DNA of 64,000 nt from Paenibacillus albidus (GTDB lineage Bacteria > Bacillota > Bacilli > Paenibacillales > Paenibacillaceae), in the NCBI RefSeq assembly GCF_014644435.1, contig NZ_BMKR01000008.1, positions 1 to 64,000 of the forward strand, written 5' to 3'. Shown piece after piece: positions 1-64,000 of the stretch. Made by a program: the position numbers and the translations under genes. The notes below the pieces were generated by a model that made no database searches, was not told where the DNA came from, and was given only the letters and a program-made list of their open reading frames with translations. Within the stretch, counting starts at the first letter, position 1; each line of letters starts with the position of its first letter.

Positions 1-13
1 TACGGTAGATCAT
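1..13 (-). CDS. First codons of a gene continuing beyond the window (probably endolysin)
   Basis: An ATG at 13-11 overlaps the holin stop codon as TAATG and opens a frame reading M-I-Y-R before the window ends. A GGTGATGA stretch just upstream could serve as ribosome-binding site. In this type of tail-lysis cassette the gene after the holin is commonly an amidase or other endolysin, but with four codons visible the product is inference from position only. Confidence 0.35.
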
Positions 14-282
14 TACTCATCACCGCTCTTTTTGGTCGTCTGCTTGACCAACTGGTTACCATACACCGCCACAGCCCCGCACAGGATGCCCTGCAGGATA
101 CTCTCAGGGGTAAAGCCCATTGTCAGCGACACCAGGACAACGGCCACCACCGTGACCCCATAAATAATCGTCCAGTCTGGTACCTTCGGTGTCTGCTTAA
201 GGATAACGCCAACAACCCAGCACGCGACCACAATAACCAATAGCTCCGGTTTGATAAAATTAGCAACTGCATTCCACTCCAT
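13..282 (-). CDS. Phage holin (Hol44/superfamily V-like)
   Basis: An 89-residue membrane protein expected to permeabilise the cell membrane at the end of the lytic cycle and let the endolysin reach the wall. Hydrophobic segments are visible at about residues 12-30 and 38-57, with a further weakly hydrophobic stretch at 60-78; the C-terminus is short and charged (KQTTKKSGDE). The pattern 'FIKPELLV...VIL..TPKVPDW' near the N-terminus fits holins of the Hol44 type. It is the last complete gene of the late operon in view and starts within one base of the stop of the XhlA-like gene upstream, so the two are probably translationally coupled. Confidence 0.8.
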   Translation of the reverse strand: MEWNAVANFIKPELLVIVVACWVVGVILKQTPKVPDWTIIYGVTVVAVVLVSLTMGFTPESILQGILCGAVAVYGNQLVKQTTKKSGDE

Positions 283-578
283 TACACTTCACTCCTTCTA
301 TTTTGTTCGAATCGGTCAAGCCGCTTGTGATAAGACTTAGAGGATTCTTCAAGCCGCGTCACTCGTTCTGATAACGCGTCAAACCGCTGCCCTTGAACCC
401 GCTGCTCCAGCCTCACATCATCCACACCACGCTTGATGTACTCCACATCCGTCCGCAGCGCCGCTCCAGTCCCGGCCTCCTGGGCGACATCCTTTTTAAA
501 TGCAGATGTACGGGTTACCCACCCAAGTACAACTCCGCTTACTGCTGCAACTATTGCTGTGATTGTTGTAATTTCCAC
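282..578 (-). CDS. XhlA/BhlA-like membrane-anchored coiled-coil lysis accessory protein
   Basis: A 98-residue protein with one N-terminal transmembrane segment (about residues 5-22) followed by a charged, heptad-like helical region (about 28-92, rich in R, E, D and Q). This architecture is typical of small proteins next to holins in PBSX-like cassettes, where XhlA cooperates with the holin in lysis. It overlaps the holin start by one base. Family assignment rests on topology and position; sequence similarity to XhlA is weak by eye, so it may be an unrelated holin-associated protein. Confidence 0.55.
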   Translation of the reverse strand: MEITTITAIVAAVSGVVLGWVTRTSAFKKDVAQEAGTGAALRTDVEYIKRGVDDVRLEQRVQGQRFDALSERVTRLEESSKSYHKRLDRFEQNRRSEV

Positions 579-621
579 TCCCGTTCCCCCTCAACAAAAT
601 AGCCCCCGGGGATCCGAGGGC

Positions 622-648
622 AAAATAAAAACGCCTGCTTATGCGGCG
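622..648 (-). terminator. Intrinsic terminator after xkdX-like gene
   Basis: On the minus strand a short GC stem (CGCC...GGCG) with a nine-base loop is followed by TTTTTATTTT. It lies just past the stop of the small XkdX-like gene and before the lysis genes. The stem is only about 4-5 bp, so termination may be partial, leaving some read-through into the lysis genes. Confidence 0.45.
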
Positions 649-661
649 CTACCTTGTATCT

Positions 662-766
662 CTATTTGTCTTCCAAAATTACAGCTACATCCTCACGGAT
701 GATCTCCGGCACCTGCTCCAGCGTCTTCAGACCCTTGCGGATCAAGCTTGCATATACCTTAACCAT
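662..766 (-). CDS. XkdX family phage protein (34 aa)
   Basis: A tiny protein starting MVKVYASLIRKG and ending in an acidic helix; the pattern 'Y..LI.KG.KTLEQVP..IR..V' is characteristic of the XkdX family found after tail-fibre genes in PBSX-like and many Paenibacillus prophages. Its function is unknown. A good ribosome-binding site (GGGAGGTGACG) lies about 8 bases before the ATG at 766. The start overlaps the end of the preceding gene (759-1277) by eight bases. Confidence 0.75.
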   Translation of the reverse strand: MVKVYASLIRKGLKTLEQVPEIIREDVAVILEDK

Positions 767-1277
767 TGTTCTCGTCACCTCCCTCTGCGGGCTGCTCCGG
801 CTCTGTCGGGGCCTCCGGTTGCTGTCCGGCTTGTCCGGCAATCACCAGTTCATACAGCTCCGCCAGAGCAAGTTGAGCGTCTGCCGCCTCCTGCTTGGCT
901 GCCTGAAGCTCTTCATAATTATCCGTTAACGCGACTTGAGTGTCCTTAAGGTCTGCCGCCAGCTGCTCGTTCTGCGCTTCCAGGGCTTCTACGCGTTCCC
1001 GCATCGGGTCCACTTGCGGCCCTGGATACGTAAATTCCAGCGTGCTGTTATCCGGGTTGACCCGGTAGCTATCGCATTGGGCAAACTCCCGGGAGTATTG
1101 GCCGTATTGCAGCTTGACCACGCCAACCGTCTCCCGGATCCGCTGGGCCAGCTCCTTGTAACTCGCAAAGTCCTGGTCCTCTGTCGTCTCCACGTAGCCC
1201 CGGCCCACGTATTCGCCAGTATTTAAAATCACATTGCCCGTTGTCTTATCAAAATAAATTTTCATTCCGATTTGCAT
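759..1277 (-). CDS. Phage protein downstream of tail fibre, coiled-coil C-terminal half
   Basis: A 172-residue protein. The N-terminal half (about residues 5-90) looks globular, with beta-rich stretches. Residues 92-150 form a clear coiled coil (E, Q, A and L heptads), and the tail is Pro/Glu-rich and acidic. GGAGG lies 8 bases before the chosen ATG. Its place between the tail fibre and XkdX is where many Firmicute prophages carry a small fibre-associated protein, so a fibre chaperone or trimerisation role is possible. That is inference; I do not recognise the family with certainty. Confidence 0.6.
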   Translation of the reverse strand: MQIGMKIYFDKTTGNVILNTGEYVGRGYVETTEDQDFASYKELAQRIRETVGVVKLQYGQYSREFAQCDSYRVNPDNSTLEFTYPGPQVDPMRERVEALEAQNEQLAADLKDTQVALTDNYEELQAAKQEAADAQLALAELYELVIAGQAGQQPEAPTEPEQPAEGGDENNG

Positions 1278-1293
1278 TTCTATTCCTCCTTTT

Positions 1294-4200
1294 TTATTCG
1301 CAAGCCCACCATAAGTAACGTCCAGTCATGTATCCACTCGGAACGACAACATCAAAACCTTCATTATCGGGTGTAATCCAGTTTGATGTTAATGTTCCGT
1401 ACGGACTAACAAAAAGACTTATGCCAAGTATCGTAGAATAAATACCATACCCTCCGTTCAGTCCTCCGCTCTCTGACCAGATAATGATCTGGCTCGGCCG
1501 AAACCCTGACCCTATAACTGGGAGCCACATAGACTGTCCGAGAGACAAGACTTCTTCTGATCCGGAAGCCGTCCTTTTACCCTCAACAAGCGTTCCAACC
1601 ACACCAAACACATTTACACCACTACGAATGTTATGAGGCCTTAAATTACCTTCGACGGATTGCATTTGTGCACTGGTTACTTTGATCTCCCCAGCTCCTG
1701 CGCCACCTTTACGGTATCCCTCTCTCGGATAGACGGCCAAATCCCTACTAGGCCAAATCCCCACACCCTGAGCCACATCATCCCCTGTAGAGATAACGGG
1801 CACGGAACCTTGAACACCGAAAATACTTCTCCCGCTCAAGATGCTGCCAGGCACAAAGTTAGGATCATACGCAAGCAACGTCCCGAAGTTTCCTGCATTT
1901 TTCCCGGATTCGTAATAACCTGTGGGCGGCTCCATCACGATATCTCCAGCAGAGTCACCTAGGGCAGACAAGGCCGTGGTATATCCTCCAGCGGCGGCCC
2001 TAGTTCTATTTACCATGGAACCAGAAATTAACCCGGCTTCGGTGCCTACTGTATAACCAGCAAGCACTTGAGGAGCGGTTGCTGTTCCATACTCACCCCC
2101 TTCACCCTGTAAGATAAAAGCCGAGCCGTCATATACCAGCGTATAGACACCACCAAGAGCCAAAGGCGGGTTATTGCCGTTTGGCTTTTTGATGGACTTG
2201 GCTCCCAAACCGTTAAGGTTGAGCGTGACCGGCCCCGTTGTGGCCGCATGCGTTTTGATCGTCAGCCTCAGTCCCTGAGATAGGGCAGCTGGGGCTGGAG
2301 TGATCGAGGCCAACAATGCAGCTGCTGTACCTGTTGTCACTGCGAATGCTAGGGTTCCCTGTACCACTTCGGCTAAGGTCTTGCCCCCGTGCAGCTGAGG
2401 GTTGAGGTTAGCTACCTCTGTTGTTGAGGCTATGGTCATAGGGGCTGTCCCAGTAGGTACGGTGGAACTCAAACGTACCCCAAGACTGAAAATATTTGCG
2501 TTCATCACGGATATATCAATCAGCGTTATGATTCCCCCATTGGCACCTCCCGCAGCAGCATATCTGTGGACACTACCTCTTTGCATTACCACTCCGAACG
2601 TATAGGAAGGATTATCCCCCCGGACCTGCCTCCAGTTTGTACCGTCCCAGTAGCAGTTGGTACAATGCCAAAGGCCGTACCCATTGCCAGTGTCCGACGT
2701 TTGTTGCATGATCCCGCCAGAAGCAGCACCCGCCGCCATCGCTTCCGCTGAAGCTAAACGCCCGTTTTGTCCCATCGTGAACCCGCCCGCCACGAGATAC
2801 CCGAAATTATCCCGTACTGGGATTGTGCTCGGTGCGTTCGCAACTTGGGCGGCGAACCCATCGGTTACAATTCTCCAAGCTGAAAACGCCCCATTGTTTA
2901 TCTTGCTGCGCATGTAAACTCGGTTATTTACAGAATAGAACGTTTGGAACAACCAGTTATTTGTATTATTAAGGACTTCCCCAATATTCAAGTAGTTTAC
3001 TAGAACCCCATAAGTAGCATCCGGGCTATTCGCCGCTGTTTGGGATACTGTAAATGTCCCCGGTCCAACGGAAGCGTTAAAATCCACAACCTGCCCGGCG
3101 TCCTGTCCTGTGAATTGGCTGTACATTTGAGTACGGGAAAGCCTGCCGTTACCGTCCGCGCCCAGGTATCCGTTAGCCACATTCTTTTTCCCCGAATGCT
3201 CAATTTCATACCAATTCGACCAAACGGAGTTGTAGTAATTACGAGTGAACATCCTCATTGCCGTAGCGTTCGCCCCGTAGGTCGTTAAGGTCTGGTTAAA
3301 GCCTCCTGCAGTATTCGGTACAACCTCCAGGTGGAACGATTTCCCGGCCACTTCTGGTGGCATACCGGAAAGAGTGGCGGCAGTAACGTCAGTAGCGCAG
3401 TAGTATTCACCCTCTACGAAAACTCCGGTATCACTTAAGCTCTGATTTGCAGATATCCCCCGCGCCTTCCGCGCGATATTACCCGGGATATTGGCGTCCA
3501 GGATAAAGGCGCTGGCATCCAGTCCGGCGTAGCCACTCGCTACGTTCTTTCGGCCTGTATTTTCGTTTTCTCTCCAAGTCGCCCAAACTCCACCGTCGTT
3601 CATGTATCGGGTGAAGCTACGGGTTGTCGCTGCATCAGTCACTCTTTGATATACCCCATTGCTAGAATTCACCAGCGTGTAGACTTCACAAAGCCCATAT
3701 GTGAAACCTGTCGGCTTATTTGTTGCGGCTATGGGTGCGTAGTACAAACCCGGGGTTTTTAGAGCGTCAATATCACCGTTGTAAAAAATGGCAGCGCCGC
3801 TGTTTTCGGTTAGCTTATGCTTTTGAATCTCATACCCGGATTGGGTCACTGTATCATCTGGGATAGCCTGTACAGCCATGGGCAGCGTTGTTGCTTCTCC
3901 GGTATATACCCCACTAATCGAAGGCGTGGAATTTTGGGAAGAAGATGCGTTTGTAATACGGACCTTGATGGCAAAGTTATTTGTGGACGCCGCGCGTGAT
4001 TCTATGGGTATTTTCCACGTGGTCGCGTCTTTCATCACCGGGTCGCCAATGGAAACATAATTTTTGGTCGCTCCCGTTACATCTGTGTATTGTGCGTTGT
4101 GCATGGATAATGTTGAGGCAAATGAAGCATTGAACCTCTTGACTATCCTCCCCGTCGTATTGAGGCTGTTGAAAGAACCGACCACCTCTATCTCCACGTA

Positions 4201-4539
4201 TCCACCGATCGGTGTGGTCAAAAGAACGTCCACTTTCTGGGTCGCGGAAGAGAACCCCGCAAAAAAGACGCGTTCCGTAACCCTTCCGTTCAAAATAGCC
4301 CCATCAGAAAGGACCAGCTTATTTGCATCCAGTGCAGCCACCCCACCCGCAGCACCTTTTTCCGTCTTTTCAATCACTTTGCTCCGGATCTCCTGCAGAA
4401 CCTTATATACCCGGTTAAAAAACCAATTCAGCCAGGCTGCCGGAGGCTTATCATTCACTTGCCATCCGTCCTTTTTCTTGGAGGCAGGCGGTTCTATGCC
4501 CGCTTCCTCCCAATCCGGTAATTTTTCATCCCATGCCAA
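1294..4539 (-). CDS. Tail fibre / receptor-binding protein with pyocin-knob-like repeats
   Basis: A 1081-residue protein expected to sit at the baseplate and bind the host surface. The N-terminus (about 1-60, 'PDWEEAGIEPPASKKKDGW') resembles the attachment region of Firmicute tail fibres. The middle holds repeated units with the pattern 'G.Y......G.P........V....T.......W......SG.KNVA.GY.G.D', as in pyocin-knob domains, at about residues 255-345 and 365-450, with related stretches after that. Further C-terminal are glycine- and serine-rich beta segments. Translation starts at a TTG preceded by AAGGAGGGG. It directly follows the baseplate genes. Host-range genes like this evolve quickly, so the C-terminal part is the most likely to differ from relatives. 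Confidence 0.85.
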   Translation of the reverse strand: MAWDEKLPDWEEAGIEPPASKKKDGWQVNDKPPAAWLNWFFNRVYKVLQEIRSKVIEKTEKGAAGGVAALDANKLVLSDGAILNGRVTERVFFAGFSSATQKVDVLLTTPIGGYVEIEVVGSFNSLNTTGRIVKRFNASFASTLSMHNAQYTDVTGATKNYVSIGDPVMKDATTWKIPIESRAASTNNFAIKVRITNASSSQNSTPSISGVYTGEATTLPMAVQAIPDDTVTQSGYEIQKHKLTENSGAAIFYNGDIDALKTPGLYYAPIAATNKPTGFTYGLCEVYTLVNSSNGVYQRVTDAATTRSFTRYMNDGGVWATWRENENTGRKNVASGYAGLDASAFILDANIPGNIARKARGISANQSLSDTGVFVEGEYYCATDVTAATLSGMPPEVAGKSFHLEVVPNTAGGFNQTLTTYGANATAMRMFTRNYYNSVWSNWYEIEHSGKKNVANGYLGADGNGRLSRTQMYSQFTGQDAGQVVDFNASVGPGTFTVSQTAANSPDATYGVLVNYLNIGEVLNNTNNWLFQTFYSVNNRVYMRSKINNGAFSAWRIVTDGFAAQVANAPSTIPVRDNFGYLVAGGFTMGQNGRLASAEAMAAGAASGGIMQQTSDTGNGYGLWHCTNCYWDGTNWRQVRGDNPSYTFGVVMQRGSVHRYAAAGGANGGIITLIDISVMNANIFSLGVRLSSTVPTGTAPMTIASTTEVANLNPQLHGGKTLAEVVQGTLAFAVTTGTAAALLASITPAPAALSQGLRLTIKTHAATTGPVTLNLNGLGAKSIKKPNGNNPPLALGGVYTLVYDGSAFILQGEGGEYGTATAPQVLAGYTVGTEAGLISGSMVNRTRAAAGGYTTALSALGDSAGDIVMEPPTGYYESGKNAGNFGTLLAYDPNFVPGSILSGRSIFGVQGSVPVISTGDDVAQGVGIWPSRDLAVYPREGYRKGGAGAGEIKVTSAQMQSVEGNLRPHNIRSGVNVFGVVGTLVEGKRTASGSEEVLSLGQSMWLPVIGSGFRPSQIIIWSESGGLNGGYGIYSTILGISLFVSPYGTLTSNWITPDNEGFDVVVPSGYMTGRYLWWACE

Positions 4540-4559
4540 ATTGTTCCCCTCCTTATTAA

Positions 4560-5201
4560 TTAAATTGGCAATGGATAATCGTCCCCTGGGGCATATACCG
4601 TGCCCAGCTCCCCGCCCGTAGTCATGGCTGGGTCTGCCAGCCCCAGCGGGCTTGTCTCCAGCACATCATACTGAGACGACAAAGCAAACGTGCCAGCAAG
4701 CTCGATCTGAGCCACCCGCACGCCTGCAGCAACCGTCTTTTGTATGATCCGGGCAAATTGTAACGGAGACATACCGACTTCATTCAACCGCCGGACCGGA
4801 ACCCGAATCAAATTAATTGCCGCTGGCTCCGGCTCCAGGGGATCATCGAATTTCTCTTGAATGCGAATATCTGAATAGTCGCAATCCAAGGCGATGGCCA
4901 GTACCCTGATAATCGTATTTACATCCGTTTTCGATAGATTCCGGGCAATTTTACTTTTGAGCAGCACCCGGTAAACCTCATCCGTAGCAGCTCCACGGGG
5001 CTGCACAATATTGGTGCCGATCCGGTCCAAAGTGGTACCCTGGGCGGCGTCGATATCCTTCCATTCCCTTATCCGCTCGAAAGTCTCTCCTACCCTTGCC
5101 AGCTCCCCATGCAGGATGGTTATAACCTTGCCTAAGTTGCTGTCTGGGGATTTGTTGTAGGTGTCCGCGAAACGCCGCAGCATATCTTTGACACTAAACA
5201 T
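4560..5201 (-). CDS. Baseplate protein, XkdU/YmfQ-like (tail protein I role)
   Basis: A 213-residue protein whose N-terminal part (about 5-110) has the 'tail protein I' pattern: early helices, then 'IDAAQGTTLDRIGTNIVQPR' and 'YRVLLKSKIARNLSKTDVN'. In PBSX-like phages this gene (xkdU) follows the baseplate J gene and contributes to baseplate wedge assembly and fibre attachment. It overlaps the end of the baseplate J gene by 8 bases and lies directly before the tail fibre. Confidence 0.75.
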   Translation of the reverse strand: MFSVKDMLRRFADTYNKSPDSNLGKVITILHGELARVGETFERIREWKDIDAAQGTTLDRIGTNIVQPRGAATDEVYRVLLKSKIARNLSKTDVNTIIRVLAIALDCDYSDIRIQEKFDDPLEPEPAAINLIRVPVRRLNEVGMSPLQFARIIQKTVAAGVRVAQIELAGTFALSSQYDVLETSPLGLADPAMTTGGELGTVYAPGDDYPLPI

Positions 5202-6369
5202 GACTGGTCACCGCAATATCTGCAGCTTTGGTCCGGGCCACCTCGTATGCTTGTATGGCAACATTTGATCCGCCCAGGCTCCCACTTGCCTTGCCTACGG
5301 TCAAGACCATATCCTCGACACCTTCCACACTGGAGACGGCGCTAATAAGGCGAGTGAATACCACAGGTGCCCCCATGCTCAAGCCGTTGTAATAGGCCCC
5401 CGCTGCGTCTTCACCGCCGATGTACATAATAATTGCTGCTCGAATCTGATCGTCTCCATCAATGGGATACTGAGCGTTTTTGGTCACGGACACAGATACC
5501 TTTATTCCGACCTCTGCAGCACGGGAAAACTTGACCGTGTGGGGCAGCCCGCCAAGATCAGTGACTTGCTTACTAATCTTCCCATGGGCCTCCACGCCGC
5601 CGGACTTTGTAGCAAAAATAGCGTCAGCAATCTCTTGCTCATCCCCGCCCAACACATAAGCTTCAAACGATTTTGGGGGCCGCCCGGCGGCGTCTGTTGT
5701 CATGCCGGTATTTTCGATAATCGTTGCAGCTCGAACGGCGGGCATCCGTAGAAGCGCCCCGCGCAGGGCATCCACAGACGCCGCACCACCTCCGGCCACA
5801 GACAAATCAAAGCGACTCCGGAATTCGGCATCCGTCTCTTTTTCCCGACCTCCTGTCACGGCTGCGGCGTTGGATACGCCTGTAATATCCGGCACTGGAT
5901 TGACGACAACGGTAATAGCACCCGCCGCCACATTACCCGCAGCTCCCGGGTCCAACGCCTCTATGGACACGGTGGCCGTGCCGCCGGTCAGTGTAACATC
6001 ATCCATTGTCTCAAACACAACGCCGGATATCGTTGCCGCCCTGGTTCCCGCTGGTACCGTGTAACCGGCTGTACCAGTGATGGTTATATCACCCGCCGCC
6101 CATTGGGCCAGCGTTCGAGATATACCGACTTGCGGCCCCAGGCGGTCCAGGTTGTTGCCTGTAGCCGTGGGGATGTATCCGCTGTTGTATACGTCCTCGG
6201 CCATTGTCCAGATGGTCGCTAAAAAAAAAGCGAAGATCCGCAAAATGATCCCCAACGGGGACCGGACCGAAGTATTGACGGTATCGCCAAATGCCTCCTT
6301 GGCCTTATCCTCCATTTGGGCAAATAGATCATCAAAGCGCAGCCGCTTGAACCCTTTGCTATCCAACAA
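5194..6369 (-). CDS. Baseplate J-like wedge protein (XkdT family)
   Basis: A 391-residue protein of the baseplate J/gp47 family. The N-terminal 'RLRFDDLFAQMEDKAKEAFG' and the 'GNNLDRLGPQVGISR' segment near residue 75 are typical, as are the 'AGTRAA...FETMDDVTL' and 'REKETDAEFRSRFDL' stretches. It forms the wedge around the central hub of a contractile tail. Translation probably begins at TTG 6369, preceded by a GGGGGTGG site within the end of the gp25-like gene, which it overlaps by 11 bases. Confidence 0.9.
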   Translation of the reverse strand: MLDSKGFKRLRFDDLFAQMEDKAKEAFGDTVNTSVRSPLGIILRIFAFFLATIWTMAEDVYNSGYIPTATGNNLDRLGPQVGISRTLAQWAAGDITITGTAGYTVPAGTRAATISGVVFETMDDVTLTGGTATVSIEALDPGAAGNVAAGAITVVVNPVPDITGVSNAAAVTGGREKETDAEFRSRFDLSVAGGGAASVDALRGALLRMPAVRAATIIENTGMTTDAAGRPPKSFEAYVLGGDEQEIADAIFATKSGGVEAHGKISKQVTDLGGLPHTVKFSRAAEVGIKVSVSVTKNAQYPIDGDDQIRAAIIMYIGGEDAAGAYYNGLSMGAPVVFTRLISAVSSVEGVEDMVLTVGKASGSLGGSNVAIQAYEVARTKAADIAVTSHV

Positions 6370-6724
6370 CGGTTTCCACCCCCTCTATTGTGACAACATC
6401 ACCATTGACTGCTGTGGCTGTTATGTCTGCGGTCACAGTCCGGTTTGGACGGTCAAATGTGACCACGACGTCATTGACCTCCGAAACCCTTGGCTCTTGC
6501 AAAATCCCTGCCGTCATTTCGGAACGCACTTCATCGGCAGTGACACCCTTGCCGGTGATTCGAGAGAAGTCTATCCCCAGTTCAGGGTCCAAGAACCACT
6601 CTCCTTGATTGGTGCCCAGCACCAGCTTGCAGCACTGTGCAATCTCTTCCGGGCCGGTCACCATTTGCAGCTCACCGCCGGTTATAACCAAATCCCCGGA
6701 AGCATCAATTTTTAAAGACTGCAT
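6359..6724 (-). CDS. gp25-like baseplate wedge protein (DUF2634/XkdS family)
   Basis: A 121-residue protein. The pattern 'GDLVITGGELQMVTGPEEIAQ' then 'GEWFLDPELGIDFS' is that of the small wedge protein related to T4 gp25 and called XkdS in PBSX. It connects the baseplate to the sheath. It overlaps the genes on either side by 11-13 bases, in the compact baseplate order hub, spike-like, gp25, J, I. Confidence 0.85.
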   Translation of the reverse strand: MQSLKIDASGDLVITGGELQMVTGPEEIAQCCKLVLGTNQGEWFLDPELGIDFSRITGKGVTADEVRSEMTAGILQEPRVSEVNDVVVTFDRPNRTVTADITATAVNGDVVTIEGVETVVG

Positions 6725-7125
6725 GGCATTACCCCCACAATTACAGCATCCATCCGGCTGTGTCGCCTGCCTGTATCAGGCGCGGCCACTTGACCGGATA
6801 GCGTATTTTTAATCTCGGCATCAGCGCAAACAACATAGACGACGTCTCCAGCTGCCAGAGCCGGGCGCATGACCGTTTCAAATTCTCGCGGGCCGTTCCC
6901 AATATCAAGTTCAAATTTCACTTTATTGCCCGTTACTGGCACGGACATAATCTGTGCTGGCTGGCTGTTGGTTAGTTTAATCAAGGGCTGGACAACGGCA
7001 CGCAACGCCAAAGCATCGAAGGCTATCACCTTGCAGGGCATGGCTACATTGATTTTGTCATCCTTGTTGCCCGCGTGTGCCCCAAGCAACCCCGCAAGCG
7101 CTCCCGCCGGATCTGATTTCCTCAC
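6712..7125 (-). CDS. Baseplate spike/hub-associated protein (DUF2577 or Gp138-like)
   Basis: A 137-residue protein; the middle part ('CKVIAFDALALRAVVQPLIK...IMSVPV') has the beta-strand pattern of an OB-like N-terminal spike domain, and the position matches xkdR. It probably sits at the tip of the baseplate with the hub protein. The start is GTG at 7125 behind AGGCGG; the gene overlaps its neighbours by a few bases at each end. DUF2577 and Gp138 N-terminal families cannot be separated by eye. Confidence 0.65.
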   Translation of the reverse strand: MRKSDPAGALAGLLGAHAGNKDDKINVAMPCKVIAFDALALRAVVQPLIKLTNSQPAQIMSVPVTGNKVKFELDIGNGPREFETVMRPALAAGDVVYVVCADAEIKNTLSGQVAAPDTGRRHSRMDAVIVGVMPCSL

Positions 7126-7916
7126 ATTACCGCCTCACCCTCTGTAATGAAATCACCTGTATTGCTGAACTTATGACTGCCGCTGCGGACATGCAACTTG
7201 CCGGACCACTCCCGGCAGGTCAAATTGAGCACTGACGCTGTGGTGATCCGACGCTGCAGCTGAGCCTGAACCTTGTACCCTTTAATCCCGTTATCCTCAA
7301 AATACTCAGGACTGCCGATCAAGCCAGTTTCCGGCGACAAAGCAAATACCCCGTCAGCACCGCTGCGGAGATTACGAACATATAGCTTGCTTTGATTGAT
7401 ATACACCGATGTGCCGCAGTCCTTACAGACCTCTGCAATAATATCTGTGACCTTGCCCTTTGCAGTGTACCCATCTTGATAGCGATAGTCCTGATTTAGT
7501 GTCATCTGGGCCACCGGCAGGCCAATGTATCCGGACATCTGCTTAATGATCGCACTGGCGAGTGTGCCTTTAGCAAAGGCAATCTCTGTAACCTCTCGCT
7601 TGCTCAGGTCCTCGCTGTCCAGTACGTTAATCGTTGTGACCTTATCAACACCCTCCCAGCGTGTGCGGACCGCAGATATCCGTCCATGCAGGATTACCCC
7701 AACATCGCCGGAATAGCCCGCATTAACCATCAGCACACCGTTATTCGTAATGTTGTTGATGGTGGTCTGGGCCAAATTCCAAAGCCGCAGCTCCGATTCA
7801 TTCGGCAGCGCGTCATTGTCAAATGGTACTGTGCCCTCCATGGTGTATTTATCCAGTGTAAATTTCATGTTGCCAGTCATGATCTCCGCGACACGCCCAA
7901 AGTTTTTAAGTGCCAT
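7122..7916 (-). CDS. Baseplate hub protein (XkdQ/gp27-like)
   Basis: A protein of 264 residues expected to form the central ring of the baseplate through which DNA passes. The pattern of beta-rich N-terminal half followed by 'KGKVTDIIAEVCKDCGTSVYIN' and 'YKVQAQLQRR' fits hub proteins of the XkdQ/gpD type. Several in-frame ATGs exist; I chose 7916 because GAGG lies 9 bases upstream, inside the end of the previous gene, which it overlaps by 11 bases. Beginning at 7940 would add eight residues without a clear ribosome-binding site. Confidence 0.7.
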   Translation of the reverse strand: MALKNFGRVAEIMTGNMKFTLDKYTMEGTVPFDNDALPNESELRLWNLAQTTINNITNNGVLMVNAGYSGDVGVILHGRISAVRTRWEGVDKVTTINVLDSEDLSKREVTEIAFAKGTLASAIIKQMSGYIGLPVAQMTLNQDYRYQDGYTAKGKVTDIIAEVCKDCGTSVYINQSKLYVRNLRSGADGVFALSPETGLIGSPEYFEDNGIKGYKVQAQLQRRITTASVLNLTCREWSGKLHVRSGSHKFSNTGDFITEGEAVM

Positions 7917-8232
7917 CAGCATCATCCTCATCCACGACATATAAAAAGACGCTCACTCCGAGCGTCTCCCAGGTTACAGCCGTGCTGTTCCCAGATTCAT
8001 CCCAGGGCACGATAGGTAACCGAGGGAATCGGCTGTCCTGGACGTCGTAAAAGAGCGTCTGCCCATATACCAGCTTTTCCCCGTAGACCAAAACTTCACC
8101 GTCGCGCTCAAGGTCTACCGTAAAAAAATCGTAATCCGGGTTGTAATGGACCTCAAACGTATACATGACATCCGCAATCGAGATATCAAACCGATATGGG
8201 ATATTGCCCTTTTCAATCTCGATAAACTTCAT
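7906..8232 (-). CDS. Phage baseplate plug family protein (DUF6983-like)
   Basis: A 108-residue all-beta protein. The pattern 'P..FDISI.D..Y.FEV.YN..YDFFTVDLERDG..L..GEKLVYGQ.L...' is typical of small baseplate plug proteins encoded next to the hub gene in Firmicute myovirus-type prophages. GAGGTG lies 5 bases before the ATG. It overlaps the hub gene by 11 bases, so hub and plug are probably produced in a linked ratio. Confidence 0.65.
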   Translation of the reverse strand: MKFIEIEKGNIPYRFDISIADVMYTFEVHYNPDYDFFTVDLERDGEVLVYGEKLVYGQTLFYDVQDSRFPRLPIVPWDESGNSTAVTWETLGVSVFLYVVDEDDADGT

Positions 8233-8240
8233 GATTCACC

Positions 8241-8786
8241 TCAATTCGCCCATTTGCTGCCTTCCTTAAATTTTACCTTCTCGACTTTTTCCTTCTCTTT
8301 CTCCTTCTTCTTGTCCTCCTTCTTCTGCTTGTCCTCCTTCTTGTCTCCCTTATTTGATTCTTTTTTTTCTTGGGTCTGCTTGGTTCCGCTATTCACAATT
8401 TTCACTACTTGCGCCTTAATCGGTGCCGGTAACGTCTCGACGTAAGAGGATGTGGCTATGCGGATCTCTCGCAGCTCCATAGAAAATGTGAATCCGTCCG
8501 CCGTGGTGTAATCATGTCCTGTTGAAAAATCAGTGATAAGGCCCTTAAACTGATTACGGCCCACGTAGTTGATGATCTGGCCCTTATCCTTAGCCGCTAT
8601 TATATATGCCCGCGTCTTGGCTGCATCCGGGCCGACAATTACGCCAGACAAAGATAGTGTCCGGGCTTGAGCTTGAATGTGGTCTATAAGGTTAATCCCT
8701 TTTTCAACCGGCTGCTCAGTGACGGATACCGGAAAGGACGGAGACTCCGACTCTACGGTAATGTATTTACCATCAATTTGCGCCAA
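8241..8786 (-). CDS. Dit-like baseplate protein with long lysine/glutamate tail (XkdP position)
   Basis: About 181 residues. The first 120 residues ('DGKYITVESESPSFPVSVTE..VEKG') match the start of Dit-like distal tail proteins of contractile phages. The last 45 residues are almost only K, E and D, where PBSX XkdP has a LysM domain. I prefer the TTG at 8786 (GGAG four bases upstream), because the alternative ATG at 8822 would add residues encoded entirely inside the tape-measure gene. Overlap with the tape-measure gene is 14 bases. The charged tail is unusual and may be a flexible linker to the hub or wall. Confidence 0.65.
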   Translation of the reverse strand: MAQIDGKYITVESESPSFPVSVTEQPVEKGINLIDHIQAQARTLSLSGVIVGPDAAKTRAYIIAAKDKGQIINYVGRNQFKGLITDFSTGHDYTTADGFTFSMELREIRIATSSYVETLPAPIKAQVVKIVNSGTKQTQEKKESNKGDKKEDKQKKEDKKKEKEKEKVEKVKFKEGSKWAN

Positions 8787-11454
8787 CGATCTCCACCCCC
8801 ATAATTCGAGATACCGCGTCAATCACATCCTGCATTTCCTGGCGGACAGTTTCACGTATGTTCGCAATCGTCTTTTCATCTGCATTGCCTTGGATAGTAA
8901 TATTTATGGCCGGGGCGGTAAAATTGACCTTTGAACTTCCGACAGATCGGGCCGGAGCCGAATCCGGCGTGTATCCTCTGTTGTAGTCCTTGTTTTCCTC
9001 TGCTGTCAGGACGCGCTCTCCCTTATGCAGTTCGCCTATATACCCGTCAAACGGTACATTAGCAAGTCCGTTTGCGTGACTGCCGTCTACACCCACCCCC
9101 GAAGTGGCATCAGTAGTGGATACTGACACGTTTGCTGTTGTTTTGAAACCAAAAAAGCCCTTGATTCCGTCCACTATTCCCTTGACCTTTTCTTTCAAAC
9201 TTTCCGCCATACTCATGATCCCATCCATAAATCCCGTAATAATCTTTTTTCCGGTATCCCATAGGTTAATCCCGTCGAAGAACCCCGTTACATTACTCCA
9301 CATATTAGTCACGGCATTCCAAACATTGGTCCCGGCCGTCTTGATTCCGTTGACTATGCCATTCCAGATGTTTGTAATCTTATTCCACACTTGCGTCATT
9401 AGGGTTGATGTAGTGGATACCACATTGTTCCATGCACCGGTAATAGCATTCCAAACGGCGCTGACGGCCCCAGAAATAGTTCCAAGGATGGAATTCCAAA
9501 CGGAACCAAGCCAGTTCCATACACTTGTAAAAACAGCCGTAGTGGTGGAACTAATGGAGTTCCAAGCGCTTGTGATGGCTCCCCATATAGCCGATGCTAC
9601 GTTTGTTACGACAGTCATAATTCCGTTCCAGACGTTCTTCATCCAATTCCAAACTGCAGTAAAAACAGACACTGTTACGGCCTTGATCTTACTCCAATTG
9701 GCAATTATAAGCACCGCCAGACCGACAACAGCAGTTATTATCCATCCAATCGGACCCATAGCAACGACCCAGGCTGCAGCCATTCGAGCCGCGTGGATCA
9801 TACTTTGAATCCCCATCCATGCCCAACGACCCACAATCACAGCAGATTTAGCAATATATACTGCTGCTGATGATATCGCACTTCCAGTGGACATTGCCCA
9901 TCCCTTGATCATTTTAAAGCCAGCTACCAACGAACTATTGCCCATTATCCTAGTAGCTATGGTAGACCTTGCAGTCCAGATAGCATTGATTTTTTTTGCT
10001 GCGGTGTCGGCTAAAACCGCAGTTTTCAGTATCACAATCGCCGACGTTAATCCAACAACAACAGGAGTAAATCCTTCCCAGCTCATTACCTCGCTTGCCC
10101 CTTCAGATAGGGCCGAAGCAATATTTTGTAGAACTGGCCATAAGCTCACGGCGGCATTTAATAGCGTCGTCCCTAGCAACGTAACCACCGGCTCCATGCT
10201 CGTCCATAACTCCCGGCCTTTGGTCACCAAACTGCCAAAAACAGTTGCGGCCTGTGAGCCAAAGTCCTGTAAATATGGGATGGCCGCCTGAACCCAGCCA
10301 CTTACCTTTTCAATGGCCGCACCCAGGCCGTTACCGATAACCTCACCGAAGGCTGCAATTTCCCCCTGGTGTCCTGATATCCAAGAACCAAATTGATTGA
10401 GATAGGGTAACAGCTTTTGACCAATCGGAATCAGGATACCCGTTTCGACATGCCTTTTAAAATACTGCATGGAATCCCCGATGCTCGTAAAAGAATTGAA
10501 TAGGTTGGCCGCTGATCCTTTGCTTTTATCAAACCCTGTATTTACATCATCAAGTGCCGAAAAAGCCTTCACGCCAAGTTCCTCGAACATTGTCCCGAAC
10601 AGGCCGATACCGATGGTGTTTTGCTGCACCGGATCTTCGATGTCTGATATCATGGACACGATATCCCTAAATGACTGCCGGGCTGCTGGCCCACCGCTCG
10701 AAAAGGTCTGCATCATCTTATTGGCGTCCAAGCCGAGCGCCTTAAAGGACTCTTCAGCAGTCCCGCCCGCTTCTATAGATAAGATACTAAATTCATTCAT
10801 GGCATCCCCGAGAAGATCCGTATTCCTGGCCCCGGCCTTTAGGCCGTTTGTAAGGTATCCCATGGTATCTTCCATCGTAAAGCCCATACTCGAAAATGCC
10901 TGGGAATATTCATTTATGGAATCCAGCATATCGCCCTGGGTATTGGTCCCATTGTTCTGTCCCTGCGTCAACAAGTTAAAGGCTTCGGTACTGGTCACAC
11001 CAAAGTTTTTCATCGCTACGCTCACGCCAGCTATGGATTCCGTAACGTCTCCGTCAAACTTATTTGAGTAAAGCATTGCCTCACGTGAAGCACTTTCCAG
11101 CGAATCACCCGTCAGTCCTGTTGCCTTCGCCACCGCAGAGATAGAGTTACCCAGATCGGCCCAATCTTCGCCAAAATTCTGGTTATATAAGTTTTTGGAT
11201 ATTTCCCGTGTTTCGGCCATTTGATCCGTTGTTTGTCCGGTAGTGAGTTGTACATTTGACATTGCACTTTCGAATTTCGATGCAGCATCCAAGGCAGCAG
11301 CTCCAAGGCCAATCATAGCCGATCCACCAGCAGCTCCCAAGCCGATTACACCTTTAGTAAGTGTCTTGACCTTACTGTCCGCCTCATCCAGGCCGCCGCT
11401 ATTAAATTTAAACCCGACAGCGTACATTAAGGAGCCGATTATCCCGCCCGCCAT
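8773..11454 (-). CDS. Tail tape-measure protein
   Basis: An 893-residue protein that sets tail length and threads the tube before DNA ejection. The N-terminal region (about 40-330) has the conserved tape-measure pattern ('SAMSNVQLTTGQ', 'LTGDSLESASREAMLYSNKF'). Around residues 560-590 is a hydrophobic segment ('GPIGWIITAVVGLAVLII'). Then come at least five Trp-rich repeats of the form 'VWN.....W..I' spaced about 30 residues, likely reflecting the helical repeat. The C-terminus is charged. AGGAGG lies four bases before ATG 11454. The upstream chaperone genes are where expected. Confidence 0.9.
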   Translation of the reverse strand: MAGGIIGSLMYAVGFKFNSGGLDEADSKVKTLTKGVIGLGAAGGSAMIGLGAAALDAASKFESAMSNVQLTTGQTTDQMAETREISKNLYNQNFGEDWADLGNSISAVAKATGLTGDSLESASREAMLYSNKFDGDVTESIAGVSVAMKNFGVTSTEAFNLLTQGQNNGTNTQGDMLDSINEYSQAFSSMGFTMEDTMGYLTNGLKAGARNTDLLGDAMNEFSILSIEAGGTAEESFKALGLDANKMMQTFSSGGPAARQSFRDIVSMISDIEDPVQQNTIGIGLFGTMFEELGVKAFSALDDVNTGFDKSKGSAANLFNSFTSIGDSMQYFKRHVETGILIPIGQKLLPYLNQFGSWISGHQGEIAAFGEVIGNGLGAAIEKVSGWVQAAIPYLQDFGSQAATVFGSLVTKGRELWTSMEPVVTLLGTTLLNAAVSLWPVLQNIASALSEGASEVMSWEGFTPVVVGLTSAIVILKTAVLADTAAKKINAIWTARSTIATRIMGNSSLVAGFKMIKGWAMSTGSAISSAAVYIAKSAVIVGRWAWMGIQSMIHAARMAAAWVVAMGPIGWIITAVVGLAVLIIANWSKIKAVTVSVFTAVWNWMKNVWNGIMTVVTNVASAIWGAITSAWNSISSTTTAVFTSVWNWLGSVWNSILGTISGAVSAVWNAITGAWNNVVSTTSTLMTQVWNKITNIWNGIVNGIKTAGTNVWNAVTNMWSNVTGFFDGINLWDTGKKIITGFMDGIMSMAESLKEKVKGIVDGIKGFFGFKTTANVSVSTTDATSGVGVDGSHANGLANVPFDGYIGELHKGERVLTAEENKDYNRGYTPDSAPARSVGSSKVNFTAPAINITIQGNADEKTIANIRETVRQEMQDVIDAVSRIMGVEIVGAN

Positions 11455-11499
11455 ATAACCTCCTTTCTGAACAAAAATAGACGCCAAGAAGGACGTCCA

Positions 11500-11682
11500 C
11501 TATTTTCTGTTCAACTTATTCTGCTGCTCAATATGGATATCCAAGGCAGCATTGGCTTCGGCCAAGTCGTCCTGATCCATGTTATCCAGTTCAGTATAAG
11601 TGATGCCCATATCAGATAGAAGCAGCCGCCACATTGACCAATTCTCTTTAGCCCGCCGCGTTGCTTCTGCCCTACTTATCAT
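11500..11682 (-). CDS. Small downstream tail-assembly protein (gpT-like position)
   Basis: A 60-residue helical protein ('SRAEATRRAKENWSMWRLLLSDMGITYTELDNMD...'). It lies between the tail-assembly chaperone and the tape measure, the slot in which many phages make the second chaperone part by frameshifting. Here AGGA lies about 9-10 bases before ATG 11682, so independent re-initiation is the simpler reading. An earlier ATG at 11691 has almost no spacer. It overlaps the upstream gene by 11 bases in another frame. Confidence 0.6.
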   Translation of the reverse strand: MISRAEATRRAKENWSMWRLLLSDMGITYTELDNMDQDDLAEANAALDIHIEQQNKLNRK

Positions 11683-11980
11683 CGACTTCATCTTCCTGTT
11701 CTACATCGCCAGGGTCAGGGGTTCCGGTAATAAAGAAATATGCTTTATTGGCTACCTCTACCATTTCCTTGTATTCTTCAAAGTCGTCAATGCCCATTTT
11801 GGGCATTACGACCACATGTTTGAACATCTCTTCACAGATTCTTTCCTCGGAATTGACGCCGTGCTTATTCTTAATACGGTCATTAATGCGGGTCACGTTT
11901 CGGACGCCAGGGTGTTGCAAAGTATATTTTCCACCGGATTTTGTGGTGATCTCTTTTTGTTTAAAATTAGTATTAGCCAT
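11672..11980 (-). CDS. Tail assembly chaperone (XkdN/gpG-like)
   Basis: A 102-residue protein with a basic N-terminus ('KQKEITTKSGGKYTLQHPGVR'), a helical middle and a very acidic end (DVEQEDEVDDK). Length, acidic tail and place between the tail tube and the tape measure fit the chaperone that holds the tape measure during tail assembly. AAGGGG is found about 9 bases before the ATG. Confidence 0.65.
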   Translation of the reverse strand: MANTNFKQKEITTKSGGKYTLQHPGVRNVTRINDRIKNKHGVNSEERICEEMFKHVVVMPKMGIDDFEEYKEMVEVANKAYFFITGTPDPGDVEQEDEVDDK

Positions 11981-12009
11981 GGATATAGGCCCCTTTCAGG
12001 TTTTATATT

Positions 12010-12408
12010 TTAGTTCATACTCAGGTCAAGGCATTGGAATTCGTAAGATCGGTCCCCAGCTTCGCTGCCATATTCACGGTCTGCAGGTTTTTTTATATAT
12101 GCCTGCGTCGCTGTATTGGTTTCCTTCGGCGTTCCAGAGAAAACGACGGATACTGGAACAATCTTTTGACTATTCGCAAGACTGTCCAAATAGGGTACCT
12201 GCGGGCTGGTACTTTGAAGGGTAATCGTAACCGTTCCCAACGGATTATTCACCTTGGACCGAACGACGTCACCCTGTGCCCCTACCTTTGTGCTGTAACC
12301 TTCTTCGTCTTTGGCCACCGTAACCAAATCCTCTGCGAAGCCTGTTAAAAAAACGCCTCCCACAATTACAGAGACGTCCATTGCATCATATGTTTTTGCT
12401 TCTGACAC
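12010..12408 (-). CDS. Tail tube protein (DUF3277 family)
   Basis: A 132-residue protein. The pattern 'YDAMDVSVIVGGVFLTGFAEDLVTVAKDEE' followed by 'GTVTITLQSTSPQV' and C-terminal 'YEFQCLDLSMN' fits the DUF3277 tube family. These assemble into the inner tube surrounded by the sheath encoded just upstream. Start is GTG 12408 with AGGAGGG before it. Tube after sheath is the standard order. Confidence 0.8.
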   Translation of the reverse strand: MSEAKTYDAMDVSVIVGGVFLTGFAEDLVTVAKDEEGYSTKVGAQGDVVRSKVNNPLGTVTITLQSTSPQVPYLDSLANSQKIVPVSVVFSGTPKETNTATQAYIKKPADREYGSEAGDRSYEFQCLDLSMN

Positions 12409-12419
12409 TCGAATCCCTC

Positions 12420-13442
12420 CTATGCGAATTTAATGGTGCCACGAATAACGGCGGTATGGACAGCCCCGGCAATGACAAAATCAAATTGTCCATCCGGGTA
12501 ATTACGAGCTGCAATCTGCGCTGGGTCCACCTGAGAACGCGGTGGAAACGTCGTATTATACAACGGTACTCCATTTTCATTAGCAGCAATCATTCCGTTG
12601 AGAAAGGCCCGCTGAAGGACTGTCCGAACCGCGCTCTCTATCTGAGCGATGCCTCGGTTGTCATATGGAATTTTGCTTTTCATGGCCTGGGCTTGGTTGA
12701 ACAGATCCTGCACGGCAAACTGAATGGAATACACGATGTAGTCCTGGCTATGAACAAAGTCAATAAACTCCCCGCTGACTGCCCGGCCGTCACTGGTGAC
12801 GTTGGTCCCGGCTCTGGTTACATAGGTATTAGCCCCCAGCCCATGAATTGCATTAAGCTCTGTGGTATCAATATCCATCGGCGCGATACCGACCAGCGTC
12901 CAGCCCTTCCAAGTCACTGATCCTGGCGGCAGACTACCGACAGCACCAACCCAAGACGCTTCGGGGTAATTGGTTACGGTAGTGTGGTATAAAACCTCCG
13001 TCCTGACATAGCCCTTGGCCTTGATGGTCGCCAAATCCTCTTTGCTGCTGGTTCGGGCGAAAAATTGGCGTGTCTTATTGGCTTCCACTGCATCACCGAT
13101 AGCAATCAAGTCCGCTACCGCTGTTGATGTGGTTAAAAGGAAATGCCAGTCTTTGAGAAACAAGGACGGCAGCATATCCTCCAGTGTAACCGGCGTTGTT
13201 CCAGTCTTACGGGACACAATTGCCACCTCTGCAGGCGGGTTTTCCTGAGCGAAAAGTGCAAAGGCAACTTTATATTCCTCCGTTGACGCAGCATAATCCG
13301 CCCGTACCGCGTCTAAGTCCGCGTAATTTTTGAAGTCTTTTCCGGCTGCACTGGCCCCGAGAATCAAGGGTTTACCGAATCCGCCAAGAATCGGCGTCGG
13401 CTTTTGGACGGAAATAGTTACTGTAACGTCGCTAATGCTCAA
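12420..13442 (-). CDS. Contractile tail sheath protein (DUF3383 family)
   Basis: A 340-residue sheath subunit; its presence is the main evidence for a myovirus-type tail. N-terminal 'VTVTISVQKPTPILGGFGKPLIL', the 'Y.DLDAVRADYA..TEEYK.A..LFAQENPP..V.I' stretch and the C-terminal 'NYPDGQFDFVIAGAVHTAVI' fit DUF3383 proteins. Translation starts at TTG 13442, seven bases after AAAGGAG. It overlaps the neck-terminator gene by 11 bases. Confidence 0.85.
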   Translation of the reverse strand: MSISDVTVTISVQKPTPILGGFGKPLILGASAAGKDFKNYADLDAVRADYAASTEEYKVAFALFAQENPPAEVAIVSRKTGTTPVTLEDMLPSLFLKDWHFLLTTSTAVADLIAIGDAVEANKTRQFFARTSSKEDLATIKAKGYVRTEVLYHTTVTNYPEASWVGAVGSLPPGSVTWKGWTLVGIAPMDIDTTELNAIHGLGANTYVTRAGTNVTSDGRAVSGEFIDFVHSQDYIVYSIQFAVQDLFNQAQAMKSKIPYDNRGIAQIESAVRTVLQRAFLNGMIAANENGVPLYNTTFPPRSQVDPAQIAARNYPDGQFDFVIAGAVHTAVIRGTIKFA

Positions 13443-13929
13443 TTAAATCACTCCTTTGTATTGGTGCTGTCTCGATCCAGCCGGACAGGTCTGTAATCAC
13501 AACGTCGGTGGCGCGGAAATCAACATCAAAGCCCTGCCGTCGCTCCCACTCTTCACCGATGTTAATGTCTCGGCTCTGAATTTCTCCGATCTCGGTAACA
13601 ATGACGTCCAGTGTGTCCTTCAATAGCTCCCGGCCTGTTGTCTTAAACCAGTCACGGGCGCGCATGGCGTTTTCTACGCTGTCCTCCGTCAAATCGGCAT
13701 ACGAATTAAAAGAGACGGTAAATGTCACCGTCTCCCGCCTGTATTCTTTGCTATTTTGTTGTGTAATGACTGGCTGCCCCGTAGCCCCTCCAAAACCATC
13801 CGGAAAGTCATAGGTCAAGAAGCTACCGACTGGCATTTTACCGCCGCCGTTCATCTCTATCACCGGCATATTTAGCGCTGCCTTAAGGCCGCGGGCTATC
13901 GCTGACCGAATCGCTTTAAACGGGAGCAT
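13432..13929 (-). CDS. Neck/tail terminator-like protein (LIC_12616/gp12-like)
   Basis: A protein of about 165 residues. The pattern 'RSAIARGLKAALNMPVIEMN', '..YDFPDGFGG..GQPVI', and 'FTVSFNSYADLTEDSVENAMRARDWF' matches the domain of phage neck-terminator proteins that cap the tail. ATG 13929 follows AAGGTGG by 7 bases; the ATG-proximal extension to 13965 lacks such a site. It lies between the head-closure and sheath genes, as expected. Confidence 0.65.
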   Translation of the reverse strand: MLPFKAIRSAIARGLKAALNMPVIEMNGGGKMPVGSFLTYDFPDGFGGATGQPVITQQNSKEYRRETVTFTVSFNSYADLTEDSVENAMRARDWFKTTGRELLKDTLDVIVTEIGEIQSRDINIGEEWERRQGFDVDFRATDVVITDLSGWIETAPIQRSDLIEH

Positions 13930-14266
13930 TGGCAACCACCTTTCGGAGCAGATATTGATTAACATCGCTGTATTCTCGCTCCGTCTCCTCTGCCACTCGG
14001 TACTGTACGTCTCCGTGGTCGATCATATCCCCTGTATTGTGGCTGCTGACCGTGTAAAGCATCCGGTCTGACTCTGTGTAATCCCCGCCTTCCGCAGCCC
14101 GGAGGCGGGCGCTCAGAGGCTGTACACTGCCGCGAAGGGAAACACGTATGGTTTGGCCTTCCCTCCAAACACCGTCTTCGTCGTACTCACCGCCTGATTC
14201 CTCCCGTAGCAGTGTATAAGGAACAAAATATTTACGGACAACGCCCGCAAACCGGAATCCCCTCAT
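13916..14266 (-). CDS. Head-closure/neck protein
   Basis: A 116-residue protein with beta-rich central region ('ESGGEYDEDGVWREGQTIRVSLRGSVQPLSARLRAAEGG'), which is the pattern of small head-closure or head-tail joining proteins encoded two genes after the capsid gene. Function follows mainly from gene order (capsid, connector, Mu-gpG-like, this gene, terminator). Overlaps the next gene by 14 bases. Confidence 0.6.
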   Translation of the reverse strand: MRGFRFAGVVRKYFVPYTLLREESGGEYDEDGVWREGQTIRVSLRGSVQPLSARLRAAEGGDYTESDRMLYTVSSHNTGDMIDHGDVQYRVAEETEREYSDVNQYLLRKVVANAPV

Positions 14267-14268
14267 GC

Positions 14269-14745
14269 TTACTGCCCCCTCGGCACAATGTCATAGGTCA
14301 GCGAATCTTTCAATTCGTCCTCCCGGTGCAGTAGCTTCCGGGAGCCGGTCTTTCCTGCGGCATATCGGGCCGATAACGGCGGCTGCTTGATCCGCTCAAA
14401 ATTCTTCTTCATCCGGTCTAATCCGGTTTCTCCAATTTCCACAAAAAGAGAATCCACTGACTTACGCCCGTGGGCAATCTCCGTCACCCCGGCCCGCACC
14501 AACTTGCCAATCGGGGCTTGCCCCTTTTTTTTGCCGGTACCGATAAAGGAACGCGCCGGAATGTTCATCTTGACGCTGCCGTATTCGTTGACGCCCGCGA
14601 CCATAGCCAGCTCGGCATCCCCCTGCATACCGATTCGTATCTTTTGCTCAGTCAAGGGTCGCAGCCGCTCGGCCAGCAATTGCAGATTATCCTCGCCGGT
14701 CACCTGTACACCTACCCGCCGCGCTCGGCTTCTTTGGCTTGCCAT
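14269..14745 (-). CDS. Tail completion / HK97 gp10- or Mu gpG-like protein
   Basis: A basic 158-residue protein. 'KIRIGMQGDAELAMVAGVNEYG....NIPARSFI' is the hallmark of virion-morphogenesis and HK97 gp10-type proteins that join tail to head (the 'E.G.....IPARPF' motif). Start at ATG 14745 is preceded by GGGAGG; it overlaps the stop codon of the connector gene by one base. Confidence 0.75.
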   Translation of the reverse strand: MASQRSRARRVGVQVTGEDNLQLLAERLRPLTEQKIRIGMQGDAELAMVAGVNEYGSVKMNIPARSFIGTGKKKGQAPIGKLVRAGVTEIAHGRKSVDSLFVEIGETGLDRMKKNFERIKQPPLSARYAAGKTGSRKLLHREDELKDSLTYDIVPRGQ

Positions 14746-15296
14746 TACACCCACCTCCCAACATAAGGCGATATGAGGGATACTACCGTTGGCGGCAACC
14801 CTTCACCGTCTGCGCTGTAGTTGACCGAGATATCACCCACCCGCTCCGCTGTCACTCCAGGTGTACGGAGCATCCATTGGGCATGGAAGATACAAGCCAG
14901 CTCCAGCACTTCCGGCAGTGTGCGGGGTTTTTCCGTAGTCGCATCGCAAGGCAGCACATAACCGGCGGTATACGTCACCTTGATATTGTGTTCTCCCGCA
15001 GGCCAGCCGGAAGGGCAGAAGATTCGCCCTTCCTCCAGGAGCTCATACTCGCCTACAGGCTTTCCGGGAATAACCACTTCTTCAATACTCTCCACCGGAT
15101 AGTTCCGCAGGTTGATAAATGAGGAACGGGAATTCCCGCTATGCCGCTCACTATAACTCTGCAGTTTGAATGAGCGTTTGCAGTAGTTTTCAATGACCTG
15201 GGAAGATGCTGCAATTTGTATCTGCAGCACCTCTTGTTCAATTGAATCCCCTTGAACACCCATTGCCTTCTGTAGACGATCTACTGTTGTCAGCAT
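14745..15296 (-). CDS. Head-tail connector protein (gp6/YqbG-like)
   Basis: A 183-residue protein. The N-terminal 'LTTVDRLQKAMGVQGDSIEQEVLQIQIAASSQVIENYCKR'-type helical segment and 'YTAGYVLPCDATTEKPRTLPEVLELACI' later match gp6-like adaptors, which form a ring below the portal. It starts at an ATG that overlaps the capsid stop codon (TAATG), indicating coupled translation. Confidence 0.75.
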   Translation of the reverse strand: MLTTVDRLQKAMGVQGDSIEQEVLQIQIAASSQVIENYCKRSFKLQSYSERHSGNSRSSFINLRNYPVESIEEVVIPGKPVGEYELLEEGRIFCPSGWPAGEHNIKVTYTAGYVLPCDATTEKPRTLPEVLELACIFHAQWMLRTPGVTAERVGDISVNYSADGEGLPPTVVSLISPYVGRWV

Positions 15297-16471
15297 TAGG
15301 CGCCGGAGCCGGAAATGGTCAGCTCACCGTAGACAAATGCGTCTTCATCGAAGCTCTGCACATCCTCGCGGCAGATGGCGCGTACATCGGTTGAATTCCG
15401 GCCAAATGCTTTACCGCCGACATTTGTGGAAGCAATAGAATATTGTTGACGGTCAAACAGCACAATCGCTTCCTTCAAGTCCCCGATAATCATAGGAGCC
15501 TTTTTCACGGTTGTGCCGGTTGTCGGCAGCCAACGATTACCAATTACGACAACCGGCTTGCCGAATAACATGTTTTGGGTAGGCATGGTTGGATTAGGCT
15601 GCAGCAATGGGCGTCCTTGACCATCTTTTTGCAAATCCAAGTAATTAAATCCGTCTTGGTTCGTCAGAATGATAGAACTCAGATTGATAGATGGGTCCAA
15701 GGTGACATTTAAAATAGTTTTGATACCGTCGATATCTGCAATAGCTACTTTGGTTTTCAAATTCAGCACAGCTAAGATCAACTTATTGCGAGTAACCACA
15801 CACTTTTTAGAGATCCATTTGGAGATATACTCCATCAAGTTTTGATCCGTGTCTTGCAGCAAAGAATTGGAGATGGGAAGAATGCCGCCGCGATCTTTAA
15901 TTGCATAAGAAATGGACTTGAATTTCGGATTATCCATGTCGTCCAGGTCCGTCAATTCGGTGATTTCCGCAAACTCAGTAATATCAGCATACTTTTCAAT
16001 GACGCGGGAGCCTGAACGCGTGGAAACCGGCTCCACTGTCACATAAGGTTCCAGAGAAGCATACTGCCGCTTCAATTCATTGATTTTTGTACTAATATCC
16101 TGCGGTACAACAAGCCCCCCATCTTCTCCGACCGCCCCTTGCATGCCCGCACGCATTTCCTCAATCGCTTCGTCTACCAATGCCCGCTCCGAAGCATTCA
16201 GAGGCTTTTTACGCAATTCTTTCAGGAATGCGCTGCGATACTGTACTTCTTTGTCCAGTTTTTGCTCACGCTGTTCAGGTTCTGCAGGAACAGCGTCTCC
16301 AGGAGTGTCCAAATCCCGCATTTCAACCATTAAATCAATCTGCGCCCGCAGCTCTTTTGCTGCATCCTTTGCCGTCCGCGCTTCATCAAGCTTGCCGCTT
16401 TCCATGAGTGACCGGGCTTCTTCCAACTTTGCCGCCAGTCTCTGGCGTAATTCGCGTTCTTTCGGGTCCAT
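15296..16471 (-). CDS. Major capsid protein (HK97 fold)
   Basis: A 391-residue shell subunit. Residues 1-95 form a charged coiled coil, the scaffold-like delta domain removed by the prohead protease. The rest has HK97 features: 'GEDGGLVVPQDISTKINELKRQYASL', 'PISNSLLQDTDQNLMEYISKWISKK', and 'FGRNSTDVRAICREDVQ' near the end. GGAGG lies 6 bases before ATG 16471. The order portal, protease, capsid is standard for HK97-like heads. Confidence 0.93.
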   Translation of the reverse strand: MDPKERELRQRLAAKLEEARSLMESGKLDEARTAKDAAKELRAQIDLMVEMRDLDTPGDAVPAEPEQREQKLDKEVQYRSAFLKELRKKPLNASERALVDEAIEEMRAGMQGAVGEDGGLVVPQDISTKINELKRQYASLEPYVTVEPVSTRSGSRVIEKYADITEFAEITELTDLDDMDNPKFKSISYAIKDRGGILPISNSLLQDTDQNLMEYISKWISKKCVVTRNKLILAVLNLKTKVAIADIDGIKTILNVTLDPSINLSSIILTNQDGFNYLDLQKDGQGRPLLQPNPTMPTQNMLFGKPVVVIGNRWLPTTGTTVKKAPMIIGDLKEAIVLFDRQQYSIASTNVGGKAFGRNSTDVRAICREDVQSFDEDAFVYGELTISGSGA

Positions 16472-16515
16472 ATTGTACCTCCATTGGGTTTTTTGGCAAA
16501 ACAAAAATCGACTTA

Positions 16516-17115
16516 TTAGCCAAGAGCCAACAGGTCGATTTCGAGCAATAGCTTTTCTTTTTCAATTTTCCGCTGTTCTTTGGACGTAATGCCCAGCTGA
16601 TCAATGCTGCGCTGACTCACTTCGCTATCTTCGTAAGCCGGGAACGGCGTAGGGGAAACTTCAAACAAATTCACATCAAGCAAAGTGCGTTCGTACACGT
16701 CTTCTTCCTTGAGATACTGCCAAGCGTCGCTACGTACATAAAAGCCGAAGCTCACTCCGTCAACATCCCCGCGCTGTACAGATTCAAAGGCATCATTGCC
16801 CCATGTATTGTTAGGCAAGTCAATTTCAAATGATAGGCCCACATCATCTTCCAGCAATCGCAGCGTCCCCGGCTTTGTCGATCCGAGAACAAAGTCACTG
16901 CGATGATTCCAGAAGGCTTTGATCACGTTCTCCTGCAGGCTGCGGGAGAATGCCCCTGCGGCTACACGCTCGTAGAACTCGCCCCAAATCAATTGGCTGC
17001 GCTGGTTAAACTTGACGACATAGCCACCGATGGTCTGAGTCTTACCGTCTCCCTCACCCTCTGCACTGCGCACTTCAATTTTAACAGGCAAGTAGCGAAT
17101 AACCTTTTCACTCAT
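16516..17115 (-). CDS. HK97-type prohead protease
   Basis: A 199-residue serine protease that matures the prohead by cutting the capsid delta domain. Conserved catalytic features are seen: His in 'FWNHRSDFVLGSTK' (about residue 70) and Ser in 'GDVDGVSFGFYV' (about residue 120), as in the herpesvirus-like protease fold. ATG 17115 has AAGGGGGG eleven bases upstream; a GTG 12 bases earlier has no usable spacer. Confidence 0.9.
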   Translation of the reverse strand: MSEKVIRYLPVKIEVRSAEGEGDGKTQTIGGYVVKFNQRSQLIWGEFYERVAAGAFSRSLQENVIKAFWNHRSDFVLGSTKPGTLRLLEDDVGLSFEIDLPNNTWGNDAFESVQRGDVDGVSFGFYVRSDAWQYLKEEDVYERTLLDVNLFEVSPTPFPAYEDSEVSQRSIDQLGITSKEQRKIEKEKLLLEIDLLALG

Positions 17116-17123
17116 TGTTGTTG

Positions 17124-18404
17124 TCACCCCCCTTCATTCGTAGCCTCTTTCCCGAGGCCCGCTTTCAGCATTTGATACTGGTCCATCTTCTCCAGGTTGA
17201 CATAGTTCAGGCTGACAAAGTGTACGTCTCCTTTGTCACCGATATTGTCCCGCTCCTCCAGCTCCCGCACTTCATTGATGGTGTAGGCACCCATTGCAAT
17301 CATTTCCTTGTAATAGGCTGCGCGGCTGGTGCTGTCTCCCCTTAATTCACTGGCTACGTTGAACTTGGTGTAATACTTCTTTCCCTCTGACTCCGTAAAC
17401 AGCTTATAATCAAATTCCTGTTCCCAATTCGTAAGGATCGGCTGCAGCGTACTCTTCACGTACTCCAAAGACTGGTTTTCCATATTGCTGAACTTGACAT
17501 CGGTCAGGCCCAGCTTATAGCCCGGCACCTTGTATATCTTGGCGGTCTCCATAATGCCAAATTTACTGGTTTCAATAAACTGAGCATCATTCAGGGGCAT
17601 GCCAAGGTTCTGATATTCCATCCCGGCGTCCAGGATGGCTATCCGGTGCGCATTACTCAGTCCTGAATTCGCCTTCTGCCATTCGTCACGCGCTTTATCC
17701 TTGGCTGTTTTATCCAGAGTCCCGTTCGGAATTTTCAGAATGCCCCGCGTGGCCGTGCCGTTCGCATAGAAAGCACCGAGGAATTTACGTTGTGCCTTCT
17801 GCACCCCCAGCTCTTCGCGGATAACAGAGATCGGAGTAATTCCTTTCAGGCCGCTTTTGCTGATTGATTTAAAATGCAGCACATCAAAATGCTTCAGCTT
17901 CCGCATTTCCCCATTGGGTAGCGTTGTCACATACCAAACCTGCCCCGTATCTTTATCAACCTGGACGTCTGTTTTGGACGGGTCTAGGGGCCAAAACGCT
18001 TTTGGATATCCGTTATAGGGTCCGCTGGTCTCCCATTCAATATTGGCGTAACCATTACCCCAAACTACGGCATGAACCTCCATCAGCTCTTTAAATGTAT
18101 AGGCGCTCATGTATGGGTTTGAACGCGTTCCAAGAAGCCTGGAAACCGGATGGCTACTGTCGCGCTCAATCCCTGCTCCGCTCTTTTTAAATACTTGAAT
18201 CGGCAGCTTCCCAATGTCCCCGCCAAGGACGGAAGCACAGGTGTACACGTTGCTGTTTAGCAATGCGGAATCTGAGGTTACCGTTTCGCCGCTTGCCGTG
18301 TTGGAGACACCAAAAATATCAAGCAGCCACTGCATAGGATTCAATAGACTGTCCTCGGATGATCTCCACTCCCGCCAGCGCTGCACAAAGTTTCTTCGTT
18401 TCAC
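17124..18404 (-). CDS. Phage portal protein
   Basis: A 426-residue HK97-type portal subunit. Typical stretches are 'VYTCASVLGGDIGKLPIQVFKK', 'EVHAVVWGNGYANIEW' and the helical wing 'GMPLNDAQFIETSKFGIMETAKIYKVPGYKLG'. A dodecameric portal at one vertex takes up DNA with the terminase encoded just upstream. Start is GTG 18404 preceded by GGAGGTG. C-terminal 'LKAGLGKEATNEGG' overlaps little with the protease gene. Confidence 0.93.
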   Translation of the reverse strand: MKRRNFVQRWREWRSSEDSLLNPMQWLLDIFGVSNTASGETVTSDSALLNSNVYTCASVLGGDIGKLPIQVFKKSGAGIERDSSHPVSRLLGTRSNPYMSAYTFKELMEVHAVVWGNGYANIEWETSGPYNGYPKAFWPLDPSKTDVQVDKDTGQVWYVTTLPNGEMRKLKHFDVLHFKSISKSGLKGITPISVIREELGVQKAQRKFLGAFYANGTATRGILKIPNGTLDKTAKDKARDEWQKANSGLSNAHRIAILDAGMEYQNLGMPLNDAQFIETSKFGIMETAKIYKVPGYKLGLTDVKFSNMENQSLEYVKSTLQPILTNWEQEFDYKLFTESEGKKYYTKFNVASELRGDSTSRAAYYKEMIAMGAYTINEVRELEERDNIGDKGDVHFVSLNYVNLEKMDQYQMLKAGLGKEATNEGG

Positions 18405-18418
18405 GTTTCACCTCCTCG

Positions 18419-20209
18419 CTAAAACGAAAAGTCTTCGCTCAAGATATGATCATTTAGGTTAATGGTGGAGTCTCCCACCATAGCCCGGACCATGGCGTTT
18501 ATAATGGCCGCAAGCAAGTCAATCCGCTGACTGTCGTCCTTATGCTTCTTCGATAGTTTAATATTCCCGTTGTTATCCGCAACTTCAACGGCGTTGGACA
18601 AGCACCAGGTCAGCAATGGACTTCCGTCATGAACGATTAAGCCGCGCAGAATCAGCTCACGGAAGAACTTTGTCGGTTCCGAAAGGGTTTGAACGCCCTG
18701 CCGAATCTCCACGCGGTTGTACCCTTCCGCTTCTAAATCCTGTGTGAAGTGAGTCGCGTTGTATGGGTCATAGCAAACCTCTTCAATAAACCAGGATTCA
18801 TTCTGCTCCATTTGCTGAATATGAGATTTGATGAAGCTATAATCCACAACAGAGCCGGGTGTAAGTGTACACCACCCCTCTGCAGCCCACTGCCGATAAG
18901 GAACCCGGTCACTATGCTCATGCTTGGTAGCCGTTTCCTCCGGCATAAATCCGTGAGCCGTCACTGCATACCTGCCGTCTTCCAGCCGGAATACAAAGCC
19001 GGAGCCGGTCAAGTCTGTCGTTTTGGATAAATCCAATCCGTTGCGGGTCGCATAACCGCGAACCAAATCTAAAAAAGCACTCCGCGACACAGCGAGTGCT
19101 TTCCATTTGTCCATAATGCCGGACATGTATTTATTTTCGCTATCCGCCTGCCAGAGATTTACCCGCTTCGTCAGCCATTCCCGGATTTTATGCTGATCAC
19201 CTGAATTGTACGCCTCGTCATGCTCTATGCGGATCTGCTTCTTCAGTTCCTGGGCGTATTCGTTGTCCTCTTGCAGAATAGGGTTAGCTTTAATCCAATT
19301 TTCCTCATTATGGGGATCGTCTGCCTTTTCCAGCTCACGAATCATCACATAGTAGGTGTCAATCATCGGGGTTTCGCCATCCAGCATCTTGCCAAGAGAA
19401 TCATACTCTTTCTTGCAGGGACTATTTTCGGCATCTTTACCGGCGGTTGAAATGATTTGCATTAAGGATTGCAGCCGTTTACCGAAGCCTGAATAAGATA
19501 CGTCAAGGATTTCGCTGGTCGGGTGCGCATGATACTCGTCAATAATGACCAGACAGGGAGCGCCGGAGTCCTTATTTTTCGTATCCTTGGACAATGGCCG
19601 TAGCCAGCCGCCCCGCTTCGCATGTTCAATGTACGTGCGCTTGATCCGCAGCCGCCTGGAAATGTCCGGGCTATTTTCCCCCATAGCTTTCGCATCCAGC
19701 CAGACACGCTTTGCCTGCTGCTTATCAACTGCAGCGCACTCCACTTCCGGGCTTTCTTCGTAGCGCTTTAAATGTGGTTGTCCAGGCGGATATACACAAT
19801 CTCCGCACATCCCGTAAAGAGAGAGGCCGGACATTTCAGTCGATTTAACGTTCCCCCGCGCCCGTAAGTGCAGCGCCTTCGTAAATCTCCGTTTCCCGCT
19901 GTCCATATGCACCCAGCCATAGACGCACCCCAAATCAAATTTTTGAAAGGGTAGCAGCTCAATGAGTTGGCCGGAGAACGGGCCGCGCACGTGTCGGCAG
20001 CAACGTTCAAACCATTCGAATATGCGGTCAGCCCTGGATTCGTCGAAGACATACGGAAACTTAGGCGTTGCCTGCCGCTCTAAATCTGATAGATGTCGCT
20101 GGCACGCCTGCTGTTCTCGCTTGCAAGCAGGCCGCAATCCCATGACAATTTCCGCAGCATAACGATTAGTCGGGTGAACATCCTCCCAATTAATCGAAGA
20201 GTCCGGCAT
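18419..20209 (-). CDS. terL: Terminase large subunit
   Basis: A 596-residue packaging motor with ATPase and nuclease domains. The Walker A-like loop 'ARGNVKST' is near residue 120 and Walker B 'CLVIIDEYHAH' near residue 225; C-terminal acidic residues in 'EEVCYDPYNAT' (about 475) fit the RNase H-like nuclease. This is the terminase_1 family, usual with HK97 heads. GAGGAGG precedes ATG 20209; it overlaps the small subunit by 20 bases. Confidence 0.94.
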   Translation of the reverse strand: MPDSSINWEDVHPTNRYAAEIVMGLRPACKREQQACQRHLSDLERQATPKFPYVFDESRADRIFEWFERCCRHVRGPFSGQLIELLPFQKFDLGCVYGWVHMDSGKRRFTKALHLRARGNVKSTEMSGLSLYGMCGDCVYPPGQPHLKRYEESPEVECAAVDKQQAKRVWLDAKAMGENSPDISRRLRIKRTYIEHAKRGGWLRPLSKDTKNKDSGAPCLVIIDEYHAHPTSEILDVSYSGFGKRLQSLMQIISTAGKDAENSPCKKEYDSLGKMLDGETPMIDTYYVMIRELEKADDPHNEENWIKANPILQEDNEYAQELKKQIRIEHDEAYNSGDQHKIREWLTKRVNLWQADSENKYMSGIMDKWKALAVSRSAFLDLVRGYATRNGLDLSKTTDLTGSGFVFRLEDGRYAVTAHGFMPEETATKHEHSDRVPYRQWAAEGWCTLTPGSVVDYSFIKSHIQQMEQNESWFIEEVCYDPYNATHFTQDLEAEGYNRVEIRQGVQTLSEPTKFFRELILRGLIVHDGSPLLTWCLSNAVEVADNNGNIKLSKKHKDDSQRIDLLAAIINAMVRAMVGDSTINLNDHILSEDFSF

Positions 20210-20672
20210 TCTCGTCCTCCTCCTGGTCCGCCGTCTTCTTCGCTAACCGCGCCCGCGATTCCGCATTCAGGCCGAGCTTGTTGGAATAAGAAAGAATGAG
20301 CCGTGAATAACTCTGTGCCATCTTCACGTATGCACTGACAACCATGTTCCCTTGAGCATTCACTTCCGTATATCCTTCAATGTCAATCAGCCGGTTCGCA
20401 TCCTGGTACTTCGCTACGGCATCGCAATAAGCGCCTAGCACATCTTCATCCACTTTATCCAGGACGCCGAACTCGGCCATATCCTTCACCGTCTTACGCC
20501 AAACCTTCCGTGCCTCATCGTTCAGCCAGCCGGGTATTTTAAGGGTCTGCTTTTTCTTGCGTTCGAATTTTTTCGAAGCAGCTTCCCGAGCGTTAACCTC
20601 GGCTTCTGTCCAATGCTTGCCACCGCCTTTCTGTCCCACCCGCATGTGATTGAATTTTACAATTTCTGGCAT
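20190..20672 (-). CDS. terS: Terminase small subunit (P27 family)
   Basis: A 160-residue protein. 'KIPGWLNDEARKVWRKTVKDMAEFGVLDKVDEDVLGAYCDAVAKYQDANRLI' has the P27 small-terminase pattern, and the end is acidic. It recognises the packaging site and recruits the large subunit. ATG 20672 has GGAGGTG 7 bases upstream. The usual neighbour, an HNH gene, is displaced here by a 921-bp gene. Confidence 0.88.
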   Translation of the reverse strand: MPEIVKFNHMRVGQKGGGKHWTEAEVNAREAASKKFERKKKQTLKIPGWLNDEARKVWRKTVKDMAEFGVLDKVDEDVLGAYCDAVAKYQDANRLIDIEGYTEVNAQGNMVVSAYVKMAQSYSRLILSYSNKLGLNAESRARLAKKTADQEEDENAGLFD

Positions 20673-20790
20673 ATTTTCCGCACCTCCTTTTGAAACTTTC
20701 ACTGGGGACTTTTTTTTACACAAGAGTCCGATGCGGTCTCTTAGGGGGCAAAATATTTTTTTCAGACCCCCGGGGGGGGTAGAAAGATCT

Positions 20791-21711
20791 TCAGTTATTC
20801 AACTTAGCTTGATCTCTTATTTCTCTCAACATTGGCGGAATACCCAAAAAACCTCTTGATGCCCTAATGTTATCTAATGGACTTATATTTTTAAGTTCGA
20901 TACATCTCTGAACAAGATTATATGACTTTTCCATAGACTCAAAAATTAATCTCGCTTCTTGTCTTCTAATAGTTACAAACTCATCAATATAATCGGACGT
21001 GATTATATCCACACTAGAAGGAAATTTGCTAGATTCCGAACCATCCCAATGTAGCCTTATATGCTTTGTTTCTTCCAGTTCTATCTTTTCACATTCATCA
21101 TTATATACAGCTTGAAACAAACTACCGTTAACAACAACAACTGGGAAGACAAGCTCAGCATAATCGGGAGGCGTTTTAGTTATTGAATCATCAAAATAAT
21201 TGCCTACTAACCTAGAAGCAGCAGTAACATTTTGCATTGCTGAGTAGAATAAATCCTTGCCATTTGCAAGCGCTTGTCTTCCAGAAAACCCGGGAGTATT
21301 TGGGGTTAGAAAATGACTTGATCCGTAGATATCTCTATCTGCCGCCATAAGCCATAAGAGTGTATTGCCAAATTTTGAACTTACCGACTGAGCAATACAA
21401 GCCGCAGGACTCAGATTGCTCCCATTAGAACAAAAAACAACCCATGGTTTATCCTTGCTCCATTTACATTCTACAACGTGAGTGATCCTAAATAGTGTTT
21501 CATCATCAAGCTTATGAATAAGAGAAGCCAGTACATCTACTTCCCGATGAATATTATTCTTCTCATCTAAATAGTTTTCACTTTGACGCACCCTGAAACC
21601 CTGTTTCTCAAAAGCTGTCGCTGTTAGGAACTCCAAAGAGTACCCCTCTTTTTCAAGCCATTCTTGGACTTTTAACTTCAGACCATTTCCATTTGATATT
21701 TCTTCACTCAC
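20791..21711 (-). CDS. PD-(D/E)XK nuclease-like protein inserted in the packaging module
   Basis: A 306-residue protein I do not recognise as a named family. The N-terminal half has a restriction-like core: helix 'GYSLEFLTATAFEKQGF', then 'REVDVLASL' (D at about residue 54) and 'THVVECKWS' (E and K at about 81 and 83), which fits D-X(n)-E-X-K with a preceding Glu. The C-terminal half ('FPVVVVNGSLFQAVYN...') looks like a second alpha/beta domain. Start is GTG 21711 after GAGGTG. It is visibly AT-richer than the terminase and HNH genes around it and breaks their usual adjacency, suggesting later insertion. A defence role (moron) is possible but not shown. Confidence 0.65.
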   Translation of the reverse strand: MSEEISNGNGLKLKVQEWLEKEGYSLEFLTATAFEKQGFRVRQSENYLDEKNNIHREVDVLASLIHKLDDETLFRITHVVECKWSKDKPWVVFCSNGSNLSPAACIAQSVSSKFGNTLLWLMAADRDIYGSSHFLTPNTPGFSGRQALANGKDLFYSAMQNVTAASRLVGNYFDDSITKTPPDYAELVFPVVVVNGSLFQAVYNDECEKIELEETKHIRLHWDGSESSKFPSSVDIITSDYIDEFVTIRRQEARLIFESMEKSYNLVQRCIELKNISPLDNIRASRGFLGIPPMLREIRDQAKLNN

Positions 21712-21780
21712 AAACTACACCTCAATATTTTATATTTGGAGATTTCAACTCCAATATATAATTTACCATAAAGTGTTTTG

Positions 21781-22140
21781 TTAAGGTCTACCAAATCCTC
21801 CATCTTCCCGAACGGTCTTGGCATCATGACACGCCTTGCAAAGTGCCTGCCAATTTTTGCGGTCCCAGAATAATTCCTTGTCGCCCTTATGCGGTACAAT
21901 GTGGTCAACCACGGTAGCAGCAATCACCTTGCCCGCATCCCTGCAGTACACACACACCGGATGCTTCCGCAGATACCCTAGCCGGGCCTTACGCCACTGA
22001 CCGTCATAGCCGCGCTGTGCGGCCGTTCCTCGGTATCTATCATAGCGGTGCTTCTCTTGGGTATGGTCGGCACAGTAACGGCCCCTGGTGAGGCTCCTAC
22101 AGCCCACACGACTGCATGGTTTAAGTGGAGATTGTGCCAT
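21781..22140 (-). CDS. HNH endonuclease (packaging associated)
   Basis: A 119-residue nuclease. The C-terminal half shows zinc-binding CxxC pairs ('CVYCRDAG' and 'CKACHDAK') around the HNH core 'VVDHIVPHKGDKELFWDRKNWQALC'. HNH proteins next to terminase genes are known to be needed for cos cleavage in HK97-like phages. AAAGGGG precedes the ATG. Confidence 0.9.
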   Translation of the reverse strand: MAQSPLKPCSRVGCRSLTRGRYCADHTQEKHRYDRYRGTAAQRGYDGQWRKARLGYLRKHPVCVYCRDAGKVIAATVVDHIVPHKGDKELFWDRKNWQALCKACHDAKTVREDGGFGRP

Positions 22141-22191
22141 AATTAACCCCTTTGCTGCTGCTGAATAACTGGTAAATCCTGTGCGATCTAA

Positions 22192-22302
22192 TTACACATA
22201 TCTTACATTGTGTTAAATTCATTCACCTGTCACAGACCCTTGCTCTATAAGGCCTCTCAGCCTGTCCCAGAAACGAGTTTCACCTATCCTTAATATGTGT
22301 AA
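22192..22302. repeat. 10-bp perfect inverted repeat flanking the end of the second recombinase gene
   Basis: TTACACATAT at 22192-22201 is repeated as its exact complement ATATGTGTAA at 22293-22302, 91 bases apart, in the 166-base gene-free stretch between the recombinase gene and the HNH gene. The stretch shows no coding potential. Whether the repeats are binding sites or chance cannot be told from sequence alone. Confidence 0.4.
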
Positions 22303-22306
22303 CTGA

Positions 22307-22855
22307 TTACGCTTTGTGACGCTTCAAAGCCATATCCATGCTGTCTTGAGCCATGCCTATATAGCGCAGCGTAATCTTGGGCGAAGCATGATTAAAGAAG
22401 TCCATCAGCATCCCAATGTCCTTGTCGGTTGTCTCGTTATAGAAGATGTAGCCAAATGTTTTCCGCAGTGTATGACAGCCCATTTCCGAAAGGCCGAACT
22501 CATCACCGATGGTTCGCATAATCTTATAGGCCATTTCGCGGGTAATGGGCCGGTTCATCCCTTCCCTGCTTTTGATAAGGAATTCATTAGCAGGCTTACC
22601 TTCAATGTAGGCAAGCAGAGCCTTTTTAAGTTCAGCAGCCATGTAAATTCGTTTCTGCTTATTGGTCTTCTTTTCACGAATGGAGATATGAGAACCGGAA
22701 ACGTCCTTGACTCGCAATCGCAGAATGTCGCTAATCCGAAGTCCTGTGTAAATGCCAATCAGGAACATGATGTAATCCCTTGGATTCTTATCCTTGAGAT
22801 AGTCTTTTATGTCTTGTATCGTTTCCGGGTCACGAATTGGCTGAACAAAGTTCAT
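22307..22855 (-). CDS. Second tyrosine recombinase, short form
   Basis: A 182-residue protein that is almost only the catalytic domain. All key residues are visible: Arg in 'TGLRISDILRLR' (about residue 43), 'HTLRKTF' (His and Arg, about 135), His in 'FFNHASPKIT' and Tyr in 'LRYIG' near 170. The N-terminal core-binding domain is missing, so DNA contact may be limited. Such short recombinases are often found just before the terminase in Paenibacillus and Bacillus prophages, with unknown role; the main integrase is at 32402-33559. ATG 22855 overlaps the stop of the preceding small gene (ATGA). Confidence 0.8.
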   Translation of the reverse strand: MNFVQPIRDPETIQDIKDYLKDKNPRDYIMFLIGIYTGLRISDILRLRVKDVSGSHISIREKKTNKQKRIYMAAELKKALLAYIEGKPANEFLIKSREGMNRPITREMAYKIMRTIGDEFGLSEMGCHTLRKTFGYIFYNETTDKDIGMLMDFFNHASPKITLRYIGMAQDSMDMALKRHKA

Positions 22856-23001
22856 CCACGCCCACCGCCGTCCAGTTTCACACAATGGATCGGTTTAGAG
22901 CAGAACTGAGCTGCTGCTTCCCACTTGCCCCAAACACAGCCTTTGCATTTAACCGGCTGCTTCGGTTCTGGCGGTTCCCTGAGCCTCCTTACCTCATTCA
23001 T
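22852..23001 (-). CDS. Small four-cysteine protein (49 aa)
   Basis: Begins MNEVRRLREPPEP and contains 'CKGCVWGKW' and 'FCSKPIHC', a CxxC...CxxxxC arrangement that could hold a zinc ion. GGGGG lies about 7 bases before ATG 23001. It is the first gene of the late run and is coupled to the recombinase gene by ATGA overlap. Function unknown. Confidence 0.6.
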   Translation of the reverse strand: MNEVRRLREPPEPKQPVKCKGCVWGKWEAAAQFCSKPIHCVKLDGGGRG

Positions 23002-23017
23002 TGCTTTTCCCCCAATA

Positions 23018-23045
23018 TAAAAAGCCGCCCTTATATAAGAGCGAC
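23018..23045 (-). terminator. Terminator/attenuator hairpin just before the first late gene
   Basis: On the minus strand GTCGCTCTT-ATAT-AAGGGCGGC forms a nine-pair stem (two or three G-U pairs) followed by TTTTTAT. It ends only some 10 bases before the ribosome-binding site of the small gene at 23001. Transcripts from the candidate late promoter at 23353-23420 must cross it. Confidence 0.6.
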
Positions 23046-23352
23046 TTTGAGTATTTACATTTATTTGCATTATCCCGTACTTGCATGGTGACGGACGGTA
23101 TTACCGACTAACATCCCCTATGCCAATATACCGCGCCCGGGCGGAGCGCGTTGAGAGTGATATTATAACTCCCTTTCCCCCGAACAGGCCGCCGCAAACA
23201 TCTACTTGCTACTTGTGCGTACGGCTCTGCCACTAATTGCATCGCTATCGCGAGGGCATCATCACCGATTCAGCTCTGAAGAGTCCTGCGGCGATAAGGG
23301 GCAGCAGGGACACCCGGGAATGACTTCTTCCCTATGTCCCTACTGTAAATCG

Positions 23353-23420
23353 AATATACAGACGTAATGTTGACGCGAAACAGACGTAAAACAGACAGGT
23401 TACAGACGTAAAGCAGACAC
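23353..23420 (-). promoter_or_regulatory. Candidate late promoter: six sites at exact 11-bp spacing plus -10 box
   Basis: On the plus strand CAGAC (GTCTG on the minus strand) starts at 23359, 23381, 23392, 23403 and 23414, with the variant TTGAC at 23370; every step is 11 bp. Most copies extend to TTACGTCTG. Directly past the last copy in the leftward direction is TATATT (23358-23353), a good -10 box. The array begins just after the stop of the ArpU-like gene and reads towards the late genes. The rest of the stretch to 23045 (about 300 bases) shows no gene. Confidence 0.6.
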
Positions 23421-23423
23421 GTT

Positions 23424-23795
23424 TTAAATGATGCCTAGAAGTTTAAGTGTACCGGCTACCGATTCTGTTCCCTCTAGAATCTTCCGATCCAAAGAACGTC
23501 CGGTGAAGGAAGACCATTTTATTACGGCTGCTTTTCGCGGGTATAGATCAACAAAACGATATTTCATTATCTCTCTAATTTCAGCATCTGAAATGGATCT
23601 AATCGCTAACTCGATGTTCATGATTATCGGATTCAATTTTTTCAAGGTGGCTGCTTCTACTGTTGTAAGCTCACTTCTCCCCTTTAAGTCATTAACGATA
23701 TCTGCCATTTTGGGATATTTACGAAGAAGCTTTTTGGTGACCATGATATCCGCCTTATTTGCACTCGGAAACAATTCCCCTTGTTCCCACACCAT
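23424..23795 (-). CDS. ArpU-like phage late transcription regulator
   Basis: A 123-residue protein. The middle ('TVEAATLKKLNPIIMNIELAIRSISDAEIREIMKYRFVDLYPR') followed by 'AAVIKWSSFTGRSLDRKILEGTESVAGTLKLL' has the layout of ArpU and related sigma-like regulators that switch on late genes in Gram-positive phages. GAGGGG lies seven bases before ATG 23795. It stands at the border of early and late regions, right upstream of the phased site array, which makes it the natural candidate binder. Confidence 0.65.
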   Translation of the reverse strand: MVWEQGELFPSANKADIMVTKKLLRKYPKMADIVNDLKGRSELTTVEAATLKKLNPIIMNIELAIRSISDAEIREIMKYRFVDLYPRKAAVIKWSSFTGRSLDRKILEGTESVAGTLKLLGII

Positions 23796-23899
23796 TGCCA
23801 TTCCCCTCAATCCCCTTTGTGTTATAATGGGTTGAGGTAGAAATTACTGTTTATTGACCCCCGGCCCCCGCCAAGGATTAGGGGGTCTTTTCATGTTCA

Positions 23900-24208
23900 C
23901 TATGCATATTTTTGACCTCTTTGATTTTCTGTAATATTCGCAGTCTTCGGAACTGAAACCCAAGCGAACCCTCTTTGCTCACCTCCAGAATCTTCAAATA
24001 AGTATGAGTAGCCTTTTGGGATGAAATCTCCCAGATGAATCCGCAAAACTCCAAAAGCTGTCTCTATTATTTGATGCTGAGCCAGTTCAGAACGTGGACA
24101 TACATAAAGCTGCATGCGCTCGATCCTGCTACCTCTGCGGATTACCTTGTTGAGAGCAGAATTTATCATTTGTACCGCCTGTGGATGAATTGGGGATAAG
24201 GCGCTCAT
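23900..24208 (-). CDS. Phage hypothetical protein, 102 aa
   Basis: Begins MSALSPIHPQAVQMINSALN; contains 'QIIETAFGVLRIHLGDF'. No motif recognised. GGAAGGGG lies 9 bases before ATG 24208. It belongs to the early leftward operon between a coiled-coil protein gene and the ArpU-like gene. Confidence 0.55.
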   Translation of the reverse strand: MSALSPIHPQAVQMINSALNKVIRRGSRIERMQLYVCPRSELAQHQIIETAFGVLRIHLGDFIPKGYSYLFEDSGGEQRGFAWVSVPKTANITENQRGQKYA

Positions 24209-24223
24209 AAGTAACACCCCTTC

Positions 24224-24868
24224 CTATTTGCCGTGGCTTGCCAACCTCTCAAATTTTGCAAAGTCAAAAACCGGCTGTTCTTCGACCAATGACATAATGC
24301 GGTTAAGAAGCTCGATGCTATCTTTTGCAGATTCAAATGTCAGACGATTTCTCGCATTATCCTGTTCTATCGTTTTATTTCGGTGAACGATAGACAAACA
24401 ATTTAGCAATTGATGCCTATTTATGCTCTCTTTCTTTTGCCGGTTTATGGTCTGCTGCGCTTCAAATAGCTCTAAACCTTTTTGAATTGAAATATTGTGA
24501 GCCATTTCCTGGGCGGAATCACGGCTGTATTCTAGTGACTTAACATACAGTTCAAGCTTGGCTATGCGTTGCTGCGCTTCTGTCAGCTGCCGATGATAGG
24601 ACTGCGCTTCTTCGGTGCGCACTGCTTCAAAATGCTTGTATGCCTGGGCTTCACCTAATTCACCTTCAAGAAGCGACTTATCCGTTCTCAGGGTTTTAAC
24701 AAGTTGCTGAGCGTCTTCCAGAGCAGCCAATAACTCCTTTCCGGCTGAATAGAGGTCGATTACACTTTCATTCGTAATTGTTCCTCTTGCTAAATGGCGT
24801 TCTAATTCTTCGATTTCAGCACCAAACTTGTACTTTAACTGTTCAACACGACCTGAAGTCATGTTCAT
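24224..24868 (-). CDS. Coiled-coil phage protein, 214 aa
   Basis: Almost entirely charged helix: long heptad-like stretches at residues 10-130 (E, Q, L rich, for example 'QLTEAQQRIAKLELYVKSLE') and a second helical part to residue 210. No catalytic motif. GGAGGTAAGG precedes the ATG, which overlaps the MazG-like gene stop (ATGA-type overlap). Function unknown. Confidence 0.65.
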   Translation of the reverse strand: MNMTSGRVEQLKYKFGAEIEELERHLARGTITNESVIDLYSAGKELLAALEDAQQLVKTLRTDKSLLEGELGEAQAYKHFEAVRTEEAQSYHRQLTEAQQRIAKLELYVKSLEYSRDSAQEMAHNISIQKGLELFEAQQTINRQKKESINRHQLLNCLSIVHRNKTIEQDNARNRLTFESAKDSIELLNRIMSLVEEQPVFDFAKFERLASHGK

Positions 24869-25248
24869 ATGACCTTACCTCCGTGTCGCTGCGGCCGCGT
24901 AGCGTTATAGGCCATTTTCTCTAAGATTGCGCGTTCTAGGTCGATACCATACCGCCCGCAGGCATCAAATACCCGAATTACAATATCAGCCAGCTCGGAC
25001 GGGATGCCACAGGGCTTCCATGTCGCGTCCTGTCCTTCAATATCACTAAAGAAACGAATGATTTCCCCGTTCTTGGTATACCATTCTTCATCCGGCCATT
25101 TCCCATTACGATAGTCTTCCAGTGCTTCCGAAGCCTCGGAATGAATCAAAGCAATGACTTCACCAAAGCTACGGTCTTCATTCCACCAGCCCTTGTTTAC
25201 TGCGTTTTCGTGTGCTTCCTTAACCAATTCATTAATAGATTTGCTCAT
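24865..25248 (-). CDS. MazG-like nucleotide pyrophosphohydrolase
   Basis: A 127-residue all-alpha NTP pyrophosphatase-like protein. The metal-binding pattern is visible: 'LIHSEASEALEDYR' (acidic residues at about 33-42) and 'ELADIVIRVFDACGRYGIDLE' (E, D and D at about 85-97). Phage MazG-like enzymes are thought to alter nucleotide or alarmone pools during infection. GGGGGAG lies about 10 bases before the ATG. Confidence 0.8.
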   Translation of the reverse strand: MSKSINELVKEAHENAVNKGWWNEDRSFGEVIALIHSEASEALEDYRNGKWPDEEWYTKNGEIIRFFSDIEGQDATWKPCGIPSELADIVIRVFDACGRYGIDLERAILEKMAYNATRPQRHGGKVI

Positions 25249-25386
25249 AATAGTTATTTCTCCCCCGGGACAGTGCCCATAATCTTCGTACTGCGAAACA
25301 ATAATTTATTTAAAGTCGAACCTTCCCATAATTTGTTAATAGTGATAATGTAGCTATAACTAATTAATAATAAGGAGACAGTTAAA

Positions 25387-25566
25387 TTGCATAAAAAGAA
25401 ATATTTCACCCTTTTACCACCATTCCTCGTTCTAGGGATCATCTTGGCTTACAATCTTCCATACGATAAAAGGTCTTTTGCATTATTACTAACCGTGTTG
25501 GCTTTTTGGATTACTTACTATATTTGGATTCATATTGAGAAGCTGATGCAGAAGAAGAACGAATAG
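25387..25566 (+). CDS. Small two-helix membrane protein (59 aa), counter-oriented
   Basis: Starts at TTG 25387, seven bases after GGAGA, reading (M)HKKKYFTLLPPFLVLG and ending in KLMQKKNE. Two hydrophobic segments (about residues 7-22 and 30-48) are bounded by basic residues, a typical two-helix inner-membrane hairpin. TTGTTA and TATAAC spaced 16 bases at about 25337-25364 could be its promoter. It faces against the surrounding phage genes, next to a second gene of the same kind. Such lone, oppositely oriented membrane proteins in prophages are often lysogenic-conversion genes, for example superinfection exclusion; this is inference. Confidence 0.5.
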   Translation: MHKKKYFTLLPPFLVLGIILAYNLPYDKRSFALLLTVLAFWITYYIWIHIEKLMQKKNE

Positions 25567-25637
25567 TCTTTGTTACGCCTTATGCGTCTTACTGGCGCTA
25601 CCTCTTCGTACTGTGCAGTATGTGGACATCAGATTAA

Positions 25638-25656
25638 TTTAGTATGATATACTAAA
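25638..25656. promoter_or_regulatory. Perfect palindrome before the second small membrane-protein gene
   Basis: TTTAGTAT-GAT-ATACTAAA is an 8-bp perfect inverted repeat 40 bases before ATG 25696. It overlaps a possible -10 (TATGATAT) and could be an operator. No second copy was noticed in the prophage. Confidence 0.45.
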
Positions 25657-25695
25657 TCATGGTAATAACTATCCGTCTTTTAAAGGGGATTAAAT

Positions 25696-25896
25696 ATGAA
25701 TAACAAAAAGAAGGAAAATCAAAATATGAATAAATGGATTTCGATTATTTGTCTTATATTAATACCTCTCTCTGCTGGCATCGGAATTTTATTCGATATT
25801 AATCCAGATCCAATACAAACTCTCCTTATGACTTTAGGTTTTTTAAGCATATCTTGGATTAATTGGTCAAAGTATAAAGAGAAATCCAAGTTGTAA
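25696..25896 (+). CDS. Small two-helix membrane protein (66 aa), counter-oriented
   Basis: Reads MNNKKKENQNMNKWISI and has hydrophobic segments at about residues 14-32 and 42-55, ending in NWSKYKEKSKL. AAGGGG lies about 8 bases before the ATG. Topology and charge resemble the 59-residue protein upstream, though I see no clear sequence identity. Both are AT-rich and transcribed against the replication operon, consistent with expression in the lysogen. Function unknown. Confidence 0.6.
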   Translation: MNNKKKENQNMNKWISIICLILIPLSAGIGILFDINPDPIQTLLMTLGFLSISWINWSKYKEKSKL

Positions 25897-25944
25897 ATAC
25901 TTTTGCTTCACAGTATGCGTCTACCTTGCAGCACTCCAAGCAGC

Positions 25945-27294
25945 TCAAGAAGCATGCGCCCGTTCATAATTGACGAATTTATTAAACTGCTTGAGGAATA
26001 CAAGTTCCACGGTTCCTACCGGGCCATTACGCTGCTTGGAAATGATGATTTCGATGATGTTCTTCTTCTCGCTGTCCTGGTTGTAATAATCATCCCGGTA
26101 AAGGAAGGCCACTACATCCGCATCCTGTTCGATCGCTCCAGACTCGCGAAGGTCGCTCATCATTGGGCGCTTGTCCTGACGTTGCTCTACTGCCCGGCTG
26201 AGCTGGGAAAGTGCAATCACTGGCACATCCAGTTCGCGGGCAATCTGTTTAAGCGTCCGTGAAATCTCTGATATTTCCTGCTGACGGTTCTCGCCTCCTT
26301 TGCCCCGGCCTTGAATCAACTGCAGATAATCAATGACAATCAGTCCGAGACCCTGTTGTTTCTTCAACCGTCGGCAGCGTGTACGAATTTCCTGAACAGT
26401 GATTACGCCCGGATCGGCAATGAAGATATTAGCTTCTCCGAGAATGGAAGCAGCCCCGGCCATTTTGTCCCAATCATGGGCTTTCATTTCTCCGGTCCGC
26501 ATAGCACTGGCATCCAGATTAACTTCTGCGCTGACCATTCGCTGCACCAGCTGCGGCGCCGACATTTCAAGGCTGAACACCGCGACTGTTTCCTTGGTTT
26601 TGACTGCCACGTTCTGAGCGATGTTAAGCGCGAATGCCGTCTTGCCTACGGATGGGCGGGCAGCGACAATAATTAGGTCACCTTTATGCAGGCCAGCCAG
26701 CATGCCGTCTAAATCCGTGTACCCGGTGTAAAGCCCCGTTGTAATGCCATTCTTGACATTTTCGCAGCGTTGCTCAGTCGATTCGATTACGTTGAACAGC
26801 ACTTTCTTGATAGGCTGGAAATCATCATCCGATGAAGCCTGATCCGATAAAGCAGCCGAATCGTTCAGCATACTGTTAACAACCAGCCCGGCATCGTCAC
26901 TCTCATAAGCCAGTTCCATCTGCCGTTCTGCTGCATAAATAGCCTTGCGCAAAGTATGCTTGTCCTCAAGCACTCCGATATAAAAGCCGATCTCAGCTGC
27001 AGACGGCACCGCATGAGCCAGTTTTAGCAGATAACTTGTCCCGCCGATCTTCTCCAGCTGCTTCTTACTGTGCAGCACATTCGCAAGAGCCGGAAACTCT
27101 ATAGGATCATCAGCTCTGTGCAGGTCAAGAATAGCCTTGAATATTTGCTTATGTACCGGATTGAAAAATGCGTCCGGCTCCAGTGTAGCCGCAATTTCTA
27201 CGGCATCCCCTGTTTTGTCAATGAGGATGGCACCGAGAACTGTTGCCTCTGCGGCAGGGCTATTCGGTAGTTCGCGTAATTCCAAGTCTTGCAT
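25945..27294 (-). CDS. dnaB: Replicative DNA helicase, DnaB family
   Basis: A 449-residue hexameric helicase that unwinds DNA at the phage fork. The N-terminal domain (to about 150) begins with the usual 'LPNSPAAEATVLGAILID'. The RecA-like domain has Walker A 'ARPSVGKTAFALNIA' (about residue 205), Walker B 'LGLIVIDYLQLIQG' (about 310) and 'ALSQLSRAVEQR.DKRP.MSDLRESGAIEQDADV'. GGAAGGAG lies before ATG 27294. The two genes upstream are its likely loader and the initiator. It differs from the host copy expected elsewhere by location only. Confidence 0.95.
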   Translation of the reverse strand: MQDLELRELPNSPAAEATVLGAILIDKTGDAVEIAATLEPDAFFNPVHKQIFKAILDLHRADDPIEFPALANVLHSKKQLEKIGGTSYLLKLAHAVPSAAEIGFYIGVLEDKHTLRKAIYAAERQMELAYESDDAGLVVNSMLNDSAALSDQASSDDDFQPIKKVLFNVIESTEQRCENVKNGITTGLYTGYTDLDGMLAGLHKGDLIIVAARPSVGKTAFALNIAQNVAVKTKETVAVFSLEMSAPQLVQRMVSAEVNLDASAMRTGEMKAHDWDKMAGAASILGEANIFIADPGVITVQEIRTRCRRLKKQQGLGLIVIDYLQLIQGRGKGGENRQQEISEISRTLKQIARELDVPVIALSQLSRAVEQRQDKRPMMSDLRESGAIEQDADVVAFLYRDDYYNQDSEKKNIIEIIISKQRNGPVGTVELVFLKQFNKFVNYERAHAS

Positions 27295-27610
27295 AAAGTG
27301 ACTCCTTCCATCCGGCAGGCGGCAACGCCACGTCGGTGCGCTCTGCGTCTCTTTGGGCCAAGTATTCGGCCGTCTCTTTCTTCTGCTGCTCTATTTCCCG
27401 AAGGTCGCCCACCTTGCCGCGAATCTGGCTGATTTTTGGTGGGAAGGAATTGGTCTGAATGTGTTTGCGGACATTTTCAACGGCTACGTCAAAAGGGAAG
27501 TCCTTCAGGTGTTCGTAAAGCCGTGTGACCTCCTGGTCGCTGGTGTCGATCTGGTGCGAATATTCCTGTTTGAGCTTAATAAGCAAATCAATGACTTGTG
27601 CTCTTCTCAA
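27260..27610 (-). CDS. Helicase loader, SPP1 G39P-like
   Basis: About 116 residues. The helical first part 'RRAQVIDLLIKLKQEYSHQIDTSDQEVTRLYEHLKDFPFDVAVENVRKHI' is cut short here, but its pattern matches the N-terminal domain of G39P-type loaders that bring the helicase to the initiator. I prefer TTG 27610, with GGAGG nine bases upstream; ATG-type start at 27631 has no such site. It overlaps both the initiator gene and dnaB, implying coupled synthesis. Confidence 0.75.
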   Translation of the reverse strand: MRRAQVIDLLIKLKQEYSHQIDTSDQEVTRLYEHLKDFPFDVAVENVRKHIQTNSFPPKISQIRGKVGDLREIEQQKKETAEYLAQRDAERTDVALPPAGWKESLYARLGITRTTE

Positions 27611-28577
27611 GCTCTTCTGCCTCCCTTGCACGGCGCTGCAGGTCTTCGATTTCCTGCTGCTGCTTAGTTTTGCGCGGCGGCTCTGACTGGGTTATCTTTG
27701 CTTTGCGCTTGCCCTCAGGCTTGCCGCCTGCTTTGGTGTTTTTCCAGGCTTGTTCGATCCCATCGATGTAGTAAGCGAAACTTTTGGCTTGCTCAAAGTC
27801 TTCACCTTCCCGGCCCTGCTTCGCCTTATACATGGTTGCCATAGTTTGGATGGTAAAAGGGACTGGAATCCCTCCGGCGACCATCTGACCCATAGCTTGG
27901 CGTTCAGCAGCGGAAACGTGTATATCAAATTTTGAATGCATTTTGCAATAAGCGTCTAAGATGGCTAGCATGCCATCGGCTGGCGGGTTTTGGTTCAGAT
28001 CTTCTTCCCACCACTCTTTATCTAAATTAGTAGTAGTAATAGTAATAATATCTTTTGCATCGGACATTTTTGTCTGATCACTCGGTAAAATCGGTTCATG
28101 ATCGGACACTTTTGTCTGTTCACTCGCGTTCTGTTCGGACAAATATGTCTTATCACCGTTTCCATGATCGGACATAAATGTCTGTTCACTATTCGGGTGA
28201 TCGGACATATTTGTCTTATCATCAGACTGTGATCGGACATTTTTGTCTGATCTCTTTAATAGGTCTTTCTTGGAGTTTTTCACCTTTATGATCAACCCCC
28301 GGGGAGCGCGCTTCACCTGAATATAGTCATGCTCCTGCAGAGCATCGAGCCACCTACTGACGGTCTTGTCATTAACTCCGAATTGCTCTCCGATCTCCGA
28401 CAGCTTCATTGGCTTATTGCCGAGAACAATCCCCCAGACAGTTCCATCCTCTTCGACTTCCTTAGTCGTGGAGCTGATGCACCACGCAAAAAGCCATATC
28501 GCCGAAGTTATGTTTTTATAATGTTTTGGCTCGAATAACCCGGAGTACATCGGAAAGGGGTAACTGCCATTGGGCAT
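27588..28577 (-). CDS. Phage replisome organiser / initiator with embedded iterons
   Basis: A 329-residue protein. The N-terminal winged-helix part (to about 100) has 'PMKLSEIGEQFGVNDKTVSRWLDALQEHDYI', typical of phage replication initiators with a DnaD-like or replisome-organiser N-domain. Residues 105-175 are a low-complexity repeat of S, D, Q, K and T that reflects six DNA iterons in the gene. The C-terminal part (200-300) is helical, ending in a Lys/Glu-rich tail. Order initiator, loader, helicase is the normal replication module. GAGGTG lies before ATG 28577. Confidence 0.8.
   Translation of the reverse strand: MPNGSYPFPMYSGLFEPKHYKNITSAIWLFAWCISSTTKEVEEDGTVWGIVLGNKPMKLSEIGEQFGVNDKTVSRWLDALQEHDYIQVKRAPRGLIIKVKNSKKDLLKRSDKNVRSQSDDKTNMSDHPNSEQTFMSDHGNGDKTYLSEQNASEQTKVSDHEPILPSDQTKMSDAKDIITITTTNLDKEWWEEDLNQNPPADGMLAILDAYCKMHSKFDIHVSAAERQAMGQMVAGGIPVPFTIQTMATMYKAKQGREGEDFEQAKSFAYYIDGIEQAWKNTKAGGKPEGKRKAKITQSEPPRKTKQQQEIEDLQRRAREAEELEKSTSH
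28061..28249. repeat. Six iterons inside the initiator gene: probable phage replication origin
   Basis: The sixteen-base motif CGGACA-N4-TGTCTg starts at 28061, 28103, 28136, 28169, 28202 and 28234. Each copy is a GACA-N4-TGTC inverted repeat, most with GATC next to it. Four spacings are 32-33 bp (three helix turns) and one is 42. The copy at 28234 lies in another reading phase from the rest, so the repeat is kept at DNA rather than protein level. Origins inside the initiator gene are known from lambda and many Firmicute phages. Confidence 0.75.
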
Positions 28578-28601
28578 AATCTCACCTCTGCTGTCATTTC
28601 A

Positions 28602-28784
28602 TCATTTTCCCTTTTTAGCCGGGAGCCGTTTTACTATCTCCGTAACATCTGTACGGAGAATGAACGCTGTTTGCCCATCATCCTGCCGCAACCTTGCCCA
28701 AAGCCGAGCGATACCCCATACCTCCATGACTTCCCCGGACAGGCCGGAGCTTGTCCGAACAACGTCACCCTTGAGAACAAGCAT
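28602..28784 (-). CDS. Small beta-rich phage protein (60 aa)
   Basis: Reads MLVLKGDVVRTSSGLSGEVM and has the strand pattern of a small SH3-like barrel ('GDVVRTSSGLSGEVMEVWGIARLWARLR'), with a basic end. GAGGGC lies close to ATG 28784. It sits directly before the initiator gene. Function unknown. Confidence 0.55.
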   Translation of the reverse strand: MLVLKGDVVRTSSGLSGEVMEVWGIARLWARLRQDDGQTAFILRTDVTEIVKRLPAKKGK

Positions 28785-28796
28785 TGCCCTCGCCCC

Positions 28797-29099
28797 CTAT
28801 TCGGCGTAACGAAGCCGTAGCGCTTTTAATGCTATCTCAGTGTTGTAATCGTCCAGACGGTCCGCATCGGACATATCGACTTTGTTATGACCATTGAAAA
28901 GATGAAGTGCAAGACTAAGCATGAATGTCTCCGATGGGCTCCAACCTTTTGAAGCTTTAATCAGTGCATCGGTGTGAACGGTAAGTTCTTCAAAGTCCAC
29001 AAAATCTGGTTTCAGATAATTTTGAAGCTTGTTATGATTCAAAAAAATGTACAGCAGCCCTTTCCAATAACGGTCTTGCATCAAATGACTTGGGATCAT
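28797..29099 (-). CDS. Phage hypothetical protein, 100 aa
   Basis: Contains 'GWSPSETFMLSLALHLFNGHNKVDMSDADRLDDYNTEIALKAL', a helical C-terminal half seen in many early-region phage proteins without known role. AAGGGG lies nine bases before ATG 29099. Part of the early leftward operon. Confidence 0.6.
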   Translation of the reverse strand: MIPSHLMQDRYWKGLLYIFLNHNKLQNYLKPDFVDFEELTVHTDALIKASKGWSPSETFMLSLALHLFNGHNKVDMSDADRLDDYNTEIALKALRLRYAE

Positions 29100-29176
29100 G
29101 TCGTTGTACCCCTTTCAATTGGAATTATGCGGATATCCGCGACCATCCCGGCTTGCTTAATGCCGGTAGGTTTCAG
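29096..29176 (-). CDS. Possible 26-residue protein with CTG start, AbrB-N-terminus-like
   Basis: GGAGGG lies seven bases before CTG 29176, and the frame (M)KPTGIKQAGMVADIRIIPIE... ends at a TGA overlapping the next ATG. The 'KPTGI......RIIPIE' pattern recalls the beginning of AbrB-like DNA-binding domains. A CTG start and tiny size make it doubtful; it fills an otherwise gene-free gap of 106 bases. Confidence 0.3.
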   Translation of the reverse strand: MKPTGIKQAGMVADIRIIPIERGTTT

Positions 29177-29205
29177 CTGGTGTCCCTCCAGCCATCGTCA
29201 GGCGG

Positions 29206-29367
29206 CTATTGTATTTTTGCCAAAGCAGACTGCGCAGCCGCAAGCAAAACCTTGCAGTCTTCTGCGGCTTCCTCGCCTGCCCAATCAGATATATTGCTTT
29301 TCAGTTCCTCTATCCGGCGTTCCAACGCAAACTGGATTGCTAATATTTCCCCACCAGTAAACTTCAT
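29206..29367 (-). CDS. Small helical phage protein (53 aa)
   Basis: Reads MKFTGGEILAIQFALERRIE and is helical and acidic, with one cysteine. AAGGAGGGG lies five bases before ATG 29367. It overlaps the preceding gene by four bases, as expected in a compact operon. No family recognised. Confidence 0.6.
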   Translation of the reverse strand: MKFTGGEILAIQFALERRIEELKSNISDWAGEEAAEDCKVLLAAAQSALAKIQ

Positions 29368-29633
29368 GCTGTCCCCTCCTTGCGTTCGGGACGTTCCAAG
29401 GTTAAAATGGACAAAACGAGGCTCTTAAGACGGGTTCTCAACTGCGACTGCCCTGACCGGCGGTCGTTTTTCATTTCAGCTTCTGCTATCCGAATCATGT
29501 TGTTCAGGTACCCTTCTGCAAAATTCTGTTCCCCCGGCAGCATAGCTTCGGGGTTCTGGAGTATCACCTGAAGATTATGCCGTGCAGCCTCACCAACCCG
29601 CCGTGCTTCTGCGACCAATTCACTTCTTTCCAT
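29364..29633 (-). CDS. Phage hypothetical protein, 89 aa
   Basis: Mostly helical, mixed charge ('ELVAEARRVGEAARHNLQVIL'), with a basic middle segment 'KNDRRSGQSQLRTRLKSL' that could bind nucleic acid. GAGGGA precedes ATG 29633. No family recognised. Confidence 0.55.
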   Translation of the reverse strand: MERSELVAEARRVGEAARHNLQVILQNPEAMLPGEQNFAEGYLNNMIRIAEAEMKNDRRSGQSQLRTRLKSLVLSILTLERPERKEGTA

Positions 29634-29642
29634 TCCGTTCCC

Positions 29643-30158
29643 TCATTTCACGTAATTTTTTGCTCTCAATTCGGCCCTGTGCTCTTTCCACGTTCCAAGC
29701 CAGCTAAATGAATACTCCTTACAAATCGCTGCAGCCAAGTGTGTCAATGCCGTGATCGCTTCCACCGTTTCCATAAGCAGCCGTTTGATCTGCTGCCGCT
29801 CAGTTTCGTTGATCTGCGCATTTGTCTTGGTAATTGCAGCTTGTTTAGAAGCATCAAGAACTTCCTGCATTTCCTCTATAGTTTTGAATAAGACGCTTGC
29901 TCTATGTAGGTCTACGTTGTCCAGCCAGGGGGTAAAAGCCCCCCCGGTCACCTCAGCTGCCGCCGCGAGGAAAAGCTGTCCATCGTCATAATGCTCTGCG
30001 GCGGCTCTCATAACCGGATCGGTTGCCTTTCTGCTGCCCTTAATAATCTTCCCAACCTGCGAACCGTCCACATTGGCGATTCTGCCAGCTTGGGCCAGTG
30101 TATGGCCCTGCCGCTGCATTACATCCTGTAGAGCTGAAGAAAAATGTCCAATTGTCAA
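29643..30158 (-). CDS. Helix-turn-helix phage regulator, 171 aa
   Basis: The N-terminal 60 residues form an XRE-like helix-turn-helix ('HTLAQAGRIANVDGSQVGKIIKGSRKA'), followed by a helical C-terminal region ('ERQQIKRLLMETVEAITALTHLAAAI'). Start is TTG 30158, after GGGTGG. It is an early gene just behind the Cro-like and excisionase-like genes, suggesting a control role in the early operon. Confidence 0.65.
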   Translation of the reverse strand: MTIGHFSSALQDVMQRQGHTLAQAGRIANVDGSQVGKIIKGSRKATDPVMRAAAEHYDDGQLFLAAAAEVTGGAFTPWLDNVDLHRASVLFKTIEEMQEVLDASKQAAITKTNAQINETERQQIKRLLMETVEAITALTHLAAAICKEYSFSWLGTWKEHRAELRAKNYVK

Positions 30159-30256
30159 CTTGATTCCACCCTTTTAGTCCAAGTTATGGGGATGCATTTG
30201 GACAGAGGCGTGATGTATGATTAATTCAAGCAATTCCCCTTGCCCACCATTCCAGG

Positions 30257-30282
30257 CCGCCGCATTGCACGGCGGTTTTTTT
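30257..30282 (+). terminator. Orphan rightward intrinsic terminator
   Basis: CCGCCG-CATTGCA-CGGCGG followed by seven T residues is a textbook terminator on the plus strand. No plus-strand gene lies to its left for kilobases; both neighbours read leftward. It may end an unannotated rightward RNA or protect the early operon from opposing transcription. Confidence 0.7.
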
Positions 30283-30283
30283 A

Positions 30284-30583
30284 TTAAAATCTTTCAGTTT
30301 TCAGCCATTGATACAGATCAGATTTAAGAACGGTAACAGCTTCACCCTTTTGACGGTTGCAATTCAAGTGAGGGAATGTCGGATGCTTAGTAAGCTCATT
30401 CACCTTCGGAGGGCTGAAACCAAGAAGTTTCTGTATATGAGCTGGCCGAAGCACTTCAGGATATTCTCCATTCAGGCGAAGCTCTGCGAGTTGCCGTTCC
30501 AGTTTTTCGTTCTGTTCTGCCAAATCAGCAGCCAGACGAAGGGCTTCAGCGAAAGTTGACGGTGTCTTTATTGCCTTTGCCAT
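30284..30583 (-). CDS. Excisionase-/MerR-like DNA-binding protein, 99 aa
   Basis: A helical N-terminal half (coiled, residues 10-40) is followed by 'LRPAHIQKLLGFSPPKVNELTKHPTFPHLN.NRQKGEAVTVLKSDLYQWL', the winged-helix pattern of excisionase-type and phage AlpA-like proteins. GAGGTGG lies before ATG 30583. Second gene of the leftward early operon after the Cro-like gene. Confidence 0.65.
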   Translation of the reverse strand: MAKAIKTPSTFAEALRLAADLAEQNEKLERQLAELRLNGEYPEVLRPAHIQKLLGFSPPKVNELTKHPTFPHLNCNRQKGEAVTVLKSDLYQWLKTERF

Positions 30584-30585
30584 AC

Positions 30586-30837
30586 TTAAACCACCTCTTT
30601 GGTAGCAGATTGTTCATCTAAAAAACACGTTTCGTGCGGTTCCTGATCAAAAAAAATCGATTGTACCGATTGTTTAAAATGCGCAGCAACCTTAACTTTA
30701 ATTTCATCTTTTGGAACCCTTTGTGCGTTCTCATACATTTGGAGGGCACTAATACTTATGCCAATTGCTTTTGCAGTTACTTCTCTAGAGGCTTCACCAC
30801 GTAATTGAATCAATCTCTTTGCAATTAATTCTTTCAT
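30586..30837 (-). CDS. Cro-like XRE repressor
   Basis: About 83 residues with one XRE helix-turn-helix ('TAKAIGISISALQMYENAQRVPKDEIKVKVAAHF'). It faces the CI-like gene across an operator region, the usual cro position. ATG 30837 follows AGGTGGTGTGGAAAG. One operator-like copy (30624-30638) lies inside its own 3' end. Confidence 0.8.
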   Translation of the reverse strand: MKELIAKRLIQLRGEASREVTAKAIGISISALQMYENAQRVPKDEIKVKVAAHFKQSVQSIFFDQEPHETCFLDEQSATKEVV

Positions 30838-30864
30838 TTTCTTTCCACACCACCTCTCATAAAA

Positions 30865-30959
30865 ACCACGTTTCGTGTTGTTGAAATAAATATACACCGC
30901 ACGTTTCGTGTTGTCAACACGTTTTGTGTTCTTTATTAAAAAATAACACGTTATGTGTT
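30865..30959. promoter_or_regulatory. Immunity operators: four copies of a 15-bp palindrome (a fifth at 30624-30638)
   Basis: Copies of aACACG-TTT-CGTGTt are at 30865-30879, 30898-30912, 30916-30930 and 30945-30959 between the cro-like and cI-like genes, with another at 30624-30638 in the cro-like gene. Centre-to-centre steps are 33, 18 and 29 bases. Divergent promoters must overlap them; the rightward one may use TATTGTATAA just past the last copy. Confidence 0.85.
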
Positions 30960-30979
30960 ATTGTATAAACGGGTGATGA

Positions 30980-31381
30980 ATGATGGCGACATTTGGTCAA
31001 AGATTACGTAAAATTCGTACGGATAATAACCTTACTCAAAAAGACTTTGGAATCTTGTTTAAATTGAGCGAGAGTGCAATTGGTATGTATGAACGGGACG
31101 AAAGAGAGCCTCCTTTTAAATTCGCAAATGACATTGCGGATCACTTCGATGTCGATACCGACTATCTTTTTGGCCGTACAGATATCCCTAAGTCAAGGAT
31201 TGTGAATTCTAAAGATCAAACTGAATTCGAAGCGTTTATTAACAATCCAGAACATGGTATTTTCTTCAGAGACTATCTATCTGCACCCGAAGAACGCCGT
31301 GAAGAAATGCGAGAGATTTTCAAAATACTGCAAGAGAAGGAAAAGGGTCGGAAGCCTGGGGATATCCAAGGCGAGAGTTGA
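30980..31381 (+). CDS. CI-like XRE repressor
   Basis: A 133-residue protein with N-terminal XRE helix-turn-helix ('NNLTQKDFGILFKLSESAIGMYERDEREPPF', residues 16-46) and 'YLFGRTD' just after, typical of Firmicute prophage repressors. The C-terminal part is short and charged, without a LexA-like protease domain, so it cannot cleave itself. The ImmA-like protease gene downstream fits the alternative route known from ICEBs1 and phi105, in which the protease removes the repressor. Confidence 0.88.
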   Translation: MMATFGQRLRKIRTDNNLTQKDFGILFKLSESAIGMYERDEREPPFKFANDIADHFDVDTDYLFGRTDIPKSRIVNSKDQTEFEAFINNPEHGIFFRDYLSAPEERREEMREIFKILQEKEKGRKPGDIQGES

Positions 31382-31393
31382 TAGAATACTTTT

Positions 31394-31415
31394 AGCCAGA
31401 AATGGCTTTTCTTTT
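31394..31415 (+). terminator. Weak hairpin with T-run after the repressor gene
   Basis: AGCCA-GAAA-TGGCT followed by TTTCTTTTT. The five-pair stem is weak, so probably only part of the transcripts stop before the ImmA-like gene. Confidence 0.4.
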
Positions 31416-31458
31416 TAACCAAAATAAGAACATATGATCCCATTTAGAGGTGAACAAC

Positions 31459-32337
31459 ATGATTATGAATTATAAGACCCCCCCACTCGAACAAAAGATA
31501 AATGAATTGTACAAAATGCATAAGATCATCAAACCTACGCATTTATCTGTTGAATCTTTGGCTGAAAAATTCAATGTATGGGTCCATTATCATAATAAAA
31601 AAAGCAAGGGAATTGAAGTTTCCCCAGGCGTGTATACCATATTCCTAGATAACCGCCTTGCAGAAGACCAACAGCGTCTAGAATTCCTTCATGAACTATG
31701 CCATATGCTCCGACATGCGGGAAATCAGACAATAATGCCCGAGCTATTCACCAAAGCTCAGGAGACTGAAGCAGACCGTTTTGTTTTCTACGCCGCCATC
31801 CCCTTCTTTATGCTTGAAAAGTTAAGTTTGTCATCAGTGAAGAGTGAAGCGATAGGATACATATCGCGGGAGTTCAATGTCCCGCTAAATTTTGCCAAAA
31901 AAAGATATGAACAAATTGAAGATCGTATAAGGCAAGGTGAATTTTTATCCGCCATTGAATCAGCTACTGCCACTCGTGAAATCATTCGTGATTCTTCAGA
32001 AAGTTACACCGCGAATCGCACCAACATATTTATTCGTGCTTATTACAATTGGGATGGCGATTACTCCCGGCCGGATACCCTGATAATCGAACAACCCGAA
32101 GGCTTTGACTGGGACAACCAGTTAGAAATTGACGTTGATGGAAATTACGAAAGCTGCGATATGCCCTCTTATATATCCCATGATTCAGCAACTATACTTT
32201 CAGGGGATCTCTCTATCCCGCCGGATCGCAAGGGATTTGTTACCATAAACTTATCACGCGTAGCATGGCGGCACGGCAAACTGTCAACACGGCTATATTT
32301 ATCAATGGAGGCAATAGACGATGCTTTGAACTTCTGA
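31459..32337 (+). CDS. ImmA/IrrE-family metallopeptidase
   Basis: A 292-residue protein. The zinc-protease signature HELCHMLRH lies at about residue 78, with the third ligand in 'QETEADRFVFYAAIPFFML' (about 105). The C-terminal half (from about 170) is an extra domain rich in beta segments and aromatic residues, longer than in ImmA of ICEBs1. By analogy it would cleave the CI-like repressor encoded just upstream and trigger induction. AGAGGTGA lies five bases before ATG 31459. Confidence 0.85.
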   Translation: MIMNYKTPPLEQKINELYKMHKIIKPTHLSVESLAEKFNVWVHYHNKKSKGIEVSPGVYTIFLDNRLAEDQQRLEFLHELCHMLRHAGNQTIMPELFTKAQETEADRFVFYAAIPFFMLEKLSLSSVKSEAIGYISREFNVPLNFAKKRYEQIEDRIRQGEFLSAIESATATREIIRDSSESYTANRTNIFIRAYYNWDGDYSRPDTLIIEQPEGFDWDNQLEIDVDGNYESCDMPSYISHDSATILSGDLSIPPDRKGFVTINLSRVAWRHGKLSTRLYLSMEAIDDALNF

Positions 32338-32401
32338 AATCTTGAGGGGAGTGATGCAAATAAACTACTATACTGATGATTAAATTTCTAAGGAGGAAGT
32401 T

Positions 32402-33559
32402 ATGAAAGGACATGTTTATCCAAGAGGGAAAACGTACACGTATGTTTTCGATCTCCCCCCGGACGCACTAACCGGTGAAAGGAACCAAAAAACTAAAGGG
32501 GGATTTAAAACTGAAGCATCAGCTTGGTCAGCTTGCAGAAAGGCAATGACCGATGCCGAGAAAGGATTAGATGTTAAGACAACAAACATCACCTTAGAAA
32601 AATATCTCTACGAATATCTTGAGACACATGCAAAGCCTAATTTCAAGCCAACGTCCTACGACACCGAAAAAACCATTATCGAGGCCCGAATTATCCCGGT
32701 ACTCGGCAAAGTAAAATTGCAGACACTTACTCCACGTGCCATCAAAGGCTTTTATGCTGAACTCCGAAAGAAATATTCAAAGGATTACGTGAAGAACATC
32801 CATGGTGTGCTGAAACGCGCACTTCGACTTGCATATACGGAATCGGGGTTATTGGCGGAGGATATCATGAGTAAGGTGTCCATGCGGAGCAAGGTAAACG
32901 CAAACGAACAGAAAGAAATGCAGTTCTGGACAATTGAGGAATTCACTCAATTTCTGCAATCTTCGAAGAATCATGTTCATTACATTGCTTTTTCATTAGC
33001 AGTATATACCGGAATGCGGCGTGGTGAAATTCTAGGGCTGCGGTGGAAAGATATCGACTTTGAGAAGAAAGAGCTGAAGGTTATTCAGACAGCGAATTGG
33101 ACGCGGGATGGATTGGTGATTCAGCGGCCCAAGACGAATGATTCCATACGGAGAGTCAAGCTCTTCCAAAATATCATCGATGATCTTCAAGAGCGCTATT
33201 TACAGATCGAAGCTTACAGAAAGGAATATGGGGAGGCATACGAGGATAATGACCTGGTGTGCTGCTATCCTGGAGGGGGTTATATTAAGCCGAAGCGAAT
33301 CACTGAAGGTATGGATGTCCTTGTTCGCAAGGCCGGAGTTAAGAAGATCCGATTCCACGATCAGCGGCATACTCACGCTTCGTTCCTTCTGGCGATTGGA
33401 ATCAATCCGAAGGTGGCTGCCGAACGACTGGGAATGACTCCGGCGATGTTCAATGAGAGGTACTCACATCTGCTTCCGATCATGCAGGAAGAAGCCGTTG
33501 ACAGAATTGAAAATGAACTCAATAAATTCGCAGAAAAGCAGCTTGAACCTGTGGAATAA
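32402..33559 (+). CDS. int: Tyrosine integrase
   Basis: A 385-residue site-specific recombinase with N-terminal arm-binding region (to about 60), SAM-like core-binding domain (62-165) and catalytic domain. Catalytic residues seen are Arg in 'TGMRRGEILGLRW' (about 203), His and Arg in 'HDQRHTHASFLLA' (about 320) and Tyr in 'NERYSHLLP' (about 353). The usual His of 'LGH' is Met here ('ERLGMTPAMFNERY'), an unusual change. It reads towards a tRNA gene 122 bases away, the classic attachment arrangement. AGGAGG lies 5 bases before the ATG. Confidence 0.93.
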   Translation: MKGHVYPRGKTYTYVFDLPPDALTGERNQKTKGGFKTEASAWSACRKAMTDAEKGLDVKTTNITLEKYLYEYLETHAKPNFKPTSYDTEKTIIEARIIPVLGKVKLQTLTPRAIKGFYAELRKKYSKDYVKNIHGVLKRALRLAYTESGLLAEDIMSKVSMRSKVNANEQKEMQFWTIEEFTQFLQSSKNHVHYIAFSLAVYTGMRRGEILGLRWKDIDFEKKELKVIQTANWTRDGLVIQRPKTNDSIRRVKLFQNIIDDLQERYLQIEAYRKEYGEAYEDNDLVCCYPGGGYIKPKRITEGMDVLVRKAGVKKIRFHDQRHTHASFLLAIGINPKVAAERLGMTPAMFNERYSHLLPIMQEEAVDRIENELNKFAEKQLEPVE

Positions 33560-33650
33560 AAGTCTCCGTTAGCAAATCCGTTAGCAAGCTACAAAATATG
33601 ACCTTTCCCCACTCTCTCCTGTTCAAATCAGCGACCCTATAAACAGCAAA

Positions 33651-33673
33651 AAACCCTTACAACGTAAGGGTTT
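33651..33673 (-). terminator. Terminator of the tRNA transcript
   Basis: On the minus strand AAACCCTTAC-GTT-GTAAGGGTTT gives a ten-pair stem followed by TTT. It lies nine bases past the tRNA-Ile2 3' end, between tRNA and integrase, and may have been carried along with the attachment region. Confidence 0.85.
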
Positions 33674-33681
33674 CGGCGAAG

Positions 33682-33755
33682 TGGGCCCTGAGGGACTCGA
33701 ACCCCCGACCAATCGGTTATGAGCCGACCGCTCTAACCAACTGAGCTAAGGGCCC
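33682..33755 (-). tRNA. tRNA with CAU anticodon, probably tRNA-Ile2 (lysidine type)
   Basis: A 74-base cloverleaf: acceptor GGGCCCT/AGGGCCC, D-arm AGCTCAGTTGGTTAGAGC, anticodon loop CTCATAA and T-arm GGGGGTTCGAGTCCC are all intact. CCA is not encoded. The 'CTTAGCTCAG..GGTTAGAGC' and 'GGCTCATAACC' pattern resembles bacterial tRNA-Ile2, read as AUA after lysidine change, more than elongator Met. Its 3' end faces the integrase, so it is the likely attachment site. Confidence 0.9.
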
Positions 33756-33796
33756 GGATCTAAAATATCCGTATCTACAAGTGCTGCCTGGTAATA

Positions 33797-33877
<81 letters not shown>

Positions 33878-33909
33878 TCAGTAAACATATTCAAACAGCG
33901 ACAATAAAT

Positions 33910-33939
33910 AATATACAGTATATCATGGGTTTAAGTCAA
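33910..33939 (-). promoter_or_regulatory. SigA-type promoter of the tRNA pair
   Basis: TTGACT (33939-33934) and TATATT (33915-33910) with an 18-base spacer read leftward, 33 bases before the tRNA-fMet 5' end. Confidence 0.7.
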
Positions 33940-33959
33940 GGATGATTTAGCAAATGTTC

Positions 33960-34124
33960 TCAGGGAAGGAACCGCACGCCGTACCGGCCTTTGCGCGAAC
34001 GATAAATTTCCACAAAACGTGGATCATGATAGCCATAAATCCAGCCGTCCTGCTCCAGCCTTTTGGCCAGGCAACCTGCCTGAAAACGGGTTCTGAACAA
34101 CTTGGCGAAATATATCCAGTTCAT
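33960..34124 (-). CDS. Small basic protein (54 aa) after pyrE
   Basis: Reads MNWIYFAKLFRTRFQAGCLA and continues with 'RLEQDGWIYGYHDPRF', rich in aromatic and basic residues. AAAGGAG lies 7 bases before ATG 34124; longer readings in frame have no such site. It follows the pyr operon on the same strand, beyond a terminator-like hairpin. Function unknown. Confidence 0.65.
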   Translation of the reverse strand: MNWIYFAKLFRTRFQAGCLAKRLEQDGWIYGYHDPRFVEIYRSRKGRYGVRFLP

Positions 34125-34189
34125 GATGTCTTCTCCTTTGGGGACAATGGATGAAATTCTGCTCTGGATATAGCATGCCCCGCCAAGGT

Positions 34190-34254
34190 TACAAAATATG
34201 CGGGAGTGCACGGAAACCCGGCCCAGGCCAAGCTTCATTCTCGCACACTCCCGC
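34190..34254 (-). terminator. Probable terminator of the pyr operon
   Basis: GCGGGAGTG (34254-34246) pairs with CACTCCCGC (34208-34200) on the minus strand, followed by ATATTTTGT. The 37-base loop is long, so strength is uncertain. Confidence 0.5.
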
Positions 34255-34272
34255 CGGTCTTGTGGGAATCTG

Positions 34273-34914
34273 CTACACGCCGAATGCAGCCGGATCTTTT
34301 CTCCAGGAGTGGAGCAGCTCGACATCCGTGGCGGCAATTTTGCCCTTGTTCAGGGCTACATCGATCAGCGCCGGGTAGTTGGACAAGCTTTGCAGCGGCA
34401 GCTTGGCTGCCGCGAAAGCATCGGACGCACGGTCCAGCTCATAGCTGAAGATAGCGAGCACTGCCAGCGGCTCTGCCCCCGCTTCCTGGATCGCCTGTGC
34501 GGCTTTGATGGAGCTGCCGCCGGTAGAGATCAGGTCCTCAATAACAATTACCTTCTGACCGGGGGAGATCAGTCCTTCAATCTGGTTCTGCTTGCCGTGT
34601 CCTTTAGCTTTGTCGCGAATATAAGCCATCGGCAGCTGCAGCTTATCAGCCACCCATGCCGCATGCGGAATTCCTGCAGTGGCGGTCCCTGCGATCACTT
34701 CAGCCTCCGGATATTGGCTGGTTATCAGCTCCGCAAAGGCACCGGCAATATAGCTGCGCACCTCTGGGAAAGACAACGTCAGACGGTTGTCGCAATAAAT
34801 GGGGGATTTGATCCCGGAGGTCCAGGTAAAAGGCTCCTGCGGACGCAACGCCACCGCTCCGATCTCCAAAAGGTAGGCAGCTACCTGTTCACTTCTGTTC
34901 AATGATGTGCTCAT
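34273..34914 (-). CDS. pyrE: Orotate phosphoribosyltransferase
   Basis: A 213-residue cytosolic enzyme making orotidine 5'-phosphate from orotate and PRPP. The PRPP loop 'VIVIEDLISTGGSSIKAA' is near residue 118, and 'SPIYCDNRLTLSFP' and 'GTATAGIPHAAWVA' fit the family. Length is normal. Its ATG overlaps the pyrF stop codon (ATGA), so the two are coupled. Last gene of the pyr operon. Confidence 0.96.
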   Translation of the reverse strand: MSTSLNRSEQVAAYLLEIGAVALRPQEPFTWTSGIKSPIYCDNRLTLSFPEVRSYIAGAFAELITSQYPEAEVIAGTATAGIPHAAWVADKLQLPMAYIRDKAKGHGKQNQIEGLISPGQKVIVIEDLISTGGSSIKAAQAIQEAGAEPLAVLAIFSYELDRASDAFAAAKLPLQSLSNYPALIDVALNKGKIAATDVELLHSWRKDPAAFGV

Positions 34915-35627
34915 GCTTGAATCATCTCCTCGATTATGGTAAGTGCTGCTTGTCTGGGGTCCGGCGCAGCCGTAACCGGCCGGCCGACAACGAGATAATG
35001 GCTGCCCTGCCGGATCGCTTGTCCAGGCGTCATTACTCTCGACTGGTCATCCAGGGAGGAACCTGCCGGGCGGATGCCGGGTGTCACCGTACGGAACGAA
35101 GGCCCACAGGCCGCAGCAACTGCTGCCGACTCCTGCGGTGAGGCCACTACGCCGTCCAGCCCCGCTTCTGCGGCCAGTTTGGCATAACGAACTACTGTGT
35201 CCCCGACACTGCCGGAGATCCCGATCTCGCCGTTCATAACCTCCTGGCTGGTGCTGGTGAGCTGTGTGACTGCAATAATCAGCGGCATATGAAGCAATGA
35301 GTTATGTTTGACTGCGGCTTCCGCACCAGCGCGGGCCGCCTCCATCATGGCCCGTCCACCCGCGGCATGCACGTTGAACATATCTACGCCAAGCTTGGTA
35401 AGACTCTCCGCTCCACCTTTCACCGTATTCGGAATATCATGCATTTTGACATCCAGAAAGACGGAATATCCGCGGCTTTTCAGCTCCCTGATGAATTCCG
35501 GCCCGGCTGCGTAGAACAGCTGCATCCCTACTTTCATATAACATGGAATACCTTCCAGCTTCTCCATCAACAGCTTGGCCTGCGCAACCTCCGGATAATC
35601 CAGAGCAACCATCAGCCGCTGTGCCAT
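34911..35627 (-). CDS. pyrF: Orotidine 5'-phosphate decarboxylase
   Basis: Converts OMP to UMP. From ATG 35627 it has 238 residues, the usual length; AAGGAC lies 3 bases before it. In-frame starts further up (35651, 35762) would add residues not seen in the family. The catalytic 'LDVKMHDIPNTV' (Asp-Lys-Asp) is near residue 60, 'ITVTQLTS'-like and 'VTPGIRPAG' near the end. The 152-base gap after carB is where pyrK and pyrD stand in Bacillus. Confidence 0.95.
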   Translation of the reverse strand: MAQRLMVALDYPEVAQAKLLMEKLEGIPCYMKVGMQLFYAAGPEFIRELKSRGYSVFLDVKMHDIPNTVKGGAESLTKLGVDMFNVHAAGGRAMMEAARAGAEAAVKHNSLLHMPLIIAVTQLTSTSQEVMNGEIGISGSVGDTVVRYAKLAAEAGLDGVVASPQESAAVAAACGPSFRTVTPGIRPAGSSLDDQSRVMTPGQAIRQGSHYLVVGRPVTAAPDPRQAALTIIEEMIQA

Positions 35628-35779
35628 GTTGTCCTTAAGTTCATGTACCATTCTTAACGCTCCGTTCCAGTGCGGCTCTGCACTTTGCATTGTTTGACAC
35701 CCGGGCGCAGCGGAACGGTCTGCGTTGTACGCAAACCGTTCCTGTAGCACCTTCAGATGCAACCTCTATAGAGAACTGT

Positions 35780-38700
35780 TTATTGCCCGACAAAAGCCGG
35801 CATCGACTGTGACGAGAAGTTGATCGTCTGCAGCATGATCAGCAGTGCAGTTACCGTATCCAGCGAAGTCATACATACCACACCGTTCTCTACCGCTTCC
35901 CGGCGGATACGGAATCCGTCGCGCTCCGGTGTTTTGCCTTTGGTCAGTGTATTGAAGACGAAGTTGGCTTGACCGCTGCGGATCAGATCCAGAATCGTCG
36001 GCTCGCCTTCATCCAGCTTGTTGACATTCATGACGTTCAGGCCTGCTTCTTCAAGCGCTGCAGCCGTGCCGCCGGTGGCAATGATTTTGTAGCCCATGGC
36101 ATGGAAGCCTTTCATCAGTTCTACCGCTTCAGCCTTGTCTTTGTCCGCAACTGTAACGATAATGGCTCCGGTCGTCGGGATCTTCATGCCTGCGCCAATG
36201 AGGCCTTTATACAACGCTTTGGCATACAGCTTGTCGCGGCCCATCACTTCACCGGTCGACTTCATCTCCGGCCCCAGGGTAGGCTCCACTCTACGCAGCT
36301 TGGCAAAAGAGAACACCGGCACTTTTACCGAGACATAATCGCTTTCCGGCCATAGTCCTTCCTGATAACCATCCTCTTTCAGCTTGCTGCCGAGAATGAT
36401 TTTGGTTGCCAGATGAGCCATAGGAATCCCGGTCACCTTGCTCAGGAAAGGAACGGTACGCGAGGAGCGCGGATTCACTTCAATGACATATACTTCATTC
36501 TGATAGATGACAAACTGGATGTTGACCAGTCCGATCGTCTTCAGTTCTTTGGCAATTTTGATTGTGATCTCGGTAATCTTCTGCTTCAGGCCTTCATCCA
36601 GATATTGCGGCGGATAGACGGCAATGGAGTCACCGGAGTGAACACCTGCCCGTTCAACATGCTCCATAATGCCCGGAATGACTACCGTTTCGCCATCACA
36701 GATCGCATCGACCTCAACCTCTTTACCCAGCATATACCGGTCGATCAGGACCGGATGCTCCGGGTTCACCTTGACCGCTTCCACCATGTAGCTGAGCAGC
36801 TCTGTATCATTATATACAATCTCCATGGCACGGCCGCCCAGTACATACGAAGGGCGAACCAGTACCGGATAACCCAGCTCCTGCGCCGTTTCTACGGCTT
36901 GATCCACGTTGATTACTGTTTTGCCCTTAGGCTGGGCGATATTGAGGCGGCCAAGCAGCGCTTCAAATTTCTTGCGGTTTTCGGCTTCATCGATACTTTC
37001 CAGGCTGGTGCCCAGAATCTTCACGCCGGCCGCGCTCAGCGGTGCCGCCAGGTTAATTGCCGTTTGACCCCCGAACTGGACGATAACGCCAATCGGGTTC
37101 TCCTGGGCAATCACGTTCATCACATCTTCAAAGAACAGCGGTTCAAAATACAACCGGTCCGATGTATTAAAGTCCGTGGATACCGTCTCGGGATTATTGT
37201 TAATGATAACCGCTTCATACCCGGCCTTTTGAATGGCCCAGACCGCATGCACGGTGGAATAGTCGAATTCAATACCCTGGCCGATCCGGATCGGACCGGA
37301 ACCGAGGACAATCACCTTTTGTTTGTCGGAATGAATGACTTCATTCTCCGTCTCATAGGTTGAATAGTAGTACGGAGTAGAGGCTTCAAATTCCGCCGCA
37401 CAGGTATCTACCATTTTGAAGACAGGGGTCAGGCCTTGTGCAAGGCGTTGTGCACGTACTTCAGCTTCCTTGACCTGCTCACTGGCCCCGCCTTCCGCAC
37501 GGATCTCTGCGATGGCCCGGTCGGTGAAACCTCTGCGTTTGGCTTGATACAAGGTTTCTGCAGTCAAGCTCTCTTCGCTGCGAATCACATCTTCAAAGCG
37601 GACCAACCCTTCAATCTTGGACAAGAACCACCAATCAATATTGGTGATGTCCTGAATTTCCTGCAATTCATACCCCCGGCGGAAAGCTTCGGCGATCAGG
37701 AACAGCCGCTCATCGTCGGCTTTAGCCAGACGGGTCCGCAATACGTTTTCTTCGAGCAGCTCCGCACCCGGCAGACGGAAACGGTGCACACCGATTTCCA
37801 GGGAACGGATCGCCTTGTGAATCGACTCTTCGAAGGTACGGCCGATAGCCATAACTTCACCGGTCGCTTTCATCTGCGTGCCCAGTTTACGGTTCGCAGA
37901 CGTGAATTTATCGAACGGCCAGCGCGGAATCTTGCTGACAATATAGTCCAGGGTAGGTTCAAAGCAAGCATACGTCTGTCCGGTAACCGGATTGACGATT
38001 TCGTCCAGGGTGTAGCCGAGGGCAATTTTGGCGGCCATTTTGGCAATCGGATAACCGGTCGCTTTGGATGCCAATGCCGAAGAACGGCTGACACGCGGAT
38101 TCACTTCAATGACATAATACTGATAGCTCTGAGGGTCCAATGCGAACTGCACGTTGCAGCCGCCTTCGATATTCAGCGCACGGATAATTTTCAGGGAAGC
38201 ACTGCGCAGCATCTGGTACTCACGGTCAGACAACGTCTGGCTCGGAGCCACAACGATACTGTCACCGGTATGCACACCAACCGGATCAAAGTTCTCCATG
38301 TTGCAGACCACGATACAGTTATCATTGGCGTCGCGCATTACTTCATATTCGACTTCCTTCATTCCGGCAATACTCTTCTCGATCAGACATTGTCCGATCG
38401 GGCTGTAGCGGATCCCTGCCTTAACTGTCTCCAGCAGTTCTTCTTCATTGTCACAGATCCCTCCGCCTGTACCGCCCAGAGTATAAGCAGGACGGACAAT
38501 CAGAGGGAAGCCGATGACTTTGGCAAACTCCATGGCTTCTTCAACCGTTGTGATAATCGTACTTTCCGGTACCGGCTGATCCAGCTCACGCATAAGGTCA
38601 CGGAACAAGTCACGGTCTTCCGCTTTCTCAATGGACTCCAGCTGTGTTCCGAGCAGCTTCACGTTCTCCTGCTTGAGTACACCGGCACGGGCCAGTTCGA

Positions 38701-38998
38701 CAGCCATATTGAGGCCGGTCTGTCCGCCCAGTGTCGGCAGCAATCCATCCGGACGCTCCTGGCGGATAATTCCGGTAACAAATTCAAGGGTAATCGGCTC
38801 GATGTATACCTTATCAGCCATATTGGTATCCGTCATGATCGTGGCAGGGTTACTGTTGATCAGCACCACTTCGACGCCTTCTTCTTTCAGGGCCTGGCAG
38901 GCCTGTGTTCCTGCATAGTCGAACTCGGCAGCCTGCCCGATGACAATGGGCCCGGAGCCGATGACGAGAATTTTCTTAAGCTTATCGTTTTTTGGCAT
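35780..38998 (-). CDS. carB: Carbamoyl-phosphate synthase large subunit
   Basis: A 1072-residue enzyme making carbamoyl phosphate from bicarbonate, ammonia and two ATP. Two homologous halves each have an ATP-grasp fold: '[23 protein letters not shown]' (residue 6) and '[21 protein letters not shown]' (about 557), with '[21 protein letters not shown]' and the matching '[20 protein letters not shown]'. The C-terminal allosteric domain (from about 930) contains '[18 protein letters not shown]'. AAAGGAG lies 10 bases before the ATG; carA ends one base upstream. The synthase is part of the PyrR-controlled operon, so it serves pyrimidine synthesis. Confidence 0.97.
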
Positions 38999-38999
38999 G

Positions 39000-40178
39000 T
39001 TATAGAGCTCCTTTCACGGCTTCACGGGATGCTGTAGGTTTGGGTGCCGTGATTCTGGCATTTGCTGCAAGCTGCGCTTGGCGCGAAATTACAGGTGTAT
39101 TCGCTTTGTGCTCTGCGATCATCTGCAGGAAACGGTCGAACAAATAACTGCTGTCATGGGGTCCCGGCGCCGCTTCCGGATGGTATTGCACCGAAAATGC
39201 GGGGTAACGGGTATGTTTGACGCCTTCAATCGTCTTATCGTTGTTGTTGATGTGCGTAACTTCAAGCTCTGTGCTCTGAATGGATTCTTCATTAACCGTA
39301 TAGCCGTGGTTCTGGGAAGTGATGAAGCAACGTCCGCTTTCCAGTTCCTTGACCGGATGGTTCCCGCCGCGGTGTCCGAATTTGAGCTTCTCGGTATCCG
39401 CGCCGCAAGCGAGCGCAAACAGCTGATGGCCCAGGCAAATCCCGAAGATCGGATACTCGCCAAGAAGTTCGGCAATTGTCTTCACCGCATAAGGCACGTC
39501 TTTGGGGTCCCCAGGACCATTGGACAGCTGGATGCCGTCCGGGTTCAAGCGGCGAATCTCATCTGCAGTCACGTCATGAGGCACAACTACCACATCACAG
39601 CCGCGGCTGTTGAGCTCGCGCAGAATACCTGTTTTTGCGCCGTAGTCTACCAGTACAATCCGTTCTTTACTGCCGGGACTGCTATACATGGCCGAAGTAG
39701 ACGTGCGGGCTACCTGATTGCGCAATTCCTCAATCGTGGTGTCGCCCATCATTTCCATGAGTTCCTCCACCCGTTTGTTGGAGGTGGTAAGAATGGCCTT
39801 CATAGTACCGTAATGACGGATAATGCGGGTCAACATCCGTGTATCAATCTCACTGATGCCGGGAATGCCGTATTCCTTCAGCAGATCGTCCACGCTGTAT
39901 TCGGAGCGCCAGTTGCTGGGTACCGTCTCATGGCGGCGCACAACAAAGCCGTGCACAAAAGGCCGCACAGATTCGAAGTCATCACGGGTGATGCCGTAAT
40001 TCCCGATCAGCGGATACGTCATGGTGACGATCTGTCCGCAGTAGGAAGGATCAGACAAAACCTCCTGATATCCCGTAATCCCTGTATTAAACACAACCTC
40101 GCCTGTCTTCTCGCCCTCAGCGCCAAATGCGGTGCCTGTAAACAGCGTTCCGTCCTGTAGCAGCAATCTCGCCTGCAT
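39000..40178 (-). CDS. carA: Carbamoyl-phosphate synthase small subunit
   Basis: A 392-residue glutaminase subunit supplying ammonia to CarB. The nucleophile Cys is in '[16 protein letters not shown]' (about residue 250) and the His-Glu in '[20 protein letters not shown]' (about 335). N-terminal '[11 protein letters not shown]'-type start and '[21 protein letters not shown]' are typical. AAGGAG lies nine bases before ATG 40178. Confidence 0.97.
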
Positions 40179-40220
40179 TCCCTTCCACTCCTTCTTGTTT
40201 CTATAGTAACAGTTCGTTAG

Positions 40221-41498
40221 TTAGTTGTTTTCATTCCAGACTGTTTGGCCGTCTACCCAGGTCATTACTGGCCAGCCCTTAAGCTTCCATCCGGTAAAAG
40301 GTGTATTGCGTCCCTTGGTGGCGAATGCCCCCGGATCCACTTCCTTCTCCTGTTCCAGATCAATCAAGGTCAGATCAGCAGGTGCACCCACAGCAAGGGT
40401 TCCCGTATTCAGGCGGAACACCCGGGCTGGATCAGCAGTCATCCGCTGCACCAGAAGGGACAGATCCCATTTGCCGGTGGCTACAAAAGCGGTGTACAGC
40501 AGCGGGAAAGCCGTCTCGAAGCCGACGATGCCAAACGGTGCAAGCTGCATGCCTTTGGCTTTCTCTTCCTCACTGTGCGGCGCATGATCGGTTACGATCA
40601 TGTCCAGGGTGCCGTCCAGCAGCCCTTCAATGCAGGCTTCTACATCACGGCGCGAACGCAGCGGCGGGTTCATTTTCCAATTGGCATCCAGACCCGGAAT
40701 ATCCTCTTCTGCCAGCAGCAGATGGTGTGGACACACTTCAGCGGTGACTTTAATGCCAATCTGCTTGGCTTGCCGGATCAGCCGCACCGATTGCTCTGTG
40801 CTGACATGGCAGACATGATAATGCACTCCGGTAGCTTCAGCGAGCAAAATATCGCGGCCCACATGGATGGCTTCCGACTCATTCGGGATCCCGATCAATC
40901 CGTGCTTCTCGGCGAATCGGCCCTCGGCTACACAGCCGCCTTCCACAAGCGAGTTGTCCTCGCAGTGCGCGATCACCGGCATATCCAGCTTCGCTGCGAG
41001 CTTCATCGCATCCTTCATCATCTGGGCGCTTTGTACGCCTACGCCGTCATCCGTAAAGCCAATGGCTCCGGCTTCTTTCAGGGCGTCAAAATCGGTCAGC
41101 TCGCGTCCCAGCTCGTTTTTGGTAATCGCTGCATACGGCAACACCTTGACCAGACCGGCTTCACGCGCTTTATCCTTCACGAATTGGACGATTTCCGGAC
41201 TGTCGGTCACCGGACGGGTATTCGGCATACAGGCAATGGTGGTGAACCCGCCTTTGGCTGCCGAGCGGCTGCCGGTCTCAATGGTTTCCTTATGTTCAAA
41301 ACCCGGCTCGCGCAAATGCACATGCATATCAATGAGCCCCGGAATCAGCAGCTTGCCTTCAGCCTCAATGGTGTCTGCGGCTTCTCCCGCAGCTTCCGCG
41401 CCATCAAGGATGGCAGAGATGACACCATTCTGAAGTACGATATGTTTGCGTTCGAGTACGCCTTCCTGATTCAGCACACTGGCGTTTTTAATGATCAT
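40221..41498 (-). CDS. pyrC: Dihydroorotase
   Basis: A 425-residue zinc amidohydrolase closing carbamoyl aspartate to dihydroorotate. Metal ligands are seen in 'DMHVHLREPGFEHKETIETG' (His-x-His, about residue 60) and in 'DHAPHSEEEK' (about 305). Class I length. AAAGGAG lies 7 bases before the ATG. A 102-base gap, AT-rich and without a clear terminator, separates it from pyrB. Confidence 0.96.
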   Translation of the reverse strand: MIIKNASVLNQEGVLERKHIVLQNGVISAILDGAEAAGEAADTIEAEGKLLIPGLIDMHVHLREPGFEHKETIETGSRSAAKGGFTTIACMPNTRPVTDSPEIVQFVKDKAREAGLVKVLPYAAITKNELGRELTDFDALKEAGAIGFTDDGVGVQSAQMMKDAMKLAAKLDMPVIAHCEDNSLVEGGCVAEGRFAEKHGLIGIPNESEAIHVGRDILLAEATGVHYHVCHVSTEQSVRLIRQAKQIGIKVTAEVCPHHLLLAEEDIPGLDANWKMNPPLRSRRDVEACIEGLLDGTLDMIVTDHAPHSEEEKAKGMQLAPFGIVGFETAFPLLYTAFVATGKWDLSLLVQRMTADPARVFRLNTGTLAVGAPADLTLIDLEQEKEVDPGAFATKGRNTPFTGWKLKGWPVMTWVDGQTVWNENN

Positions 41499-41600
41499 TA
41501 TGTTCTCCTTTACCCGAAGACCGCTGTCGGGATTCTCTCGTTATTATATAATAAAAATTCATGTTTGTGTATAATTATTAGCATTTTCTCATTTGCTGTT

Positions 41601-42509
41601 TTAGAGCACCGCTCTTTCAATGACCGCCATCCTTACAGGAACGCCGTTCGCCATTTGCGGGAAAATCCGCGATTGTCCACTTTCGACCACCGCATCATCT
41701 ATTTCAACATTCCGGTTCACCGGAGCCGGGTGCATAATAATGGTATTCGGGTTCAGCTTGGCGGCCCGTTCTTCCGTTAGGCCATATTGTCTGCGGTATT
41801 CCTCCGCCGATTGCAGGATTCCTGAAGCATGGCGTTCGAGCTGAACACGCAGCATCATCACCACATCCGCCTTTAGCGCCTCTTCCATGGACACATATGG
41901 TGCATAGGCCGCAAGCTCTGGAGCTCTCATATTCTCCGGGGCGCAGAACTGTACTTCGGCTCCCATTTTGGTCAGCCCCCACAGATTAGAGCGTGCCACC
42001 CGGCTGTGCATAATATCTCCGATAATGGAGACCTTCAAACCTTTCAGTTCGCCAAAAGCTTTGCCCATCGTATACAAGTCCAGCAGCGCCTGTGTCGGAT
42101 GCTCATTGTTGCCGTCTCCGGCGTTAATCAGCGGAATGGAGACCTTCTCTGCAAGCTGCTGCAGGACTCCTGCAGGCTTCAAACGCACAACTCCGGCGTC
42201 AATCCCCATGGACTCCAGCGTCCGTACGGTATCGTAGATCGACTCGCCTTTTTCTACACTGGAAGCCGCAGCCGTGAAATTCAGCACCTGGGCACCAAGC
42301 CGTTTCTCCGCCATTTCAAAAGAAAACCGGGTTCGTGTACTGTTCTCGAAGAACATGTTGGAGACAAAATGCGATTTCAGAACAGGTGTCAGCTTCTCGC
42401 TTTGGTTATCCCAATAAGCCGTTCTTTGCAGCAGCTGCCGGATCTCCGATTGATCCAGATCCTTTAAGCCAAGCAGGCTGCGTTCCTTCACCTTGGTTGC
42501 TGTCATCAT
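41601..42509 (-). CDS. pyrB: Aspartate carbamoyltransferase catalytic subunit
   Basis: 302 residues from ATG 42509. Carbamoyl-phosphate-binding 'FENSTRTRFSFEMAEKRLG' (about residue 53) and 'DGNNEHPTQALLDLYT' are present. GGGAGG lies nine bases before the chosen ATG; a longer reading from 42548 lies inside pyrR. No regulatory subunit gene is nearby, as usual for Firmicutes. It begins one base past pyrR. Confidence 0.96.
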   Translation of the reverse strand: MMTATKVKERSLLGLKDLDQSEIRQLLQRTAYWDNQSEKLTPVLKSHFVSNMFFENSTRTRFSFEMAEKRLGAQVLNFTAAASSVEKGESIYDTVRTLESMGIDAGVVRLKPAGVLQQLAEKVSIPLINAGDGNNEHPTQALLDLYTMGKAFGELKGLKVSIIGDIMHSRVARSNLWGLTKMGAEVQFCAPENMRAPELAAYAPYVSMEEALKADVVMMLRVQLERHASGILQSAEEYRRQYGLTEERAAKLNPNTIIMHPAPVNRNVEIDDAVVESGQSRIFPQMANGVPVRMAVIERAVL

Positions 42510-42510
42510 G

Positions 42511-43101
<591 letters not shown>

Positions 43102-43147
43102 TCATCCTCCAGCTTGTACGCCCGTTCAAGTCCCCGGAAAACCAAAA

Positions 43148-43174
43148 ACTCCTTGCCCAAAACAGGCAAGGAGT
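43148..43174 (-). terminator. pyr operon attenuator terminator
   Basis: On the minus strand ACTCCTTGCC-TGTTTTG-GGCAAGGAGT forms a perfect ten-pair stem followed by TTTTGGTTTT. It lies between the PyrR-binding loop and the pyrR start and is the attenuator used when PyrR-UMP is bound. Confidence 0.92.
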
Positions 43175-43278
43175 GAAATCCGCAGATGAAGAAGATGAGT
43201 GGTCGCGCGCGCATAAAAAGATCATCCATATACACATACGGATACCTTCCTAAGAGTCGCGAACCTCGATTCACGTTA

Positions 43279-43299
43279 CCTTGCCAGCCTCACGGGACT
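43279..43299 (-). promoter_or_regulatory. PyrR-binding loop in the pyr leader
   Basis: The sequence AGTCCCGTGAGGCTGGCAAG matches the conserved PyrR-binding loop (UCC.G.GAGGCU...AAG). It is about 105 bases ahead of the attenuator stem. No second copy was found between pyrR and pyrB or pyrB and pyrC, so one attenuator seems to serve the whole operon. Confidence 0.88.
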
Positions 43300-43327
43300 G
43301 ATTTAAAGGCGCTATTCATTTGTTAAA

Positions 43328-43356
43328 AGTATGACAGAATGATGGAGGCATGTCAA
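43328..43356 (-). promoter_or_regulatory. SigA promoter of the pyr operon
   Basis: TTGACA (43356-43351) and CATACT (43333-43328) with a 17-base spacer read leftward, some 30 bases before the PyrR-binding loop. Confidence 0.85.
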
Positions 43357-43411
43357 CAGGGGGGATAAATCCAGTTTATTATATCTATGCTCTCAAGATC
43401 ACAAGTACCTT

Positions 43412-43846
43412 TCAATAATTGATTTCCTTTTTCAAAAAATATTTAATAACTATAGATAGAATAATTACTAATTGTACTACGAAGCAAAATAAAGGAAATA
43501 TATACACCATTTCTATGTAATATTTTGTGAAAAAATCAAATTCAACAACAGCGTAACTTTCATTACTCTCTATCCCTTGTAGTTCTTTCAAAAAGAACAG
43601 CAGGATTATACTGGGAACAGTGCTTTTTATAAACCAAATTATATTATTCTTGAGCATCCGTTTCCTTAAGCACAAGATACAATTTATAAGTAATAATATC
43701 AGCGGCAGAAAGTAAGTCAGACTTATTTCCAACAGTCTCGGGTCTTCTATCCTTATTCCTAAAAAGTAGATAACACTAACATGTAAAGCAATCACACTAA
43801 AGAAGTAAAAAATAGCTTTGACCACAATATCTTTAAAATTCCCCAT
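43412..43846 (-). CDS. Four-helix membrane protein, 144 aa
   Basis: Starts at ATG 43846, preceded by GAGGGAGG, reading MGNFKDIVVKAIFYFFSVIA. Hydrophobic segments at about residues 8-28, 40-57, 68-85 and 118-139 suggest four membrane helices. It is strongly AT-rich against its neighbours, interrupts the otherwise conserved rluD-pyr border together with dapL, and is not recognised. Horizontal origin is possible. Confidence 0.6.
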   Translation of the reverse strand: MGNFKDIVVKAIFYFFSVIALHVSVIYFLGIRIEDPRLLEISLTYFLPLILLLINCILCLRKRMLKNNIIWFIKSTVPSIILLFFLKELQGIESNESYAVVEFDFFTKYYIEMVYIFPLFCFVVQLVIILSIVIKYFLKKEINY

Positions 43847-43947
43847 ATTATCCTCCCTCGTAATATCAAAATCTCTTTTTTTCTCAAGAGCCTCTATTAC
43901 AAGTATCGTCTTTTTATGGGCTTTTATTAAATATATTCTAATATATA

Positions 43948-43982
43948 ACAAAAACACCCCAGCCATAATCGGCACAGGGTGT
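43948..43982 (-). terminator. Terminator after dapL
   Basis: ACACCC...GGGGTGT with inner GCC/GGC pairs, followed by TTTTTGTT on the minus strand, 41 bases past the dapL stop. Confidence 0.8.
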
Positions 43983-44022
43983 CTTTCACTTTGCAGTTTA
44001 AGTGGTTTAGTCGGCAATTAGA

Positions 44023-45276
44023 TTAAAATTCAAACTCCACATCACTCAGGCGGCGTTTGATTTCGGAGATTACACGCAGCTCCTCTTCTTCGCCCTTGGC
44101 GATGAACGTGACGGAGAAACGCACGAATGCGCCGGCATCATCCCAAGGCACAGTGGAGATCAGCTTCTCGCGGATCAGGAACTGGGAGAAGTCCTCACCG
44201 GATTCGAAACGGCGGCCGCCCTTTACGCCCTTAGGCGCTTCAACATACAGGAAGAAGGAACCCTTCGGTTTCTCGGCTTTGAAGCCAAGGCTGTTCAAGG
44301 CATCTACCAGCAGGTTGTGGCGGCGGGAATATTTGAGTGCAATCGCTTCGGTGATTTCCGGATGGGCCAGACCGTAAGCGGCCGCTTTTTGGATGGCAAT
44401 AAATTGGCCGGAATCATTGTTGTCCTTCACATCGCTGAAGGCTTTGACCACCAGCGGATTGCCGGCAACGAAACCGATTCTCCAGCCCGTCATGTTGTAG
44501 GACTTGGACAAGGAGTGCAGCTCCACGCCCACATCCTTCGCACCGGGAACAGACAGGAAGCTGAGCGGCTTCAGTCCATCATACGTCAGCGCTGCGTAAG
44601 GAGCATCATGGATAACAACAACATCATATTTCTTGGCCCAAGCTACAACTTCGGCAAAAAATTCCGGGGTCGCACTCGCACCCGTCGGATTGTTCGGATA
44701 GTTCAGGTACAGAAGTTTCGCCTTGCGGGCGATATCTTCGGGAATATCATTCAGGTCCGGAAGGAATTTATTCTCCTTCTTGAGCTCTACCGTGAACACT
44801 TGTCCACCCAAATATTTGGTGTGTGTGCCCAGAACCGGATAACCCGGAACCGTCATAATCGTGATGTCGCCCGGATTAATGAAGCATGATGGCAACATCG
44901 CCAGCGCCGGCTTCGAGCCGATGGAGTGAACGACTTCAGTCACAGGATCAATACCGTCTACACGGAATACTTCGCGAAGATACTCTGCTGCAGCCGCTTT
45001 GAACTCAGGAATTCCGTTGTCCGAATATCCGCGGTTCTCTTCCTTGGCCGCTTCTTCCGCCAGCTTGGCCACGATTCCTTCGTCAGCCATCTCGTCCGGT
45101 TCACCGACGCCCATATCAATCAGCTCGATGCCTGGAAAATCCTGTTTGGCGGAGGCTTTGGCCCGCTTGATCTTCTCGAATTTATAAATTGCCGTATCTT
45201 TACCGTAGTTCGCGCCACCGATGCGATCCGCGAAATTCGTTTGAATGAACGTATCCTGATAGTGTTCAATACTCAT
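44023..45276 (-). CDS. dapL: LL-diaminopimelate aminotransferase
   Basis: A 417-residue PLP enzyme (class I/II fold) thought to turn tetrahydrodipicolinate directly into LL-diaminopimelate for wall and lysine synthesis. The PLP lysine is in 'LHSLSKSYNMTGWRIGFVAGN' (about residue 252). 'GVGEPDEMADEGIVAKLAEEA' and 'YSDNGIPEFKAAAAEYL' fit DapL. AGGAG lies 11-12 bases before the ATG. It lies between rluD and pyrR, where Bacillus subtilis has no gene. A different class I/II aminotransferase function cannot be excluded by eye. Confidence 0.82.
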   Translation of the reverse strand: MSIEHYQDTFIQTNFADRIGGANYGKDTAIYKFEKIKRAKASAKQDFPGIELIDMGVGEPDEMADEGIVAKLAEEAAKEENRGYSDNGIPEFKAAAAEYLREVFRVDGIDPVTEVVHSIGSKPALAMLPSCFINPGDITIMTVPGYPVLGTHTKYLGGQVFTVELKKENKFLPDLNDIPEDIARKAKLLYLNYPNNPTGASATPEFFAEVVAWAKKYDVVVIHDAPYAALTYDGLKPLSFLSVPGAKDVGVELHSLSKSYNMTGWRIGFVAGNPLVVKAFSDVKDNNDSGQFIAIQKAAAYGLAHPEITEAIALKYSRRHNLLVDALNSLGFKAEKPKGSFFLYVEAPKGVKGGRRFESGEDFSQFLIREKLISTVPWDDAGAFVRFSVTFIAKGEEEELRVISEIKRRLSDVEFEF

Positions 45277-45373
45277 ATATTCGTCTCATCTCCTGGATTT
45301 AATCAAATTATACCTTAAATAATGACCTAAATCCGGCAGCAAGGCCATGGACTTATCATCCATTCATTTGTAC

Positions 45374-46345
45374 TTATCTGCTCCGCAGGGTGAACAGCAC
45401 TTCTTCCATATCTTCAGGAATGGGTGCGCTGAATTCCATGTATTCCCTTGTGGATGGATGTACGAATCCAAGTACGGCAGCATGCAAAGCCTGACCATTC
45501 ATTGCGGTGCCCTTACTGCGTCCATAAATCGGATCGCCTACCAAAGGATGTCCAATGAACTTCATATGTACCCGGATCTGATGCGTACGTCCCGTCTCCA
45601 GCTGCAGCTCCAGCAGGGTGTTATCCCCGAACCGCTCCAGTACGGTAAAATGGGTAACCGAACGCTTGCTGTTCTTCTCTGTGACGGTGTACAGCTTGCG
45701 GTCATGCGGATCTCTGCCGATTGGCGCATCCACCGTTCCCTGATCATGCGACAAGTTCCCGTGTACCACCGCAATATAACGGCGGGTTACGCTGTGTTCC
45801 TTAAGCTGAGCGGCCAGTGAGGCATGACTTGCGTCATTCTTGGCGGCCATAATGAGGCCTGAGGTATCTTTGTCAATCCGGTGCACAATCCCCGGACGAA
45901 TCTCACCGTTAATGCCGGACAAGTCCTTGCAGTGATACATCAGCGCATTCACCAGCGTGCCTGACGGATGCCCGACTGCAGGATGCACAACCATCCCGCG
46001 CGGTTTGTTCACGACAATAACATCGCTGTCTTCGTAGACCACCTCAAGCGGAATATTCTCGGCTACAAGATCCGTAACTTCCGGCTCGGGCACAGCCACA
46101 GCTACCCTGTCACCAACAAACAGCTTATAGTTGGATTTCACGGAAGCTCCATTAACGGTCACATGACCGTCATTGATCCATAGCTGGACCTGGGAGCGCG
46201 AGACTTCTTCTTCCCAAATTTCCGTTATATATTTATCAATCCGCTCCCGGGCGTTTTCTTCTGCAACCGTCCACTCCGTGACGTCTCTTTCCTCTTCGCC
46301 GCTGAATGCCTCATTGGTGCCCACGTCTTCGGTCAAATCATTCAT
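45374..46345 (-). CDS. rluD: 23S rRNA pseudouridine synthase, RluD family
   Basis: A 323-residue enzyme with an N-terminal S4 RNA-binding domain ('ERIDKYITEIWEEEVSRSQVQLWINDGHVTVNG', about 30-62) and the catalytic 'GIVHRIDKDTSGLIMAAK' (Asp at about residue 156). It modifies large-subunit rRNA uridines. It overlaps the end of lspA by eight bases, the same pair as ylyB-lspA in Bacillus. Confidence 0.9.
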   Translation of the reverse strand: MNDLTEDVGTNEAFSGEEERDVTEWTVAEENARERIDKYITEIWEEEVSRSQVQLWINDGHVTVNGASVKSNYKLFVGDRVAVAVPEPEVTDLVAENIPLEVVYEDSDVIVVNKPRGMVVHPAVGHPSGTLVNALMYHCKDLSGINGEIRPGIVHRIDKDTSGLIMAAKNDASHASLAAQLKEHSVTRRYIAVVHGNLSHDQGTVDAPIGRDPHDRKLYTVTEKNSKRSVTHFTVLERFGDNTLLELQLETGRTHQIRVHMKFIGHPLVGDPIYGRSKGTAMNGQALHAAVLGFVHPSTREYMEFSAPIPEDMEEVLFTLRSR

Positions 46346-46832
46346 TCCCTTCTTTTACTTCCTTTACCTCAGTAATTTCTTCGCCGCCTCTCAGATCACG
46401 CAGCGAATCCAGAATAATCAGGCCTACGCCGATCACGATACAGGAATCCGCCACATTAAAGATCGGGAAGGTATAGCTGCCGAAATTAAACATCAGAAAA
46501 TCAACAACCTCGCCATTCATCAGCCGGTCTAAAAAGTTCCCAACTGCACCGCCGAGTACCAGGCCCAGCGCCGTAGGCAGCAGTTTGCGTGTAGCTTTTA
46601 CCTTGTTCAAATACCAGACGATTCCGATCACGACCACTGCCGTAACCACGTAAAAGAACCACATCTGACCTTCCAAAATCCCAAATGCGGCACCGCGGTT
46701 GCGGTGGGAAGTAATGATAAAGAAATCGCCGATTACCGGAATCTGCTCGCCTAGCTCAAGACGGGTAGCAATTAGATACTTGGTCCCGCGGTCAATCAAA
46801 AAAGCAATAAGAGCTATCAGATAGTACACCAC
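46338..46832 (-). CDS. lspA: Lipoprotein signal peptidase (signal peptidase II)
   Basis: A membrane aspartic protease that cuts signal peptides from prolipoproteins. Four membrane helices are seen, and catalytic Asp residues are in 'GGAVGNFLDRLMNGEVVDF' and 'FPIFNVADSCIVIG'; 'ITSHRNRGAAFGIL' is conserved. I chose GTG 46832, giving MVYYLIALIAFLIDRG, because it aligns with the usual N-terminus and has GGAG 11 bases upstream. An in-frame TTG at 46880 would add 16 residues without a ribosome-binding site. 164 residues is the normal length. Confidence 0.93.
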   Translation of the reverse strand: MVYYLIALIAFLIDRGTKYLIATRLELGEQIPVIGDFFIITSHRNRGAAFGILEGQMWFFYVVTAVVVIGIVWYLNKVKATRKLLPTALGLVLGGAVGNFLDRLMNGEVVDFLMFNFGSYTFPIFNVADSCIVIGVGLIILDSLRDLRGGEEITEVKEVKEGNE

Positions 46833-47076
46833 AGAAGTTGTCACTCCGTTCTTATTATCCCGCCATTTCCAGCGGTACAAATACTGAATTAAGACTTGTT
46901 TATTGTAGCACAGCCCTCAAGAACCCGTCTATTCCGGGACGCCGGTGTCCGTTCATCTTTCGGGGACTATTTTCCAGCGCTAAAATCCCCTCTCTCCGGT
47001 CAACCTATCCTTGAACCTTCAATTGCAAGCAGCGCTAATTCGATCTCTCAAGCATACGGAAAGGAGCTACCTCCAG

Positions 47077-47808
47077 ATGAACCACCTGACAGCAAGACAG
47101 CTCTCCGAGCTGCGCGCCCTCCTTAACCAGCAGCATGATGATATTCAGCACAGGCTTCAGAACAATGAGCATTACGGACTTCAAGAATCCATGCGCGATT
47201 CCACCGGTGACCTCAGCGAGATTGACAACCACCCCGGAGATGCCGCCACGGAGCTGTATCACCGTTCCATGGATATCTCACTGCTGGAGAGGGACGAGCA
47301 TGGACTCGACAATATTGATGCTGCACTGAACGCCATCACTGAAGGGACTTACGGCCTTTGCCTGACCTGCGGCGAGCCCATTCCTTTCGAGCGCCTGGCC
47401 GCCATTCCCTCCACCCGTTATTGCAAGGAGCATAACCCCCGGCAGAGTTCTCCGTTTACGCGGCCGGCGGAAGAAGAGTTTCTGTCCCCTCCTTTTGGAC
47501 GGACAAGTCTGGATGAACGCGATACCCAAAACGGGTTCGACGGCGAAGATGCCTGGCAGATTGTAGAGAGCTGGGGCAATTCGGATTCTCCGGCTATGGC
47601 CGAAGGCAACAATATCGATTCCTACAATGACATGGAGATAGAGGCGGACGAAACCGAAGGTTTCGTGGAACCTTGGGAGAATTTTGTTGCCACGGACATC
47701 TCGGGAAATCATGTCACCGTAGTCCGCGGAACAAGCTACCAGCATTACCTGGACAGCGAAGAAGGCAGCTACCTGCTTGATCCTCACCATAAAGAAGACA
47801 AGTCCTAA
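47077..47808 (+). CDS. TraR/DksA-type C4-like zinc-finger protein (YteA/YlyA type)
   Basis: A 243-residue protein. The N-terminal helical hairpin (residues 1-85) and the finger 'YGLCLTCGEPIPFERLAAIPSTRYCKEHN' (about 95-122) are DksA-like; the last ligand is His, as in YteA-family proteins. An acidic C-terminal extension (130-243) has 'DTQNGFDGEDAWQIVESWGN'-type elements typical of YteA. AAGGAG lies 10 bases before ATG 47077. The place between ileS and lspA corresponds to ylyA in Bacillus, but here it reads opposite to its neighbours. Confidence 0.82.
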   Translation: MNHLTARQLSELRALLNQQHDDIQHRLQNNEHYGLQESMRDSTGDLSEIDNHPGDAATELYHRSMDISLLERDEHGLDNIDAALNAITEGTYGLCLTCGEPIPFERLAAIPSTRYCKEHNPRQSSPFTRPAEEEFLSPPFGRTSLDERDTQNGFDGEDAWQIVESWGNSDSPAMAEGNNIDSYNDMEIEADETEGFVEPWENFVATDISGNHVTVVRGTSYQHYLDSEEGSYLLDPHHKEDKS

Positions 47809-47836
47809 ACAGCAGACAATCACCTGTGGCGGGCCT

Positions 47837-47873
47837 TTCCCGGGTTCTTTTCGGGAACGGTTCGTCCTTTTTT
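47837..47873 (+). terminator. Possible terminator after the zinc-finger gene
   Basis: TTCCCG...CGGGAA followed after about ten bases by CCTTTTTT. The gap between stem and T-run weakens the call. Confidence 0.4.
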
Positions 47874-47961
47874 ATTCCATTTGTTAAGAAATTGTTCAGA
47901 TGCTGCTGATACTATAGTTCTTGCCTATAAAAAAGTAAGTTAGCAGACGAGGAGCATATGC

Positions 47962-48270
47962 ATGAAGCCCGACTATTCCAAGGAAATTGACAAGCTCAGC
48001 CCTAATGATGAACTTCGTTACCTACTCTTGATGAGAAGCCTTCGTATCCTCCATGCAGAGAAAAAACAGCAGCGGGGATTTCTGAAACGGCTGAAAAAAG
48101 AATGGTGCAGCCTCAAAAAACAGCCGGATATCAAAGCCTGGGCGGAAAGTACAAAAGGCCCTAAAAGTTCTTCAGCTCCAGCTGATGCTGGACGATCCGG
48201 ACAATATCGGCAATATAGTCCCCGATTATCGGCAGGTTCAAAGCCCCCAGTCCTTGAAGCACATAAATAA
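47962..48270 (+). CDS. Small basic protein (102 aa), convergent overlap with next gene
   Basis: The first 65 residues ('LSPNDELRYLLLMRSLRILHAEKKQQRGFLKRLKKEW') are a basic amphipathic helix; the last 45 look low-complexity and are encoded opposite the C-terminus of the DUF5665-like gene. GAGGAG lies 7 bases before the ATG. The first part looks like a real gene; the true end may be obscured. Function unknown. Confidence 0.5.
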   Translation: MKPDYSKEIDKLSPNDELRYLLLMRSLRILHAEKKQQRGFLKRLKKEWCSLKKQPDIKAWAESTKGPKSSSAPADAGRSGQYRQYSPRLSAGSKPPVLEAHK

Positions 48271-48694
48271 TCGTCGCCGCAAAAAACGTAAACCCGAGGG
48301 CAACCCCCACCCCACGCGCCGTACCCGTGAGCACATTCAGCCAGATCAGGCGCCAGGGTGAGCGCAGCAGCTCTGTATATTCAGCTATACGCGCTTTCTC
48401 CATCTGCTGCGCAAGACCGTTAGTCACCCGGTATACCACATTCAACCTCTCTTCCGGCGGCAAATCCTCCGGCCTGGGTGGAGCAGCAGAAGGGCCGGAA
48501 GGCGGGAATGACTGCTTCTCCGAATTCTGTACTTCCCCCTGCGAATTGCCGCTGCCCTTTCCGGAGGTCTTGACCGAGATTCTGTTCTGATCCCCCAAGC
48601 TGCCGTTCTCCCTATTTCCACCGCCCAAGTCTAGCGCCCCTTCCCTTGCCCCATTGTCTCCACAACGTAAACGAGCCCGGCCAAAGAAGAACAT
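48161..48694 (-). CDS. DUF5665-like membrane protein
   Basis: About 177 residues from ATG 48694 (AAGGA five bases upstream); a reading from 48754 is possible. Residues 20-85 are a disordered Gly/Ser/Pro-rich part. The second half has 'EKARIAEYTELLRSPWRLIWLNVLTGTARGVGVALGFTFFA' with one or two membrane helices (about 120-160), which matches the DUF5665 family. It lies just after ileS on the same strand. Function unknown. Confidence 0.65.
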   Translation of the reverse strand: MFFFGRARLRCGDNGAREGALDLGGGNRENGSLGDQNRISVKTSGKGSGNSQGEVQNSEKQSFPPSGPSAAPPRPEDLPPEERLNVVYRVTNGLAQQMEKARIAEYTELLRSPWRLIWLNVLTGTARGVGVALGFTFFAATIIYVLQGLGALNLPIIGDYIADIVRIVQHQLELKNF

Positions 48695-48826
48695 GTCTTC
48701 CTTGAGCACGGGACTCGTTATTTTTGCGCCGAAATATAATGGATTATATTCCACGCATAAACGGAGAACTTCCGTTTACACTTGTGACGCTAGTATATGC
48801 GGTTTGTGGACAAGTAATGCAAAGGC

Positions 48827-51800
48827 TCAGCCTCCGATATGGATACCGATGGATTTTCCTCCGGCATCTACTGTTTCAAACAGATGATCTCCGTCAAAAC
48901 CAACCGACGTCACCAGCACGTTCTCGCGCAGTACATGCTCAAATGCCGTAACGGCTGCCTTCAGCTCAGCATCCACCTTCAGCGTAAGGGCAATATGTTT
49001 CTCGATCGGCAGGTCCAGACGTTTGCGGTAATCCTGCACGGCACGGACAATCTCGCGTACCCAGCCTTCCTGTTCCAGTTCCGGGGTGATCTCAGTGTTG
49101 AGTGCTACAGTAAGCCCATAACCCGAGGCAGAAGCAAAGCCCGATTTGGCCTGTTTGTCGACCAGCAGCTCATCAGCTGTAATTTGCAGCTCCTCCCCTT
49201 CCGGCGATACGACGGCAATGACACCCTCTTGTACCGCTTTGCGGGTAGCCTCACTGTCCAGCCCTTTCAGGAAACCTTGCAGGAAACCGATGTTTTTACC
49301 GTATTTTTTGCCGGCGACCTTAAGATTCATCTTCAGGGTAAAATCAACAAACCCGCTGTCGCTGTTCTCAAGCACGATGTTCTTGATGTTGATCTCATCT
49401 TTGATGATCTCCTCATAATCGGCCACATTGAAGCTGCGGTCGATCGAAACGATCAGCTCGGCAAGCGGCTGGCGGGTCTTGATGCCCGTCTCATTCCGCA
49501 CATTGCGTGCAAGCTCAACAATTTGTCTGGCACTTTCCATATCCTGCTCAAGCAGCAGATCGATCAGGCTCTCATCGGCAACCGGATAATCGGCCAAATG
49601 CACACTTTCCCCGCCGCCGAGATTCGTGTAGATATCCTCGGACAACATCGGTGTAAATGGAGCCATCACCCGTGCCGTCTTCAGCAGCACTTCGGTCAAG
49701 GTACGATAAGCATCGAGCTTATCTTCGCCAAGGCCGCTGCCCCAGAACCGGTCGCGGGAACGGCGGATATACCAGTTGCTCAGCTCATCCACGAAGTTCT
49801 CAATTGCTTTGGATGAATTAACGAAGTCATTCACTGCCAGCCCTTTATCCACCACCAGGATCACACTGTTCAGACGGGACAGAATCCAGCGGTCCAGCTT
49901 GTGATCGGACAACTTGAACGGATGGTCGGCCGGATCGTAACCGTCGATACCCGCATACAGCGTCAGGAACGCATGCGTGTTGACCAGTGTATCTACAACC
50001 TTGGATTTGGTCTCCCCTACCAGTCCGCGCGAGAACCGTTTGTTGTTCCATGGTGCACTGTCGGCCAGAATCGCCCAACGGAAGGCGTCCGTGCCATATT
50101 CATTCATGATCTCCCAAGGGTCAATAACATTACCTTTGGATTTGGACATCTTCTGGCCATTCTCATCAAGGATGTGGCCGTGGGCAATGACCGCTTTGTA
50201 AGGCGCTACGCCCTTGAACAAGGTCGATACCGCAAGCAGGCTGTAGAACCAGCCGCGGGTCTGGTCAATCCCTTCGCAGATCATATCTGCAGGAAATTGG
50301 TCGTTCAGCTTATCTTCATTCTCAAACGGATAGTGGCTTTGGGCAAAAGGCATAGAGCCGCTGTCGAACCAGACGTCGATCACTTCGGACGTACGGACCA
50401 TTTCCGCGCCTTCGCTGAACGGACTGCGCAGCTTGATGGCATCCACAAACGGCTTGTGCAGCTCAATATCCTCAGGCACATCGCCTATGGCCATCGCTCT
50501 CAGTTCGGCAATGCTGTGCGGGGCAAATTCCTTGCCTGTCGCCTGGCAGACCCACACATTCAGCGGCGTTCCCCAGTAGCGGTTACGGCTGATATTCCAG
50601 TCCACCAGCTCCTCCAGGAACTTGCCAAACCGTCCCGAACGCACATGCTCCGGATACCAGTCCACGCTGTTGTTGTTGGCAATCAGCTGATCCTTGATCT
50701 TCGTAGTATTGATGAACCAGCTGTCTGTCGCGTAATACAGCAGCGGCGTATCGCAGCGCCAGCAGAACGGATAGCTGTGCTCATATTTTTCTTTGCTGAA
50801 CAGCAGGCCCTTCTCGGACAAGGCCTTGATGATATCCAGGTCACAGTCCTTCACAAAACGTCCGGCAAAATCAGTCACAACTTCCGTATATTTACCGGAG
50901 CCGTCCACCACATTCACGAAGCTGATGCCATTCTCGCGGCAGGTCTTGTAGTCGTCCTCGCCATGTGCCGGTGCCATGTGCACGATCCCGGTTCCGCTGG
51001 CATCGGTGACAAAAGCTGCGCCCACGATAACATTGCTCTTCTCCGCCTCGATATAACCAAATGGCGGTGCATAGGTTTTGCCGATGAACTCGGCACCTTT
51101 GTGCGTTGACAGCACGGTGTGCTCGCCTTTTACAACCTCTTCGACCAGGTTTTTGGCCAGAATATAGATTTCCCCGTCCTGCTGCACCCGTACATAATCC
51201 ATGTCGGGATTCATCGCCAGCGCCATATGCGCCGGCAGTGTCCATGGGGTCGTCGTCCAGGCCAACACATATTCGCCGCTGTCATCCAGCTTGAATTTTG
51301 CTGTCGCACTGAGATCCTTTACCGTCTTGTATCCCTGCGCCACCTCATGCGAGCTCAAGGTCGTCTGGCAGCTCGGGCAATAAGGGCTGACGCGGTGACC
51401 ACGGTAGAGCAGGCCTTGTTCATGTACTGTCGCCAGGATATTCCATACACTCTCGATATACGTATTATCCAAAGTTACGTACGGATGATCCAAATCGGTC
51501 CAATACCCGATGGCTTCCGTGAACTCACGCCACTGCTTCTCATAGCCGAATACACTGTCCTTGCATTCCTGAATGAACTTCTCTACGCCATATTCTTCAA
51601 TATCCTGTTTGCCGGAGATGCCAAGCTTCTTCTGCACGCCAAGCTCCACCGGCAGGCCGTGTGTATCCCAGCCCGCTTTACGCACGACGCGGTACCCCTT
51701 CATCGTCTGGTAACGGCCGATAAAGTCCTTGATTACGCGGCCCAGCACGTGCCCGATATGCGGCGCACCGTTCGCCGTCGGAGGTCCTTCATAGAACACG

Positions 51801-51919
51801 TAGTTAGGACGGCCCTCGCGGTTCTCCATGGATTTGCGGAACGTATCTTCGTCGCTCCATTTCTTCAAGATACGGACATCTCTGGCCCGTGCTTTTTCTC
51901 TGACATCTACTTTTTGCAT
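48827..51919 (-). CDS. ileS: Isoleucyl-tRNA synthetase, long (type 2, eukaryote-like) form
   Basis: A 1030-residue enzyme charging tRNA-Ile. HIGH motif in 'ANGAPHIGHVLGR' (about residue 50) and KMSKS in 'ENGQKMSKSKGNVIDP' (about 598). The stretch 'PNYVFYEGPPTANGAPHIGH' and 'RYQTMKGYRVVRKAGWDTHG' are characteristic of type 2 IleRS rather than the shorter type 1 enzyme of B. subtilis. Type 2 enzymes are known for low sensitivity to mupirocin. ATG 51919 has AGGA about ten bases upstream; frames extending to 52021 run into repeat DNA. Expression should be controlled by the T-box at 52831-53120. Confidence 0.95.
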   Translation of the reverse strand: MQKVDVREKARARDVRILKKWSDEDTFRKSMENREGRPNYVFYEGPPTANGAPHIGHVLGRVIKDFIGRYQTMKGYRVVRKAGWDTHGLPVELGVQKKLGISGKQDIEEYGVEKFIQECKDSVFGYEKQWREFTEAIGYWTDLDHPYVTLDNTYIESVWNILATVHEQGLLYRGHRVSPYCPSCQTTLSSHEVAQGYKTVKDLSATAKFKLDDSGEYVLAWTTTPWTLPAHMALAMNPDMDYVRVQQDGEIYILAKNLVEEVVKGEHTVLSTHKGAEFIGKTYAPPFGYIEAEKSNVIVGAAFVTDASGTGIVHMAPAHGEDDYKTCRENGISFVNVVDGSGKYTEVVTDFAGRFVKDCDLDIIKALSEKGLLFSKEKYEHSYPFCWRCDTPLLYYATDSWFINTTKIKDQLIANNNSVDWYPEHVRSGRFGKFLEELVDWNISRNRYWGTPLNVWVCQATGKEFAPHSIAELRAMAIGDVPEDIELHKPFVDAIKLRSPFSEGAEMVRTSEVIDVWFDSGSMPFAQSHYPFENEDKLNDQFPADMICEGIDQTRGWFYSLLAVSTLFKGVAPYKAVIAHGHILDENGQKMSKSKGNVIDPWEIMNEYGTDAFRWAILADSAPWNNKRFSRGLVGETKSKVVDTLVNTHAFLTLYAGIDGYDPADHPFKLSDHKLDRWILSRLNSVILVVDKGLAVNDFVNSSKAIENFVDELSNWYIRRSRDRFWGSGLGEDKLDAYRTLTEVLLKTARVMAPFTPMLSEDIYTNLGGGESVHLADYPVADESLIDLLLEQDMESARQIVELARNVRNETGIKTRQPLAELIVSIDRSFNVADYEEIIKDEINIKNIVLENSDSGFVDFTLKMNLKVAGKKYGKNIGFLQGFLKGLDSEATRKAVQEGVIAVVSPEGEELQITADELLVDKQAKSGFASASGYGLTVALNTEITPELEQEGWVREIVRAVQDYRKRLDLPIEKHIALTLKVDAELKAAVTAFEHVLRENVLVTSVGFDGDHLFETVDAGGKSIGIHIGG

Positions 51920-51959
51920 AAGGGTCAATCCTTTCGTGGTTTTGTCTATAAACCTTTTT

Positions 51960-52822
51960 CGATCCCTCCCAAACCCTCCCTTAGCCAAGGGAGGGCCCCA
52001 AGGGTTCCACCCTCTGGACACCCGGAAGGAAACCAGAGGGTGGAGTTACTGTGGCAGACGGGGAAAAATTACGTTGGCTTATCCCTCGCTTGTCGCCGCT
52101 GCCGCGGCCCGCTTTACCTAAGGCCCCCGAGCCCGCGATCCTCCGCAGGAGGCAGCACTGGGCTCGGGGGGCCTCCCCGCGCGACTGGCGCAGCGTCGCG
52201 GGGCCGCGATCCTCCGCAGGAGGCAGCCTGGGCTCGGGGAGCCTCCCCGCGCGACTGGCGCAGCGTCGCGGGCCCTTGCCCCGGCACCCGAGCCGCGATC
52301 CTCCGCAGGAGGCAGCCTGGGCTCGGTAGGCCTGCCGCGCCATGCACAGCTGGCGCAGAGCCTTTCCCCGGCACCCGGGCCCGCGATCCTCCGCAGGAGG
52401 CAGCCTGGGCTCGGGGAGCCTCCCCGCGCGACTGGCGCAGCGTCGCGGGCCCTTGCCCCGGCACCCGAGCCGCGATCCTCCGCAGGAGGCAGCCTGGGCT
52501 CGGGGAGCCTGCCCGTGCGACTGGCACAGCGTCGCGGGGCCCTTGCCCCGGCACCCGAGCCGCGATCCTCCGCAGGAGGCAGCCTGTGCTCGGGAAGCCT
52601 CCCCGCGACTGGCACAGCGTCGCGGGGCCCTTGGCGCCTTGCGGGCGCAGTTAAGGCCGCGCAGGCGAACCCGCAGGGGAGCCTAAGAACGGCCGCTCCC
52701 CCCCGGCAACCTAATCCTTCCCCTTCCGCCAAAGTCACTCCATCCCCGGAGCACTGCTTGCGGGTGTCCAGAGGGCCGCGGCCCTTGGGGTCCCCCTTGG
52801 AAAGGGGGATTTAGGGGGATCG
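51960..52822. repeat. Inverted-repeat-bounded element in the ileS leader
   Basis: The stretch 51960-52080 and the reverse complement of 52705-52822 are clearly related along about 120 bases: both begin CGATCC(C), continue through a hairpin, then share CCCCAAGGG, CCCTCTGGACACCCG, TGGAGT.ACT.TGGC.GA.GGGGAA and a TTA.GTTG end. Each arm holds its own palindrome (CCCTCCCTTAGCCAAGGGAGGG split by a short loop; CCCCCTTTCCAAGGGGG). Between them lie GC-rich tandem repeats. No credible protein is encoded; frames open in several phases only because stops are rare in GC-rich DNA. Confidence 0.75.
52135..52634. repeat. Six GC-rich tandem repeats of about 89 bp
   Basis: Copies beginning GCGATCCTCCGCAGGAGG start at 52135, 52206, 52295, 52383, 52472 and 52562, giving steps of 71, 89, 88, 89 and 90 bases. 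The first lacks the CCCTTGCCCCGGCACCCGAG part. Each unit has two palindromes, CCTCC-GCA-GGAGG and CGGGGAG-C-CTCCCCG. Copies 3 and 6 differ most. The array lies wholly between the ileS T-box and the ileS start. Confidence 0.9.
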
Positions 52823-52830
52823 CCCACACC

Positions 52831-53120
52831 AAAACGAGCGCCATCCCGCCCCCAAAGGGGCGAGACAGCGCTCGCGATACCACCCTAATTCTGCACATGA
52901 GCACATCCTTAAGGGGAGTGTATTCAGCACAATCTCAGTTCCGCGTAAGAATTGACACGCGGGTCCGGTGTAACGTCCGGCGGACGGCTCAGGCCTACGC
53001 ACGATTCACGCTTCAGCTTGGCTTCTTGGGGAAGATATTCCGGCAGGGTGCGAACAATCGGCTCTCAGCAATCGCCGACTCTCTGGAGAACGTTAACCTT
53101 GTCGTACTTGTCCCGTCATC
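52831..53120 (-). ncRNA. Isoleucine T-box leader
   Basis: Read on the minus strand: a Stem I region with the conserved TGCTGAGAG (about 53068-53060), a specifier loop with AUC (53036-53034, in GGAATATCTTCC), then the T-box TTAGGGTGGTATCGCGAG (about 52888-52871). Last comes a terminator CGAGCGC...GCGCTCG with inner GC stem and TTTT (52874-52831). Uncharged tRNA-Ile should switch it to the antiterminated state. It is about 910 bases from the ileS start, unusually far. Confidence 0.92.
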
Positions 53121-53153
53121 GAATACATATGAACATGATAAAGATATGATCTA

Positions 53154-53182
53154 GTTATAGCCTCTTTAAGCTGAAATGTCAA
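53154..53182 (-). promoter_or_regulatory. SigA promoter of the ileS T-box transcript
   Basis: TTGACA (53182-53177) and TATAAC (53159-53154) with a 17-base spacer, reading leftward just ahead of the T-box. Confidence 0.88.
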
Positions 53183-53201
53183 CCATTTGGCAAAAGGCGG
53201 A

Positions 53202-53687
53202 TCAGAATGCGTTCTCGGTAATCTCACGGCTCTCCAGCGCATTCCAGTCATCCTGAGACAGCAGTTCAAGCTGTGCTTCAAGAAGTGTCCGGAAGCGGGT
53301 ACGGTAAATGGAAGCTTGCTTCCGCAGCTCTTCGGTTTCGATCGAGATTTTACGCGATTTGGACAAGGCTTCGTTGATAATCCGGTCTGCATTTTTCTCT
53401 GCTTCCTTGAGGATCAGCTGGGATTCCTTCTTGGAATTGTTTTTCAATTCATCCGCTGCTTCCTGAGCGACGATAATGGTCTTTGATAAAGTCTCTTCAA
53501 TGTTGACAAAATGATCCAGACGCTCTTGTATGGACAGAAGCTGATTCTGCAGCTCCTTGTTCTCGCGGATCACACTTTCATAATCCTTGATGACCTGGTC
53601 CAGAAATTCATTGACCTCATCTTCATCATAACCGCGGAGCCGCCGGGCGAACTCCTTGTTATGTATATCGAGCGGCGTTAATGGCAT
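53202..53687 (-). CDS. divIVA: Cell-division/polarity protein DivIVA
   Basis: A 161-residue coiled-coil protein that binds curved membrane at septa and poles. The N-terminal 'LTPLDIHNKEFARRLRGYDEDEVNEFLDQVIKDYE' membrane-binding domain and long coiled coil (35-140) are typical. AGGAGG lies eight bases before ATG 53687. A hairpin (GTGCC-CCCC-GGCAC, 53721-53734) and a second AAGGAGG lie upstream. The 203-base gap to ylmH holds no other gene. Confidence 0.94.
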   Translation of the reverse strand: MPLTPLDIHNKEFARRLRGYDEDEVNEFLDQVIKDYESVIRENKELQNQLLSIQERLDHFVNIEETLSKTIIVAQEAADELKNNSKKESQLILKEAEKNADRIINEALSKSRKISIETEELRKQASIYRTRFRTLLEAQLELLSQDDWNALESREITENAF

Positions 53688-53899
53688 GCTGTGCACCTCC
53701 TAGTAATTTCGGACCTCCTTGTGCCCCCCGGCACAAAGAAGAAAGACTGTAAAGCAAGTATAGGGCAGAAGACGGGATTCCATTCCGCCCTGCCGTCCAT
53801 GGTCCGCCTCTTTTACACTAATCGGCGTCCAGCTTCAAAAATGTTTATTCCCTAGAGATAATCATTTTCGACAAGTACAGCCGGATTCCTGCAAGGAAA

Positions 53900-54685
53900 T
53901 CATACAAATTTGCCTATCTGGACCCGGTACCGGCCTTTTTTCGTTAAACCGCCGACCTCGAGAACTTTGAAACGCCCAAACCCCTGAATAGATACCATAT
54001 CGCCTGCTTTAAGTCCGTACGACGGATCTTCCTCCACTTTCCAATTCACCCGGACACGCCCGCCTTTGATTGGAACCAGAATTTTGCTCCGGCTCAGCCG
54101 GGTCACATCGGCAGCGATTCCGTCCAATCGCAGGGAAGCCACCGAGAACTCCAGAGGCTCCAGCTTGACTTCGCCGGCACGCAGCGAGGCCAGCGGGAGA
54201 ATCGCGGTGCTTACATTCACCTTATGCACCTGGTGTAGATTTAGGCTCAGGTAGTCGGCAATATCTGCCGTAACGACCACATGGCAGCCATCGTCAAGAA
54301 CATGAATGTCACCAATCTTACTCCGTTTAATGCCCAGACCCAGAATGGCTCCCATATAGTCCCCATGCTCCAGCGCCAAAAACTTCTGTTCGCCGGACGT
54401 AATCGCCAGCACCTTCAGCTCCATATCCTCGCCGGCCAGTTCGCGGTAGTCCGGCGCAACCAGCGCCCTTCTCCGCTCCGCTCCGGCATGTCCGCCTTCC
54501 CATCTGACAATCACATCGGGATGGCGGTTCACCAGACTTTGCAGGATATAACCTTGACGCGGGTCAAGAATATCCGTCAGTTTGGTCTCATGATATTCTC
54601 CGGCTGCCGTTACCCAATCCCAGGCCCTGTCCACAAATTGCCGTTCGTCCGGGTGGAAATGGCCATAAATCTCGTTCTTCAGCAT
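53900..54685 (-). CDS. ylmH: S4-domain RNA-binding protein YlmH
   Basis: A 261-residue protein. The C-terminal S4 domain ('RLDGIAADVTRLSRSKILV', about 186-245) follows a photosystem II S4-like N-terminal part. YlmH-type proteins bind ribosomes or RNA and lie in the division cluster. It begins six bases after ylmG with no strong ribosome-binding site, so it is probably coupled. Confidence 0.9.
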   Translation of the reverse strand: MLKNEIYGHFHPDERQFVDRAWDWVTAAGEYHETKLTDILDPRQGYILQSLVNRHPDVIVRWEGGHAGAERRRALVAPDYRELAGEDMELKVLAITSGEQKFLALEHGDYMGAILGLGIKRSKIGDIHVLDDGCHVVVTADIADYLSLNLHQVHKVNVSTAILPLASLRAGEVKLEPLEFSVASLRLDGIAADVTRLSRSKILVPIKGGRVRVNWKVEEDPSYGLKAGDMVSIQGFGRFKVLEVGGLTKKGRYRVQIGKFV

Positions 54686-54691
54686 GCCGGC

Positions 54692-54958
54692 CTACACGAA
54701 GAAGTGCAGCACGGACTTCAGCCCTGCGGCGGCAAACTGCAGTACAGTCAGCGCGATAATCGGAGAAATGTCCATGGTTCCGAACAGCGGCGGAATGAGG
54801 CGGCGGAATGGAGTCAAATAAGGCTCCACCAGCTTGCCGAGCAGCTCACCTATGAAGGTCTCCCGCACATTGGGGAGCCAGGACATAAGTACATAGAAAA
54901 GGATCATATAGAAGTAAATTCTGAACAGTATATCAATAATGGAATCGATTTGGGTCAA
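54692..54958 (-). CDS. ylmG: YggT/YlmG-family membrane protein
   Basis: An 88-residue protein with two membrane helices (about 8-26 and 62-82) and the conserved 'SWLPNVRETFIGELLGKLVEPYLTPFRRLIPP'-type loop. TTG start at 54958 behind GAGGTG. It lies between sepF and ylmH, as in related genomes. A role in division or membrane organisation is proposed, not settled. Confidence 0.88.
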   Translation of the reverse strand: MTQIDSIIDILFRIYFYMILFYVLMSWLPNVRETFIGELLGKLVEPYLTPFRRLIPPLFGTMDISPIIALTVLQFAAAGLKSVLHFFV

Positions 54959-54965
54959 AACCCGT

Positions 54966-55409
54966 TCACCTCATTCTGTTATAGTCTTGATCGTCACCCA
55001 GAATCTCCGTGATGGAGCCTTGAATTTCAACCGTATCCGGTGTGCACATAAATATATTGCCCCCGATTTTGGAAATTCCTCCCCCAAGGGCGTATACCGT
55101 TCCGCTCAAAAAATCAATAATCCTCATGGCCTGGTCGTTGCGGACCCGCTGCAGGTTAATGACGACCGTCCGGTGTGAACGCAAATGATCGGCAATTTCC
55201 TGGGCCTCGTCGTAAGAACGGGGTTCATACAATACAACCTTGACATTTTTTTGTGAATGGATACTGACGACGTTAGCCCGCTGATTTTTGCGGTTTTCTA
55301 CAGGGGCCGGCTCGTATTCATCCTCATCGCGGGAAATCTGCTCCCGCTCAACAACTTCCTCTTCCTCCTGTAAGCCCAAAAAACTCATAAACCGGTTCAT
55401 TACGCCCAT
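54966..55409 (-). CDS. sepF: Cell-division protein SepF
   Basis: About 147 residues. N-terminal amphipathic helix '[16 protein letters not shown]' for membrane binding, an acidic linker, then the SepF domain (about 65-140) with '[31 protein letters not shown]' and '[18 protein letters not shown]'. It polymerises and bundles FtsZ. ATG 55409 overlaps the stop of ylmE; AGGAGGG lies 6-7 bases upstream. Confidence 0.95.
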
Positions 55410-56107
55410 CACGATCCCTCCTCATGGCCTACTAATACCGTCCCCAGGCGCACCCAGGTGGCTCCTTCCTGTATCGCCACTTCGTAATCATTCGACATTC
55501 CCATCGAAAGCTCCGTAATCGGCTCTTTTGTCACACCGAGACGGTTAAGTTCATCGCGCAGCTCCCGCAGTCCGCGGAAGACCGGACGGGTAAGCTCAGG
55601 ATCTCCTTCAAAAGGGGCCATTGTCATCAGCCCGATTACTTTTATACGGTCCAGACCGGCAATCTCACGCAAAAAGTCCGGTACGGACCCAGGCGGCAAA
55701 CCGTATTTGGTATCTTCTCCCGAAATATTCACCTGAACAAAGACATGGACGTCCTGTTCTGCAGCGGCTGCCTTCTTCTGCAATTCCCGGGCCAGAGACA
55801 GCCGGTCCAAAGAGTGTATATATTGAAATTTACCGATAACGTCCTTAACTTTATTGGTCTGCAGATGTCCTATGAAGTGCCAGGTTCCTCGGTCCCCCAG
55901 CGCCTTCCATTTAAGCTCCGCATCCTGCCAGCGGTTCTCGCCGACATGCATCAAACCTGCATCCAGCACAGAAGAGACCATTTCCAGTGAGACATATTTA
56001 GTCACGGCGATTGCCTTGACTTCACTCCGATCCCGGCCGCTTGCGGCGCAGGCACGTATGATACGTTCCTCTACCTCGGCTATTCTTCCCTGCAGTGTCA
56101 AAGCCAA
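55409..56107 (-). CDS. ylmE: PLP-homeostasis protein YggS/YlmE
   Basis: A 232-residue PLP-binding protein without known catalysis, important for vitamin B6 balance. The PLP lysine is in '[15 protein letters not shown]' (about residue 36), and '[15 protein letters not shown]', 'IGLMTMAP' and '[24 protein letters not shown]' are conserved. Starts at TTG 56107 with AAAGGAG upstream. Confidence 0.92.
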
Positions 56108-56110
56108 CTG

Positions 56111-56965
56111 TCAACTCTCCTTTATTCCGATCCAGCTCGTCATTCTGCCTGTCTTCCCATTCTCCTGGCGGTAGGAGAAGAACAGATCTGTATTACAGCT
56201 TGTACACCAAGTTGTACATTCGATATGAGTCGGCAATATTCCTGCTTTAATCATAATGCGTCGGTTCATTTCTTTCAAGTTCAGCATGCTTTTGCCGTCT
56301 TTGACTGATGAATGGTACAAGGGGCCTTTCTGCCCCGCTGGCAAAAACGGCTCCAAATCCTGCTCCAGCCGGCGGATATGCTTCATAACGGGTTCATCCA
56401 CTTCATAGCAGCAGTCGCCGATCGATGGGCCGATCGCAGCAAGAAGGTCCTGCGGGCGGGTGCCGTAGGCCTCCCGCATCGTGTTCACCGTCACAGCGGC
56501 GATCTCTGCCACCGTACCCTTCCAGCCCGCATGGGCCAGACCCACTGCCTGATGTGCCGGATCATAGAAATAAAGGGGCACACAATCTGCATAAAAGGAG
56601 GTCAACAGTACTCCCGGTACATCTGTAACCATCCCGTCCGTCGCCTGAAACGCAGCCTCCCGGTCCAGACTGCCGCGCCCGCGGTCCGTCTGGCGCACCA
56701 CCGCGATCTCCGCTCCATGGGTCTGCTCCCCGCATGTCCAGTCCGCAAGCGTAAAGCCAAGGCTCTTTGCGAGCGCCCGGCGGTTAGCAATAACATCCCC
56801 AGACTCATCCCCGACATGAAACGCACAATTCAGACTATGAAAAGGTTCCCGGCTTTGTCCCCCCTGTCTGGAGGTAAATCCGGCCGTGATTCGTTTATGT
56901 TGTGCCTGCCACGGCTCCAGCAGCAGCTGCATGGGTGTTTCAGCATTCTGTACAAACGGTTCCAT
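56111..56965 (-). CDS. ylmD: Purine-nucleoside phosphorylase/laccase-domain protein (YlmD, PgeF type)
   Basis: A 284-residue DUF152 protein. Conserved metal-site elements: 'CGEQTHGAEIAVV' (His about 83), 'DCVPLYFYDPAHQAVGLAHAGWKGT' (Cys and His, about 125-150). Family members were described as multicopper oxidases, later as purine nucleoside phosphorylase/adenosine deaminase or peptidoglycan editing factors. GAGGTGAGG precedes ATG 56965. Confidence 0.9.
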   Translation of the reverse strand: MEPFVQNAETPMQLLLEPWQAQHKRITAGFTSRQGGQSREPFHSLNCAFHVGDESGDVIANRRALAKSLGFTLADWTCGEQTHGAEIAVVRQTDRGRGSLDREAAFQATDGMVTDVPGVLLTSFYADCVPLYFYDPAHQAVGLAHAGWKGTVAEIAAVTVNTMREAYGTRPQDLLAAIGPSIGDCCYEVDEPVMKHIRRLEQDLEPFLPAGQKGPLYHSSVKDGKSMLNLKEMNRRIMIKAGILPTHIECTTWCTSCNTDLFFSYRQENGKTGRMTSWIGIKES

Positions 56966-57040
56966 CTCCTCACCTCTGCTTTAGTGTACCACAACAGAAT
57001 ATCGCTACAAAGCAAGCCGGCACAAAAAAAGCGCACCGGA

Positions 57041-57352
57041 TCAATAAGTGCGCCGCTCACTGCGTTCTCCCCGCTCCAGATACATCATTCCCTGATCCGC
57101 TTCAGCTTGGGGCATCCGCACCTCCTCCAGTTTTACGAGGACTACATCCGAACCGATCTTGACGATGTTCCGCCAGGGAATGATCAGATCTGCGCCGCCG
57201 CCGAATAATCCCATAAACCGGGTATAGCCGGGCACTACAATGGCATCAATGACCCCCCGGCGCAAATCCAGCTCCAGATCGCTGATCTGCCCCAACCGCT
57301 TGCCGTCCACGATATTGATAACATCCTTTGTCTGAAAATCGGAAATTTTCAT
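57041..57352 (-). CDS. ylmC: PRC-barrel protein YlmC/YmxH
   Basis: About 103 residues from ATG 57352 (MKISDFQTKDVINI). The barrel 'GKRLGQISDLELDLRRGVIDAIVVPGY' and 'DLIIPWRNIVKIGSDVVLV' is typical of this sporulation-linked family. Upstream in-frame starts (57385, 57403) would add residues not usual in the family. Behind sigG on the same strand, after a terminator. Confidence 0.82.
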   Translation of the reverse strand: MKISDFQTKDVINIVDGKRLGQISDLELDLRRGVIDAIVVPGYTRFMGLFGGGADLIIPWRNIVKIGSDVVLVKLEEVRMPQAEADQGMMYLERGERSERRTY

Positions 57353-57478
57353 TTTTTTGCCTGCTCCATTCGGCTCCTGATTCATTCCACCACCCCTGTA
57401 CACTCTGACCTATAGTCCAATATATGAATGGGAAGCTTGGCCACATGTCTTTATTTCATTTGCTTCGGGTGATCAAGG

Positions 57479-57521
57479 CAAAAAAAACATCCCGGGTACC
57501 GGTCTTAGCGGTTACGGGATG
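57479..57521 (-). terminator. Terminator after sigG
   Basis: CATCCCG...CGGGATG with further pairing inside, followed by TTTTTTTT on the minus strand, 27 bases past the sigG stop. Confidence 0.85.
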
Positions 57522-57547
57522 CTTACGTGTGCTTATTTGAACGTTGC

Positions 57548-58330
57548 CTAGGACTTTACATACTTCTGCATTTGCTGAATCGCCGATTTCTCAAGACGCG
57601 AGACCTGGGCTTGGGAAATACCGATCTCGTCGGCGACTTCCATTTGAGTCTTCCCTTCGAAGAAACGCATCGATAATATCCTTTTCTCCCGCTGCCCCAG
57701 CTTTCGCATGGCTTCACGCAGCGCGATCTCTTCGATCCAAGAAACATCTTTATTCTTATCGTCGCTGATCTGATCCATGACATAGATGGGGTCTCCCCCG
57801 TCATGATAGATCGGTTCAAACAGGGAGACCGGGTCCTGAATGGCATCCAGTGCAAAGACCACATCTTCTTTGGGCACACCGAGCGCCTCGGAAATCTCGA
57901 ATATCGTCGGCTCCCGTGAATTCTGGTTGGTCAGGCTGTCACGCACCTGCAGGGCCTTGTAAGCAATATCCCGCAGCGAGCGTGAGACCCGGATCGGGTT
58001 GTTGTCCCGCAGATAGCGGCGGATCTCGCCGATGATCATCGGCACTGCATATGTGGAGAACTTTACGTTTTGCGACAAGTCAAAATTATCGATGGCCTTC
58101 ATCAGTCCGATGCAGCCCACCTGGAACAAATCGTCCACAAATTCCCCGCGGTTATTAAATCTTTGGATCACACTTAGTACCAGTCTAAGGTTACCGTTAA
58201 CCAATTTCTCTCTGGCGGATCGCTCGCCCTGCTGCTGCAGCGAAGTGAACAGCTGCCGCATTTCCACATTGGTGAGAACCGGCAGCTTAGCGGTGTCCAC
58301 ACCGCAAATCTCGACTTTATTTCGGGTCAT
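57548..58330 (-). CDS. sigG: Late forespore sigma factor SigG
   Basis: A 260-residue sigma-70 factor for late forespore transcription. N-terminal 'TRNKVEICGVDTAKLPVL' is the anti-sigma-binding region of SigG. Region 2 has 'DLFQVGCIGLMKAIDNFDLSQNVKFSTYAVPMIIGEIRRYLRD', and region 4 'GKTQMEVADEIGISQAQVSRLEKSA'. GGGAGG lies nine bases before the ATG. Directly follows sigE, as in Bacillus. Confidence 0.97.
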   Translation of the reverse strand: MTRNKVEICGVDTAKLPVLTNVEMRQLFTSLQQQGERSAREKLVNGNLRLVLSVIQRFNNRGEFVDDLFQVGCIGLMKAIDNFDLSQNVKFSTYAVPMIIGEIRRYLRDNNPIRVSRSLRDIAYKALQVRDSLTNQNSREPTIFEISEALGVPKEDVVFALDAIQDPVSLFEPIYHDGGDPIYVMDQISDDKNKDVSWIEEIALREAMRKLGQREKRILSMRFFEGKTQMEVADEIGISQAQVSRLEKSAIQQMQKYVKS

Positions 58331-58408
58331 GATGATTTACCTCCCAAGGAGAAACATTACTGTACATTATCTCCCGGGGTGGCCATTTTATTCCTTGAAG
58401 ATTTCACC

Positions 58409-59128
58409 TTACACCATCTTGTTGAACTCCTTGCGCAGCCGCTTGATAATTCTTTTTTCCAGACGCGAAATATAGGATTGAGAGATACCAAGCAAATCGG
58501 CAACGTCTTTTTGCGTCTTCTCCTCGCCTCCGCGCAGCCCGAACCGCAGCTCCATAATCAGCCGCTCCCGCTCACTCAGCTTCTCCAGCGCTTTTTGCAG
58601 CAGCTTGCGGTCAACCTGTTCTTCAATGTTGCGGTAGATCGTATCATTCTCTGTGCCCAGCACATCCGAGAGCAGCAGCTCATTTCCGTCCCAATCAATA
58701 TTCAGAGGTTCATCGAAAGAAACCTCGCTCCGTGTTTTACTGTTGCGCCGCAGATACATCAGAATTTCATTCTCAATACAGCGCGAAGCATAGGTGGCCA
58801 ATTTAATTTTTTTCTCGGGGTCAAAGGTGTTGACTGCCTTGATGAGCCCTATGGCTCCGATAGAGACCAGATCTTCAATGTTGATGCCGGTATTCTCAAA
58901 TTTGCGGGCAATGTACACCACAAGGCGCAGATTGCGCTCGATCAGCATGGCACGTACCGCCGCGTCACCGCTGGATAAACGCTGCAGCAAATACTCTTCC
59001 TCTTCCCTTGTCAGCGGGGGAGGCAGTGCCTCGCTTCCACCGATATAATAGATTTCCTGGCTCTTCAGTCCCAGCAGAAACAACATCCGATAGTACTGAA
59101 GCTGCAGCGCAATTTTCCATTTGACCAT
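58409..59128 (-). CDS. sigE: Mother-cell sigma factor SigE precursor
   Basis: A 239-residue sigma factor made as an inactive precursor. The pro-sequence is the membrane-associated start '[32 protein letters not shown]' (residues 8-39 in part), cleaved by SpoIIGA. Region 2 '[39 protein letters not shown]' and region 4 '[22 protein letters not shown]' are intact. GGAGG lies eight bases before ATG 59128; longer frames overlap spoIIGA. Confidence 0.96.
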
Positions 59129-59174
59129 TATCGTTCCTCCTTCAAGAGTGGCACGGCTCGCTTGTGAAGCCCTG

Positions 59175-60131
59175 TCAGGAGAGTACAGCCGCTTCGGTTG
59201 CACCCTCTTTTTGAACCAAATCAGGATGTATGATTGCTTTGTACGCCCCGTCTCCCGACAATGTCCCACCATCCAGCCCGATCAGAACTCTTTGGCAATG
59301 AAAGATGTCTTCTCCCAGCTTGATCATCACATGATCGGGTTTCAGCGCAAGCATAAAGGATGCCCCGCGGTTTACCCCCCGGTAGGGCACGAGACGCATT
59401 CTGTCCTGCCAGGCAAACGACTGCCCGTCCGTTTCCAGCAAAAGTCTGTCCGCACTCATCTGGGTCAGCCTGCCTTTCCACGAAGCGGGAAGATGCTCTT
59501 CCCAGAGTGCCGATTCCATTACCATTACCGGAATCCGGGTCAAAGGATCACTTAAACGGTTGCCTGTGTCCATCAAGCCTGGGCAGGAAACAGTGATCCC
59601 TTCAATCCGGACGGTTACCTCGCCAATGTAGGACTCGAGCTGCTCCCTTTTGACCCGGGAGGTATGTACGGCCTTGAAGCCGATCAGTACCAGGGGGATC
59701 ATGATCATGACGAACCAGAATCCAATCTTCAACCGATAGGCATGCCCGCCTGCTGCTGTGAACATAATGCCGTTCCAAATCTCGCCGGAGCTTTCCAGCA
59801 AATAGTGAACCCCTACGATACCGCCTGCCGCCGCAAAATTAATCATGTAAAATGTACCCAAGCAGCGCAGGTAGTTTTGAAGACTCCTGTATCCAAAAGC
59901 GATCCACAGCATAATTACCGATAATCCAAACTTGATGAGGAACGTATACAGGAAAGACAGCTCCGGCACAAACATCATCACCACATACAGTGCACCGACC
60001 AGTGCCGAGAGGGAGAGCCGCCACCAGGATATCCTGAGCTTGACCAGCCAGCCTGTCAGCCACAAAAGCATTCCGTCGATCAGCAGATTGGCGGCAAAGA
60101 TGAGGTCAATATAAACTACCAGGACATTCAC
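59175..60131 (-). CDS. spoIIGA: Pro-SigE processing protease SpoIIGA
   Basis: A 318-residue membrane aspartic protease. Five hydrophobic segments fill residues 5-165; the C-terminal domain has the catalytic '[13 protein letters not shown]' (Asp at about residue 190). It cleaves pro-SigE after engulfment signalling from the forespore. AGGTGA is close to the ATG. It forms the spoIIG operon with sigE, 46 bases downstream. Confidence 0.94.
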
Positions 60132-60200
60132 CTGCCTAGCGACCGGAATCTATCCCAAAGGCCTGCAAAGTTCAGGCTCTCTTTTTTGGACGATATGATT

Positions 60201-60234
60201 AGTATAGAAAGTCTCGTATTCAAAGTCTGTCTAA
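60201..60234 (-). promoter_or_regulatory. Candidate spoIIG promoter with unusually long spacer
   Basis: TTAGAC (60234-60229) and TATACT (60206-60201) are 22 bases apart, the same unusual spacing as the Spo0A-activated B. subtilis spoIIG promoter. A TTGTCGAG (60261-60268), one mismatch from a 0A box, lies upstream. The 369-base gap 60132-60500 otherwise holds only the ftsZ terminator. Confidence 0.5.
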
Positions 60235-60380
60235 ACTTGGGGGGCATTCCTGCGGTTTTTTTGTCGAGTTATAGCAGGGTTTATCTTTGGACAAGCCTTC
60301 TGATTGGCTAACCTCACTGTATATCTGGACTTAGCCCCTCTATGACGTTCTGACATCAATTTTGGAAGGCACACAAAAAA

Positions 60381-60403
60381 GCCCGTTTCGAAAGGAAACG
60401 GGC
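60381..60403 (-). terminator. Terminator after ftsZ
   Basis: GCCCGTTTC-CTTTC-GAAACGGGC followed by TTTTTTGTG on the minus strand; A-run on the other side as well, so it may work in both directions. Confidence 0.92.
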
Positions 60404-60500
60404 CAAAAAGCTTGCATTTAGGATTGAATTAAATAGAAAGACTCGCCTGGAATTCTTGCAGCCGGAGAATCCCGGTTCCGGCAATCAGCATAACATTGTA

Positions 60501-61625
60501 TTAGTCATTGTTGCCGCGTGTGCGGTTGCGCAGAAAAGTTGGAATATCCAGCTGGTCTGACGTACCTTGATTGCCAAACGGGCGCAGGTTTCCGGCACTT
60601 TTGTCAGGAGCGGCAGGTTCACTGCTGCTGCCGGTAGCCGCCGGGCGGCGATTTGGAGCAATGGGCAAAGGCTTGTGTTCAAAACCGGTAGCAATTACCG
60701 TAACCTTGATCTCATCCTTCATGCTCTCCTCGATGATTGCACCAAAGATCATGTTCACTTCGGGATCAGAAGCAGAGGTCACGATCTCAGCAGCCTCATT
60801 GACCTCATAGAGCGAAAGGTTAGAGCCGCCGGTAATATTCATAATAACTCCACGTGCACCTTCGATAGAGGTCTCCAGGAGCGGGCTCATGATGGCTTTG
60901 CGTGCCGCTTCCGAGGCCCGGTTCTCGCCTGAGGCAATTCCGATGCCCATCAGCGCAGAACCGCGCTCGGTCATAATTGTCTTCACATCCGCAAAGTCAA
61001 GGTTGATCAGACCCGGAACTTTAATCAGGTCCGAGATGCCTTGTACCGCTTGACGAAGTACATTGTCAGCTTCACGGAAGGCTTCCAGCATCGGGGTTTT
61101 CTTATCTACAATCTCAAGCAAACGGTCATTAGGAATTACAATCAGTGTATCGACTTTCTCTTTGAGCGCTTCGATACCCAGTTCGGCTTGATTGGAGCGT
61201 TTGCGGCCTTCAAATGTGAAGGGGCGTGTGACCACGCCTACCGTCAAAGCTCCGCATTCGCGGGCGATTTCAGCAATGACCGACGCAGCACCGGTTCCGG
61301 TACCTCCGCCCATCCCTGCAGTAACGAATACCATGTCCGCACCTTTAAGCGTATTTGAGATCAAATCGCGGGATTCCTCGGCCGCTTTTTTCCCAACCTC
61401 GGGATTGGCTCCTGCTCCCAAACCACGGGTCAGCTTGTCCCCGATTTGCAGCTTATGCTCCGATTTGGCCATATGCAGCGCTTGGGCATCTGTATTTACC
61501 GTGATAAATTCCACACCCTGCACGCCATTCTCAATCATCCGGTTGACTGCATTGCTTCCGCCGCCGCCAACGCCGATGACTTTTATTTGCGCCAAGCTCT
61601 CCATTTCAAAATCAAATTCCAACAT
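60501..61625 (-). CDS. ftsZ: Cell-division GTPase FtsZ
   Basis: A 374-residue tubulin-like protein forming the division ring. '[19 protein letters not shown]' at the N-terminus, tubulin signature '[15 protein letters not shown]' (about residue 105) and C-terminal '[13 protein letters not shown]' that binds FtsA and SepF. ATG 61625 has GGGGGAG eleven bases upstream. The frame extends to 61670, but without a start signal. Confidence 0.97.
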
Positions 61626-61688
61626 ATTGTTCCATCTCCCCCTAGAATAGTGCTTGGATGGCCAACCCAAGTATATCTGGACCTACAC

Positions 61689-62951
61689 TTATATGAACTC
61701 GCTAAACATATTCTTTAGACGTTCCACCAATCCGGTCTTCCGAACGGGGTCCTGGTTTGGTGCAGTGTTCTGCTTGTTCCGGTTGACCGTCTTTTTGTTG
61801 CCGTTTCCTCCACTATTGCGGCCGCGGAATCTGCGGACGACATTGTGAAGGATACCGACACCGCCGGTAAAACCCGGGTCCCGGACTCCAATGTAATCCG
61901 GAACAGCGATACGTACAGATGCAGCCAGCTCTGTCTGAGCCACCTTTAACACGCCCGGCATAGACACAGTACCACCCGTAAGTATATAACCTCCAGGGAG
62001 CTCGCTGTAACCAAGCCGTTTCACTTCTTGGCGGATCAAATGAAATATCTCCTGGACCCTCGGCTCAATAATGGCCGCAAGATCCTCCTGGTTGAACTCT
62101 TTCTCCACGTTGCTGCCGATCCGCAGCACCTTGAATACTACATCGGAGGCAGCATCGTCAATCCAGGCGCAGCCATATTTCAGCTTTACCTTCTCCGCCT
62201 GATCCGTAAGTGTCCGAAGCCCGTAGGCAATATCATTGGTTACGAATTCTCCGCCGATCGGGATCGTCGAGGTTGCACTCAGGGAACCTTCTTCATAGAC
62301 AGCTATCGTCGTTGAGCCTGCACCGATATCCACCAGCACAGAACCCATGGACTTCTCGTCTTTGGATAGCGCCAATCCGCCGGCTCCCAGAGACATCAGC
62401 ACAAGATCCTTGACTTTAAGTCCTGATTTCTCTACACAGCGCAGCAGATTATGTATTGGCGTCTTGGCACCGGTGATGATGGTCGCTTCAACTTCCAGAC
62501 GAACACCAATCATTCCGCGCGGATCCTGGATCCCTTCGAGACCATCGACGATATATTGCTTGGCGACAACATCGATAACTTCACGTTCCGGAGGCAGCGC
62601 AATCACTTCCGCAGCCTTAATTACACGATCGATGTCATCCTCTCCGATTTCGCGGTCTTCATTCTGAACGGCCACGACACCGTGGCTGGATTGCAGGCCG
62701 ATATGATTGCCGGAGATCCCGACATAGACCTCGGATATTTGAATACCGACCATTTGCTCTGCATGATCCACAGCGCTCTTGATCGATTGCACAGTCTGAT
62801 CGATATCTACAATCGCACCTTTGCGTATTCCTTCCGAATCAGCAGATCCAACGCCAATAATATTAAAGGTTCCATTGGTTACTTCCCCGATAATTGCCCG
62901 AACTTTGGATGTACCGATGTCCAAACTAACAATGATGTCATTGTTGCTCAA
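61689..62951 (-). CDS. ftsA: Cell-division protein FtsA
   Basis: A 420-residue actin-like protein tethering FtsZ to the membrane. N-terminal 'VSLDIGTSKVRAIIGEV', 'VDIGAGSTTIAVYEEG' (about residue 205), 'GYILTGGTVSMPGV' (about 335) and the C-terminal amphipathic helix 'GLVERLKNMFSEFI'. TTG start at 62951 with GGAGGTG ten bases upstream. Confidence 0.97.
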   Translation of the reverse strand: MSNNDIIVSLDIGTSKVRAIIGEVTNGTFNIIGVGSADSEGIRKGAIVDIDQTVQSIKSAVDHAEQMVGIQISEVYVGISGNHIGLQSSHGVVAVQNEDREIGEDDIDRVIKAAEVIALPPEREVIDVVAKQYIVDGLEGIQDPRGMIGVRLEVEATIITGAKTPIHNLLRCVEKSGLKVKDLVLMSLGAGGLALSKDEKSMGSVLVDIGAGSTTIAVYEEGSLSATSTIPIGGEFVTNDIAYGLRTLTDQAEKVKLKYGCAWIDDAASDVVFKVLRIGSNVEKEFNQEDLAAIIEPRVQEIFHLIRQEVKRLGYSELPGGYILTGGTVSMPGVLKVAQTELAASVRIAVPDYIGVRDPGFTGGVGILHNVVRRFRGRNSGGNGNKKTVNRNKQNTAPNQDPVRKTGLVERLKNMFSEFI

Positions 62952-63079
62952 GCCCTATGGCACCTCCTGTTATTATCAAAGTAAATTTCAAGTTTTTTTC
63001 CCGGTCCCGGGAAACGTCTTTGTACATATTCAACATCCCTAATCCTTTCCCTCTTTTTTCTACAAATTTTTTGATTGGA

Positions 63080-63107
63080 ATATTAATACAACCACCTCAA
63101 ATGTCAA
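63080..63107 (-). promoter_or_regulatory. SigA promoter upstream of ftsA
   Basis: TTGACA (63107-63102) and TAATAT (63085-63080) with a 16-base spacer, 130 bases before the ftsA start. The 333-base stretch 62952-63284 between ftsA and divIB shows no gene and no other signal. Confidence 0.75.
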
Positions 63108-63284
63108 TGGTTTCTCTACAATTCATGGCAATGAGTCTATTATGGCGATCCCAAAAACCACTTCGAGGAATCCTATCCAAAATTAGGCTCGGATTTCAAA
63201 AAATCCGGAGAAAAAAGAGGGATGCAGCAAACTTGCCCATAAATCCGATTGTAGCATTTTTTAAGCCCTATTAGTAGGGACTAT

Positions 63285-64000
63285 TTACTCTTGCGCGTCC
63301 TCTTCATCCCTGGTTTCCACAATAAAAGGAACATAAGAATCAGCTTCAAGCATCCGAATCAGTCCCGGCTGCTCAGTCTCGATCACCTGATTCAGATAAG
63401 CCACTTTATCCTCAAGCAGGGAAATTGCCGTAATCACTTCAAAGCGTGAGCGTGTATACAGCTTGATCCGGTCCGGGAAGGACAGCGTAGGCGAGGGCAC
63501 AATTTCGGAGATGTCACTCGTCAACTCGTTCGGAATGCTCGCCAGCGCCTTGCACAGCTTGGCCTTATTAGGGTCTGAATCCTCCCAGTTCGTCAATATG
63601 GGCTTCTCTACTGCAATGCCGGTATCATTCACGGGAACCGCTGCTCCGCTGGACAATATCGCCTTCAGAATACCCTCCTGATTCATTTCGTAGGCAACCG
63701 CAGGATATTCCTCAACCGTGATAAGGACGCTGCCGGGGAACTTCTTCTCCACGGTGGCTTTCTGCACGGTCTTAAGCTTCATTAAAGCTGCTTCCACTTC
63801 CGTCTTGGATACGGCAAAAAATTGGCCTCCGACCTTTATTCCGCTCCCTGCAAGCAGCTCTTCCTGAGTCGAGTACTTGTCCCCGTGAATTTCAATCTTT
63901 GAGATATGGCTCACGGACGAACGGAAGAAAATCACAGCAAGCAGTGCTGCAAACAGGAGCAGCAGAATTGCTGTAACTTTACGGCTCATTTTTCTTTTGG
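63285..64000 (-). CDS. divIB: Cell-division protein DivIB/FtsQ, start beyond window
   Basis: At least 234 residues: a short basic N-terminus, one membrane helix ('VTAILLLLFAALLAVIFF'), a POTRA domain ('ISKIEIHGDKYSTQEELLAGSGIKVGGQFFAVS') and the FtsQ/DivIB domain to residue 215, then an acidic tail. An ATG at 63989 has no ribosome-binding site, and the frame stays open to the window edge, so the true start probably lies outside. It acts with DivIC and FtsL in the divisome. Confidence 0.9.
   Translation of the reverse strand, partial: KRKMSRKVTAILLLLFAALLAVIFFRSSVSHISKIEIHGDKYSTQEELLAGSGIKVGGQFFAVSKTEVEAALMKLKTVQKATVEKKFPGSVLITVEEYPAVAYEMNQEGILKAILSSGAAVPVNDTGIAVEKPILTNWEDSDPNKAKLCKALASIPNELTSDISEIVPSPTLSFPDRIKLYTRSRFEVITAISLLEDKVAYLNQVIETEQPGLIRMLEADSYVPFIVETRDEEDAQE

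Follow-up and report, generated by a model that had tools for sequence, protein, structure and literature searches.

A probable inverted pair of copies of a once-mobile Paenibacillales repeat between the T-box terminator and ileS of Paenibacillus albidus

In Paenibacillus albidus, about 0.86 kb with inverted arms and GC-rich repeats separates the terminator of a T-box from the isoleucyl-tRNA synthetase gene ileS, as a sequence-only reading of the stretch analyzed here (the window; 64,000 nucleotides of contig NZ_BMKR01000008.1) had described. This segment probably consists of two copies, in inverted orientation, of a non-coding, once-mobile repeat of Paenibacillales, and the pair became fixed long ago at this site. 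The arms are related to a dispersed repeat family, which has multiplied in one genome, is missing from the same site in some relatives, and occupies sites that several species have in common.

The ileS leader and its insert

The features of the leader are listed below in window coordinates.

48827–51919, minus strand: ileS, isoleucine--tRNA ligase (open reading frame list and TIGR00392, 958 bits)
51959–52121, plus strand: right copy, 5′ domain the opposite way round, model positions 1–175 (nhmmer, model of 24 copies from genome G016)
51965–52023, plus strand: right end unit (end-unit HMM match)
52081–52120, plus strand: subterminal stem between CGCTT boxes, with short flanks (pattern search; pair counts over 34 sequences)
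52133–52633, minus strand: array of six GC-rich hairpin units (repeat finding and unit folding)
52661–52821, minus strand: left copy, 5′ domain read away from the T-box, model positions 3–145 (nhmmer, same 24-copy G016 model)
52756–52824, minus strand: left end unit, two hairpins (covariance model R1, 86.5 bits)
52834–52875, minus strand: T-box terminator hairpin, 19 pairs, T-rich tail (terminator scan)
52853–53128, minus strand: T-box leader of ileS (Rfam RF00230, 83.8 bits, E 2.7e-18, below the gathering score of 93)

Read along the minus strand, the T-box (52853–53128) is followed by the terminator hairpin (52875–52834), the GC-rich insert of about 860 bp, and ileS from 51919. RF00230 was matched in all six related ileS leaders scanned, two of which exceed the gathering score (96.2 and 99.8 bits), and the leader upstream of ileS has both the covariance-model match and the terminator expected of a T-box. 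The host leader is an ordinary one; the insert comes after the terminator and does not belong to the T-box. The terminator scan returned two terminator-like sites, where shuffled sequences average 1.4, and a scan of 51850–53350 with a simple sigma-70 consensus gave no promoter. The ileS protein passes the TIGR00392 cut-off; the two highest NCBIfam scores of the protein encoded at 48827–51919 belong to the mupirocin-resistance models MupB (1190 bits) and MupA (1175 bits), both far under the cut-off of 1900 for those models. A PyrR binding site lies elsewhere in the window (43140–43313, minus strand). In the available part of one text on T-boxes, these are named for serA and valS, and ileS does not occur (PMC5670726).

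The inverted orientation of the arms was borne out by whole-genome blastn, in which 51960–52076 matched 52707–52822 at 74% identity over 117 bp (E 1.8e-9); the ungapped core of the arms is 51 nt and 73% complementary. A start nine bases past the T-box terminator, as first read, is about right because the outer CGATC of the left arm lies at 52822–52818. GC content is 0.74–0.75 within the insert versus 0.47–0.58 in its surroundings. The six GC-rich repeats of about 89 bp that had been described are present as six units with a 22-nt core (sense starts 52583, 52493, 52404, 52316, 52227, and 52156) spaced by 90, 89, 88, and 89 nt, but the last spacing is shorter, at 71. Tandem Repeats Finder scored this array at 672–706 and the next-best array of the 64-kb window at 103. 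As for the palindromes proposed for each unit, the units fold as hairpins and the second palindrome (CCCGCGAC..GTCGCGCGGG) can be read in the sequence; the fifth unit is truncated, and its fold differs from those of the other units.

Both arms match a model built from the copies of G016 alone: the right copy with 70.5 bits (E 7.9e-23 on a 1.2-kb piece; E 1.9e-20 over all leaders) and the left copy with 45.4 bits (E 4e-15 on a 1.2-kb piece; E 9.3e-13 over all leaders). On these alignments, the arms read as two copies of one family lying tail to tail. The CGCTT-boxed stem of the right copy was absent by pattern search from the left copy (52661–52821).

Distribution of the repeat family

A whole-genome search for the arms, the check that the sequence-only reading had proposed, revealed a dispersed family. 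With an 892-bp query against all 7.67 Mb, the full element was found at ileS only, and end pieces were found at seven other sites. Four of these seven single ends are followed by a tandem array that is specific to the locus and three have no array. The arrays lie beside era (96-bp units, 9.1 copies), purF (94-bp units, 7.8 copies), rpsP (56-bp units, 3.7 copies), and uvrA (36-bp units, 3.7 copies). Gene identities were checked against NCBIfam at one locus each for era, hisF, dapF, murD, uvrA, rpsP, nrdA, gapA, pgk, and argH, and likewise for nrdB, agmatinase, and ileS; other neighbors we take to be purF, znuB, and rsmI from their translated gene ends.

An end-unit model built from 33 sequences found the unit in 96 of 100 genomes of the genus, 95 of which carry 1–12 copies, G016 being the exception. 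Across the order Paenibacillales (up to 13 candidates scored per genome), it was present in 241 of 392 genomes and in 17 of the 49 genera sampled. When an exact pattern was run against one genome each of 84,980 species, all but one of the 70 stretches recovered were titled Paenibacillus, and the sole exception, Bacillus sp. FJAT-27264, is G064 of the genus set. A plasmid search returned two Paenibacillus records, which carry end pieces only. An exact 17-base pattern (eight genomes) was discarded because its backward control matched almost equally often, as a near-symmetric pattern would.

The family is thus non-coding, dispersed, and multi-copy, as are miniature inverted-repeat transposable elements (MITEs). 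In other species, it was found between nrdA and nrdB, between gapA and pgk, and before argH. At least 47 of 62 genomes (the best 62 of 97 era matches) have an end unit within 600 bp upstream of era. Among 40 chosen genomes, the era site is occupied in six, including four that are empty at ileS, and it is empty in G001 and G064, the nearest relatives of the window's genome in the tree described below; the occupancy pattern at era is unlike that at ileS.

Occupied and empty ileS leaders

The gene ileS was located in 98 of the 100 genus genomes, including that of the window, and upstream DNA was taken from the other 97. The T-box motif is present in 93 of the 98 leaders; in the remaining five (L068, L084, L086, L101, and L109), the draft contig breaks off within the leader before the motif is reached. 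Among the 93, the distance from T-box to ATG is below 140 nt in 21, 144–148 nt in three, 295 nt in one, and above 300 nt in 68. With G031 and G032 left out for their different, unrelated insert, 91 leaders could be scored. The family is present in 67 of them (left end in 66, right end in 52, both in 51), whereas none of the 24 short leaders has a match, so that the comparison with relatives first suggested for this locus does reveal empty sites. In 62 of 66 leaders, the left end lies 57–90 nt downstream of the T-box motif; the right end is missing from 15 of the 67, and the distance from T-box to ATG in filled leaders ranges from 295 to 1396 nt, almost five-fold. The arrays differ among the species whose leaders were read. 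The leader of G088 has an apparent scar, and those of G015 and G072 retain a short palindrome resembling the outer part of an end.

Several other sequences were seen at this site. In G032 and G031 (L130 and L133), the unrelated insert has GAGTTCAAAAAG-type inverted ends and occupies the same place in the leader, and G051 has a short remnant. A second palindrome of about 45 nt (CCTAAAAGTTT..) lies within the right end unit of G002, G011, G071, and G090 (L114, L115, L095, and L100), and one similar to it lies within the ileS T-box of G015 and G072 (L107 and L108).

In a midpoint-rooted FastTree phylogeny of 82 genomes (ylmH, divIVA, and the start of ileS), filled leaders fall in two major clades, one clade is without the family, and further empty leaders are scattered. 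Judged by eye, this pattern calls for either one gain with about five losses or two gains with four losses, besides partial losses; independent insertion in every species is unlikely.

Movement of the family

Movement is recorded in G016, in which 67 end-unit matches were found by a deeper search and at least 50 in the genus-wide run. Among 30 loci read, 24 belong to one subfamily with a shared 5′ domain (pairwise 0.81–0.95, mean 0.87); the six others were left out of the 24-copy analyses. The outer flanks of the 24 copies are unrelated (local scores reach at most 27 of a possible 390). Because one subfamily is found at 24 of 30 loci with unrelated outer flanks, the family has moved, and the pairwise mean indicates that this spread was not very recent. 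The array unit of the subfamily is mostly 42 bp, with 0–9 occurrences by pattern. A 5′ domain and an array characterize the G016 copies as well as four of the seven single copies in the window's genome, and the tail is variable. Two G016 loci, L252 and L255, have a downstream flank in common and different outer flanks.

A further dispersed repeat, starting GTTACTACTTAGG, lies behind several G016 copies (among L250–L268). Outside some ends, partial outer termini (CGATCCCTCCCAAACC.., ATCCCCCTAAATC.., and AAGATCCTTT) are stacked in tandem (L266, L261, L003 at 1438–1500, L070, and L071) and look as if new copies had landed on old termini. An IS200/IS605-type partner was sought as well: 20 Y1-transposase (PF01797) loci in four genomes have no end unit within their flanks of up to 1.5 kb, and none of these loci adjoins an end.

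By eye, the 24 G016 copies show no target-site duplication, their 3′ terminus being undefined, and no second end or clear 3′ terminus. The insert at ileS could be imagined as a single MITE whose terminal inverted repeats are long and enclose a minisatellite, and which a transposase that recognizes both ends inserted as a whole. Such an element would explain why inverted arms flank an array and why 51 of the 67 filled leaders have both ends, and BrickBuilt of Porphyromonas gingivalis is a MITE of this kind according to the accessible text of PMC4596501. This origin is nevertheless unlikely. The single copies read elsewhere have one end only, with no terminal inverted repeats at both ends; the right end is lacking from 15 filled leaders; no target duplication was seen; and the two arms correspond to a single 5′ domain in opposite orientations, though a long inverted repeat would do so too. 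The earlier proposal of a non-autonomous mobile element is supported by dispersal, multiplication in G016, and empty sites in relatives, but the segment does not look like one element bounded by terminal inverted repeats. The ileS segment reads instead as an inverted pair of one-ended copies.

Structure of the ends and folding of the leader

In the first hairpin of the end unit, four pairs show compensatory changes on both sides. By pattern search, 50 of 217 ends are followed by a stem enclosed by CGCTT boxes, against 1.25 expected from shuffles; no ileS left arm is among them. In 45 of these cases, the distance of the stem from the outer end is 111–124 nt. In 34 aligned sequences, including the right arm of the window, 95.5% of the cells of this subterminal stem are paired, five of six pairs change on both sides (25 cells versus a shuffle mean of 7.8), and covariation is 0.344, compared with at most 0.220 when the stem is slid; the stem was drawn from the very 34 sequences used to test it. 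One of five measures, the count of further pair types, is no higher than in shuffles (7 versus 7.7). The invariance of the CGCTT boxes in this alignment is no evidence because the boxes were the search criterion. Several TTATCCC-type sequences are one column off and were counted as unpaired or as gaps, and a spurious motif match, L004, was removed before alignment. Since either strand can form the stems, roles in DNA and RNA are not separated. The extragenic palindromes and the inverted pair at ileS are features of REP/BIME sequences.

The whole insert of the window folds at z −6.9 (20 shuffles) with its arms paired. In 120-nt folding windows, filled leaders have a mean z of −0.70 with 17% below −2 (628 windows, 66 genomes), and a coding control has a mean of −0.26 with 6% below −2 (280 windows, 40 genomes); the windowed signal is thus weak, only slightly better than shuffles and coding sequence. 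A strand bias was not seen, the sense strand being stabler in 39 of 66 genomes. A selected stem between the arms was not supported: a genome's left arm scores 67.3 on average with its own right arm versus 64.8 with those of other genomes (median rank 25 of 66), and the arms within one genome do not co-evolve. Leaders shorter than 380 nt were left out of the windowed folding and the arm comparison. Rfam 15 returned no convincing family besides the T-box for the window piece and 15 related loci, the sub-gathering matches to mir-378, Ms_IGR-5, and Ysr251 being at chance level.

These results bear on whether the insert is a conserved regulatory RNA, in which the arms of the read-through transcript would pair and control translation or decay of ileS mRNA upon a signal. 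That the insert keeps its place behind the T-box in two major clades, that the arms pair in the predicted fold of the window insert, and that the family has a covarying stem are all in keeping with such a switch. It is nonetheless very improbable. The nearly five-fold variation in spacing, the right end missing from 15 of 67 leaders, the lack of arm co-evolution, and the weak folding signal in windows argue against a defined switch, as do arrays that differ between the species read, absence of the family from 24 of 91 leaders, the presence of the same family beside unrelated genes, and the lack of a real-looking Rfam family other than the T-box.

Relation to known elements

The nearest described kind of element is a MITE with an internal minisatellite, and the comparison here extends to what the available text of PMC4596501 gives. 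Like the present family, BrickBuilt and MITE464/PgRS of P. gingivalis are non-coding and intergenic; they number some 10–20 copies and hold tandem repeats between flanking segments, an arrangement that copies of the present family may share, and only 4 of 19 BrickBuilt copies keep both ends. BrickBuilt has one 23-nt repeat throughout, whereas the array unit of the present family differs by locus. BrickBuilt has short inverted ends like those of IS5-family elements, whereas the end described here is a 66-bp hairpin pair, often with the covarying CGCTT-boxed stem, for which no inverted terminus or IS partner was found. The range of BrickBuilt is given as P. gingivalis and P. gulae, in contrast to spread over an order. 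The present family differs in its apparently one-ended anatomy, its covarying stem, its private arrays, and its distribution (PMC4596501).

As with REP/BIME sequences and REPINs, which are linked to TnpA-REP (RAYT) transposases, hairpin repeats lie near gene ends, inside operons, and in inverted pairs, and a role of REP/BIME in mRNA stability has been proposed, in the portions of the sources available (PMC12306157, PMC3733652). REPs measure 20–40 bp in the accessible text (PMC3733652), whereas the present family has a 66-bp end within longer elements and usually 1–12 copies per genome; unlike RAYT-linked REPs, no end adjoins a Y1 transposase at the 20 loci checked. The bcr1 repeat of the Bacillus cereus group, to go by a title in PMC2267715, is likewise a mobile-like repeat of Bacilli. 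Among the literature matches listed, no report of the present family was found, and the word Paenibacillus does not occur in the available main text of PMC12306157, PMC3733652, PMC10969869, or PMC2267715.

Proposed origin and effect on ileS

In the proposed account, a copy would begin, near a terminator or the edge of a gene, with its 66-bp hairpin end unit (CGATCCCCCTAAATCCCCC..GCCCTCTGGACACCCG); in many cases the subterminal stem with its two CGCTT boxes would come next, some 111–124 nt inside, and in many cases a tandem array after that. The family would have moved by its hairpin 5′ domain, presumably through an enzyme acting in trans on the hairpins, and would have landed near gene edges, where harm is small. 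A copy would then stay put while its array turns over, and arrays may grow through slippage or unequal recombination; each locus would have its own minisatellite because of this local turnover.

At ileS, the pair would be transcribed only upon read-through of the T-box, barring an unseen promoter, and the pair would fold very stably ahead of the ribosome-binding site. By analogy with intercistronic REP/BIME, the pair may at most tune the stability or timing of the ileS message; a REP-like effect on stability is plausible, and any regulatory effect is inferred. The fixed place in the leader speaks for tolerance or use.

Tolerance alone is a possibility of some weight, though not the favored one. 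The pair would then be a dead insertion, borne because it is shielded by the T-box terminator and leaves the ribosome-binding site free; this view does not conflict with an ancient inverted pair and denies only the regulatory step. An unrelated insert occupies the same place in G031 and G032, losses have happened (the scar of G088 and the remnants of G015 and G072), and the windowed folding signal is weak. Against neutrality stand retention over two major clades and at era and the fact that the end hairpin and the subterminal stem show compensatory changes, though these changes may date from mobile life. A bolder proposal, for which the case is doubtful, extends the preferred reading to an order-wide mobile structured element in which one hairpin end with its CGCTT-boxed stem suffices for movement, gene edges in core operons are targeted, each copy grows a private minisatellite where it lands, and the ileS pair has been adopted as a second layer behind the T-box that acts only upon read-through.

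Implications

The repeat family fills gaps beside core genes in Paenibacillales (ileS, era, hisF, nrdA/nrdB, gapA/pgk, argH, and uvrA), and it may explain why contigs of draft genomes break, five assemblies ending within the ileS leader. The genome of G016, where the family multiplied, offers a place to study its movement. Because natural filled and empty ileS leaders exist, what a large GC-rich insert does when it follows a T-box is directly measurable.
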